Part shown: piece by piece, positions 1 through 64,000 of the stretch
Layout: the number at the start of each line of letters is the position of its first letter
Position numbering within the stretch: the stretch's first letter is position 1
Notes under the pieces: generated by a model
Database searches by the model: none
The model's input: the letters and a program-made list of their open reading frames with translations, nothing else
Told to the model about the DNA's origin: nothing
Assembly (NCBI GenBank): GCA_903813345.2
Contig: CAIIXF020000008.1
Location: 6,768,366-6,832,365, forward strand
Source: Owenia fusiformis
Lineage: Eukaryota > Annelida > Polychaeta > Sabellida > Oweniidae
DNA length: 64,000 nt
Direction: 5' to 3'
Made by a program: the position numbers and the translations under genes

Positions 1-3000
1 ATATAATATATATAAAGATGACCTGTTGAGTATAGAAAACCCTGAATTGTAAGTGCGATATACCCAGCCGAGTAAAAGTTGAAAAGGACATATGAACCTA
101 ACAGTCTGCCTTTTCTTGACCTTCTAATTAACATTTGACAAAACAAGAGCGTATATCGTAAGTTATATGATAAACGAGATGACTTAAATTTTGATTAATC
201 GTCCACATTTAAATAGTAATATTCCATTGAATTAAGCGAAAGGGGTCTATGTATCCCTTAGCACCTTTAAGGTGGATCCCAATAATGATTAAGAAACAGG
301 GATCGAATCCAGTCATAGTTTTCTTCTCATGACAATGTGAATTATCGTGTTTTGTAGATTATGACATCGGCTTTACTGATGGATGCAATGGCCCCTCGAT
401 CCCCTTCTAAGGATTTCAAGACTGGATTTTTGTTTGTCCCACGTCATTTGAGACTGATTGTACTGTCGTGTATGATACTAGCTACAACTACAACTATTTT
501 TGATGTTAAGAACATTGGTTATCAATTTTAATTCATTCTTGCATTGTAATGTCTTCAGTATGGCTAAATGCCCATCGATGTTGCAGTTTTGGCTTTTGAT
601 AATGTTACTTTAATGGTGGGAGAAGGGTATCGGATATTGTTTCTTTTCACGTTTAATCATGGTTTGGGATACTCGAGGTTTGTTTCTCCAATGACAATCC
701 TTCACCATTTGAAATGACAATTAAGTTGCTCAATCCATTTAATGCCATATTACTTTATCTAAAGGCAACCATGTAAACGATGAAAAAGAAGTCGAAGTTC
801 AATGATCACGTGATCATAACCAAATGTATATGTTATCCGCCGGATAACGGGCCCAGTAAATGCCGTCTCCTACTCTTATTTTCATTCATTGTACATTTGT
901 CATCGCGATAGCCGAGCCCCCTTTGTCTTTTTCCTTCCAAAGTGTCTCTCGCAAACGGCAGATAAGAGGGGCTCTGGCATACCAGAATGTACATTTGTTA
1001 GTATCATCGTGTTTCACGACACGTCACGTGGTATAACAGGCACTATAGTACATTGGATACCACCCGTGATAAACAATCGAATATGACCTTTATTGCATTG
1101 TATGTACTGGTTCGATCTTTAGAGGCTGACACGCCGCTTTTAACAGGCGCCTCTATAGCATATCGTAAGAGATTGAGTCGGATGTAATATGCGACTTCGA
1201 AACACTAAATACGCATACAATACTAGCAATAGCATAAAATGGTGCGAAAGCTTTAAATTTTACATCATGGTATACCCATGAGAGGAAGAATATCATAATT
1301 TAGTTGCAATGTAATTGTATTGTTATTTTATTTACCTCAAATGAAGTTGAACAATACTACGTATACAGGGTGGGCCGGAAATATGAAACTTGGAAGAACA
1401 AATCAAAAGAAGTTTATTTAGTTGTTTAGTTTATTTATTTGACAATGAATTCATATATAAAACAAAAAATCAAAACGTTTTCACAATTCACACACTTAAT
1501 TTTTTAAGATATTATTTTATGGATTGATGAGACAAAATACCAGGTAGGGCATGACCAGCCAAATTCATGACCAGCCTGGTGCTGGCGCCGCACACGCACA
1601 CAGTGGATCTGCTAAAGCGCTGTTTTAGACGGCAGGAGCGTGAATTATTTAACATGGTAAGGTCTTGACCTTGTCATCCTACACAGTGCAATTTATCGTT
1701 CATTCAATGACTTAGTTCCTGAGTTATTACTATAGAATGATATATGTATGTAGTGTTATAATGATCACGATGTACTAACACGTTTTTAAAAATAATTCTA
1801 ACCCATTTGTGTATTGTTATATTTGGCTGAGAGCTGTGAATATGTCCCTTCTTCTAAAATATGTTTATAAAGGCGTCATATTACTCCATCCTCTTTCCTT
1901 AGCATAACATAGAAGGTGTTAAGTGTAGCTAACAGCATTTCCTTCTACCTGAAATTGTCATGAGGCTTGCGTGGACACAAAGGGGCCCATCATCAAAATA
2001 TTGTCTTTTAAAACAACCAAAGAGATAGTAAAATGGCAATCAATTCCACTTAACAAACGTGGGAATCATTTGAAGTCGGAACGATAAAAGAGCATATGAA
2101 GTTCTCCAAGAATATCAGGATCGGGTTTATTTAATAATAATAATAAGATTTTATTTCATATAAGGCCTCTGGCCCATTGTGTACATATTATATAAATGCA
2201 TCTGCATTATATTTCTATAGAAACGTTGAAATAAGATATACATAATAATCAGATCTATTAGTAAGCTTTATATGAGGAACTTTATCAATATAATTCAGTA
2301 ATGCATTCGTGGATATTTCCTATGTCTGTATTGTGTCGTGTATTGTACTTGTATAGGGCGCTAAAAATAGGTCTAATTAATTTACGCAACTAACAACACA
2401 AAGTAAATTGTGAAATAAATGTGTTTGTTCGCTGTTATAGAAGTTAGTAAATAATAGAATTGTTATCGATTTCACCTGTCACTTTTCCGCACTTGTCTTC
2501 ATCAACGTTATCTCAGATTTGTTCTTTATATTATAAGACTCAATAAACATGTCTCGGGCTCAAGGAGATGCGCCATACAATTGTTCTCACGCCATGTTAT
2601 TCGTGTTCATGCTTCATTGAAAAGGATTTAATTATGTGTGTTGAGGCTGAATGGGGTGTTATACGGCACTCGGGTCAAATCAGAATTATATAAATAATAG
2701 CAATGCCGTAAAATCGAACTGAATATTACATTGTAAAATTATTGAACAATATCATATTACAGATTCTGTGTAATTAATGTTTAATCACGTTTTGAAGGGC
2801 GATAGCAATAATATCCGGGATCATCAGAAATACTGGATGAACGCTAACCCAAGACAGAACTTGATGACTGAAGAACCAAACGAAGCTTTCAAAGACAGTA
2901 AAGATCTCTAGACTGACATGACATGTAGACATGAGATGTATGAGCTTGTGGAATTAGATGCAATCCATTCTCATGTTGCGTTATTTTTCACGATCAATTA

Positions 3001-3569
3001 CAATATTAGCGACCACCACACACCAGCCCACCTGTGCTACTCTATCGATCCCCTAAACACACTTTAATACTGGAGAAGTGATATTTCAAATGAATTAACC
3101 AATCCACAAGGCAGCAGTGGTGATATCAGGTAATTTGATAATGCATCTGTGATAATGTATATTTCTTAAGTGTCGTCTGTATTCTCTACAAAAATGCCAT
3201 AGTATGATGGACAAGATACCGCCATATTCGCCATATAAGGTCAAACGGTAATGGTATTTCAATTTCCCATCTGAAATTGCTTCAAATTGTCCCTTGTGAC
3301 TAAATATTCTCAAGTAGCGATAACCAGTGTCCTGCACTTTTTCCGTTCTATACAGGTCCTGATTAATCATTCTTACGATTCAAAACATATTTAGAGTATC
3401 GAATGAAATCTTACGAGGAATCATGCCATGATTTGATGTCATATAAGGGTAGTTATTGGGTATATACATATACTTTACGAACGAACGAAATTGATGATGC
3501 CTTCTTTTTACTATACTATGTTGATGTCTTATTCATAATGTTTAACAGCAACATCAGTTTCTGAATATA
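1..3569. other. Gene-free AT-rich DNA
   Basis: I see no supportable gene here. Short open frames (for example 889-1086 and 3095-3370 on the minus strand) have no domain, codon bias or splice structure to back them. At 1364-1395 a TA dinucleotide is followed by CAGGGTGGGCCGGAAATATG, which looks like one terminal repeat of a mariner-like element. I found no matching inverted end nearby, so it is at best a lone end. A run of AAT triplets at 2130-2150 is followed by a short 'aggcctctggccca' motif; it could be a retroposon tail, but I cannot name it. Confidence 0.5.
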
Positions 3570-4938
3570 CTGGGTGGGCCAAAATACCCAAGTTTAAGAA
3601 GGATTAATATCATATGATATAACGTTAAACCAGGCCATGCATTGTATATCATTTTAAAGATAAATCATTTCCTAACAATATGACACCATCTGATTGAAAA
3701 CCGTTGTTTTCTTGTGGAGTTAGAGGCTAAAATTGACACCAGTGGTGTCATGAGCAACCAAAAAATTCATTCACTGCGGATTTCAAAATTGGGGAAAATG
3801 AAGGGAAAGAAGTGGTATCGATATGGTGAACTTTTTGAACACGCGCTTCTCTTAAACCAGTCATCAAAACATTCTGAAAATTTTACACATCGTCAATTTA
3901 ATGGTCATCCTTTGGATGGTAATATTATAATTTGAAACTTATATATATCATTTTCTCTATATTGTTTGAGAAAACACATCAGACACTTCTTTTGTTCTTG
4001 GTATCATATGTTCGGAATGACATGAAACATCTATCCACAAAACGACATAAACACAATGTGTTTAGGTCTCTCAATATTGTAATTGTACAAAGAAAAGTTT
4101 GGTTGATTTTAAAAAAGTATCTTGTTAATAAAATAAAATGTTTATCTAAATTTTTATCTATTTTTTTTTTTGGGGGGGGGGGTCGTTTTGAATTTTTGCA
4201 TACATTTTGTAAAATCAACCAAAATTTCCTCTGTATAACTGTAATATTGAGAGGTCTAAGAAAATGTTGCATATGCTATTTTGTTCCAACAAGGTTCGGA
4301 AAGACATTTTATTTCATTCTCGAGAATTGGTAGAAAGGAACAAAAAACAATTGAACTAAAAACAAAAAAATTTAAACAAAAAAAGTTATATAAAATATAT
4401 ATAAAATTTTGGCATTAAATTGTTGCCAATCAGTCAACATCACATAAAGGACTGTGTTTACAGAATGTTTTCAATAATTGTTGTAAGAGAAAAAAACATT
4501 GTTGAATTCAGTTCACCATATCGATACCTATCCTTTGAACTTTGGCACCTTCAAAAGAGGTACATTTATACAAGTATAGTGCAAAGTTCAGCAGAAATAC
4601 TCAATCATTAATACTCAATACTCAATCTCAATTATCAATTCTGTATTACTCTTAAGTAAATTTATGATGATTCAGTCAAGCATATTGAATGCAGCTGTGA
4701 CTGCAATATGGAAGGAAATTTGGGGATTTTCATTTTTTGATTTTTGGGAGCTCACGGCTCCCCTGGTGTCAATTATTGTCTCCAACTCCACGAAAAAACA
4801 AAGGTTTTTCAGTTGGATGGTGTCATTTTGTTAGGAAATGATTTATCTTCAAAGTGTTACATAAAACATGGCATGGTTTAAGCTATATCATATGAAACAT
4901 TCATCTTTAAACTTGAGTATTGTTTTTGGGCCACCCTG
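3570..4938. mobile_element. Giant imperfect hairpin (foldback) element, mariner-like ends
   Basis: The left end CTGGGTGGGCCAAAATACCC and the complement of the right end (CAGGGTGGCCCAAAAACAAT) are inverted copies, each flanked by TA (3568-3569 and 4939-4940), as expected for Tc1/mariner-type insertion. The inverted similarity covers most of the 1.37 kb rather than just the tips. For example, GGTATCGATATGGTGAAC (3814-3831) pairs with its exact complement at 4511-4528, and the block at 4063-4110 pairs with 4211-4260. The turn lies near 4165, in a T-run followed by a G-run. The right arm is about 160 bp longer, with extra sequence around 4600-4750. Opposing frames at the centre translate to similar peptides (NIVIVQRKVWLIL on plus, NITVIQRKFWLIL on minus), which is a by-product of the palindrome. 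There is no transposase, so it is a non-autonomous MITE-like element. Confidence 0.8.
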
Positions 4939-4940
4939 TA

Positions 4941-7559
4941 GTGTATGACAATGTCAGGGTTAACATCCACGCCAGTTCTAAGGTATATTGTATCTGAAGG
5001 CAAATTATTCCGAGTAAGAAATCTATGTAATTATATTGTATTATGACAACGCTATAGCGATACTATAACCCATGGTATCAAACAATATAAAAGAAGATTT
5101 AAAAGGTGAAATAAAAAGTACATATTATATTTAACTAGCTGTTGAGTACAGAGTCGCTATTATGAACATGTTTTCAATCAATAGTTATTGTTCACCTGTA
5201 ATGTGGAGAAAATATTCTTTCTTTCAGGACTTGCACACCAAACTTTTAATTTCCCTTGGGGTGGACAAAATAACAATCAAGCAAGTACAATCAGCAGCTA
5301 TTTGAAGCTCGATGATTCCATAGAAAGTTGGATTTTTCATCATATTACATTATAGGTCCATTGGGACTGTTTTGGATTGTGTTTTTCATCCCTGATGGAA
5401 TCGCAATAGTATTTGACGTAAATAATTGATGACCCTGATATTCCATGGGACTGTTATATACTATGGTGAAATTGCATGTAGTGTTGATGGGTATAGACTT
5501 ATATATTTATATTATGGGATTCGTTTATGCTTTTTAAAGATATCTGACATCTTAATTACCACTAGGGTATATGTCTGAAGGCTAGGTGGGACAATGAACG
5601 AGTTCATCTAGAGCTCACCTTAGCCACTGAAACACTGGAAGAGCCATTAAAACAAAGCCCGGCGGAAATTAACAGAGTAAATTGCACTTAGCAACAAAAC
5701 CAAACATATGGGGCCCGATGTATATATATTTGTCAGAGAAGTTACAATGATTGATTTGCCAAGTTACAAAAATGTCTTGTCTTTCTTGCATATTACGCCA
5801 GTCCTGTTACTTCTTCAAAACATTTTCATTTAATTATTGTCATCATTATACCAATTCAATCCCTCACGATACACGTGATACAGGTATATGATGTAAAAAG
5901 AAGACATTCACATAAAACTACAATTACTGCAATTGATGACCCACATATTGCGATCACCTCTCGGTCCGTCGAATTGTTCGTCCTTCTTTACGTCAGTATG
6001 TCAAAACTCGTTCATGAGAGTACCAGTCGATCGTTTAAACCTTTTCTTTTCTCTCGGCCTCGCCATTTGAAAGAGGATGATATGCTTCTTAAATCAAAGT
6101 TGAGGGGAAATTAAATATAAAACAGCTACATCTGCAAATCACAAACACGCAAAAAGACCACATGTGAACACAATATTATGAACCACGATTAAAAATTTAT
6201 ATTTTTCCTTCTATGGCAAGACACAGTAGAATACACTGTGCGACAAAATTATGTTATTACAACCAGTAAACTATGAATTATTCACAATATCCACCACTAT
6301 GCCCATTCTGATTCCTAAAAGTATTTTTCATTTTGGCACACACTTGCAATTTTTCATTGAAACGTGGTAGCAAATGAGATGAACAGTATACAGCAAGGTA
6401 AATTATGTGAAGATCTTAAGATTCCTTGATTTAGCTCAGCTAAAACATGTATTATCAAGATCATTTTCTAAAATGATAAAATTGGGATTCAAAGTTGCAA
6501 GGCCAAAGTTTCTTATCAATACAGCCTGCATTAGATGACGATATAGGCATGCGCAATCAAATGTTATTTTTGCAATGTTCGCCCAAGAGTACTCAGCTTC
6601 AAGAGACACCAACGAGATAAAACGCCATCGTTATAGAATTTTGAAACATTAATTTAAAAAATCATATCTATAAACTATTTACAAGATATCTTGTATACCT
6701 TGAAAATGAACCAGTGAGTCGGACGTTTGGTACGAAGTTGTACAAACCGTTTCCCAAGAGACTTAACATCTAATTTGTTTGATGATTTTGAAAGGATTGT
6801 AACACCGAGTGCCGAACCCTGTCAGAATTCAAAAACCGTACTCTTTGCATTCGTTCAACTTCACTTCTTAAAAGAGAGTTTCGTCTGTAACTAGTCTCTG
6901 CACGCAGGGTGCAAAAACCGATGATTTCATGCTTAATTTCAGTACGTGAGGAGAGTATAAAATATTCCTCATCTCATATTTAATGATTTTATCAGTGGGC
7001 AAAGGGTCAAAATGGCAATTATGTTCAAATCATTATAGAATTCAAGTAGAAAATATTCCAAAATTTCTAACCTTTTTAACAAGGCTATATGGATCAAACT
7101 GAGCTCAAAGGGGCGCTATCAACACAAGGTATACACTGTACGAACTAAAAAGTAAATCACAGGGTATTGTACGCAACGCAATTGGTACGACAACTTAGTT
7201 TAGTTTGTATAACGGTATAAAGTAAAATGACGAAGTAGCAAGTGCACTTGGAAGGGGTGTAATGATAATTAGATGCCTATTGGAAAGGTTGATCTATCAT
7301 TCGGTAAGACTGTATGTTATACAAGGTGAGCTAGAAACACATGCATCCATACAAAAACATAGTTTTGATTCACATTGTCAGAACTACAAGATCTTTAGCA
7401 CAAGGGCATCTCAAACATTTAACCTACAAACCTGCTCAAATAGCAAATGTTAAACACAAATGCCTAAATCTTAACTCACCGGGATTTCATGAATTGTGCT
7501 TCAGGTATACCAACAATTAGAGGACAAAACTATTTGTATCACTAGTACCATGTCGTACG
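4941..7559. other. Gene-free AT-rich DNA with one dispersed repeat copy
   Basis: No gene is supportable. At about 6842-6900 lies one copy of a short dispersed motif (TTTGCATTCGTTCAACTTCA, then CTTCTTAAAAGAGAG), which recurs near 23870, 36065 and 61888. The open frames at 5875-6114 and 7262-7453 are ordinary AT-rich chance ORFs. Confidence 0.5.
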
Positions 7560-7766
7560 CAGGCCCGTAGCCAGGGGGGGGGGGTCACAGGGTTCGGGCG
7601 AACCCCCCCCCTGGCCAAAAATTCTTACAAAATCATGCAGTTTTTCACCATTTTGAGCACTTTTCAAGTGATTTTAGCCATATTTGGGCCAAAATTGTCA
7701 AATGTGAACCCCCCTGGAAATTTTTGAAAACTGAACCCCCCTTGGCAAATCCTGGCTACGGGCCTG
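7560..7766. mobile_element. MITE with CAGGCCCGTAGCCAGG termini, copy 1
   Basis: This is a 207-bp element. Its left end CAGGCCCGTAGCCAGG is the complement of its right end CCTGGCTACGGGCCTG. The interior begins with a G-tract and a facing C-tract that would form a hairpin. A second, very similar copy lies at 29976-30183, inside the Kolobok transposon. There is no coding capacity. The flanks of this copy (gtacg and agtac) do not give a clean duplication, unlike the second copy. Confidence 0.85.
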
Positions 7767-10700
7767 AGTACCCTTATCATAGCACAAATATATCATTGAA
7801 TCTGCATTAGATTTGCTATATGAACACATCATTGTTTCGTCCCCCGAACACTCCATTATCATCTAAAGCTTGTTTTACTACAGCTTAAAAATGAAACGAT
7901 ATTGGTCAATATTAAGAATATCATTCAGGCATTTTGATTTCATTTACATTCCAATGAACTGTCTTTTGGGAATGGCGCTATTTTGGTAAAATGCAATCAT
8001 TTCCTTATGTTACCATTTGAAATGAAACCAAACGTGCATTGCGCAAAAGCTCATCACCATAAGTAGACTAAAGGTGTGAAGTAATGGGATCAGTCCAATC
8101 CAATAAACTCCTCACTAGCCAGGGGAATAAGACCAGGCAGAATATTGTTATCCACAATACACGCTAATAATATATAAGGACGACTAAGCAGGATGAACAA
8201 ATTGGAACGTTTGTTCAATTTTGCAATTTATTTAAAACAACACACACTTTTTTAAATGATATGAATTGTTACCAACCAATAAGAAACGTAAACTGAAGAT
8301 AAGCATCATTGCATACCTGTGATAGGATTTGACAAACAAATTAGAAAAATTGCATATTTGGCAAAAATTATATCAAGAATTTTAAAAGATATGACTGTCT
8401 TATTATTGCGTGTCAAGAATGAAGTGCAGAGTTGTTTATTGTATCGACGATTACATGTATGACCATTACTTTACATTTTAAATGGAGTTAGATATCATTA
8501 CACCAGAATTGTTATTTTTCATTTATTCTCCTGTGTTTAAACAGAGTTATCTCGAAAACACATAATATGTGACTTGTATCATGCTTTGAAACATGTTTAC
8601 AATGCAATTTAGCAACAGCGTGTTGAACTTAAACCATACATGTGAAATAAAACTTTTACTTAATATGTTTTCGCAAGTGCCAATGAGATCACCAAAAAAT
8701 GGTTAGAGAACACAACAAGAAAAGTAAAGGACACACCTAGAAAAACACCAGTCACATGAAAAACAAACCGCAACTACTTCAAACCATACTCCAACGTGAA
8801 AATAAATAGTCTCTGATACCCCCTCCCAACCATTGTTTTATTTCCTATCTTCAGTCACTAAACATTTATAAAACACTAAATGTGATTTACTGGTGTGTAG
8901 GGTGATTTATCAGTTCTTTGGATAGAACGTGTGGATGTTATTTATGACATCGATCCCTCAATTTCATAAAAAAACGTTTTACATCATATCCTCTCTTATT
9001 TGTGTGAATCAAATGTATCGCGTTTGCATTAACCCTTAATGGTTTTTAGGGTCCCCATAGCTAATTCTTTGCAATAATTATATCAGAAATAATTATTCTA
9101 TTAACATGAAATTCAATCTTATCTTCAATTAATTCAATTCCTTTCAGATAAAACAAACCAGGTGTAAATCGCATGATAACTTTTTGTGCTAGCTGAGGCC
9201 AAAAAACATCACTATCACCAAAACATATTCAATAATAATACAGTGTTACATATAGATGCTACGAAATGTTACAAACTGCTAAAGCACCTGGCCCCTGATG
9301 ATTAAATTTAGACATATCTCCTTGCATTCATGTTAGATAATGTATACATATTCTGAAAGGTAATTGATTTGCCCATGTAAAACTGAAATCAGAATGAAAA
9401 ATGCGTCTCTGGTTGTGAAGTTATCGGACCCAAAAAACCTTTAGAGGGTGTAAAAAACAAAAAAATACATTTAAGGGTTAATCAATTAAACAAACATTTG
9501 CCCCCCCCCCCTCTGTTCAACTATCTATCAATGTCAATGGAATCATTGTATCGTGTTTGATATTTCGACCTGAGAGTTTCAAAACGCGATCTCAAATGAA
9601 TACTATTGCTTTTTAAGACTAATATTATTCTCAAGGCTCTTAAATCTGACGGAAACACGTCTGGAATTTTGATATGTTGAATGTTGTGCTAATTTTGAAT
9701 ATTTTTAATTCTATGTCCCAGGGTTTTAGAATTACATTAATTTTGACTGGGAATACTAAACCACGGTGATTTTATTCCAAGATTTTGACGATGTTTTCAA
9801 AGTCGTCTAACGGTGATATTTCAGTTTACCAATACAAAAAGGGGACGATGTATCCTTGGAAACTAAGTGGTGAATTTCAAATTTAAATTATTAGGTAAAG
9901 GATAAATTGTATGTAATAGTGTTACAATAACATGATATCTCCAGAAATCTTATGAAGCGAGAGACGGTAGGAATTTTTGAGACAAATTAGGTCCACTGGC
10001 TTTCGATACATTATGGCTTCCTTCTGCAAGTTACCATTGCAATAAAATAATTGTCAGCTTGTGTCAAACACATGTTAATCCCTCCAAGTTTAATTAAAAC
10101 ACAACCTCGCTCCAAATCAACCAAGTGTCATTCATAAAGGAAGCTGGCTAATAGACTCCTGGATTAAGTCTTTGCAATCTACCGAAAACCAGTCTGAGCA
10201 AATAGCAACGCTTTGTGAGACGCTACCCCAATGATTTGAAACATGTAATTGATAGTGTCTAACATTCATGAACAGTATTCTCAAGGAGCTAAAGATTAAC
10301 AACGGGGTGGAATCTGAGAATATGCAATTTGATTTTACGCCTATTTCACAGAATGATTGAGCAAATCAATACAACCGAAGTCTATTAATAAGAAATATAT
10401 TTAGATGGACTGAAATGAAATGTGACATTTCAATTCTGACCGAACGTCTCTGTTTGATCCTAGAAAATATTACATCATTATCAATTAATGGATGTAAATA
10501 AACTATCAATTGGTGATATTGTAAATTAATAGATTAATTTCGTGTAAATTAGTTCACCATTTAAACCCATAAGATTAACAAGCCCTACGTATATGAACAA
10601 CAATAGGAGAACGATGACTTTATCCGCCAAATTGTGAGACAAATACACTAAAATACATCCGGGCATTCGATAATGCATTAAAAATTAGACTCATTAATTT

Positions 10701-10939
10701 TGTTTTTCAGCAAACCCAAAGCCGGATATATCGTAGATATCATCAGATAATATAAGAATTGCACCGCCTCGTGTTTGTAGGTAATCCGGAGGGAGAACAT
10801 TGTATTTGATCCAATTCCATTTTGTTGGAGTGGATTTGTTTATCAATAGTTAGCTATTTAATGTACTGTACATATAGAAGCTGTTGCTATGACAATGCTA
10901 ATAGTAATATCATTTCATGACCATATCAAATGAATTAAT
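7767..10939. other. Gene-free AT-rich DNA
   Basis: I see no coding region, RNA gene or clear mobile element in this 3.2 kb. There are scattered homopolymer tracts, such as a C-run at about 9500. Confidence 0.5.
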
Positions 10940-11295
10940 ATTATATTATAATACGGGAATGGTATAATAGTATAACAATATACATATGTGTATAATAACA
11001 TATACTATACTACTGGAATGGTATGATTGTACAAAATATAATATATAAAAATATTACATATAATACTGGAATGGTATAATAGTAAAATAATATAATATAT
11101 GTATAATAACATATACTATAACACTGGAATGGTATGATTGTACAAAATATTATATATAAAACAAATACTATAATACTGAAATGGTGTAATAGTACAATAA
11201 TATAATATATAAAAATATTACATATACTATAATACTGGAATGGTATAATACTACAATAATATATATTATATAAAATCATAATACTAGAATGGGCA
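10940..11295. repeat. AT-rich tandem repeat, about 55-60-bp unit
   Basis: About seven copies of a unit centred on 'actggaatggtat' recur at roughly 10956, 11012, 11066, 11122, 11177, 11234 and 11282. The copies are separated by TA-rich filler that alternates between two versions ('gattgtacaaaatat' and 'aatagtacaataatat'). The minus-strand open frame across it (11010-11321) is the repeat read through, not a gene. Confidence 0.85.
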
Positions 11296-14200
11296 GCCAT
11301 GACATTTATACTAACTGTCACATATTGTTTCTATATATATACATGGATATTTTCAGCTAAAGGTAAGAGATGATGCATCACAGATGAGGCTACTGCGGAT
11401 GGTATTAATGCTTCAACACGGAGCTTACTAATTTACAGGTAATATAGCAACAAGGTATGGCATCAGGTGATGTATTCAACCAGTCAACAATGCATTGCCG
11501 TGCTGTACAAAATCATCACCCACTCTTACACAAGATTTAGCTTGGTACAATTGTGTAAAAGGGACTGTTCTGAACGCAATGAAACCCCCGTAAACCATAG
11601 CTCAAAAGTTATTGTTAGGAATCTAAACAATTCCAATTTTACATTAAATCGGAGTATCACTCTGTTTAAAAAAGTATGATAAAAGAAGTATGGCCTCTCA
11701 AAGCAAGGCAGATATCAAAATCAGAAAAGATACATGCAGCTGCAGCAGAGAGTCTATCAATCTCTAACGTATAGCCAAGAGTCAATGAAATAAATTGTCA
11801 AGTCACTCTTCCGGATTCGATACGACACTTACAAGTAAAGTAAAGATCTGACTTTGATATTTGACAGACAAGGTTTGCGCACTTATATACTATGAGCCTT
11901 GCTATGGTTGGTTTATTTGTTAGGTCCTTTATACCCATTGTTCTGCTTTTATACAATAGAATAAAGATCATTAATGTGTATGTGTACCTAGGATGTCATT
12001 TCGTTCATACGGCTAAAATCAATGCAAAAACGATTTTCTTTACTTTGTTATAACAATTATTGCTAGCTGAATTTGTGTTATATAACATCAAAGACGTAAT
12101 GTAAAAAGATGAAAAGATGACACAAGTTTGAAATGTAAGCAAGAAGTTATCATATTTATAATAGGAATAAACGAGAATAAGAAGTGTTTAACCGTTATAA
12201 GCAAGGTTTTAGCTATACACTTTATTGTGACACATTCATATTGCTTATAAAGAACAAGTTTAAGGGGCAGGATTGGCATGTTCACCTGAGAGAAATAAGT
12301 AGCCCTCAAACTAAGTTAGTAATGATACGGATAGCTGTAATTAACACAGCTAACAAATAAAATCCTCTTCGACGTGCTAATGCTAGATTGAAAAACAATA
12401 TGGATTCTTCTTTCGTTACATTCTCCCCCAGGTAAAATTCTGTTCGTCCTCGCAATAAATATCTCAAATATTCCTGGAACGATATGCACAGGAGGGACAT
12501 TGTATGAGATGTTTTAATCAAAATGGTGTTATCAATTATTTCTTTCACATCAATGTTCAAAATTTAACAAAAATGAAATATACATATAACACATGTCATA
12601 TATAAATAATACACCTCCATAAAATATTATCTAACTATTTAGAAAGGTATTAAATATTCAATCTAGAGAACACCAAGTCTAGTCTCTAGTAGCTGAAATC
12701 AAGACAAATGGGAAATAACTTAAATTAGTTTTTAAATTCCATCGTGGCAAAACAGTGAGACGATGGTCTTACTGAACGGATGATACCCGTCTTGTTAAGG
12801 GGATATTTCCCAAAAGGAAGAGGCAATGATCAAAACATTAATGGACCCAAGTTTGAGTATATTTTGAAACAACATAGGATATACATGACTCATGATGTTC
12901 TTGACGCAGTATCTCATCCACTGCCGTATTTATTTATACAGGAATCCAATACAACTCGATAAAACCCCATATGACATAAAAGACATACGTATCACTACCA
13001 TAATAAGCCTTATTGTTCTGCTTGTAAGCTATAATTTCCTCTAGAAGCGCACTTTGTTTATAACCATTTGTTTCCTACTCCGCCATTTTCAGACAGTGAT
13101 CATATCGTCACCATTTTGCATAGTTTTATAGGTCTTCCCAACAAGAGATTCTCATAAATAGAGACATGATACTTTCATTATCTCGACAAGGCTTGCCATG
13201 ATATTACAACACAGATCCAATCACTTAAAGAATCACATCAGACCTTTATGGGGAAGACACAGGTAAAGAAGCTAAAGCTGAATCATCCGGATAATAAACC
13301 AGAAATAAGGAATGTACCCAGTGTCTGAAATTAAAACGTGACCAAACTTGAAAGCAACTCCACCCACCATTCGCACATCAAAAATGTTAAAAAGGGTTTT
13401 AATGTACCATTCTTCTAATCATTAGTAAATTTTGAAATAATCGAGCATAATCTAAATTTTCGACCAAAATGAACCAACTGAAATTGACAAGCTGATAATC
13501 ATTTTCGTCAATAAGTTCAACTTGTTTAATTAGCATGAACTCGAGCACAAACAAGGAAGATTTAAGAACCGATATTTGACTTAATAACAAAAATATTATA
13601 CCATTTTATGCAGGTATTATATTATTATTGTCTATTGACTGATTCGCTTTTATTTGGCATAGATCAGTATCACTCAAATATTGTGTATAATTAGAATTCA
13701 ATACGTCGATTGTAACCATGCGGGTGTTTCTTCACTTTATATATAAACAGGCTTTATAATTGAGTGAAACTGTGTTTGGAATTGACTGGCAGTCTCCTAT
13801 GTCCATTGATTACAATGGATCAGTTGGGGGAATAAGGAAACATGTTCGTGTCTCACGTCGATATACAAGTCTGTTTTGTTTGCTAACTCAGACCAAAGCT
13901 TCCATAACAAAGTACGTGTCACTCAAAGACCTATTGAACAGTTTCGAAGTAAGTACGAAACATAAATGAAACTATCTATACTTTGTATTCAAATCGCCAT
14001 TTTGTGTCGAGACTATTGTCAAGGACTCAATTATGTAAGAGTATAATATTCCCGTAGACCAGGGTATAATTATATTAACAGGTGTATTAGCACATAGTGT
14101 CGCCATATATCCTCAATCATTCTAGATTCATTTCGTCAACAGTAGCCATAGTCTGTCTCAAATTAAGGATTTTTTTGTGTTATGTAATATGACGTACCTA

Positions 14201-17200
14201 ATTTACAGAACAGAAATAATATTGATCTTGGAACATTTGATTCCATCGAAAAGATGGTCTTAATATTGAACTGAACAAATACGGCATTGGTATTCGATTA
14301 TAAAATGGTTTACAATGGTCTTTAACAAACCCATACTGTTTCCCATCCTTATTTTATCAAATTTTAATTGGCAGAACAACCTGCATTAACATGATGCGTA
14401 AAATGATAGAAAAGTTTATCTTACGTGATCCACTGCTTCGCCGAATAATATTCTCTAGGAATGTATTTTGCGGGGCCACTAAACCCCTTCTTGAGGCGGG
14501 CATAGTTATGTCGTATTCCTTATCAGTAATATATCCAAATCACACATACAGGTAACATAGGTTTAGTAAAAGTTAATCTCCCGGTACAGTTAGTGCTTTT
14601 CTTGCCTCCATGATAATCCAAAAATCTAATATGACATTTTAACGATCCTGTGTTTCTAGAAGTTGTCGTTTTCTACCTGCTGCCTGCCTACTGAAATATT
14701 AATATATCTGAAAGTTGTCAATGCGCATGCGTTGTTGTAATAATTATCCGCCCGGTGGAATAGAGAATGTGAGAAGCCTATTAAATATGTATTGTTGATA
14801 GCCGAGCAACTATTGATGGGACCAAGCAATAAATGAAATTAAAAATAATAACAATGTCCACTTATTACAAAATACGATATTGGGTTGAATCGATCTTTGG
14901 AGCCATTAGAATACTAGTTAATAAGTAATTCTAGTTGTTGATCCAAGATCGCAGGGACCCCTGTAGGAAGGTGGCAGCTCTATGGTGAGAGCAGATCTCT
15001 GTACAACTTACAAGATTTTGCACTCATGCTAGGCATTAATGTGCACTGAGACTGATTTAACTCTATTGTGGTCTCACTAATTAATTGTCAATATAATGAA
15101 TTTCAAAGGTTTGTATAACATCGTTATTAACGTCCATATTGTTCTAGCCAGCGAACAAATAAGTAAGAAAGCGATTGCGTTTCATAAATCGGTGTTTATT
15201 AATGGGAACGAGTAAAATGATAGCCTGGTGAAGTCAAGTGTAGCTGTTATGCCTGACTATTTAAAAGAAGGTCAAGGAATTAGACCTTTGTGTAAATGTA
15301 TAGGTACCTGGACAACTATAACTGTAGAGGAAAATATACCGACGCCATAAAGCCTCCAAATGATCCCAAATGGGTAATCTCCCACTTTGTTACCATCGTC
15401 CTAGCAATAATAATGAACTAGTAACTTAAACAAAACTGCCGTAATGAATAATAGAACAAGTAAATACCAACGACTATTTGGTATTGAACGTCACTGACTC
15501 TTGGCATTGATTAGACGCTAGTGGTGGCTACCACTCTATTGTTAACGTACACCGATGACGTAACAACGTTTACGACATACACATAACTATCATGCTTCCC
15601 ATGTTAGAGGTCAGAATCTGATATTTGCACGAACAGATCAAGTTTGAGAGTAACTTGTTTAGACATAACACAAAGTAATATTTAAGCAATAGGATGTCAC
15701 ATCCTGTTGTTGGTCTTTGATATTGAGCGAAATATATTCATATGCGGTACAGCAAGGAGGATTGGCTCCCAGAATGCAATCTCGATATTTTCCAACACTG
15801 TCCACAGTTTCTACCATCCCTTAGAAGAGTGGGATAGTGACTGCAGAAAGTGTTTCCTACTTCCCAAAAATGTACCGACAAATTAAATCAACTTGAGAGA
15901 TAAATTGACCATGAGTATATTGGGATGACATTGCCTACAGTGGCATGGTCATAGAGGTAGACAAAGCCTAATGGTATTGATATCACCCTTGTAATATTTC
16001 CCATATCAAATCCCTCTTGGTGAATAACTACTTTTTATTTGACGATATCGTTGATAATTGATCATTTCCGATACCAGAAACCACCCAATTATCCAATATC
16101 TGTACTAAATTTAAGACAATGACGGCGATCTATTTCCCAACAATCCATTATTCCTTGAATATAGTATTCAAGCAAAACAAACCAACATTTTGCCGATCGA
16201 AAACCTAATTGCTAATACATGAATTACTTTGTGGCATGGCACTAAATGGGAAGTATACCAACGGATCGTAAATTTCCAGTCTTATAATACGAGAGTGTAA
16301 AGCAACCTACCAACAAACGTAACCCTCCCTGTGGCTCGTATAAGGACGAAATATGGAAAACCAATGGGACATGAGGTGTGAATAACACCCCACCTGAGAA
16401 ATAAGTGAAATTTCTAACTGGTTAATAAAATATGTTTCCGACCAGCTCTCAAAAGGGGTTGTTTGATATTTCATATTCAAAATATTGGACAGCAAAACCT
16501 AAATCCACCACAAAAATAACAATATTTTGTCTGATGCTTTCACTCTGTCATTTAAGAGGTAACCCTTATTGGCACTTTCTCGCGAAATCTGAAACAAATG
16601 ATGCACCAGCAATGTTAATTTAACCAGTGTGCTGGAGGATACAAAATATTAGACAAATGGTATATGCGTAGAAAAAGTATTTTATTGCATGGGTAACACA
16701 CATCTAGCATCGCCCTTTTAAGACCTAATGTTAAACATATCTTTTATGTAGCTTGAAAAATATCAACGTAATCGATGCTCTGTGTGTGCTGTAATCCGGG
16801 TCTGTATCACCACAAACAAAACAAAACTTTGTATTTTGACAAAAAATCATCATTTAAGCTATTTTGAGATGTAATAAGGAGTATTTTCAGTATACATCGC
16901 ATGATTATGATAACCAGTTGTGATGACTTTGAAATTGCACATCAAATAGCGCTGGTATCAACACACACAGCGCATGCTTTTGTAGAACAACTGATTTTGA
17001 AAATATCAATTATCGTAAATCTGCCCATACATAACACCAATATATCTCTTTGTTGGGTTTACATACATTGTGACCTATCCAGACAGAGTCAATGAAATAT
17101 GAAATACACGAATATTTAAACAATATACCGAACAATCTTGTTCTCAAGTTATTCCATGAGAAATAATCAATGATAAACCAAATCTATGCTTTCTAAGTAA

Positions 17201-19553
17201 GGATTAACAACAATCCAATGACATTGAACAATGTTCCAATGTTATGGTGCACAGTAACCCTGATGTGCCATTGACAACATATAGACACGGGAAATGTAAG
17301 CTAATCGTTGAGAAAGCAAGTACAAAACAAAGGGGGATCAAAAACAGAACCGCCTTAAAGTTGAACTATTCAGCCCTAAGATATTAACAGTCAGTTTTTC
17401 CAAGTACAAAACTTAAATCTATTGATGAGAACATAAACATAAAAATTGGTGCAATATCAAAAATGGGCCTACTTTTTCAAAGAAGACTAAAGACTTTCAA
17501 CTTAACGGTTCAACCAAGTGGATACTTTTAAGATCGTATTGACGTGTCGCAAAAAGGTGGCGCATTTGTTTTTTAAGGGTATCGCGTGAATGTAACTTTG
17601 ATTCCCCGGAATATAAGATAATATTCTAATTAAAGTTATATATCATTTTAAAGCTGTTTCGATGAAGATTTTAGATCAACTACACTCCGTTCACATTTTT
17701 TGCGCGTTCGTTTTTAAAAAAGAGTTTTTTACCAAAACATCTGGCAAATATCCCATGTTGACACGTTACATTTTGAATTATTTTTCGTCTTTAAACGCTC
17801 ATAACTCAAACAATATATGACTATTATACTTATTTTTCGTCTTGATAAAGGTAGATGGAAGTTTTATTTCAAAGGATGAATTTTAGTAAGCGTCCCATAT
17901 TGTGACGTCATAGAGTCTGAAAAATAGAATCTGTTGACAGCGACCTTTTTTGCTCATTTTTTGGTACCTTCAACTTTTCAGGTGTACATTAAACAAAAAA
18001 TACGAGATCAATTTTTAATAAATCATACATGATTATTTTGCTCCTAAACTCTAGTTTATTGATAATTAGTTGATTTTGTTCACAAAAGTATGTGTTTTTT
18101 GTTGTATGTGGAAAAGTGGAGGACGAAAGGTTTTCAAAATTCATTAAAATAGGGCTAATTTACGCCATTCGCCTATTTTCAAGCACAGCAACACGTATAT
18201 TTATTTCACCTAAAATATCAATTGATTCGTGTTTTATGATGCTCCTAGCCCATTAACAATATATATATGATATCAGAGTTATTCGTCTAAAATGTTTTGA
18301 GATATAGAGGTAAATGTGGAGGACGAAAGGATTTTCATGTGTGTACATTTTTCTCAAAAACGTCACATTCTATCATGTTAAAAGCGAGGATCCTCTGGAT
18401 TACGCCACAAAATGTGTAACAATGCGTGCGCGAGCTTTTTGCGACCCGTCATTAGTTTCTTCATTAGCCGGATTTTGTAAAAATAGAGGAGCAGATCATA
18501 AAAATCGAGTGTGCCAGTAACATCTGTGTCACCCTAAGGTATTAATAACCTTGTATGATGTTTTGCGACTTTATCCATTGAAGCCGCTCCTAGTGTGTTC
18601 CGAAGTGTTCTTCTTCACCCCAGACCTTGACATCACCAAGATAATTTGGAGGTCAATCAAGTAATATTAACACTAGCGATGTCGGCGCGGACTAGTTGTG
18701 ACATGCTCTGATCTACACTAATAGAAGATTCATGTTGAAATCGTAACCCGAAAATGATGGACAATGGATAAGTGAATATGTTTTGTTATTCTTAACTGTG
18801 CATTTAATCATTATAAAAAATGTATATTACATGTATGCCTATTAATTGTAAATGCTTATAAATAATAAAAAGGTTCTGTGTTGATGCCTGGATGCTCCAT
18901 GTTTTACGATTTATTTTTGAATTTGTTTGATTTCATGATTACAAATACAATGACCCTAAAAGGTTTTACACGATACGTTTTTACAATGTTGCAGAAGATA
19001 AAGGACATCGATCCGACTAATGAATCGAATGGGACCTTCTTGATCTGAAATTAAAACTCAGTAATCAAAAACGAAGGACTGGTACACAGGGTAGCAAACA
19101 TTAAATCATGAATCGTCCATTTTCTATTCGGAAATGTTTAAATGATTGGTCTGGATTTCGATTAATTATTTGTTACGAGTGGACAATTGTATGGTGGTTA
19201 GGTGGAATCACTAACCTATATCAATTGTTCATTGATGGAAGCTCAAGCTAAAAAAGAAATGTATATGCTTCTTTGACGAATAGATGTTTGATATCAATAT
19301 TGATTTTGAGACAACAATGTAAAATTCAAAAATTCAGTTAAGTAAAATTGTGAAATTAATGAATAATCCCTTTATAGAAAATTGCACCGAACAAACAATG
19401 GCTATTCCAAGCCTAACTAATAAACTCTACTAGTACAACAAATCTGATACTGTTAAGCCCGGGGACCACTTAATTAATATAGTTGACAAAACAATCCTTT
19501 ACTAGATGAATTCAATGTGCAAAGCCATATCCAGATTATTAATGTGCATAATA
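11296..19553. other. Gene-free AT-rich DNA
   Basis: There is no convincing exon in these 8 kb. The frames at 12306-12560 (minus), 12780-12962 (plus), 13399-13590 (minus) and 16432-16623 are short and lack splice or domain support. A 'ggaggacgaaagg' motif occurs twice, about 190 bp apart (near 18118 and 18316), hinting at an old internal duplication in 18.1-18.35 kb. Confidence 0.45.
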
Positions 19554-20600
19554 CAGGGTTGTCCAAAAATATCAGGAATAGGCCTTGAATTTTGTAAATA
19601 TTCACTCATACGCTTTATATCTTGTGACGTCTTCCCATCTTTTGCTGAGTGAACTCCATGATAACGTCATATTTAAAATTTAGTATGCAAAGGTAGCCAA
19701 CACAATGTCAGTTGGGGTTTAGTTTATTTCACCCAAAATTTAGAATTTTTTTTATTTCTCTGATGTAGAATTCATTCTCGAAGCGCTCGCCACAATGGCA
19801 AATACACTCCTGACGTAATTGTTATCCATTCTGAATGAAAAACTAAAATTAACCCATATTTTGACATTTCCCTAATCTTTTAATACTGGGCTTCATGTAT
19901 GTCAGCATGCTAAGTATTTTGCCCTGCGCAACTCTTGATGCGACTTGGTTTATTGATGTAAGGTTTGTTTCGGTATTGCACCAGTATTTGTCATGACATC
20001 TTTGAAATTTTAAAGCGTTGCGTTCAATGCGACATTTATTTGAGGAAGACAAGGTAATTTTAAACTTTTATCATTATGTATTCAAAAACATCTTTTATAT
20101 GTTCACTCCATACAGACTGGCAGTCAAATATTTCGTCCTTTTCGAATTAACAAACAATACCAATCTATTCTAGTGACGTTTTCAGATACTCTGTTTCTGG
20201 TCTGATGTTGAAAGCAGCAAGAGTTGCCAAGGTTTGGAAATGTAAGCACTGGTGCCAAATGGGGAAGTACCATAGGCATTTCACTTGTTGCAGACGCTGA
20301 CCACCGAACACCAACCGCCGAACACAAAAAGCTGGAGACTAACTGGAGCAGATGGAGGACGATCAATGCGCACGTATATGTGTAACATCGAGCTCAACGA
20401 ATGCACATAACCCCCTGACCATTTCCAAACTGTATTGGCCTGTGGACATACGGCTTTGGAGTTTTTCAGCTGCGTGAAAGTGACTACAGGAAGCTGGAGG
20501 ATGGACATAAAGCTATTGCCAAGAAATGCCAATGACTACCCCAGAACATAAGTGAGACAGCTGTCCTAGCACAATTAGGCTGGCATAACATGACGTACAA
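19554..20600. mobile_element. Possible decayed DNA transposon (one end visible)
   Basis: TA followed by CAGGGTTGTCCAAAAATATC at 19552-19573 resembles the terminal repeat of a mariner-like element. The region 20200-20560 is more GC-rich than its surroundings and gives long broken frames in several phases, as expected of a decayed coding region. I could not identify the opposite end or any transposase motif, so the right boundary is only a guess. Confidence 0.3.
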
Positions 20601-20627
20601 GATTAGTTTCATGAAATTAATGTTCTT

Positions 20628-21090
20628 ATGGAGTATTTATTTTTACCTATTAGGAACATTTACAGAAGAATTTGTATCATTCTGATGAGTGCTGCCAACC
20701 TTAATGTTCAATCTCCGTTAAATGATATAATTTACACATGTGTTACATACGATTTATGGTCAAATGTCATGCATATGCTAAAATCTGCAATTGTACCCAG
20801 TAAGGAACAATATAAAAGAATGGTTACTAAAAAGCTTAGGAATATCATCTCAATGAATGAGAATTGTGTTGAAACTTCGTCCAATATGGTTCTAGAATGC
20901 AAAGGCCTTAGTGAAGCACGAACTCCATAAATGGACTTGAGAGAATATGGAGTTTTAGATTTTATAAACGTTAATCAAGAACTCAATTTTATATTTGAAA
21001 AGGGTCAGATACTAGATGACAATGAGTTAATTCAAATTGTAATAACCGTTTTGAAATGTACAACATGCTCCCATGCGAGGAATATGTGAA
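20628..21090 (+). pseudogene. Unrecognised broken coding-like stretch
   Basis: An ATG-initiated frame of 100 codons (20628-20930) ends at a stop. A second 52-codon frame in another phase starts at about 20932 and runs to 21090. The first is charged and well mixed (for example KEQYKRMVTKKLRNI) and the second is acidic (GQILDDNELIQI), which is unlike typical AT-rich chance ORFs. I do not recognise the family. A decayed retroelement or retrogene is possible, but there is no reverse transcriptase or integrase motif. Confidence 0.25.
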
Positions 21091-21149
21091 CTGTTAATCA
21101 TCCTTCTTATGAAATAACAACACAAATGTAACATACATGTATGTTATGA

Positions 21150-21457
21150 TCTCTTTTAAAATTTCTTGACCAACACGAAGGACAAGCATCCACTTGGTTT
21201 ACTTCACATGACTAAAGGATGAAGAACATTGGTAACAAGCAGCAGACTCGCATATTATATGCACGGCTACTTTCAGGGGATCGAAGCGCGTCTGGTGCAA
21301 CTGGAAATATTGGACGCAAACCTTTTTAATCTCTTCAAATTTCTTGACTCACAGCAATAACACGAAGGAAAAGCATCCACTTGGCTTACGATCACATGAC
21401 TGAAGGATGAACAACATTGGTAACAAGCAATCTCGCAAACAATATGCACAGCCACTT
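21150..21457. repeat. Tandem duplication, about 180-bp unit
   Basis: Two diverged direct copies: AAATTTCTTGAC begins at 21158 and again at 21337. Both are followed by a matching run containing 'aagcatccacttgg', 'cacatgact', 'aaggatga' and 'aacattggtaacaagca'. No coding function is evident. Confidence 0.7.
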
Positions 21458-22179
21458 TGTGAGCCTTTTACCAGAGAGGTGATACACGTTGCTCAATAAA
21501 GAAGAGATGAGAAGGTTTTGTAGAGGTATCGGTTGAAACAGATACATGTAAAGTTGCTTGAAACATAAGAGCTAGTCAGAAGATATAATATCCAGAGGTT
21601 AGTTTGGTTTTAATGAACATCACAAGCCCGTCCGCCAGTTTATTATCCCAAAATACCGATCCTATTATGGAACAGTTAAAGAAAAGACCAGCTGACATAC
21701 AAATGGCTTGAGGACTCCTTACTAATAATTTTGGTGCCAAAGGGAAATGAACAGTTGGACTGTGGATGCATATCAATCGAACAATATGATAAGCGCACAT
21801 ACATATATTTAAATGAGCTTGTGGTCGCGGGCCTGAGACAAAATACCTCGAGCTCATGGGATACAAATGATTGGAAAGCTAGTACCATGATAAACCATGA
21901 CATCTCAAATGTTCTCAGCCCTGTTTCAGGTGAAACAGAAAGATGCTATGAGTATCAGAATGGAAAGCTAGTGATAAGTAATGTATCATCAAGCTCATAT
22001 CTTATTGATATATAGTGTAGTATAGTGTCAGTTCATCATATTCTTCATTAATCTTATCTAAGACTTAACAATCGAGGTACGGCAAATTAATCAAGACTTA
22101 ATGAGAATTGTGTACTCAGCGGGATCACGTTACAGATGCTTCGGATCTAACCTAGGTCCCACATACAGTTGCTTTTATG

Positions 22180-22420
22180 TCAATATGTTTACTTACTGGT
22201 ATTTTGATAGATATAGAGACACCAGATATCACAGATCTAGCTAAAAGTCATACAACACAGGAGATATCATATGGTATATTGATGTCGGATGTCACAGACA
22301 TAGCCTATCGTCAATTAAGCCCCATATAGAGTTGCTTTTATTTATCCATTGGTATTTTGATAGATATATTGATATCAGATCTTGCTATAATCGACTAGGC
22401 CCCATACACAGCTGAATTTA
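22180..22420. repeat. Degenerate direct repeat
   Basis: The phrase 'ggtattttgatagatat' occurs near 22199 and 22351. It is followed by variants of 'atcagatatcacagat' and 'ctaggccccatacag', so this looks like a degenerate tandem repeat of roughly 150 bp. An open frame just downstream (22442-22681) has no recognisable domain. Confidence 0.5.
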
Positions 22421-22681
22421 AGCCCAATACCCTGCTATGCATTGTGGAATGATCATTCCTTTCGGCCGTTGTTTCTAAAATTAACACTCGATGCTGCGCA
22501 TCTCGCGCTCGTGCAAATTTTGGAAAGCAACACCTTCTATTATTGGACATTCCACGGACTAAAATTCTCATATCGTGATGTACGAAGAATAATATATGCT
22601 GCCATCAGGGTTTACATGAGTAGTGATGTTATCGATAGTATAGGTCACTATCCATATTTCTTAGAAAAGATAAACGTTTAA

Positions 22682-24249
22682 GAGGTGAACCATTCCGTAA
22701 TTGTTCTTATATTGAAACTGTATTCGTTTCGTTTCTAACTGTTGGCTTGGGCAATCATTGGAGAGTCCTTTGGGAAATATACATATATGCCGTGGACCCT
22801 TTGGCATCCACTAAGTCTCATGCCATAACACCAGGACGCATTTAATCATCATTCTGAGATCATTTACTCATTACAAAATCATATTGCTACTGATATTAAT
22901 AAAATATTTACGAGGCAGCGGCAATTTTACTCGACAAGAGACCGCTGGATACCACGTGGGAATAATTGTTGTGAGCCTTTTTAGTATTACATCATGTGTT
23001 GTCCTTATTCCATCCCATTGCAATATCATTCAGGAGTACATATTGGTGGAAGGGAAAAGAATTGGTGCAATTTGAGAATTAATGTCAGTTGAAGTTTTCT
23101 TGGTTTGACAATGGTATAAGACGTCCTACATGTCAGTTCAAATGTAACGTTTTAAATGGATAGCATTATATAACTTGAAACGTTTATATAACGTTGATAA
23201 TTACAACAAAGTGAAAACGTTCTGATGTCACCTTTATATTATTTCGGATAGACGATAGAAAGGATTTATTTATTGCACGTTTGTTCAATTCAACCTTCCG
23301 ATGGTCAGCGAATCGTGCATCACGGATGGGGGAGAGAGTATTTATTTATTTTTGAGAAAAAATAGACCCAACACAATCCTATTGTTTTAAAGGAAAAATT
23401 AAATAAGCACTGAACATAGAAACAATGATTTCTATATTTAGTACATGTACGTACATGCTAATGAGCCAAATAACGTACGTTATTAACCTGAATTGACTTT
23501 CCAAACTGCCTTCCTCCATACCTTTTATATTATTACATAGGTCCATTCATGTAGTGTGATGATCTATCGATTGAATAGATGGAACCACAAGTCAGACCTC
23601 ACAACTTGACAAACTGTCGTCCTCTAAACAGAACAGTGCTGGTCTCTATCGACAACATTTAATTGCAGAGGGTGGAGTATGTGATGGTGAATTAATGACC
23701 ATAATTCTCAATTATAATGGTTCGTATTTGAACCCTTCTTGGTAATTCTAAACGGTCTTCTAAACCACAGCAACAATACGCAACTGAAAATCATTAACAT
23801 TCAGAAAAGCAATTTGAGAAATTACTTAATAAACATATGTGACTTAAAGATTTAGGCCATATTTACCCTTTGCAGTTCGACTTCACTTCTTAAAAACTAG
23901 ACTCTGCGTGCAGGGTAGTGCTCCGTCTTGCATTGAATGACGAGGTATTCAGTTAGATTAACTGTACTCATTAATTTATATTTATTAATATAAAAAAACT
24001 TCAAAATCTCATTAATTAATAATACTAAAAACATGTCGATACTTATATTCAAACATGTAGGTAAATAATTATATAGTGAAAATATATTAATCTAAAAAAT
24101 AGTGTATTTGTAGTCGTAATACAGTCATAGTATTTACATGACAATCAATAAGAGGAGTGTGAACAAAACCCAACAGTGAAAAGAAGTGAACTGCAAGTGC
24201 CACCTATAGGAATACTAACTCATCATTAATAAAAACGTCATATTTATCA
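22682..24249. other. Gene-free AT-rich DNA up to the Kolobok insertion
   Basis: No gene is supportable. A second copy of the dispersed motif seen at 6842 occurs at about 23870-23925 (CCCTTTGCAGTTCGACTTCA, then CTTCTTAAA), followed by 'ctctgcgtgcagggt', which also follows the first copy. Confidence 0.5.
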
Positions 24250-24496
24250 TTAAAGGGAATGCGAAGTTTTGTCCCTTAAACTTGATAATAAGTTAGAATA
24301 AAGATACATCTTTCAATCCAACTTAGTTTTGTTGTTCTATCATTAACCCATTGGTTGTTATTGAGCCCCGGGTTTTTGCATGTGAACTGGACCATGGAGC
24401 TGCCATTTTAACCGTAAAGTGGTTCTTTACGACATTGTTATGACGTCATTGATGCCATAGCATTCCAAAAGATTTCTGGCGCCATTTTTGAAGAGA

Positions 24497-27400
24497 ATGC
24501 CTACATGTTTATATTTCGGTTGTAACAATAGACCATCAAAAGAAAATAATATAAAATTCCACAGGATTCCGGATGGAAGTAAAAATCGGGAATTAGCGGC
24601 CAGATGGCTTCATAATATTGGAACAGTAGATCAAAATGGTATACCGTGGAATGTAAACAATTTCATTTTCAATAAATACAAAACAATTTGCAGTGACCAT
24701 TTTCGTCAGGATGACTATTCAAATAATGAACAATTTGTCAGTGTATTTGGGACAAAATTCCAAAAATCAAAAACTTGGAGCAAGACTCTAAAAGCAGACG
24801 CTGTCCCAATCCTGTATAAGCCCGTTTATAGAGGCACTCTGACTGTTTCGTCTACATTCAACAATTCTGAAACTGAAACACGGGATGAGCGATCTAGAAA
24901 GAGAATCAAATCCCGTGTAAGTTTTTCCATTTCCATTAATGTCTTCAGCTTATTGTCATTACATGTATCAACTTTTACTTTCCCATATCATTCATTTATA
25001 CTGAATCTGATTAAATCAGAAAGTTTATTGGCCATATAGTTTCTGAAATAAGGTAAAACAAAAAACGGCCAGACATGCTCCTGCCTGCAACGTTTGCTAA
25101 TCGCGAGCCTTTTAGTCGGAATAATGACGTTGATCTGAATGGGATCTGGCTTTATATACACTACACGCGCGGACTCGACAGAGCAAACCTTCTAACCTAT
25201 ATACGTGACCTGGCTTTATAAACAATACACGCGCGGCCTTGACAGAACAAACCTTCTAACCTATATACGTGACCTACTAACATAGATACGTCACTAGCTA
25301 ATTTGCATAAAGTTGTTGCAGTCTGAATCCACTTTTCTCACTCTAAACTGGCTGTTTAAGAAATGAAATGTATCGGTCTATTACTCCGCCGTTTGGTACG
25401 GGATTTCTAAATAAATAAGACCATTATTTGGCACGCAACGATAGCTTTCCGATGGTACCACTCTCGTAGTGAACAGATTGTGAGAAAATGTGTGAAATTA
25501 AGGGTAAAGACGATTTTTGGAATTTCCAAAGAAATACTGCATTCTGATTGGTCGGCTTTCTTGCAGTCCCAATCCACTTTTTGGCCTCCAAACTCGATGT
25601 TTTAGAAACTGCACTCATCTGTCTTTTTCTCCGTCGTTTGCAGGTCGATTTCTAAATTAATAGTGCCATCGTAAAGCTGACAATAACAGCTCCCCGCTAG
25701 TATCCTTCTTAAAGCGATCTGTTTGTGATTTGTAAATTCGAGACTAAAGGCCTTTTTGAGAATTTTAAGATTCAGTTAAGAAAATATTGAGAAATCGGGC
25801 ATTCTGATTGGTCGGTTTTCTTTTTTCTTAAAAGAGTCTCGAAAATACAAACAGGAATCATTAAATTATCTATTTTTAAATAATATCATATAATATTTAT
25901 ATTTCATCTCCTTCTATAGACAATGGATTTATCATCATTTTAATTTTTAGGAAACGGCAGAATTCCTTAGAGCTGTAACCGAGAGAAAATCCAAGGCACC
26001 CAGAAAGCCGGCCAGACCTAGTGCAAGGAAGACTACTCCCAAACTAGTTACACTTGTATGTGCACTTTTCGTGTTTTTAATTGATACATAAATTACTTAT
26101 GGTCCAAGATATTAATAGAATGTAAATTGCTTTAATCTGACGGCCGTTTTTAATTTGAATGCTATTAAACTATTATACTATTTACGAAGATGTACGGAAT
26201 CCCCGCTGGTTTAAACAAAACAATCTGAAACGAGGAGATAGTACTTGCCCTAAAAATCAAAAAGTCCTTAGTTAAGCCTTAATGTCCTGTTTAAGAACCC
26301 ATATTCTTACTATTGAAATTATGGATTCAAGCAATACTATCTAACATGAATCTACTTGTTGAGATTTGATCAACACGCATGAATTCTTCTGAGAAAATTA
26401 GGCTTTCAGAAAGGGGTTAAAGGTATGTATGTCCCTTGCTGAAATTCTCAATTTCTCAAAAGAACTGAAGTTGATCGAGTCCCAACAAGTAGACTGATAT
26501 TGCAGGGGCGTAGCCAGCTTTCAGTCAAGGAGGGAGGGATCGCCAATTTTTCGGTTTTCAGTCGGGGGGAGGGTTCGAACGTGGTACAAGCAACCCAAAA
26601 CGTTTTTTAAAGATTTCTTTTGAATAAAACAAAAACTAATGCTATTTCCATTCAAAATTGAGTTAGAAGCCTCAAATATAAACATTTTGAAGCTCTTTTC
26701 TTCCATTATCTAATGGTTATATTTCAATTGGTTATGGGGGTGAGTGCAACCCCCTCGCTACGCCTATGTATTGGATAGTATTTCTAGAATCCATTTTTAA
26801 TAATAAGAATAGGGTTTTTAATCATGACATTGGGCTTGCTTTTAAGAACTTTGGGTTGGAAGTAAGAAATAAAATTGCGTCGCATATCAGTGGTTAGCTT
26901 TGATGTAATAGACGCGATTGATGGTCAACCCCAAAATAAACGGCAGTAAAAATTGCCCGATCCGCTAAATTAAATAACCCCAAATTAAAGCAATTTACAG
27001 TAATATTGTCGTCATAACGATCATTTACGATCATGTCTCCAAAATCGGTATCTTGTCATAAACTCAAATGCTTTCCAGCCAATAATTCCTACACATTGAT
27101 ATTACGCTGAAAACAAATAATTTCAATATCATTACAATTACAAATGTCACAAATGGTGTCATTTCAATGCCTTCAGATATTAAAACATATATCCTTCACG
27201 ATCCGTCTTGTGATTTGTATCTATTATCAATTCATATAATTTCTCAAAATGCGTGTACAAGTAACTAAACATTGGATGATATCAATATCGAATACTCTGA
27301 TTTACCATTGATTCATTTAATTCAGGTGGATGCATCAACTCAGACTGACAACAACTCAGCAGAGAATTGTTTGAGATGTTGTGAATTTGCTAACAAAGGC

Positions 27401-29224
27401 AACATTAACCGTGAACATAGCTATACCAAGTCACTACCACCTCCCAGCTCAGGAAATACCACCAACAAACCCTTACTCCTAACATCTACTCCTGTGAAAT
27501 CAAGTGAAAATACCAAAGAAACTTTCATAGAAAATGTTCAAACTAAATCAAGCAATTTGTTTGATAACTCATTCGAATCAATTATGAATGATAGTTCGCA
27601 CTCTGATATACCAAATGAAGACATGGACATAGATTATGTGCCAGGCGATATTTCAATAGAAGAGGAAGAGCATGAACATTTACTTGACTTAGAGAATACT
27701 TCTATCAGTGATACCGCGAGAACAGTAGTGCAAGACAGTAAATACATTGTCTTTGACCAAAACCTCGAGCAGCTTTATTCTTTGATACACTGCCCACAAT
27801 GCAGATCAGTACTCGATAGGCTATCAGTGAAAAAGACCTTCACCGGTAGCATGATATCAATCAAAGCAAAATGCCTATATGGGCACGATCTTATCAACTG
27901 GAGTTCACAACCAACTCTGGCAGGCAAGACACCAGCAGGTAATGTCTTAATACCTGCTGCCATTGTCCTCAAGGGGAACACCTTTTCCCACGTTGAGGAG
28001 TTCGCCGATATTCTTGGTCTGAAGTTCATAAGCGACAAGGTATATTATGAAGTACAAAAAAATTACATCACGCCTGCTGTTGAAGCCCTGTGGCACAGTA
28101 AACGGATCAAAATAAAGGAAGAGATCAAAGATCGCATGTCAGTTATAGTCGCAGGTGACGGGCGATTTGATTCGCCTGGCCACAGTGCAAGCAAATGCAC
28201 ATATACTGCAATGGATCAAATTACAAACAACATCATTGATTTTACATCCGTTCACGTGCGGGAAACAACATCATCACAAGCTATGGAAAGATTTGGGTTT
28301 AATAATATCATGACACAGCTACTAGATGAAGCCATTCCAATTACAGATCTGGTGACAGATCGACATTCTGGCATCAAAAAAGACATGAAGGACACATACA
28401 TTCCACAAGGAATTACAATGAACTTTGACGTTCAACACATGTCTAAGAATCTGAAAATCAAGATTGCAAACAAAGCAAAGTATGCCAAGTATCGGGCCTT
28501 GGCACCTTGGATCCGACTTATTACGAACCACCTGTGGTACTGCTCGGCCAATTGTGATGGTGATCCTAAAAAATTACAAGAGATGTTCGACAGTATACTG
28601 TATCATATTACAGACCGACACAGAGATTTCGATCGAGAAGATGACAATGACTACACGATAATCAAAGAATGCAGTCACGATGACATGGCTGAGGAAGAAA
28701 GGAATGGTATTGATTGGCTACGTAAAGATTCTCCACCCCACGAGGCCCTGAAAGACATAATTCGCTCGCGGACATTTTACAATGACTTGCCCTATTTGGT
28801 GAAATTTCTGCATACTTCGAACCTGGAGTCCTATCACGCTCTACTGAACAAATATGCACCTAAGCGGGAAAACTTTGACATGCCCCAGTACGTTTGTAGA
28901 ACACAACTTGCAGCTTTAGATCACAATCACAACACGAACCGAAGACAAGCAGTCGTTGTTCGTGAACGGCCTGGGACTGGCCAGGCCGGAACGGCAAGGT
29001 TCAGCCAGGCCTATACCAAGGCAACGTCAAGGTATGTTGCGAAACCCGTCAAAGTTGCCAAAACATACGCTTATATGGACGACCTCCTATTGGATATCGT
29101 AACACGCAAAATGACAGGTGTCATCGATCAGGTGGAAACACGCAAGCAAGCTCGATTGGGACCTGCTGGTGTAACAAAGGCGGACACTATTCAAGCCCAT
29201 CGGAGGCGATCTGATATGAACTGA
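24497..29224 (+). CDS. THAP-domain DDE transposase (Kolobok type), three exons
   Basis: Predicted exons are 24497-24916 (donor GTAAGT), 25951-26055 (acceptor after TTTTTAG, donor GTATGT) and 27326-29224 (acceptor after TTCAG). Both introns are phase 0, giving 807 aa. I chose the ATG at 24497 because it begins the THAP fold: C4, C9, C65 and H68 supply the C2CH zinc site, W37 is present, and AVPILY (102-107) is the closing AVPTIF-like box. A basic linker (exon 2) and an acidic Ser-rich stretch follow, then a Cys/His knuckle near 331-370 (CPQC...C...GH). The DDE core follows: D453 in GDGRFDSPG, D520 in TDRH and E676 in NLESYHALL-KYAPKR. These assignments are by motif recognition. An AATAAA lies at 29308. 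It would bind the element's ends and catalyse cut-and-paste transposition in the nucleus. There is no internal stop, so it may be functional. A domesticated host gene is unlikely because intact TIRs and a TSD enclose it. Confidence 0.85.
25147..25274. repeat. 64-bp tandem duplication in transposase intron 1
   Basis: Two adjacent 64-bp units (25147-25210 and 25211-25274) begin with TGGCTTTATA and end with CTATATACGTGACC. Each contains ACACGCGCGG. A further diverged repeat pair follows in the same intron: about 25318-25430 resembles 25560-25670 ('gcagtc..aatccactttt' and 'gatttctaaat'). Confidence 0.85.
26503..26768. mobile_element. MITE in transposase intron 2
   Basis: This 266-bp element has inverted, imperfect termini: GGGGCGTAGCCAG at the left, and at the right the complement of ATAGGCGTAGCGAG. 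G-rich and facing C-rich tracts lie just inside. It is related in style, but not identical, to the CAGGCCCGTAGCC family at 7560 and 29976. It lies within the second intron of the transposase gene, so it need not affect the protein. Confidence 0.65.
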
Positions 29225-29683
29225 TTTTATAAAGGTTGGTACACAATTCAAGGTTTCATAAAATATGCAGAACTAATTGTCAATATTCGTTTGGTCTACC
29301 TTGAACCAATAAATAGAATTTTTGAAAATCGTACCGTGTTTTCTACATGTGGCCAATATTTTTAATGCACGTTTTTCATTTTTTAATTACCTCTTAAATT
29401 GTCGATTGCTGGAGAGGAATAATTAAAAGCGTTTAAGCATAACAATTAACAAAGTTTATTATGCAGGAACATGTAAACATGAGTGAGCTAAAGTGTAAAA
29501 ATGATAAACATGGAAACCCTAAAACTTCATGAAACATTCCTACGATAAAATGTAAATGATATTTTTTTCTTTAAACATAAAATAAATCTTAAATTTTCGC
29601 AGGATTTGATACATTGTTTAAGCAATAAAAATATTACAGTCATTCTATATTTTTAGTCAACACTTTTTAGAGTCTTGACTGTT

Positions 29684-31061
29684 TCACTCATCATCCTGGT
29701 TCTGGCTTGTCATTTCTTCGATTTCTTGATAACCTTCATAGTGTCCATTGCTTTCAGGAAACTCCTTTCGGATGCGGTTAATGACGCAGGCTGGCAAACG
29801 CACTCGGTTACCTCGTCCTAGGCGATGCCCCATCATGGCCCACGTGACAAACTGACGATACGCAGCTAGTCTATACTGCCTTGAATAAATATGAAACAAT
29901 GTCATGACAATATATTGTACACGAAGGAGAACGATTTAACAGACTAAGAGCAAAAATGCTGTGCATTAATATGTGCAGGCCCGTAGCCAGGGGGGGGTTC
30001 GCAGGGTTCGGGCGAACCCCCCCCCTGGCCAAAAGTTCTTTCAAAATCATGCAGTTTTTGACCATTTTGAGCACTTCTCAAGTGATTTTAGCCTAATTTG
30101 GGCCTAAATTGTCAAATGTGAACCCCCCCCTGGAAATTTTTGAAAATTGAACCCCCCCTTGGCAAATCCTGGCTACGGGCCTGATGTGTATATATCTACC
30201 TTTAATTAGAAACATGCAATGTTTGTGGAATTGATGTAGATACAGTATTATTAACAGTACACTTCCCTCCATAACTTTGGAAACGGAAACCATTCGGGTA
30301 TTGATGATTGATTACATCAGGGTACTCAGGATATATAACTCGAACATTATACTAGTCATACTATATCTAGTAAGCTTTACTGACGTTCACTGTTGATTAA
30401 AATTAATATTAAAGTAACGTTCTTGTTGACGTTGATTTCGAACAAAGTTGCATTATATAGTGTTTATGACCACTCCTGGATATCACCTGGGACTAACATA
30501 CACAGATATCACCCAGTTTGGATTGTCACGTTTCCTGATTACTCTTGTTTTTGTATTTGAGCCTCATAGAAGGATGTTCATAAGTTGTTTCAAAAAAGAA
30601 TGTGTGATTAATTGATAAAAATAAATATAATGTACGCGATCGCTAGCCTTATAACGCTCGATAACTTACTTGTTGTTGAGTGTCTTGGGTACCTTCCCCT
30701 TCTTATTCTTGTATATGTGTATCCCCGCAAATGTGACCCGTAAAATGGGCTTTTGAAGAACAATCAAATAAAAATCGTCATGCATTAATATGCAGTCCCC
30801 TCGTTCACTGGGAATTTCTGACAACAATTCCACAAGATATGGTAATGCCACGGTCTTCCTCTCTAGCGGCCATTCTTGGCAACAAATACAATCTTTGGCA
30901 ATAAAATCAGATTGTATTTCGCACTTTTCACACTGACACCAGTCTTTCGACAACATTCTATCTTGTGTGTCTTCTTCCTCAGAGCTAGAAGAATCAAGGC
31001 AAAGTTGTCGCTCTCCTCTCTTTGGATGGAACTGATATCCAAGAACTACACTTTCTGACAT
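29684..31061 (-). CDS. Stand-alone P2X7 'ballast'-like Cys-rich protein, two exons
   Basis: Read on the minus strand, exon 1 is 31061-30670 (donor GTAAGT) and exon 2 is 29879-29684 (acceptor after TTTATTCAAG). Both are phase 2 and the joined codon is AAG, giving 195 aa. The N-terminus is acidic (SSSSEEED at 24-31). The core has WCQCEKC (41-47), CICC (58-61), CILMHDDF (90-97) and a hydrophobic VLQKPILRVTFAG. Exon 2 supplies YRLAAYRQF (133-141), LGRGNR (151-156), a PACV block and IRKEFP. This order (Cys cluster, Cys-x3-His, AYRxF, LGrGnR, IRxxFP) is that of the cytoplasmic C-terminal ballast of vertebrate P2X7, known there to bind zinc and guanine nucleotide. No membrane segment or channel is present, so this is the domain alone. 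It lies inside the Kolobok element and converges on the transposase, suggesting transposon cargo. A possible poly(A) signal (TTTATT on plus) is at 29455-29460. Its role is unknown. Confidence 0.8.
29976..30183. mobile_element. MITE with CAGGCCCGTAGCCAGG termini, copy 2
   Basis: Near-identical to the element at 7560-7766, 208 bp long. It is flanked by ATGTG on both sides (29971-29975 and 30184-30188), a plausible 5-bp target-site duplication. It sits in the single intron of the ballast-like gene, so it entered after that gene was already part of the transposon, or travelled with it. Confidence 0.9.
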
Positions 31062-31196
31062 TTCTATTTATGTTTCCCCCGGAAGTAAGTAGAACGGTCT
31101 GAACGAAACATCTTAAAAATTCCAAGAAATTCAAAATTGCTTCACCCGGGCCGCCAGCTGCACTTCTTACCTTGGTCAATAAAATATTCTACAGTA

Positions 31197-31328
31197 TATC
31201 CGGGGAGGGACTGGTCAAATTTTTGTACAGGGGATGCCACTGACATTTCTTCAAAATGGGACCCACATCTTTCGGCAAAAAGTGACCCACTTCAGTGGCA
31301 GTGCCCCCCCCCCCCGGAGTATATCTAG
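31197..31328. mobile_element. Small MITE upstream of the ballast-like gene
   Basis: About 130 bp with imperfect inverted ends: TATCCGGGGAGGG at the left, and at the right the complement of ATACTCCGGGGGGG. It lies 135 bp upstream of the ATG of the minus-strand gene, in its presumed 5' region. The small frames here (31137-31371, both strands) are the MITE read through. Confidence 0.6.
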
Positions 31329-32339
31329 TATAATCGTGACACGCGCGTGAAAATAAAAATCTAACCATCACAGTTCCACGTTTAGATCTCTATAGATCAA
31401 GTTCCCGCTTCAATTAGGTCTCACGTTTATAAAAAATACTAAGTTTTATCGTGACTTAGAATGGTATATTGCACTTTTATTCATTGACTTTTTATTATTG
31501 TTTTTAGCCGAGATTAGCATTTAATGTATACACGTATTATTTAGACTTGAGGATTCCTCATGATTTTAATTTTTAAACACGTTTAAGTTAATTTGTCATT
31601 GGCATTGATTAGGCCTATTGATTTTGTTTTATTTTCTTTAAATCTGCACCTATTCGTCTAAGAGTAGAAGATCGACTGGCCGATTGTCAGTCTTTTTAGT
31701 AGACGCATTTGGAACTACAAATTGGAAATCTACCATTAGTTTAGAAAGCAATTGCGACAGTCAGGCCTATTTTCCGACGGATACCCTATTATTTAATATG
31801 AAACAATTCATTGATGATACTTTTCAAGTAGAATATAATGCGATTACTTTTCAGTCAAAACCAGTTAAATTCCGAATCGCGCAGCCGATATCTCATAAGT
31901 TTGGTGATATTTCTACCTAGCCTATACTATATCACATTGGAGAAAATAAACACAGTAGTTTAAAAACAGGCCGTGCAGGAATTAAATTCGTTCTTTAAAA
32001 ATATATTGAAACAACCTTTCCAAATATATATGGCATCGACATGAAAATGCGGCAACAATATTAAGCGGACATAGTTATAAAATATCAGTAAAATGTGCTC
32101 TATTTCTGTGATTTGAGTATGACGTGATATCAAGCGACACTTCAGGCATCTATTTTAAGGCATCAATGACGTCATTGATACATAACAATGGCGGCATCCG
32201 CTGCGGTCCAGATATGGGTATTTTGAACTTGAATTATACGTTAGTTCAAACACGATATGTCCCATGAGTGAGCTGAAGTGATAGATGATGGTTATAAGTA
32301 GTCAGCGTGTAAATTAGAGCATGAAACTTCGCATTCCCT
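31329..32339. other. Right subterminal region of the Kolobok element
   Basis: This holds no recognisable gene; the plus-strand frame at 31684-31920 has no supporting feature. Near 32157-32180 the sequence GGCATCAATGACGTCATTGA repeats, in inverted orientation, a motif near the left end of the transposon (about 24440). It may be part of the transposase binding region. Confidence 0.5.
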
Positions 32340-32352
32340 TTAACTACAAGTA

Positions 32353-33446
32353 CGAGGGGTGATCAATAAGTAATGGACGCTTTTTTACACAGACGTTTTT
32401 CATATACCAATCCCTTTGATTTTCTCACCAGTGATACATCATTCAATAATCTATTAACTCTGATGATTTGAAAGCAAAACATGTAATATATGTTGATATA
32501 TCTGTATTTCCGTGAAGGAGGTATAGGTACCCCGGGACCGACATAACATCACACATTCTGACGCTATTTTAGCTTGTTTAACATGCAATGCAGTTGAATG
32601 CAGGCTGAACAAAACTAACCATGATGGTCAAGAATTACACCATTCTGATATGCCATACTTGATTTTGAATATTTTATCATCAAAAGGTGGTATTCATGCC
32701 ACATTCATTTTACAGGGCCCTCTGTATAGGTTCCATCGAGTGCTAGCTACATGTACACATTTCCTCACCCTCTTAACCCAAGATTGTGAGACAAGGCCGA
32801 ATCCATTCTCTGACATGGAAGCAGGATGCAGTGGCACAGCTTGTTTTGTTTCATCAATGTCATTAAACCTGCTTCCTTTTTCTATAGAAATTAGTAATAC
32901 TAGTATATAAATAAATAAGTCACATGTGGGCAGATCTGGAAAAAATGGTGCATTTGCCAAGGGCTCAGTTGAGGTCCAGGGATATTGTATTCTGAACATT
33001 TTGAGATCTTTGGGCAGGTGCATTGTCCATATGGAGGGTGCTCCTTTCTCTCACCAACTCCTTCTTCCACAATATTTTCTCATATTGACCTGCAAACCCA
33101 AACCATACAACACTTTGACATCACAATACTATACTGTTTATGTGTTACCAGTCAGCAAAATATTTTCAAGCAACACAACACAAATTGCATATCAAAAAAG
33201 TTCAAATCTAACTGAAATATGCCAGACTGGCTAAAAACTAAATATGTGACGTAAATGTCAGTCCCGGGGTACCTGTACCTCCTTCATGTAAATAAGGATA
33301 TATCAACATTCATTACATATTTTGTCTTCAAATCTTCAGAATTGATAGAAAATTGAATGAACTATCACTGGTAAGAAAATCAAAGGGATTCGTTGATAAA
33401 AAGTATCTGTGTAAAAAAGCGTCCATTACTTATTGATCACCCCTCG
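32353..33446. mobile_element. Mariner-like MITE with about 190-bp terminal inverted repeats
   Basis: The ends CGAGGGGTGATCAATAAGTA and, on the complement, the same sequence are flanked by TA (32351-32352 and 33447-33448). Inverted similarity continues, with small differences, to about 32544 on the left and back to 33255 on the right. Both arms contain GGTACCCCGGGAC or its close match. The roughly 710-bp centre has frames on both strands (32650-32910, 32694-33023, 32926-33234) with no transposase motif. The left TA is only 8 bp beyond the TTAA of the Kolobok right end, so the two insertions are nearly adjacent. Confidence 0.85.
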
Positions 33447-33674
33447 TACATATGTTTTATTTCAATCCTTACACCATTCACCAACAAACAACAATTTTAT
33501 CGTCTCTTCTAGCCCCACGTATCTCCGGAAGTAATCCCCTTCTCCATATTCTTTATGGTGTTTAAAACAGAGAAATGGGACACATATACCGACTTATTAC
33601 AATACCAGCTGAATGTTAGGATAAATATCATTTTAAAATTTAAGGGACCACTTCCAATCTATTACAACAATGGG

Positions 33675-35235
33675 TCAGTCAGAGTTTAATTTCCGCAATG
33701 CATGTACTAGTGCTTTCCATCGCTCATCGAGCAGCGCTTCTCCATTGCATTTCTTCTTTGTCCTTGATATCATTTCATTTCTTATTTTAGTAGTTATTTC
33801 ATTCGATTTGACATTTGCTACCTCTTTAAGGTGCTCGGGAAGAGTGCAAAACAGTCTATGTATAATCTTGTCGTCGCATAGCTCGTCTTTTCTATCTTCA
33901 CTACTACAGTCCTTCTTGTGGTATCTACTAGTTTCTATTATCGGTGGTGCGTTGTGCAGCGGTGCATCTAAAACGTCGTTCTTGCCATGTATAGACGTGT
34001 GCTGAACACTACCCTGCTTAGTTCGAATACGAGGCAAGGCATATGCTGATCCGGGTCGAGTTTCGCCTAAAGCATGTAAATCATTCAGCGACTCATAGTT
34101 CGTTGTGATGGTTTTCCGTATCCCTTTATGCCCAAGTGCATTGATGCTAGGAGTAGGATTTTTTAGCTTTATATCTGGCAAGCTCGTTCGCTTCGTAAGT
34201 TTGGGTGAACAAGCTAACTTCGCAGAGTTAAGCTCAGCAGGGGGCTGACGTAGTACACCTAAAAGTGGCAATGATTGCGTTCTAGTCATTTCAGTTTGTT
34301 CCTGTGATCTCACAGTATCGCGAATTTCCTCATTTTGCTGCTCTGTACCATGCTTAGAATCAATAGATTCCTTCACGACTGATGTTTGAGCAAATATGCC
34401 AGCTTTGAGTGGAGGGAAGTGGTCACAATCTCGTCCAAGTTTTTGTTTTTCAGAAGTTTCAATTTGTTCCTCATTTGATTTATCAGTCACAAAGTGAAGC
34501 TTATCATGGTCGAAGACACTGCTGACGAAAAACTGTCGTTGTGCCCAATTTAGTGCGTCTAACTTTTGCCTCTTCTCTTTATCCAGTTGGTCTATGATGG
34601 TATGGAGTTTTCTGTCATGCCTGAAAATAGATTGAGATTGTTTCAGATATCTACGTCAAAAAATGCAAATTTTACACGTGACCTTTTCTATAACATTACG
34701 AACTAATTATCTTGAAAGCCACAGTCGGTCGGAATATGTCATATTCCTCAAATAAGTAAAGAACGTTCCACCGTGTATATGCGATACTGATTTCAGTGAA
34801 GCCCAAATGCTTCTGAACGAATCAGAAATGTATTAATCGTGATTGCCATAATACATCAAAACTTGTGATTTTCTAGTAGTTTTGTGTGTCTCTGGGACTA
34901 TCGATTTAGTTAAAAAAATGTGAGTAGGGCATATTCACCTACAGTCTATAACATATTCCCCTGTGGAATATGACATATTTTTTTGTCGTGTTTACCACAT
35001 TACACTATATATAATTACATAAAACATACAAGAAAATTGTAAAACTGAAGAATACGTTACCGTACCAAGGATTTGTCTTGAGGAAGACGTCTTTTAGATG
35101 AGTTTTAATTGGTATTCTGATAGGAGGGTTAGCGACACCTCTCTCCTCTGATCCCGATAGTTGATCCAGGAAAAACGCTTCATCTGGTATTTCCATTTCT
35201 TCAGGGGTGTTGGCCGGTACGACTGGTGTTTTCAT
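33675..35235 (-). CDS. Unrecognised two-exon gene, 371 aa
   Basis: On the minus strand, exon 1 runs 35235-35066 from ATG. Exon 2 runs 34620-33675, after a good acceptor (CTATTTTCAG). Using the weaker donor TTG|GTACGG makes both exons phase 2 and joins to TGG (Trp). I preferred it to the GTAACG donor 5 bp downstream, which would break the frame. The product is hydrophilic, without signal peptide or membrane segment. Residues about 57-90 look helical (HDRKLHTIIDQLDKEKRQKL). The middle is Ser/Pro-rich and probably disordered (KRTSLPDIKLKNP, TRPGSAYALPRIR). The C-terminus is a basic helix ending at WKALVHALRKL. A TTTATT at about 33456 could be its poly(A) signal on the minus strand. I do not recognise the family. 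The mixed composition and 314-codon open exon argue that it is real. Confidence 0.65.
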
Positions 35236-36213
35236 AGTCTTGGTCAATCTTAGATTTATTTCCTTTTAGATACCGTCTAAATTATTCCTCGAATCCTCTA
35301 CTTTTGCTTGTTTTTTACATGAATTTAGTGGTTGGTAATTGATTATTCTTTAGATTCGTTAGTGTTTCGATGTATTACTTCGCTAGTTACCTTGAATTCA
35401 ACGCAACTTAGAATGATCTTGATGAATTACTAGGATTGTGTCTAATCAAATGCTCTTATCAGTTCCTAAATTTCGAACAATCACACTTGAATTTTTACTG
35501 ATTGAAACTCAGATTGTTTATAGCTGCAATGTCACATTTTGAGTAACAAAGTAGTTGTGTTTAAGTTGACCTCGTTGCTAAAACAATGCAGTTCATAGTC
35601 TTGAGTCATGAATTATTTTGTTAGCCATAAGTTTAAGTGGTGTGATCAACCTAAGTAATTATGCATGAGACGGTATACATAATTCAACCGCTTATATAAT
35701 TGCTGGCATTAATTACAAGTTTACATGAAGTCTGTCGGATAAGTAAATTACCTTCACATTGTCTCAGGTATTCCCTAAATAAAATAAATGTACTTGTATA
35801 TATGTCTTAGCAGCCGAAATATTTAAATTGCTTTAAAGATAAAGTTGACCCAAACAAATAAACAGTCTGATATTATATACGTAATAACAATTAGGTATGA
35901 GTATTCTACACGAGTAGTGTAATATGTCACTGTATTTGCGTAAGTTAAGTTAGCAAAAACATTGACTGAGTTGTGAAACAAGTGTGAAAAAGAGAACATT
36001 TGCAATAACTATGAAACACGGAAACAACTTGTAAAATAAGTATTACTAAGAATTGTTTCTTATGGAGACGAGGCTCTCTTTTAAGAAGTGAAGTCGAACG
36101 AATGCAAAGGTAGTACATGGAATGCAATGACCTTTCTGCAGCGGAGCACATCGGTTCAGCAGATATTATGAATACAATAATGTACATGTCATATATTCAA
36201 CAAATAAAACACA
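35236..36213. other. Upstream region of the minus-strand gene
   Basis: No exon is recognised. A copy of the dispersed motif (CTCTCTTTTAAGAAGTGAAG, then TCGAACGAATGCAAAGG) lies at about 36068-36110, here in the opposite orientation to the copies at 6842 and 23870. Confidence 0.5.
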
Positions 36214-36406
36214 TAGGGGTAGCCGGGAGGGGGTGCGAACATTAGAATAGAAAAATAAGATAAGTGAAGAAAGGAGCTTAGAAATATTTTTTTATTTGAA
36301 ACTTCTCGCTTAATTTTGAAGGAAGTTGCATTAATTTGTGTAAAGTTCAAAATAAATCGTTATGCAACAATCGCACCACCTGACCAAAAGCTGGCTACAC
36401 CCCTAA
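36214..36406. mobile_element. Possible MITE, GGGGTAGCC-type ends
   Basis: About 190 bp. The left end is ATAGGGGTAGCCGGGAGG and the right end is the complement of GTTAGGGGTGTAGCCAG, an imperfect inverted pair. It is similar in style to the G-tract MITEs at 7560, 26503 and 29976. It is non-coding, and the boundaries are approximate. Confidence 0.5.
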
Positions 36407-37028
36407 CACTATAGATTATTGTTTGGGAAGAAGATACAACAATCACAAATCAAGGCAATGTTGGGATAAATACTGATTCCAGTTCATTTATTTGTGAAGT
36501 TTTAAACCCAAAACCAAAAAACTGCATGTTTTACGTTAACTTGTACCCGAACGTGAAGTGTTATCATCCAAATGAATTTATCCCCCCCCACCTCTCAATA
36601 GGGTTTCCAAGCAGGGATCTAAGTTCTGCTGTTTTCTTTATACCATTATATTCAATCGGGCAAGTAAAAACAACGAAGGAGATGGCAAATCCCAAGAATA
36701 TACCAGCCACGTATAAGTTCGTCTTAAAGACGTGTAGTTTAACTTTCCTTTTAAACCCGTCGTAAAGTCGAATAGGTACCCAGAGGACAGTGTCTGGCTA
36801 GTTAAAGATGGCAACATGATAAACATTGCCTATGACAACACTTTCACTTCCATAAACCAAGCAAAAGTGTATGTAGGATGTGCTGCCATCTATATAAACA
36901 GTGTTCAACAAAATCGGTTAGACATGATCTAAAGGGTTACAATGTACAATCGCATATTTCAAATAATGAACTGTTTGTATTTCAACCTAGGATCTGAGGA
37001 TGAGATAGACACAATTGAAATGTGAACA

Positions 37029-38430
37029 ATTAGTTCTTTTTAGGTGTTAGTGTATTTCAGTTTATGATTCACTCCATGTACTTGAAAAGTGCAGTCATGG
37101 AAAAGTACATTATGGTTTGGTTCTTTTTAGGTTCATAGTGGATTGTAATTGATGGTTCACTATATGTTATGGAAAGTGCATTATGGTTTAGTTCTTTTTT
37201 AGGTTTATGGTTTATGGTGCATTGCAGTTGATGGTTCACTCTATGTCATGGAAAAGTGCATTATGTTGTGGTTCTTTTTAGGTTTATGATGCAATGCAGT
37301 TGATGGTTTTCACTATGTCATTGAAAAGTGCATTATTTTTTAGTTCTTTTTTAGGTTTATGTTGAATTGCAGTTGATGGTTCACTCTATGTCATGGAAAA
37401 GTGCATTATGTTGTGGTTCTTTTTAGGTTTATGATGCAATGTAGTTGATGGTTTTCACTATGACGTTGAAAAGTGCATTATTTTTAAGTTCTTTTTTAGA
37501 TTTATGGTGAATTGCAGTTGATGGTTCACTCTATGTCATGGAAAAGTGCATTATGTTGTGGTTCTTTTTAGGTGTATGATGCAATGCAGTTGATGGTTTT
37601 CACTATGTCGTTGAAAAGTGCATTATTTTTAAGTTCTTTTTTAGGTTTATGTTGAATTGCAGTTGATGGTTCACTCTATGTCATGGAAAAGTGCATTATG
37701 TTGTGGTTCTTTTTAGGTTTATGATACAATGCAGTTGATGGTTTTCACTATGTCGTTGAAAAGTGCATTATTTTTTAGTTCTTTTTAGGTCATGGTACAT
37801 TGCAGTTGATGGTTCACACTATGCTATGGAAAAGTGCATTATGTTGTGGTTCTTTTTAGGTTCATGATGCAATGCAGTTGATGGTTTTCACTATGTCGTT
37901 GAAAAGATCATTATTTTTTAGTTCTTTTAAGGTCATGATGTATTGCAGTTGATGGTTCACACTATGTCATGGAAAAGTGCATTATGTTTTAATTCTATTT
38001 GGGTCATGGTGTATTGCAGTTTATGGTTAACTTTACGTCACGGAAAAGAGCATTATGTTTTAGTTTTTTAAGGTTCATGGTAGCCTACATTGCAGTTGAT
38101 GATTCACCCTATGTATGTCATGGAAAAGAGCATTATTTTTTAGTTCTTTTTAGGTCATGGTATATTGCAGTTGATGGTTCACTCTGTCAGGGTAAAGTGC
38201 CTTATGTTTTAATTATTTTAAGGTCATGATGTATTGCAGTTGATGGTTCACTCTGCGTCATGGAAAAGTGCATTATGTTTTAATTCTTTCTAGGTCATGT
38301 GTATTGAAATTGATGGTTCACCCTATGTACGTCATGGAAAAGAGCATTATTTATAAGTTCTTTTTAGGAGATGGAGTAATTGCAGTTTATGGTTCACTCT
38401 GTCATGGAACAATACAATATGTTAAAGGAG
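37029..38430. repeat. 72-bp minisatellite with alternating unit types
   Basis: About 19 direct copies of a unit of roughly 72 bp built around GTTCTTTTTAGG, 'ttgcagttgatggtt' and 'gaaaagtgcatta'. Unit starts at 37271, 37343 and 37416 give the period. In the middle of the array two versions alternate: one has 'tttcactatgtcgttgaaaa' and 'gtgcattattttt', the other 'tcactctatgtcatggaaaa' and 'gtgcattatgttg'. This makes a higher-order unit of about 145 bp. The open frames across it are repeat read-through. Confidence 0.9.
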
Positions 38431-38459
38431 ATGCGAATTTTAGTTGTCATTAAGTGTGG

Positions 38460-40437
38460 GTCAAAGTGCATTAAGGGTGGCCAACTGGCCATACTTCACC
38501 ATAGCTTGTCGTAGTTCAGTGTAGGCCATGGGTCACTGTAGTTCGTCATGGTTTATTCATTACGTTATTGATGCTAGGTATCATTGCATCAAAACATAAT
38601 ATCACGGGTGCATAGTATTCAAGAATTATTTCTATTGGTAACTCGAGGATGAAACGTACAATAAGAGAACTGTTTCAGTGATACTTGAATGCAATAACTT
38701 GTATAATGGAAAATGAAAAGTGTAGGGTACATTTTAGAATATCACATGCTGGTGCTGTTTTCAACAGCATATATTTGAATTTCAAGTAGATCGACAAAAC
38801 CTGATAAACACATTGCATTGAGTTGGTTAATTTCTTTGAAATAATATGATATATCTGAATAGAATTAAAAAATAGCTTGCTTCCCGAAAGCGACAAATCG
38901 AATCCATTCATCTTGATAAGGATATATCGGACACTTTATATTCCCCAAAAATTAAGAACTAGATTATGTAATCAATGCATGTGAAATACACCAACCGATG
39001 TAAGACTCGAGGGCGTAGCCAGCTTGCCAAGGGTGTGTGTGATTGTTTAGCGTTTTTATCACATCTAGTGATGCGAGCGCCAAAAAGTGGGGTACGGGAA
39101 ATTTAAAAAAACACATTGTATATTGTGCGTTTTAAGCATTTAATTTCTAAACTTTAATTTGTTAATGCTTTTCATAAAAGCCACAAGTGTTGTTCAGTGA
39201 TTGGTATATATGTCATTGAGAAAAAAACGTGGATCATTTGACTTCACATTCCAAACGTGCATTTATCTTTTAGACTTTCAGGACAATCGAAGGAACTTCT
39301 TCTGAACAGTATCTTCATGTGAGTATCCCAAAATTGGTCAATGCATGTATGAATATCCTAGCACATATGTCAAAGGATAGGACCTAAAATTATTTTGGAA
39401 CCGAGCAAGAAAAAGCAAACTCTAAGTGCATATATACTAGTCATAAGATAAACAAACCCCATAATCCTAAAACCATGAAAAGAAACAGTGTCTAATATCC
39501 CTTTTCCCCAAACTATCAAAGAACCAATATCAACATCCAAGACCAAAACACCAAGGGAAATTTCATTCGCACTGAAAAATATCATTACAGTACAATTTAA
39601 ATTATATAAAATATTTTCATAGAGAAAAACACCACAAACCCCTGTTTATAAAACACGTCAACTGTGTTTCTTACATGTACGATGGAAGATATTTTAATAA
39701 TAAACGATGTGAACCGGAAATAACCTCTTGGAGAACATGTTTCGATTCTAATAGAATAACTCTGCCATCAGGGTGGCACCATAGAATAGAATCTCATTAA
39801 TCAATAACAAATCGATTAATATGTTTTTCAAAGTTCATTATTTTGAGTATGTTGTAGGCCATAACGATTATATGTTATTGAAATGTTGTATTTATCCCTC
39901 ATATCTAACCATATTATCAACAAATGTCATTTATCATTAAATATAACAAGATGACCAAAAGTCAATTGTTTTACAGTTTCAGCACCGACATAATCTTGAG
40001 CATTGTTTTCATATATCACAAGTCATAATAATTTTACTGCTATTGTAAACTGATTAGATAAACCAAGTTATATAATTAGAGAATTTATTATCCTGAGAAT
40101 AGGAAATTCTGTGACTTATGTTGAGTTCTAATGATATTCTCTGGCTCTGCGACTTTATAAATTTGAGATGACGTCATTTGATTAGATAGGGAGTGAATCT
40201 AGAGAAGGGTCAACTAGCACTCAGTACAGGGGGTATTAATCTTCCAGCAACTGTCATATGCTTCTTTCATATTAATCATTATTTGACAAGAAGTTGGTTA
40301 CAGCGATACAGATTGGTGTAATCGGAACTACAACGACGCTATATTCTCAGAGTGGATCACTTGATGCACAATTGCTAACCAGACACCTTTAGCTTACTCT
40401 GGGGATACACGCAATAAGTAAATTTTGGAAATATATA
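38460..40437. other. Gene-free AT-rich DNA
   Basis: I see no exon. A short stretch 'gagggcgtagccagc' at about 39010 resembles one end of the G-tract MITEs, without an opposite end that I could find. Confidence 0.45.
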
Positions 40438-40686
40438 ATGCAAGCTCCGAACACAAATATCGTTGAACCAAGACCAGTGGATGAACGCGCGCCGCCACCA
40501 GCGCACGGCGACCACAGAGAGGTTCCCGAGGGACACCACCATCAGCAACGCCATGGTGATGTACACAAAGGAGCTGGGTATTACCAAGTTCCGGCGCACG
40601 GAGCACCTGGCGAACACGCTCACGGGCATCAACAAGTATACCAGGGGAACGACGGACATTATTATGTGAATGGAACAGCTGAAGAG
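40438..40686 (+). CDS. GC-rich exon-like block, coding strand uncertain
   Basis: This block is conspicuously GC-rich (about 40480-40660) in AT-rich surroundings. On the plus strand an ATG at 40438 opens an 83-codon His/Gly/Pro-rich frame that ends exactly at a consensus donor, GAG|GTAAGT (phase 0). On the minus strand the same block (40761-40375 open) reads as hydrophobic sequence that can be laid on a rhodopsin-type GPCR from TM1 to the first extracellular loop. It has RRNLVIPSSFVYITMAL at the TM1-TM2 loop and a W-x6-C spacing after it, but it lacks the family's Asn in TM1 and Asp in TM2. In the minus frame the third codon base is strongly G/C, which favours minus coding. A CTCTTCAG acceptor precedes it there. 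The frames are exact antisense, so His codons become Val/Met, and the hydrophobicity could be an artefact. A decayed GPCR fragment or a real first exon are both possible. Confidence 0.35.
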
Positions 40687-40761
40687 GTAAGTATCAAGTA
40701 AAGCACTCAAGTAAAGCACCCTAGACTCACAATTAGCGAGAGACCCCGGTCTTGTTATCAA

Positions 40762-43700
40762 TGGCTAGATGGAGAGCAATCTCTCCAATGTAAGTCTTAC
40801 TACTTCACCTCCTGGTTCTCGACAGTTTCTTAAGACTACTTATCACATCTTCAATTGATATTATTCTTCACATTTTCAATTGTTTATTTGATTTTGACTT
40901 TTCAAGAAAGTTGTTTGAACTTAGATAATTCCATTGAAAGTGGAGAGCGCTTGAAATTGCTCAGTCGAGTTCAGTAAAGTAAAGAAACGACATCACATTT
41001 GTACTGGAAGTGGCTAGAAGTTGAGCAATGCAACATACTATTTTTAATGGTATTAACATATACAATATGTGCAATTAAACACAAGATGGAATAAAAAAAT
41101 AACAATGTTTCTGGATTTTTTAATTTTATAATCTCACCAATGTATGTGATGTTTCGCAACATGGCAGGTAAATTATTTATTATTTTCTTTAAATAAATCA
41201 ATTTATTCTCAAATCACGCGTTATTTCTTCAAATAATGCCAAATAAGTTGTTAGGATTTTGCATTCAACCCGAAAGCAAAAAATATTCAATAACGAATCA
41301 CTACTATGTACAGTATTGGATAACTACTCAGTAATATCAAAATCAATTTGTGCCATTTTTAATAAAATTCTTGGTAAATATTCTTATCGTTCACGAGAAC
41401 ATTTACCAAGATTTCTCATATTTTAGACCATACTTCTTCTAATATTAATAAATATCAATCACTGACATATGGTCAATGTTTGCCTTGGCTCTGTAGCTCG
41501 GCGTTATGGTTTGTTATACCGTGTGTATTGCCAATTTACGACTTCAACGTAATGTCGTGTCCGTACGTCGCATGCCTTTTTGCAATTCAGTCGTATTTTC
41601 GATTATTTAATCCTTGGTTAAATCTATGAATTACGTTTTAACATGTTGAACTGATTTGATTAAACCAAGATCAATTCATTAAAAATGAATTAAGGAAACG
41701 TTTCTGTTTACACCTTTTAGTGTCTTTGTTTGATGTAATTTTTGATCTCAAGATGGCATTTAATAAGAATCCTCGATATATTCAATTAACAATTGCAGTA
41801 AAAATTTAATTCTTATTTACAGAAGTCACGCGTGTGTGTGTTTGATGTAATATTACACGATATTCTAAGTGTGTGGGAGTACAGTGAATGTCGAATCAAA
41901 AAACAAAAAAATTATCGAATGTCGCAATGAGCCCGGTGTAACATTTGAAGCTTTTGGAAAAAATGGTTTTATTTCTGAATGGAATGTGGCAAAACAAGAC
42001 TATGTTAGGAAGTCTTATTGGAAATCAATCTTTGAATAAATTATTAAATTATATCAATTGAACTAAAATTGTTATGCATTATAAGAATAAAATTAGCAAT
42101 GAAAAATTTCGAAATGTCTCGGTGATATCTTGCATTTTTCAGTTTAATTTTATAATCACACAGATCTTGTGCTACGTATTATCGTAATATGCTAGCTCTA
42201 ATCATCCCAAACTTGCTGTGTGCATATTCTTATATATTGTTAAATTAGTAGACTGTAAGTTAATGTAAGAAATACTGGAAACTACTCTTCAGTAGAGTAG
42301 GTTAAACAAATAAAATAAATATAAGAATATTACTATCTGTTAAATTTAAGAAAATAATTTTTTAAGGACTTCACGATCATTATTTCACATCAACTGTAAA
42401 GTTCAGATACCATGCACTACTTTGATATTTACAGCATTGAATGATTTTCAAGATTAGAGTCTCTCATAAAATAGCAGCTTAATTTTGATAAGTATGTACC
42501 TATTAAATACAATATTTCCTGAGATGAAAATACAGATTGCATAAAAGAAGTTTTTCAAAATAATCAGTCAGGATATCCAAGATGGCCGTTGCGTGCATTG
42601 CGCTAACATCAAAAGAGAAATTCATAGATGAAGATAGGATCATGAATTATTAAAAGTGTATATAAGCATAAATTCTTAACCTGACCTCCAACTTCTACCA
42701 TTCACTAACCCATGAAAAATAATACGCTTGGACACGTCCATAGGATTCTCTTTCATTTTATGGAAAATACAGAATCAGTTGGTACGTCACGTCTATATTT
42801 ACGAAAATTTTCGATAAATTCTCTGCGCATTGTTGTATGTGTTTTTACGAGGCATTTGGGAATTTCAAAAATTCTATGTAGTATTTTAAATTCATGTTTA
42901 AAAGAATGATGTGAGACAAACATATCTAGGTCAACTTGGTAAGAATTTTTTTAAATTTAAAAATTGGCAGCTTTATTTAACAAATGTTGAAATGGGAAAA
43001 CCTGGCAGGGCATTTCAGGAGGTATAGTAATTAATTGATTTTTAATTTTTTTCATACAAAAATCATTTTTGTCAATAAGAATAATAAAATACTGATTTTT
43101 CATGACAAAATGAAACATCTATAGTTGTCTAGTAACCAACGGACCTCAATTTTAATAGCTTCGTGTACTATAGCCCCCTAAACATTCTAAGGGTCCGTAA
43201 AATACTGGAAAAACACACGCTCATAGTTAACTATCTAGTAACATTTTAATCTGTATTTGAATATTTCGTGTTTTGTCGGGTGTATAGTCCAATTAATACG
43301 GCACCAAATTAGCTGATACAATTTGTATTATTCGCAGAGATAAGACGAGATATGAAACTCACTATCAGGAGCCTGTCTAGAAGGCCCATAAATTAATCAC
43401 GAAATATAAAGTGATAAATGAAGTCAGTACCATATGATATAGTCATTTATATAAGTGATAAAAATTCAGTATAAAACAACATTCTAAATTTATCTTGATT
43501 AATGACAATATCGAGTGTGCGCAAAGCTTTGCATCCAGCCAAAGTATGCAGATACAGTGATCAACTCTCGAATTAATTACTCCGCAATGACAGGGGTTAC
43601 AAAAACAATGCTATCCAGTGATTAAATTTTGTTTTTCAAGGTAGTTATGATTTACAAATTTAAGCATAAAAGATTACAACTTATTCACCAAATTATTATA

Positions 43701-46700
43701 TTGACATATTTATCACTGATATTTTCAGAATATATATTGATATTCGTAGGTTGGTCCATTGGTTGACGATATAAAGTGAAAATGCCTATGTATCCGTGGG
43801 AAAGAGATTAGAAAATAAGTGTCCATTCTAACTAGACACATTTACAATCTAGTAATAATAATTATCTCACATTTAAATTGTAGCAATATAAACAGTCGAT
43901 ATGCTACATCGAAGTATACTTTTCTAGTATATAATACGGTCAGAGTTTAAAACTACCTATAATACGTCATTGCTCTAATATTTGGTTTATTTGACCCCTA
44001 CACAAAAACCAGTTTACTTTTAATGTTATGTCTATGTGTATGCAAGTGATCGTTAATTAAGAAGTTAATTCCACAAATATTTATAAGTCAGAGGATAATT
44101 ATATTTTACAACAATTTTTATTTTAAATAGTTCAAGATGTTTAAAATGATTTCAATAAAAGTTGAGACTCCCGGTAGAGTAGTTATCATTCTCAAAATGT
44201 AATCTCTTTAAACAACCGAATCAATTCATATCTATTTTTGGTTAAGGTCTGTGTATAAGCTACTGATTCATACCATGTTAATTGTTATTTGTTTATTTAT
44301 TTTATAGTTTGTTGTTTTCAAATGGTCTATATAGCATATGTCTCGGGAATGGCCATTTGAACAACACGCACCACATCTCGTGTTGGGAAACTCGACGTAA
44401 GTCGGTTGCCGTAAATATTTTTAACAGATCGTAAAACACCTTCTTAACATCAGTCCTAGGTGTGACATTCTTTACCTATCTCACGAAACTTGGAGAATGT
44501 TGCACATTTATAGCACAAATCGATTAATTTGTTCACTTAAGTCGGTTCAGTGTCCATCATTAACTCTCCGTTAAGAGTGAAATGAATTATTCTAGCGGCG
44601 TTCGGTTGTATTTTAGTGGCTTATATGTGTTTTGCCATAGCACCTCTGAAGAACGGGGTTGTAAATAATGAGCTTAGCGATACGCCGGTTATTTTATTAC
44701 TATGTATTAATGGGATAATTATAGCATTGAACGAATTGATATAATATGCGTAAAACTACAACTTTTGAGGCCTGAAAGTGCCTGAGAATATTATCAAAAT
44801 ACTATCAAAGCATATTTAGGATCTTGCCTACGTTTGAACAAATCCACGTTGCACATATCTGCATATCTATATTCCATATATCCTGAATGAATATACTAGG
44901 CGAGATCGTTGTTTCGGATTCGTGAGTTGACCAGTTGAACTTGTATACACTAAATATTTCCAATGATTTGTTAAATACTTTTTATTTGTTTCTATATCAA
45001 AATAGACCATATTATCGCATTGCATCATTTGCATGTATTATAACAGATATATTATGAATAGGAAATGAATGTTAAAATTGCAATGAGCAACTAGAATATG
45101 CACATGTCTATTGAAACTATATAATCTGTGACCTGGGTCATTATGGCTTGTGCTCATCTGTTGAATCCTCTAACAAATATAAGTAAACATCCTATAGAAC
45201 ATCGGAAAGATAATTGTCCCAGACTTTACCCCCCGGGGAAATGAGTTCCATCCCATCGGAAAGATAAGATCCTGAATGCTGGGTCGTAGAATGGAATTCT
45301 TAACATACGTTCGATATTTAGGCAGATGCTAAGGAAGTTGCCGAGATTTCCAGAGTCACTTATAGTTTTTATAGTCAATATATGGATTCCAATCCTTATG
45401 CTTTTCCATTTTCATTGAAATTAGTTTATTTAAAATAATGTAAGTCTGGTCATTACTTTATGGTTGGCAATATCATATTTGATTAGGACTTGAAGAGGTT
45501 TGCATAAGGAGAAGAAGAAATGACGCCATTCTTTAAGTTGTATACACTGAGGAACGATCCATTTCGTAATGTAAGATAAAATGAAGGAAAAATCAGATAA
45601 AATGAAGGAAACTTCAGAAGAATTAAAAGCTTTTTTGTTAAATATAAACTTAGGTTAACTTAGTCCATAAGTTCATATCATTATCAGATGGATTTCACAA
45701 AGTCATATTTGCATAAGAAGAATCAATGTTGGGCTCATATTGTGCTAATCTATTTTCAGGAAAAGGAAATGGAAAAATTTGCCACCATTATAGGTGTTCG
45801 TAACGTTGTCCATTTCCGTAAAAGGCTTTCGTGGGACGTGATCATCGTTTTCCTAAATTCTCGTTCCTTTGTTTAAAATATCAGATCATTTCAGGTGTGA
45901 TATTTACCTAAAGTATTTTCTTGTCTCCTATACAAAAGCTTCCATTACGCAGCTAAGTGTTTTATCATAGCTTGGGAGTAACTGTTGAAATGTCAAATAA
46001 TGACACGACTTATGCTTTTCACCATTTCCACACTGGAGTTTCGTTTCATAAACAGTATACAAATGCACATGGCAGTCTTCTCGGATTTTCAAACTTCGGA
46101 TTCTTTTACATTATAATTGTTTGATTTTTGAGTGGTCATCCTTTATGTCCAAAAACTGATTCCGTTTCTCACCCTTTGTATTTGTTCTTTTTCAAGAACT
46201 CTTGTCTTGTCTTAAAATAGTGTTAGGTTTACTGATCTAAATATAGTTTTGATATTGGTTGACTAAGTTGGGAATTTTCAGCGATTAAAATGATGAATTT
46301 TGACGGTTCAATGAACATTACAACACACTAATTTTCGTACTTTGTCCAAGATGAAGTATAAGTGATTCGATGTTGAAATGACAAAAGCACAAACGACGAC
46401 ATCTGAAAACATACAAGTGTGAAAAATAGAGATTTGTTAAATATGCCAATATTTACAAGATCGAAGGTTAAAACACTTTCAGGCAAAATGATTTTTAATC
46501 CCAAAAGTACATTCATAGTTTTATACCTGGATTGATGCAAATGGACTCCGGAAACGAACTATAGATTCCACGAGACTGATGCATCATCAATTCTTGTGGC
46601 AAAATACAAAAGAACAATCTATAAATGTAAATCATAACCTCGGGTATTGACAATATAAAAACGATGAAATGTCTATGTAAACACCAAAGAGGCTGTTATC

Positions 46701-47844
46701 TGTGTTGAAATAATAAAATTCATAATGGTTGAATTTACGCAACAATTTTAATCCCGGATGAATCTGTTTCATGAACCTTTGAGCAGTGTTCGCTTTTACC
46801 TTTTCACGATTAATAAATATTGACCAATTAAATATTAAAATTGACGGACAAAGCATTATTTTATGAATCAAATCATTTAAAATGCATCAAATCAATAAGT
46901 GATCAACATGGATCATTCTCACTCGGCCACTTCTCAAATTTCTCAGTTCCCTGAAAAATCCTCTTCGGCAGAATTGCACAAGTCGGTAAATGCACTGGAG
47001 CACCGATCATTGAAATTATTTCAATTTTTAAGGAGAACCCTCGGGTATATGAAAAGAGAAGTACCCACCCTCTTAGCTCTGGAAAGTCACTTTCGTGTTA
47101 TGAATAGAAAAGTGGTTTACTTTCACTTCATGCAATTAAACCTCATGTATAACTAATGAGATAGTCCCATTAAAAAGCTTTTATGGTTTTCAGAAAAATG
47201 TATTTGAAAATTCTAGTCACAATATAATGTAAAGTGGACGATATACCTGCTTGAATTGTAATCAATATACCTTAAAAGTATCTTGTGAATGAACCGTATC
47301 ATCTATCTGTTACCTGTAACCCTCTCTAAAAGACGGATTATACGAACATAAGCGAAATACAATAACCAGATTGACTGTCTGTAATTTTCATGCCAAATAA
47401 GATATGTATATTTAAATAGCACTTCAATCCTCTGCCGCAAAACGATCGTTTGATTTATACCAGTATTTAACGACAGTTGTAAAAGAGACCTCGATGTAGA
47501 TTTCATTGATCATGAATATAAAACCAGAAGTTGAACAATAGTTATAAAGTGATAACTGTCATAGTGATGCGTATGTTGACACCAATAGAACTGGTACAGT
47601 CAGTGAACAAAAGCGTTAGTCATAGAAACGGTGGTTTCTGATTTTTCGTTATGAAATCATTGAGAAGAAGAAGCAAGCAATAAAACTAATGTTATTTAAT
47701 TCTCATGAATATTTTTTATATTTCAAAAATTATAACAATTTCTGGGATATACTAATTACCAAAAACTGTCTTGTCTTCCGAATGTTGCCCATTGTGGTTA
47801 ATATACACTTGCAAAACTGTTGAAATACGATGGCTGATAATGTA
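40762..47844. other. Gene-poor AT-rich DNA
   Basis: I found no supportable exon in these 7 kb. The frames at 42712-42909, 45688-45876, 46328-46540 and 46899-47156 are short and have no domain or codon signature. The stretch may hold regulatory DNA for the homeobox gene to the right, but nothing in the sequence itself proves that. Confidence 0.45.
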
Positions 47845-47849
47845 TGTAT

Positions 47850-48600
47850 TTGAGGGTGTTTAGAACACGTGGCATTTGAAGGTGTTTAAATCACGTGACA
47901 TATGAAGGTGTTTCGATCACGTGACATTTGAGGGTGTTTAGATCACATGACATTTGAGGTTGTTTAGAACACAATGTATTTGAAGGTGTTTAGATCACGT
48001 AATATTTGAGAGTGTATAATTAAAACACGGGACATTTGATGGTGTCTTGAATACGGGAGATTTGAGGGTATTTAGATCACGTAACATTTGAGGGTGGTTT
48101 AGAACACTGGGCATTTGAAGGTGTTTTGATCACGTGACATTTGAGGGTGTTTAATTAGAACACATGACATTTCATTTGATGGTGCTTAGAATACGTGACA
48201 TTTGAGGGTATTTAGAAAAGGTGACATTTGAAGTGTTTCGACATTTTAGGGTGTTTAATTATAACACGGGACATTTGATGGTGTTTAGAATGCGTGACAT
48301 TTAAGGGTGTTTAGAATACGTGACATTTGAGGATGTTTAGAATTTGTGACATTTGATGGTGTTTAGATCAGGTGACATTTTAGGGTGTTTGGAACACGGA
48401 ACATTTGAAGGTGTTTCGACATTTTAGGGTGTTTAATTATAACACGGGACATTTGATGGTGTTTAGAATACGTGACATTTAAGGGAGTTTAGAATACGTG
48501 ACATTTTAGGGTGTTTAGAATTTGTGACATTTGATGGTGTTTAGATTACATGACATTTGATGGTTTTTGGAACACGGGAATTTAAAGGTGTCTAAAACAT
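47850..48600. repeat. 26-bp minisatellite rich in E-boxes
   Basis: Roughly 28 diverged direct copies of a unit of about 26 bp, 'ggtgtttagatcacgtgacatttgag'-like (quoted in pieces: GGTGTTTAGA, TCACGTGACA, TTTGAG). At least four copies carry the palindromic E-box CACGTG (about 47868, 47893, 47917 and 48128). Others have one-base variants. The array ends about 500 bp upstream of the TATA box at 49104. Confidence 0.9.
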
Positions 48601-49103
48601 GAGGATAACGTTAATGCTTGTTGATGTTTCTGTTTAATTCATGTTTAAATCGATCAAAATGAATGTTTATAAATGTAATCCTGGTTGGTACATTTATTGA
48701 GTACATTATTTGATTGGTCAGAAAAAGTGAATAAATACTAAATAATTCATTATCATTTAGATCTTCTAAGGTTTATGTTCTGTTGTATTTTCTTTTACTG
48801 CTCCTTGTTTTTATTCTATAAAGTCAATTCCACCATACCTTTGATTGACAGATATTGGACGTCGAGTCAACAAAAGAACATCTTTTTACTATTGACGGAT
48901 TAGTGTTTTCTTTGCAGAAGATATGCTCTTATCAGCCTCGCATTGTGTTTCTCTTTATGTAAGCATATGGCCATCTTTGCTTTGGCTCTTTAGATCAGCG
49001 CTCTACGCACTCGTGGCATTATCACGGAAACTGCTCGACAAATAACCAGATAGAAAAATGTTTTAATTAAGTAAACACTGTAAGATGGGTGTTATAGTGA
49101 CGG

Positions 49104-49231
49104 TATAAAAGGCAAGAGTGGCGAATTGCGCCAATCATTTAGAAGCATTGCAGGCGCACTTATAGCTAGAATAGCAGTATCTTCAAATTGAAGACCTGCG
49201 TAAACTGACTTCAAAAGGCGACACTCTCAAG
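49104..49231 (+). promoter_or_regulatory. Candidate TATA promoter and untranslated first exon
   Basis: TATAAAA at 49104-49110 sits in a local GC-richer patch. A start about 30 bp downstream would fall near 49135. The following stretch has no long frame and ends with AAG|GTAAGG, a good donor after 49231. This fits an untranslated first exon of a plus-strand gene. The next acceptor that I can see is at 54708, in front of the short coding exon of the NK2.2-like gene, so I propose that this is its promoter. There is no transcript evidence. Confidence 0.4.
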
Positions 49232-51820
49232 GTAAGGATTCTACATAAGCTACTTTGAACTAACTCTGGAGATGAAGACTCCATCTTCACTTCTTCACTC
49301 TTTTCAATGACTTACCGTTCGGACTTATTAGGTGCTATATTGGTAACATTGATAATTTAGTTAAGTGTATTGTTTGAATTGAAGATGCAACTCTTGAGGT
49401 ACTCTTGAAGACTTGAAGATGTTTTATACACTTCGTTCCTTGGCACTTCATTGGTTGCAGTCAATATTTAAATGAGTTCTTCCATTTTACTTTTTGGTGA
49501 AATTGACTAATTTAGGCCATTAAGGGAAATAGTTGATAGTATCAGAGACCAGATAGTATCTGTTATAGGGCTTTAAAGCTATCGTGATCTTTTATTTTTG
49601 ATTTTATTTTGAACGACGCCTATTCGCTATTGTTTGTAAGCAGTCTTGTTGGATTAACATAAGGTCTGCGTTTGTTTATGGTTGAAATATCAGATAAGAC
49701 ACGGAGGTGGTCAAAGTGGCTTGGTGATAGTAAATTTCAAAAGTTTCATTATCAATTGGACAAAAGACTTTCCACCTGTCCACAAATAATCAAAATCGAT
49801 GGCATATTTGTTTGTATTTACATATCGCCCACAATTATTCCGATTCAAGCCAACAAAGAAAAAATTCAGCAGCAAAACTAAACCGATATGAAGACCATGT
49901 AAAACTACATGCTCTTTAAATCATTACGATGTTACACATATGTCCACCAATTTGTGTTATCAAATATCAAGGGCCATATTAAAATCTCAATTATCTAAAA
50001 ACATCGTCTTTATCAAGGTAAGTGTGCAAATGCAAGGAGAACAGCGGCACAAAATAATTCAATTCATGTTACTGTTTCTCGTAAGACAGTGTACCTCGTT
50101 GAAGATAAGATCCCCATTGTCTGAAGCATCCTTAAATCTGACAAATTACAACCCGATTTGAAGAGTTCTCTTGAGACTTCTTCAGGGTTAACTTGTGTTC
50201 GTAATTTGTTTCATTAACTTCAGTGATACACGGTTTTTGTATATAAAATAAATGATTGTAATTCTTAAACATATAATTTTTAAAAACTATATAAATCCTA
50301 AAAAAACTGCGAAGGCAATATATCGCAGTTGACATTTTGAAACAGAAGAAAGAAAAATTAAAACAATATGATGTTGTATTACAGTACATAATACTTCAAA
50401 TCATACGATACATTTGAGGATGTTCACCACATACGCGCATGTTGGTGTGTAAAAAGAACAGTATAATGATAGTTTCAAAGGATCTTTTATAAGCATTGTT
50501 TTTGTAGTGATTTACTTCTAACCGATCAACATGTTAGTTTCTCTTATTATTAATTATATAATTGGTGGGTTCAAGCTTTGATTTTTACTTTGATATTGTA
50601 CGCTGGACCCGCAAATTGGAAATTGATCAAAAAGCTGTATGATCAAACATATGCAAGGTGCAGTCTGTTTATGGTAGGTTAGACGCTAAAATAGAAGTTG
50701 TATACTTTGTACCCAATAAACCTAAACACCCCCATACAAATAAAATAATACATATTACTTTTCAAATACATTTATTGTGGGATAAATCACGCGCTTTTGT
50801 AATGATAAAATTGTCTAATATTAATATAAATTTAATAAAGAGGAAGGGTGAAACATTATAGAACCAACAAGATATTAATTAACCAAACATTAATAAAGTT
50901 CAATAGGTTTGAACATAAGTCGGTAACAATTAAAGGATATATATGCACACACTTATCTAACACAAGGTAATCATACTTATCACTCACATACATAAAATAT
51001 AAATTCAAACAATAGGCGAGGTTTCATAAATTTAGCCGACTGACTTTATTTCATGGGTTTTATTTCCCATAGTTTTAGAATCATACTTAAAAGTTATGGT
51101 TCATAATTATTTCTTAAATTCGTTAAATATAACTATGTATGTAACTGTTAATCAATTCTATTTACTGATGTCGAGTAATATCATTTGCTTTATAGATGTC
51201 AACGAAGCGTTCGATCATCGTTTAAATTATCGCTTTAAATTAATGTTGTCAAAAAGATGTCACCACGTGCAATCGATCAATAATAGGTACGTATTATTTA
51301 AAACGAATATGTTTGGTGACAAGGTTAAAATAGCCTTTTCAGCGTTTTAATATTCGGGTTGAAAGAATATAAGTTTAATTTACAGATATTCATTATCAGC
51401 CTTCAGTCTAGATATCACTACCATAGTTTTAAGAAACTAAATTTCACCTTATTTTCAGAGTTACTATGTATACACATACAGGGTTATTATATCAAAGTAC
51501 GGAAAATCTTAAGCGGATATTTTCGCCTTTTCCAGGAACGTTTTTTAATAATCTTTTTTAGCATAAGGTAATTCAATAAATCTTTTTATTTATTTATTAT
51601 TTTATTTTGTTATGTACATTGATAGCAACTTTTATTCGAGAACACCATTAACAGTTCTATTTTATGGAGGGACACATTTCACAATTACACTCACAGACAA
51701 CATGAACATCGAAACATTGACCCGATCCCCTTTTCGATGAATAATTTACTGAAACATTGAGTCTAAAAAATAATTATTCTAAAAAATAATTATGTTATCA
51801 AATTGCCGGGTGAAGTATAG

Positions 51821-52353
51821 TCACTGGTGATCCACTCGATTACGCTGGTTACCACAACGGTTCGTTTTGGTAACAAAATGTCGGAACATCGAAGGTACGA
51901 TTTTTCTTTTTTCTTTATTTCACACGTTGTAGGCAGAATTCCCACGACATTTTCAACACAAACGTGTATCAGTATCATATGCTAGAGAAAATGTACATAT
52001 TTGCGAACAAATAGTTCAGAAGACAACAGAATCGTCGATTAAATTACTCACTTAAGTTACATACGGTTTTTCGAAAAACGGTTAGATCTGCACTTTTAAC
52101 CCAAACCGTTTATGTAACTTAGTGACGAATTAAATCGACGATTCTGTTGTCTTCTGAGCTATTTTTTCGCAAACATGTACATTTTCTATAGCATATGATA
52201 CTGATATACGTTCGTGAGAAAAAACGTCGTGGGGATTTTGCCTACAACGCGTGATATAAGGAAAAAAGAAAAATCGTACCTTCGACGTTCCGACATTTTG
52301 TTACCAAAACGGTTCGTTTTGGTAACCAGCATAATCGAGTGGATCACCAGTGA
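51821..52353. mobile_element. 533-bp foldback element (near-perfect inverted arms)
   Basis: The left arm starts TCACTGGTGATCCACTCGAT and the right arm ends with its complement. The arms match almost throughout. GGTTACC, 'acggttcgttttggtaac', 'aaaatgtcggaac' and 'gattctgttgtcttctga' all have inverted partners. The fold point is near 52085, where CGTTTTTCGAAAAACG is itself palindromic. Both sides are flanked by TAG (51818-51820 and 52354-52356), a possible short duplication. There is no coding capacity. It lies in the presumed first intron of the NK2.2-like gene. Confidence 0.85.
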
Positions 52354-52356
52354 TAG

Positions 52357-54708
52357 TATTATACTAATAGTTTTATCTAACTATTAGTACGTATCTAATA
52401 ACTTTCAACTATCAGATATTACAATGAAAGCCAAATTAATTTTACAAACTCTGTGAATATATAAAAACAAAATAGAAAATATATGGCTTTTGCAAAAGGG
52501 CTGGACAAATGGGACTAAAGAACACATAAAATACAACTAAGTTTACCTAAATAGTTGTTCCCTCACCCACTAAGTAAGGAATGAGTAGAATTTGACACAA
52601 CAAGGATACTTAACTGTTCGTTTAGGGTCTATAAATTAATGACCTTCGGCCCATTGTCAATTAGATTTATTGCATCTATATATTTTGCAGTCTTAGGATT
52701 GAAATCTAGAATATTGGTACCTACTTATGCTAGAGGTACTAAGCTCGCAGTGTTATAACACTAGAACGTATCCAGGTTATGTAAAAACCTTCACAGATAA
52801 ACAATATGAATTGATTTCGAGATGTCTCCTTCAACTTTGCATAGTTTCAAAAAGAAAATTTGGTGGTCAGCACAAAAGGTCGGAACAAAAATGTTGCATT
52901 CAAACGTTACTTCCTTTCCAGCTGTTGAACTGGCATTTTTAGTTTCAAATATTTCAATCATTATGATGGTTATAATTATTGAGTCAAAATAATTTATTAA
53001 AGTCACACACATAAATAACAAATATCTAGTATTCATTTTGCCTCTTTAAAAGAGAACTTCATATACACCTGATTTATTGGGCTCTGATATTCAGATTAAC
53101 TCTCCTTGTTGGCAAAGCAAATCCCCTATTGAACTACGTGTTAAAGCATGCCTATGTTGGCATTTTATCTACAAAACCTTTAAAAATCACCATTGACAAG
53201 TAAGGAAACATGGTAGGTTTCCCTTTTGATTGTTTCGCTAAATGATTTTGAGTTTCACTGTTGATCAAATCGATGAATTTGACAGTCACACAAAAAGTTA
53301 TGCAACATGAAATGTACCAAGAACTGTCAAAACGAGTATTTATTATAAAGTGATTCAAAGTTATGACCTCATACGTACAATCAAAATTCCTTAAAATTTT
53401 CTTCTTAGATTGAGATAAAAGGATGAAGATGAAGGGCTTGGTTCACATCTTCTATCTTCTAATAAGAATACCTTTATCTGAACCTGAGCAGTGATAACTG
53501 ATCAAAGCATTGGCTTTATTCGCCTTGTACCTAACAACCAGTTTAATATAAAAGTAAGCCGCAATCACCGCACCAAATATTAAAAGTAAACTTTTATGAT
53601 CTTTATGGCCAGATATAAAGTTTAAAGACTCAAATTTCAACACACAGACTCAATAAAATTAGAATTTTGATGATGGTTTTGTAGTAATATTTATCAAAAT
53701 AAATCTTAAGTTTTGTATTTGTTTGCCCGGTGCACCGATTTTATATTTTTAAACAAACTAAAAAATAATATTACGATTCTTTTATGGAACTCGATTATGA
53801 GTTTATGGGGATAATATAGCAAAATTATAATTAATATCATATAATTTCTATAATCTGGCTGAACGTTGGTAGAATACAGAAATGTGTACCTGTGTCATTT
53901 TTGTTTCAAAAACAAAGTGATTTCATTTTTAAAAAATTAAATGAGATATCTCTATTTACTTAAAAAACCGCACGTGTTCACAGAACACCTTAAAGGAAGT
54001 ATGACAACATTCACAAAATGTCAATTGCATAAAACGAACACACTAGTAGACGACCGATACATAAAAAGATCAACGTATAACCAAGTTAGATGATAAGGAA
54101 CGACTCTTATTTACTTTCAGACTATGTGAGATATATAAGTCGCTAAACAATAAATATTCAATTGTAAAACTACGGCAATAAATGTCACCTGCTCGTTCAA
54201 TATTTAAGAGAGGCCAAATCAAATTAAAACAAACAAGCCAGTATATCTCAGAACATGCTGCATATAGTCATCAGCATGAGAATGATATCCAGATCAATCA
54301 AAATTAAACGCCAGAGAAAATGATAAACAAATTCAATACCAATATTTTCCTCAAAATTCCATACACGATCGTTTAAAAGGACTTCCTGTTAAAGTTAAGT
54401 TGTTATACTTTTCAACATTTTTATTATGAACTTGACAGTTCCAATAATTCCAGAAGGTATCGGTATCCTATATTGAACTATTTACAGCCGCACCTTATGT
54501 CAGCCCTTGCCTATGCGACACTATCCGTCATTTTATGGAGGTGATAAGACTTTATTGATAGATTATAATATAGCCAGATTTATCTGAATGTGATCAGCTT
54601 TAGTAAATAATCAATCAGAGGGCTTAGTCCAACTTTATCAAACTCACTAGCTCCAGTTATAAGCTAATTCTTTAAACACAGGGACACCAATCAGTTACAC
54701 CATTTCAG
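52357..54708. other. Intronic or intergenic AT-rich DNA
   Basis: No exon is recognised; the frames at 52727-52942, 52791-53036 and 53452-53643 lack support. If the promoter at 49104 belongs to the NK2.2-like gene, this is its first intron. Confidence 0.45.
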
Positions 54709-54716
54709 CGTCAAAA

Positions 54717-54797
54717 ATGTCGGCTTCGTCTGCGCCGTCGAGTCCTCAAAGAAAATCGGAGTTTTTCGGATGCTTTCCACTCTCTGAAGTTTCTCAG
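54717..54797 (+). CDS. nkx2.2: NK2.2-like gene, short first coding exon
   Basis: The exon runs 54709-54797. An acceptor (CACCATTTCAG) ends at 54708, the ATG is at 54717 in the context TCAAAAATGT, and the donor is CAG|GTATGT. It encodes 27 aa, Ser/Pro-rich at the start (MSASSAPSSPQRK), and ends in phase 0. That is the phase needed to continue into the TN-domain exon at 59879. The codon use is more GC-rich than the flanks. Vertebrate Nkx2.2 has no such N-terminal extension before its TN domain, so this is either a lineage-specific or alternative N-terminus, or the first exon of another gene. The exon at 59879 itself starts with ATG and could be used instead. Confidence 0.55.
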
Positions 54798-55123
54798 GTA
54801 TGTTGAATTGTAGGTTAGATTCTATCTAGTGTTGAAAAGTGTCTGATCCACGAATATCTGCGTCTGAAGTGTGGGATCTGGATTATCATGGGCATAGGTT
54901 AAGTTCCCCACTTATTTTTGAAGTAGGGGAAACGGTACTTGTTTTCATAATAGCTTATTATTGGTCAAGTTCTTCAAGATATTTGACAATATAAGTCAGT
55001 TTTGATAGTTATTATAAGTAGATGTATCTTGAGTTACTTGTGTTTATTTCAGCAATTGAGTTTTAGGTCATCAAAGATGTCAAAATCTGTCAACTCAAGT
55101 TGCATCATTGAGAGATAGAGTCT

Positions 55124-55270
55124 CGTATGAATAGAGACCTAAAGAACTAGTATATGATGATCCAGCATTTTCACTTCTAATGAAGACATATTAAAAGATA
55201 GTCTCGTATGAATAGAGACCTAAAGAGCTAGTATATGATGATCAAGCATTTTCACTTCTAATGAAGAAAT
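55124..55270. repeat. 73-bp tandem duplication
   Basis: Two direct copies (55124-55196 and 55197-55270) of a unit containing 'tctcgtatgaatagagacct', 'aaag.actagtatatgatgat' and 'gcattttcacttctaatgaa', with only a few differences. It is recent, and lies in the intron between the two NK2.2-like coding exons. Confidence 0.9.
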
Positions 55271-58200
55271 TATATTAAGAGATATATGCGCCACCAACGT
55301 TAGGCCTATATGCTTTATATTCTATCATTCCAATCATGGACTCAGGAGTTTACACAAATAATATCTTCGCCATCGGTATTCTTCAGAAGTCATTTAACAA
55401 ACTTTAATTTAGAAAGCAGGTCTCAATAAAGCTATATTATGTTAAGCTGTGTTTGATAATTTGACAGTTCGTGAAACTGCATCCGTAATTTGGTACGATA
55501 GTCTAGAATTGTGTATGGTGCGGTGGGCAGGGAGTCTTGGGGCGGGTATACATATAGAACTATAACTAGCTGTGTTATTTGAGCTAAGGAAGTGCAAAGA
55601 TCGATGGAGACATTCATGTTTGAACTGTTTGATGGGCTTACCTTCTTAGGCCCGAGTCTTTGCCGCATTAGGACTAATCCCTCAGCCAAGATCAACCAAG
55701 CTAAATGGAAAGAGTACACATAACTCTCTGAAAGTCGATTCCTGTTCAAATTTACCTACATTTAGCCCCACGTTATCCCGTATTGAGGAAATTCAACAAT
55801 ATGACAATATTTGCACACTTCAAATGAAAATGCCTCGTGGTGTTTTTGAGAGTTGGGTACACTAAGTAAAGGTATCTCTGCTTTAAAGTGGTACAATACG
55901 TATTAGTTGAACAATGATCGTAGCTACTTCAGGTGCTTACTTCAACACTTTATGCAATGATACATTAACAATTGCAGCCGAAACACTTGTTGCAGTTCTC
56001 ATTGAAGACTTGAAGTAGCAGTGGTCATCGCAAACTTGCCTGTCACTTGTTAAAGCTTTACTCATGCGTGTCATCTCCCAAGACCTTGTTGGGCATAGAA
56101 TACGGCCCATAGGATTTACTGGGACTCGTTGCTTGGGATTCCAAGTACTATTTATTATATAGAATGTGGTCTTGTGTTGAATTCAAAGTTCCAGTTCACC
56201 AGTTTCGTTTTAATTGAAGAACCATTTCCGCGTTGCTAACTGATGATTATGTTGATGTCATTGTGTATTTACATTTCAAAAATCTTGTATTGGAGATCAC
56301 ATAAAATAATTGAAATTAAAATGATCAATGCTGGCAAGTTCGTAGTTTTATTAGAAGCCATTGTGTAATGTTTGATTCCCGATCGTGATGTTAAATTGTA
56401 CATTGTGTGTACAGGTCAAAGTTTATGGTTTGGTCAGAGCTAATTCGGCCTGTTTATTTGTTAAAGATTGCACCATCAGTGTTAACGCTATATCTTTAAA
56501 ATAAACTTTTCAAATCAAATAAATCCTGCCCTACGTGGCTTCCCCAGCTTGATTTGTCTAGGAAATTGTTTAGAATTGTCAGACGGAGGAATATAGGCCT
56601 ATTGGCAATATACAGACAATTAAAATCAAACACAATACGTACACCAAGAGTAAACATAAACCTATGGCAGGAGCTGCTGAAAACAAAGGGCCGCGAAACA
56701 TAAGACAGCATAATTGATCTAAAAGTGAGGTAGAATCTACTACCAACATGTAATGTTCAAAATGTTAAAAAATATGGATACCGTTTAAACAGTATAGGTG
56801 TGATTTCATTAATTTGATCAAAATCCAATAATAACTCTAATCAAAATAATCATATTGAACTAGAATTTAAAATGAGGCCTCGGTTATTAATGTGTGTATT
56901 TGCTAGCCCCACTATCAATTTAACTAGCAAACAGTTTGTCATGTACCAAAAATTTAACATATGACCTTTAACTCAAACAACTCATTAATTTGTCAAATTC
57001 GTTTTTAATCCCCAATTCGTTATAAATATTGACAACATTGTCAACAAAACATATAAAAAATGGGAGCGATATTTGTCTTCAGTTCCATTTCAGTTTTTGG
57101 GTTATTTGTGGATCAGTAATCCGATGTTATCACTTGTCTTATTGATGGATCTGAAAAAAACAGTTGCCGGGGTACGGGCGAAACATACAATAATGTGAAG
57201 TTTTGGAGAATCCAGCCCCATGTACATGTTTGAGGAAGAATATTTAAGTTCCATTGTTGATCAGATTTACATTAATCTTGAAAAGTTAAACCATGCATTA
57301 TTACTCATGAACATATTAATTTTATTGTACGTTTTATTAGTCCATGACTATCTCTCAATTTCTTGAAATTGTGTCAATATTATTTTATGTTTTACCATTA
57401 CTGTGTCTGAATTATCTTATAAAAAGACGTTTTCAAGCGTCATTTAAATTACGCCAAGAGATATGCTAGATTTAAGGAAATGCCTATAAGCCAAGATAAA
57501 GATTAGTTAAATAGTGACAAATCATACTTGTAACATCCAGTGCATGTATACTAGTAGGAAATATGGGTAACCTTATCTGATATAAAGGTTTAATTAAAAA
57601 CACCGATAAAACACGACAAGTTAAAGCATTACTTGGCTACCATGTTTTACCTTTGATATATTACGTCCACATATCAATCAGCTCACTATATTGAAAATTA
57701 AAGTGAAATATCAAAAGTGAATACGTCATAATTATTTTGGTGGTTTTGATGATTTCAACTTCAAAAAGATAAAAGATCGTTGCACGAGGAATACACCTTA
57801 ATCACCGTACGAAATGAATTATTAATTTCAAACAGATCCTAATTTATAAATGAATGAGTGCATATATATCTGATAATTGTGAAATAAAAATTAGTCAATG
57901 CTGTTTCAAGGTGAAAATTATGATTTGTCATTTTACTTCTTAAATAATTAACACGTGTGTTTAAAAATGGCACGCCCATCGAAACATGACAGAGATTGCA
58001 ACTTTGCTTTCTTACCCCTCAAACTAGTGTAAAAGGATAGCATAATTTTTATAGTTGAATTGATCAAGTGATTCCCTTTATAATTTCAGGTATTAAATGT
58101 AACAATATACAGACTAGAAAAATAAAGGAAACACAGTAAGAAAAGCAAATTCAAAGTTTAAACCTGTTATAAGAAAAATAGACCTGGTATATGGGCGTAG

Positions 58201-59878
58201 CGCCTATTACGCAAAATACGCACATGCGTACCAAATTAATTTGAAAAAAAATTAAAAATGTGTTAAAATGCATTAATTTAACCCAACGCCCATGGACGCC
58301 CAAAACCATGATCTATCGTGAAAAGAAATAGTGTCTAACACCCAATTCCTCCCAAACAAGAGTCAATATCGCAATCCAAGACCAGAACACCAATGGACAT
58401 TTCATTCATACTTAAGTCATTACAATACATGTAAATAAATTGTATACTTTGATACTAAATATTTTGCCCGAGCCGTAACAATGTGTTTTTCTTGTGAACG
58501 GATCATTTCTAAGCTGAGCTCTAGTTCGCACATTGTTCAATAGGAGTCAGCATTGTCCACAATATCTATAAAAGAAATCACTGCTACAAAATAAAGATAT
58601 CAAAAATTATTCTGAAAGCGTACTTAAGATCTCAAAACACCTCCTTATAGTTTCAATTTGATTATTAACGAATTCAGACTTCTCAACTTTTTAATAGTTG
58701 TTCATTTTTGAGTATCACTTTCTTATATGAAGTGGATGTTATCATATCTTGAGTAGGGATGAAGATTTCGATCCTTATATAAGGCGCTGATCAGCCACTC
58801 AGCATCTTGGCCTGGAGTGGTCCTGAGAGAGGGCTTATTTCTGAGTTCTTGTGGGGCCTTGTGTATATATGCAAAATGTAACAATGTTACAAGTAGTATG
58901 GTCAGTATAAGTGGATTGTGATGTTATAGGAGTACTACTAGATGAAGTACTGGAGAGAGGAGAAGCTTAACTCTAACAAATACATACTGATCTCACACTT
59001 GACTTAATGATCTAGGAAACAAGACCGACATAACTCAGTTGCACCTTAATAAGTTAAAGTCTCACACTTGCAGTGCCACTTCTTTTTGAAGTGGGAGACC
59101 TTACAAGATTACTTCCAAATGGTATTACACTCGAAAGAGCATTGCGATGAAGAACGCAAAGTCCTCATTTAGTCTCATTGCCCCGTTATTGATATTTCCT
59201 AGAACGGATATCATATGAGAGAATGGATTAAGACCTGAATTCATATTTTTCATTAGGATTAAGAGTTCTTGCTTTAGTGATCATAAGTCAATGGGGTAAT
59301 GGGCTGTGGAGAATAAAGGGGAAGTGGCTTTATAGATTTACGCATTTATGTTCGACTCTTACATTTTTATTTCGTGTATACCTCACATTATTGCCTTTCA
59401 GGTATAAGCCTACATCAAATTTGTTTTCTATAATGTTATCTTTGCATTGAAAACAAGGTAACACTCCCACTTTCTAATTAATTTCTACAACTGACAAGTG
59501 ATTGGCGATATCTCGTCCAATAGGATTGTCGCTAGATACGTCGTGCATTGATATCACAATCTTTGATGGGTATTCATAGCGGTTCTTTAGGCAGCCACAA
59601 TACAGTGAGCCACTGACACATTTCATTTGATAACAAAACCTATATGACATGCCTATGTGACTCTATTCTTATACCAGCACACCTGGGAAGTGAGAGAACT
59701 TGACTAGAGAGCACCCACCAAGCAACACATTCAAACATTTAAAAGTCAGAAAAGTAAAACTAAGAAGTTTATCAAGTTTCTGACTACAAGTGCTTCTAAG
59801 TATTCTAGCCAGCTGATCCTGTTAATAATTATTTTATGAACTTATGACTTTTAACACGGGCGTTTTTGTTTTCCGTAG
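55271..59878. other. Large intron of the NK2.2-like gene
   Basis: There is no further exon that I can support. The minus-strand frame at 55432-55749 is 105 codons but has no domain, start context or codon bias. A short 'gggcgtagcgcc' motif near 58193 recalls the MITE ends elsewhere, without a partner. Confidence 0.45.
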
Positions 59879-60116
59879 ATGGATACGCAACTTGCGATGA
59901 ACGGAGCGAAAGGAAGCAGTTTCAGCGTTAAGGACATTCTAGACTTACCAGCTAATAAAGACCCAAACTGCAGCCCAGTTTCAGAACATATATCAGTGCC
60001 ATCTAGCGGAATGCCTATTTCAGAGGTCCCGGATGTAGCTCCAATGACCAACTATTACGACAGCGATAATCCATACACAAGGTGGCTACAAAATCAAGAA
60101 AATATGCAATATCCAA
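59879..60116 (+). CDS. nkx2.2: NK2.2-like (vnd-type) homeobox gene, TN-domain exon
   Basis: The exon starts after TTCCGTAG and ends at CCAA|GTAAGT (phase 1). It encodes about 79 aa. FSVKDILDLP (residues 42-51 if the 27-aa exon is included) is the tinman (TN) motif, which recruits Groucho/TLE co-repressors in NK proteins. YYDSDNPYTRWL near the end (NPYTRWL at 91-97) matches the block that in Nkx2.2 lies between the TN motif and the homeodomain; NK2.1 lacks it. This identifies the NK2.2/vnd class, transcription factors of ventral neural and endodermal patterning. The homeodomain and the NK2-specific domain are not in the remaining 3.9 kb, so the gene continues past 64000. The exon split between the NPYTRWL block and the homeodomain agrees with vertebrate gene structure. 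Confidence 0.85.
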
Positions 60117-60639
60117 GTAAGTATAATTATTTATTGAAATAAACCAGAGATTATTTTTCCATTTGAATAATTAGTCCTAAATCATATAGCTCTACATTTA
60201 AGCTTCAATTTTAACATTTAATAATGTTGCTTAGGTAGCTTTTATTTCTAGATAACATCAAACTCGGAAATAAGCCATAAAGTAGAATTTCTACACACAT
60301 GGGAATGCAATTAATAAATTGAGAAATAAAATATAAGCCATTCACATCACTGGAAATCACTAAATTCAAAGCGAAAAAATCTGAATGAATCAGTATCACG
60401 CTGTAGTAAATGCGAGTTGTAAATCATGTTAAGTTATCAAAATGATTGCAACGATTATGTTTTGTGAATGAACGAATCTGTGTTGTATGTGTGTGGTATA
60501 TTTGTTAGATGCCCAGGTGTCGAAGGGGCAGAAAAATAACATTCAGTTACCTAATTTTTGTGACAACTATTTTGATACATCAGCATGCAGCCAAAATTTA
60601 TTTACAGGAAGGAAACCATAAGTTTAAATTCAAATAATA

Positions 60640-61698
60640 CAGGGTGGTCACTAAGTTCTGGGAATTTATCTGTCATTTGATTATTTTTCAACCAATTTAC
60701 TTGAAATTTTCAAGGTAAATGGGGAATGTAATTTTGGGTTGGATTAAACAGTCTCATTGTCATCTGATGTCACAATGGATAATTATTGTTACTATAGCAA
60801 CATGACAAATGGCGTAGCGGGTCAAGTAAAATAAAAATGATTTCAAATTTTGCTTGATCCAAAGGTATGGTTAATAAATACCTATTTGGTGGACATATTT
60901 CTGCGATTTTCTATATTTTCAAATACTTCTAACTTTAGTTTCTAAAGTAACATCTGTATTGTTATATAAGAGTGTACTTTGCTCTATTTTCGTATCTTTC
61001 ATCAGCATCTCAAAGTCACAATCATGACTAAAAATAGCGGGGAGTTATCTTCCATTTTGTCTATGCTCCTTCCCATTACTCGAGCTGCCCATACTACTCT
61101 TGAAGAATTAGGGTTCACACAAGTTATTACTGCCCCATATTCACCAGACAATATTCACCAGATGAAGCACCACTAGGCTTCACTACATTTTGGGTGCTAA
61201 AGCATTATATGAGAGGTCATATGTTTGATTCCGATAAGGGACTGATTTCAACGAATTGAGCAAAACTTCAAGGGATACCAAAGGGAGGACTGGAACACAT
61301 CTTTATGGACTAAGTTTGTCAACAACGCATGTGCGTCCAGGCTAATGGAAACAATCATAAATGAAATGATCCTCTCAGCAATGAAGAATACTTCTGAATA
61401 AATGACTTCAAGAGTACTGTTCTGTCTCTAGTACAAGTAGTTTGAAGCAACCATCTAGGCAAGATGAATATGTTTTGGCAGGAAATTTTCAAATTAACAT
61501 CAGTCAAAATTTCCTGACCCGCGAACCACTTTTACTTTTTTTGTAATTGCAATAAAATAAATTGTAGATGTGATATGTATATGAAACATTGCTTGTCAAT
61601 CCAGAATTATACAATGTACACCTGCTGAAAATTTCAACTCAAATGGTTGAGAAATCTTGAAATGGCAGACCAATTCCCAGAACTTAATGATCACCCTG
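60640..61698 (+). mobile_element. Dead mariner-like transposon in an NK2.2 intron
   Basis: The left end CAGGGTGGTCACTAAGTTCTG and the complement of the right end (CAGGGTGATCATTAAGTTCT) are flanked by TA (60638-60639 and 61699-61700). Imperfect inverted similarity continues for about 70 bp. The interior keeps a broken transposase. At 1059 bp it is a little short of a typical 1.3-kb mariner, consistent with a missing N-terminal coding part. Confidence 0.85.
60979..61390 (+). pseudogene. Mariner transposase fragment, frameshifted
   Basis: One frame (60979-61176) gives AHTTLEELGF and then APYSPD, the mariner motif around the third catalytic Asp (PPYSPDLAP in intact enzymes). The match then shifts frame to APLGFTTFWVLKHYMRGHMF followed by DSD, corresponding to the usual DFxLFxxLKxxLRGxxFxSD stretch. 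A further shifted stretch (DWNTSLWTKFVNNA) recalls the C-terminus. Two or more frameshifts and a missing N-terminal half make it inactive. Confidence 0.75.
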
Positions 61699-61700
61699 TA

Positions 61701-64000
61701 TATTTCGACGTTATAAAAATAAACACTTTTTAAAATTTGTTTAAAAAATTTCTTCACTAAGATTTCTGCAAGAAATAATAACTTCGAATCGGAACCCATG
61801 TGTTAACTTCGATCCAAATATCTACAGTGCAAGTTAAATTAAAAGTACCATGCGCGCAGAGTTTAGTTATAAACTACACAAAGGTGAGGCTCTCTTTTAA
61901 GAAGCGAAGTCGAACTATTGCAAAGGATAAAGTAAAAGTAAAACTACGTGAAAGTATAATAAAGTGAGTTATTGACATTGATGATGTAAACGTGATATCA
62001 TATTTACAGCTGTTCGTGAGGACTTTATTTGATACTACATGTTCTTATAAATACTCTTGGCCTGAATATTAAGATCTCAGATGAAGTACCCACTTAGCCT
62101 TAACAAGTATTATCTCCTATACTCTAACTTATACTTGTTATAAGATCAAAATATCTTGAAATAATAATGAAATATCAATTTGAAAGGTGTAAACTTAAGG
62201 CTAAGAGAATAATGTAAATATTGCGTTACATATTCGAGTGATATTTACCCACTCGACTATTGTATTATTAAGAAATTATTTCCTTTATTTTAAGATTGAC
62301 ATTTTCTACAATTTAAATCATTTCAACTTTTTAATATTATGATAATATATAACGTAATTTTCATTCAAATGTTAGGGTCGCTACATAAGTAAGATTTAAC
62401 ATATGATTTATAATGAAAATAATTTTGTGAAATCACGAAATAACTTACGCTGAGTTTCGACTTTTGTTTTTCTAATTAAACCATTAAGTGATATTCTCGG
62501 CGTAGTTGGAATATCAATTCAATTACCACTGATTGTAGTGAATGACATTCAGACAACTTTATGCTTTAATTACTGCACTTAGTAAAGTCATCTGAGTAAT
62601 GTCTGAAATAAATCTTAAACAATCGGCAATCTAGGGTTTCATATATAACTGATCATGTATATATAATTAAATGTATTGATGTATTTAAAATGTAAAAATC
62701 GATTTAATAAAGTTTTATCATATCATTTTTCTCATAATAAATATATTATAAAGTAGTCATTTTAAAATCATAGTTAGGAAAAGAAAGTATAAAATATGGT
62801 TAGAGTGCAAATGCAAGAATATCCATTTCTAATTAATTACATGTAAAGTACCCTGTTTGAAATACGTAAAATGCACTTAACGTAAAATGCACTTAAAACT
62901 GTGATTAATAAGGAGTAATGAATGTATAAGCAAAATGTGGATGTTCGAATCAGAGTGAAGCACATAACTGTACATCTAATCACAGCTACTATGAAATAAT
63001 ATATTAAGAAGCAAATGTTGCAGTGTAAATTTGATGAGACGTGGGCAATGAATCTCACTTGTTACAATAGAAAACCGCTCTAGAATCTAATCAGAGATAC
63101 AGCTCGATTACGCCCGGTGAAACACCCGATTCACGACCAATTACTTCGTCAGTTGGCCGGAAGACGCTGTATTTCTTCTTGTCTGTTCTTTCGTTCTAAT
63201 CAAAGTGGGTATCGCTACGTTGGTGTGAAAGAAACCAGTAAATTTCCCATTAAATCTTCATATGGTCAGAGTCATTTGGAGCACCTTCTCAGCAGGGGTC
63301 TATATACATGAACACCTGTATCGCGACCCAACTCATCCCTATATCAAAAATGACAAATTTTGTTTTTCTTGGCCCTACGTAGGTATACGCGATTTTATGG
63401 CTGATCATAAATCTCAAGTTGGATTAATTATCGCTCTTAATATAACATCTATATCAGTTCAAATTTACAAATTTAAAAGTGAAAATGTTCTCAGTATGTA
63501 GGCGATATCTTTCATATTTCGCTCAGCAGCTCATCAACGTTTTGTTATTAATTCCAAAGTTCATTTTTGGTGGGGACGCATGTTGGCTGTCATGAAGGCA
63601 TAACACCAATGTTTTCTTTCGTTGAATCTAGTGAACGAAACCATTGATGATATTGTCACATTCCACTAGGATTCTCCCTGCACCTAGCAACTTGCAGTCA
63701 GCCTGAAATCACCTTTTCTAACTAGAGGTCAACAAATGGTCCTACCACGGGGTTTTAATATAGTTCAAACTTAAAACTCACAGTTCCATGTGAAAAAATC
63801 GAGACAATTATAATATTTTCTTTTCGAAAAGTAATAGTTTTAATTGATTTTATACCTGCATCTTGAGTTTTAATTTTTTAATATTCACCAAAGGAAATCA
63901 TCCGGAAGTCTCAGGGTGGAGAAAATTAGATTATGATTTTTCAAAATGTTGATTTCATTTTCTACCCTGAAATTAAGTTATGATATATTTTCGTGTAGGG
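61701..64000. other. Intron of the NK2.2-like gene, no exon seen
   Basis: I looked for the homeodomain signature (a basic run, then WFQNHRYKMKR) and did not find it in any open frame here. At about 61885-61925 lies the fourth copy of the dispersed motif (CTCTCTTTTAAGAAGCGAAG). The frames at 63117-63501 have no recognised domain. Confidence 0.5.

Follow-up and report, generated by a model that had tools for sequence, protein, structure and literature searches.

A Kolobok transposon of Owenia fusiformis with two convergent genes, one of them homologous to the P2X7 ballast

The window analyzed here is a stretch of 64,000 nucleotides from the genome of Owenia fusiformis (contig CAIIXF020000008.1, positions 6,768,366 to 6,832,365, forward strand). 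Positions 24254-32339 of the window (8,086 bp) are a Kolobok DNA transposon whose ends and reading frames are both intact and which carries two convergent genes. Based on terminal comparison, a 16-bp left terminal inverted repeat that begins with AGGG (24254-24269, plus strand) matches the right terminal inverted repeat (32324-32339, minus strand) at 16 of 16 bases, and the sequence has the target-site duplication TTAA on either side (24250-24253 and 32340-32343). The plus-strand gene encodes a THAP/DDE transposase. It comprises an exon with the THAP DNA-binding domain at 24497-24916 (Pfam PF05485, E = 5e-15; donor GTAAGT), a likely second exon at 25951-26055 whose GT-AG joins keep the frame open (3' border uncertain: 26046, 26055 or 26070), and a catalytic exon with the DDE and DxxH residues at 27326-29224 (start 27326 or 27344; Mutator-like, Pfam PF20700, E = 5.8e-9). 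The transposase motifs follow in the order GDGRFD, VTDRH, FDVQH, CSANC, ECSH and LESYH, with the catalytic residues and the finger assigned by eye.

The minus-strand gene is KolX, the name given to the second gene that Kol0 Kolobok families encode along with their transposase (PMC9587614; Mob DNA 2022;13:24). Given the perfect repeats, the TTAA duplications and the THAP/DDE transposase, the first-pass annotation of the window was right to place this gene wholly within an intact Kolobok. A MITE is nested in the KolX intron (29976-30183). A second copy lies at window positions 7559-7767, and the two copies (~208 bp) are 93% identical, with ends CAGGCCCGTAGCCAGG. Directly to the right of the Kolobok is a 1.1-kb stretch (32350-33449) with 195-bp inverted arms that are 87% complementary and start with GTACGAGGGGTGATCAATAAGTAATGGACGC; it may be mariner-like. 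Farther right, outside the element, there is an open frame of 326 codons on the minus strand (33675-34655), possibly a host exon.

KolX has two exons. The first (30670-31061, minus strand, 392 nt) contains the ATG and the motifs WCQCEKC, CICC and CILMH, and ends in phase 2 at a GTAAGT donor. The second (29684-29879, minus strand) follows a TTCAAG acceptor and encodes AYRQF, LGRGNR, LPAC, IRKEFP and GY before the stop. The spliced product is 195 amino acids long, followed by a stop codon, with a GT-AG intron in phase 2. When a few bases around each border were scanned, this was the sole GT-AG pair that gave an open product, so the minus-strand two-exon gene with matched phase-2 splice sites and a 195-amino-acid product, as first described, was borne out. 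The model is strengthened by L013, a relative found on a different contig: its KolX, 38% identical to that of the window across the alignment, has the intron at the same position and in the same phase, again with the donor GTAAGT. The sequence comparison thus supports the two-exon structure. Two other KolX forms of this genome (L016, 1068-1871; L038, 6374-7075) have a single exon and a P2X7-like RHIAYR or RHIGYR motif, unlike the window gene with its two exons and RLAAYR. Judging from these gene structures, an intron was apparently gained or lost within the KolX genes of one genome.

The ballast match of the window KolX is far above chance. Its product matches the Pfam family P2RX7_C (PF20478) with E = 1.2e-16 and 61.6 bits, the curated cut-off being 23.5, and all six aligned KolX proteins match this family individually. 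In a single-sequence search of the PDB, nothing but P2X7 chains (four distinct sequences, E = 1.1e-4 to 2.9e-4) was matched up to E = 10. A profile built from six KolX proteins of this genome matched the same structures database at rat P2X7 residues 465-593 with a best E of 1.9e-14; four P2X7 sequences were matched and nothing else. Against the rat ballast, the window KolX scored 38.9 bits, compared with 6.1 bits for the best of 260 shuffled sequences, and a set of 13 KolX proteins or exons gave 21.1 to 45.2 bits. Guessed splices with weak sites were left out of the comparisons for L020, L021, L025, L029, L030 and L031, and the one for L023 was used solely in the shuffle-control and tree analysis. 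The likeness to the P2X7 ballast proposed in the first-pass annotation therefore stands on both searches, and the profile search against the P2X7 C-terminus, named beforehand as a possible refutation, returned a significant match. A structure prediction for the product of exon 1 alone reached a pLDDT of 36.3.

The P2X7 ballast (PF20478; PDB 6u9v) and KolX share the motif order WCxC..C, CC, CI, R(H)xAYR, PxC, IRxxFP and YxG(F/Y), whereas the cysteine spacing of the rat ballast differs from that of the window KolX. All of the motifs originally quoted for the window protein are present in it, but LGRGNR and CxxxH are features of KolX that are absent from the aligned rat P2X7 stretch and do not belong to the shared order. 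By eye, the alignment identifies seven cysteines of the zinc pattern in the window protein (C42, C44, C47, C60, C61, C90 and C162). The complete set occurs in five of the six aligned KolX proteins, and the sixth, a partial frame, is without the first three. Rat P2X7 contacts the guanine nucleotide through R546, H547, R574, R578 and K583 (PMC7016195). Equivalents of these residues, also assigned by eye, are found in six (R546), four (H547), none (R574), five (R578) and one (K583) of the six aligned KolX proteins. The window protein retains R546 and R578, two of the five, and has a leucine in place of H547. The ballast of P2X7 sits on a channel, whereas KolX stands without one: the window gene lacks the fused P2X channel of a P2X7 receptor, and its 195 amino acids comprise the ballast and an N-terminal tail only, in agreement with the initial description. 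We put the probability that the locus is a Kolobok with two intact convergent genes, one of them a KolX homologous to the P2X7 ballast, at about 0.92; this figure is for identity and not for biochemical role.

The 498-Mb genome was searched with two KolX proteins and P2RX7_C, which gave 61 KolX clusters, and with three transposase queries, which gave 71 transposase clusters. The searches were exon-wise and these counts are lower bounds. Before pairing, 14 of 58 and 15 of 28 rows were dropped from two of the transposase lists; these were further exons of, or repeat matches to, loci already represented by a kept row. The other transposase list and the KolX lists entered the pairing complete. A related transposase lies in convergent orientation within 12 kb of 15 of the 61 KolX clusters, the window included. 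In 2000 random shifts, limited to the 12 large contigs that hold 14 of the 15 pairs and with a guessed length for C6, the mean was 0.07 convergent pairs and the maximum was 3. Because of this excess, we conclude that the nesting of KolX within Kolobok is not accidental. The genome-wide check proposed in the first-pass annotation thus found copies of the gene beside the same kind of transposase elsewhere, and since the profile match is significant as well, the lack of a P2X7 match by which its idea could have failed did not arise.

The 15 pairs are not independent, as four belong to one near-identical family and two to another, and the pairs on C2 and C483 resemble two copies of one locus. Convergent pairing nevertheless covers divergent families too, at 14 places besides the window. 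In the four-copy family the stretches compared are 99% identical and a KolX frame of 234 codons is open in all four; the right ends examined stop at TTAA, with different flanks at each of the four sites. In the related element at L013 the two ends, each next to a TTAA, are separated by 8,090 bp and agree at 14 of 16 terminal bases. Pairs within the four-copy family differ by 0-1 synonymous and 0-1 non-synonymous substitutions in KolX, too few for an assessment of selection, and the exon 1 frames of L013 and L014 differ by no synonymous and three non-synonymous substitutions. No second THAP domain was found by a single-sequence search of L013-L031 or by a motif scan upstream of L013-L019 and L038, which was possibly short of the 5' ends.

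These patterns bear on whether KolX might be a passenger: a ballast gene of the host that was picked up by a single Kolobok copy and plays no part in the element. Such a capture would fit the 44 of 61 KolX clusters with no transposase detected within 12 kb, which, together with two clusters that have one on the same strand, also count against regarding KolX as an element gene. It would likewise fit the stand-alone ballast (ZCD) genes that are described across animals and regarded as host genes, and that are reported to lie near the same two markers in animals from sponge to sea urchin (PMC7016195). Clusters without a transposase may in some cases represent decayed copies, solo fragments or genes of the host, and the shared neighbourhood is an argument that part of the ballast family consists of host genes. 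Against capture by a single copy stand the convergent pairing at the 14 other places, the open KolX frame in every one of the four recent copies, and the published account, in which the Kol0 lineage regularly carries KolX (PMC9587614). The recurrence in divergent families largely refutes the passenger explanation, which we regard as very improbable indeed. The KolX of the window is an element gene, and neither a host gene nor a passenger. The earlier suggestion that the ballast is spread as transposon cargo holds in that the pair recurs in several families, but KolX is a regular second gene and not incidental cargo.

Other features of the KolX distribution were observed. The first 1.9 Mb of C3 contain thirteen of the 61 clusters (0.38-1.84 Mb), several of them incomplete or interrupted by stops, and are also rich in matches to Mutator-like and piggyBac transposases. 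At L028 (7125-8624) and on C2 (33364882-33368757) the last KolX exon is repeated closely with no transposase detected; these copies are possible host tandem genes. PMC9587614 mentions piggyBac as a carrier of KolX. As a second carrier in this genome it was not supported: a PF13843 match lay within 12 kb of just one of the 61 KolX clusters, against a null mean of 0.2 and a maximum of 3 in shifts of the 12 large contigs (71 of 113 matches used). KolX and a PF20700 transposase on the same strand were found together at three of the 61, against a null mean of 0.3 and a maximum of 4 in shifts of these contigs (63 of 115 matches used), and this arrangement is likely due to chance. At L042, a same-strand case, the KolX frame loses the LG..R and IP.C motifs after AYRQYQQW and is adjoined by a different Mutator-like transposase. 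The piggyBac and PF20700 matches not used in these counts were additional fragments of copies already listed, matches on the contigs C313, C418, C443 and C513 with their tandem arrays, and some isolated rows; when the full lists were compared by eye with the KolX list, no KolX cluster was seen to have one of them within 12 kb. The arrays on these four contigs consist of an open Mutator-like (PF20700) frame of 711 amino acids, mostly spaced by 3.3-3.8 kb, with 17 full-length matches on C313 and 14 on C513.

Among the matches listed, none is closely related to the window transposase, the next being ~35-41% identical. The left end of the element (181 bp, 24240-24420), on the other hand, recurs at 92-99% identity in at least 39 other places among the best 40 of 107 candidates. 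Of six stretches examined, one (L035) holds two complete, TTAA-flanked short copies that have both ends in common with the window element, and another (L032) has 1,081 bp in common with it at 99%, including the THAP exon. From these shared ends we infer a swarm of non-autonomous derivatives of the window element.

P2X matches in this genome comprise six stretches at one locus (C8, 33.75-33.77 Mb), the sole P2X locus detected. The nearest ballast match on C8, at 31.22 Mb, is 2.5 Mb away, and we therefore found no P2X7-like fusion in the 498-Mb genome with an exon-wise search that may miss short or diverged exons and in which gaps and withheld stretches read as N. According to PMC9587614, KolX resembles residues 476-595 of human P2X7, seven cysteines included, a P2X4-like gene became P2X7 by fusing to KolX, and nanor probably represents a KolX that was domesticated. 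The opposite order of events, with P2X7 first and the ballast captured by Kolobok from a P2X7-like or other host gene, could be read into an unrooted tree of 14 sequences that places rat P2X7 among the KolX sequences, with weak support (0.546). Two observations make it very unlikely: KolX is present in sponges, cnidarians and annelids (PMC9587614) whereas P2X7 is placed in jawed vertebrates (PMC7016195), and the P2X locus of this genome has no ballast match nearby. Most likely the ballast of P2X7 was acquired from a relative of KolX, as already published. Since the tree is unrooted, has a support of 0.546 and draws on the KolX genes of one genome, we rely on published work for the direction of transfer. 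The link between KolX and P2X7, including the gain of the ballast by P2X7 that the first-pass annotation proposed, is thus not new but has been in print since 2022 (PMC9587614), and the window gene is therefore a new case of an already known element gene.

As to what the protein does, KolX would be a working accessory protein that putatively binds two zinc ions through its seven cysteines and would work alongside the transposase, either in transposition itself or in regulating it. We see an even chance that it directly aids transposition, and our guess is that it may be a zinc- and perhaps guanine-nucleotide-binding accessory factor. It could instead be a regulator encoded by the element, or a protein that counters host defences such as silencing, and not part of the transposition complex. 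The separate and oppositely oriented gene is consistent with this, as are the different accessory proteins carried by the Kolobok lineages named in PMC9587614, but no positive sign of such a function was seen in our analysis, and we consider it possible though not probable.

A more specific version of the accessory-factor reading comes from analogy. The THAP transposase of the P element needs GTP, which is bound in an inserted domain, and is called unique in this (PMC7776569). Because a C/DxxH signature is common to Kolobok and the P superfamily (PMC9587614) and KolX is homologous to the GDP-binding ballast, KolX could supply the nucleotide in trans, and would then serve the THAP/DDE transposase as the built-in GTP-binding domain serves that of the P element. 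The GDP site of the P2X7 ballast would be the relic of this guanine-nucleotide cofactor subunit. The three of five contact residues missing from the window protein count against the proposal, which we rate as a long shot; if it were true, a site in the ballast of P2X7 would go back to a transposition cofactor. Regardless of role, our counts provide independent confirmation from one genome that the P2X7 ballast fold is a regular gene of Kolobok transposons, and its origin and possible ancestral function are therefore open to study in the transposon.

Compared with the published Kol0 Kolobok elements (PMC9587614), the window element has the TTAA duplication, termini of the type 5'-RR and YY-3' (AGGG...CCCT), the DDD/E residues with C/DxxH between the second D and E, a zinc finger between C/DxxH and E (both assigned by eye), and a KolX second gene with ballast similarity. 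It represents a further family relative to those elements, in a 498-Mb genome. The parts of PMC9587614 available to us hold no mention of the convergent gene order, the phase-2 intron or short derivatives that share the element ends. The stand-alone ZCD and nanor-like proteins of PMC7016195 have, as KolX does, a ballast domain without a channel, but are treated there as host genes, unlike the element-borne KolX of the window; the main text of that paper contains no word beginning with 'transpos'. The P element transposase (PMC7776569) and the window Kolobok are alike in their THAP domain and RNase H catalytic core. The P element has its GTP site in a domain of the transposase itself, whereas KolX is encoded as a protein of its own, with a putative zinc-binding fold and putative nucleotide binding.
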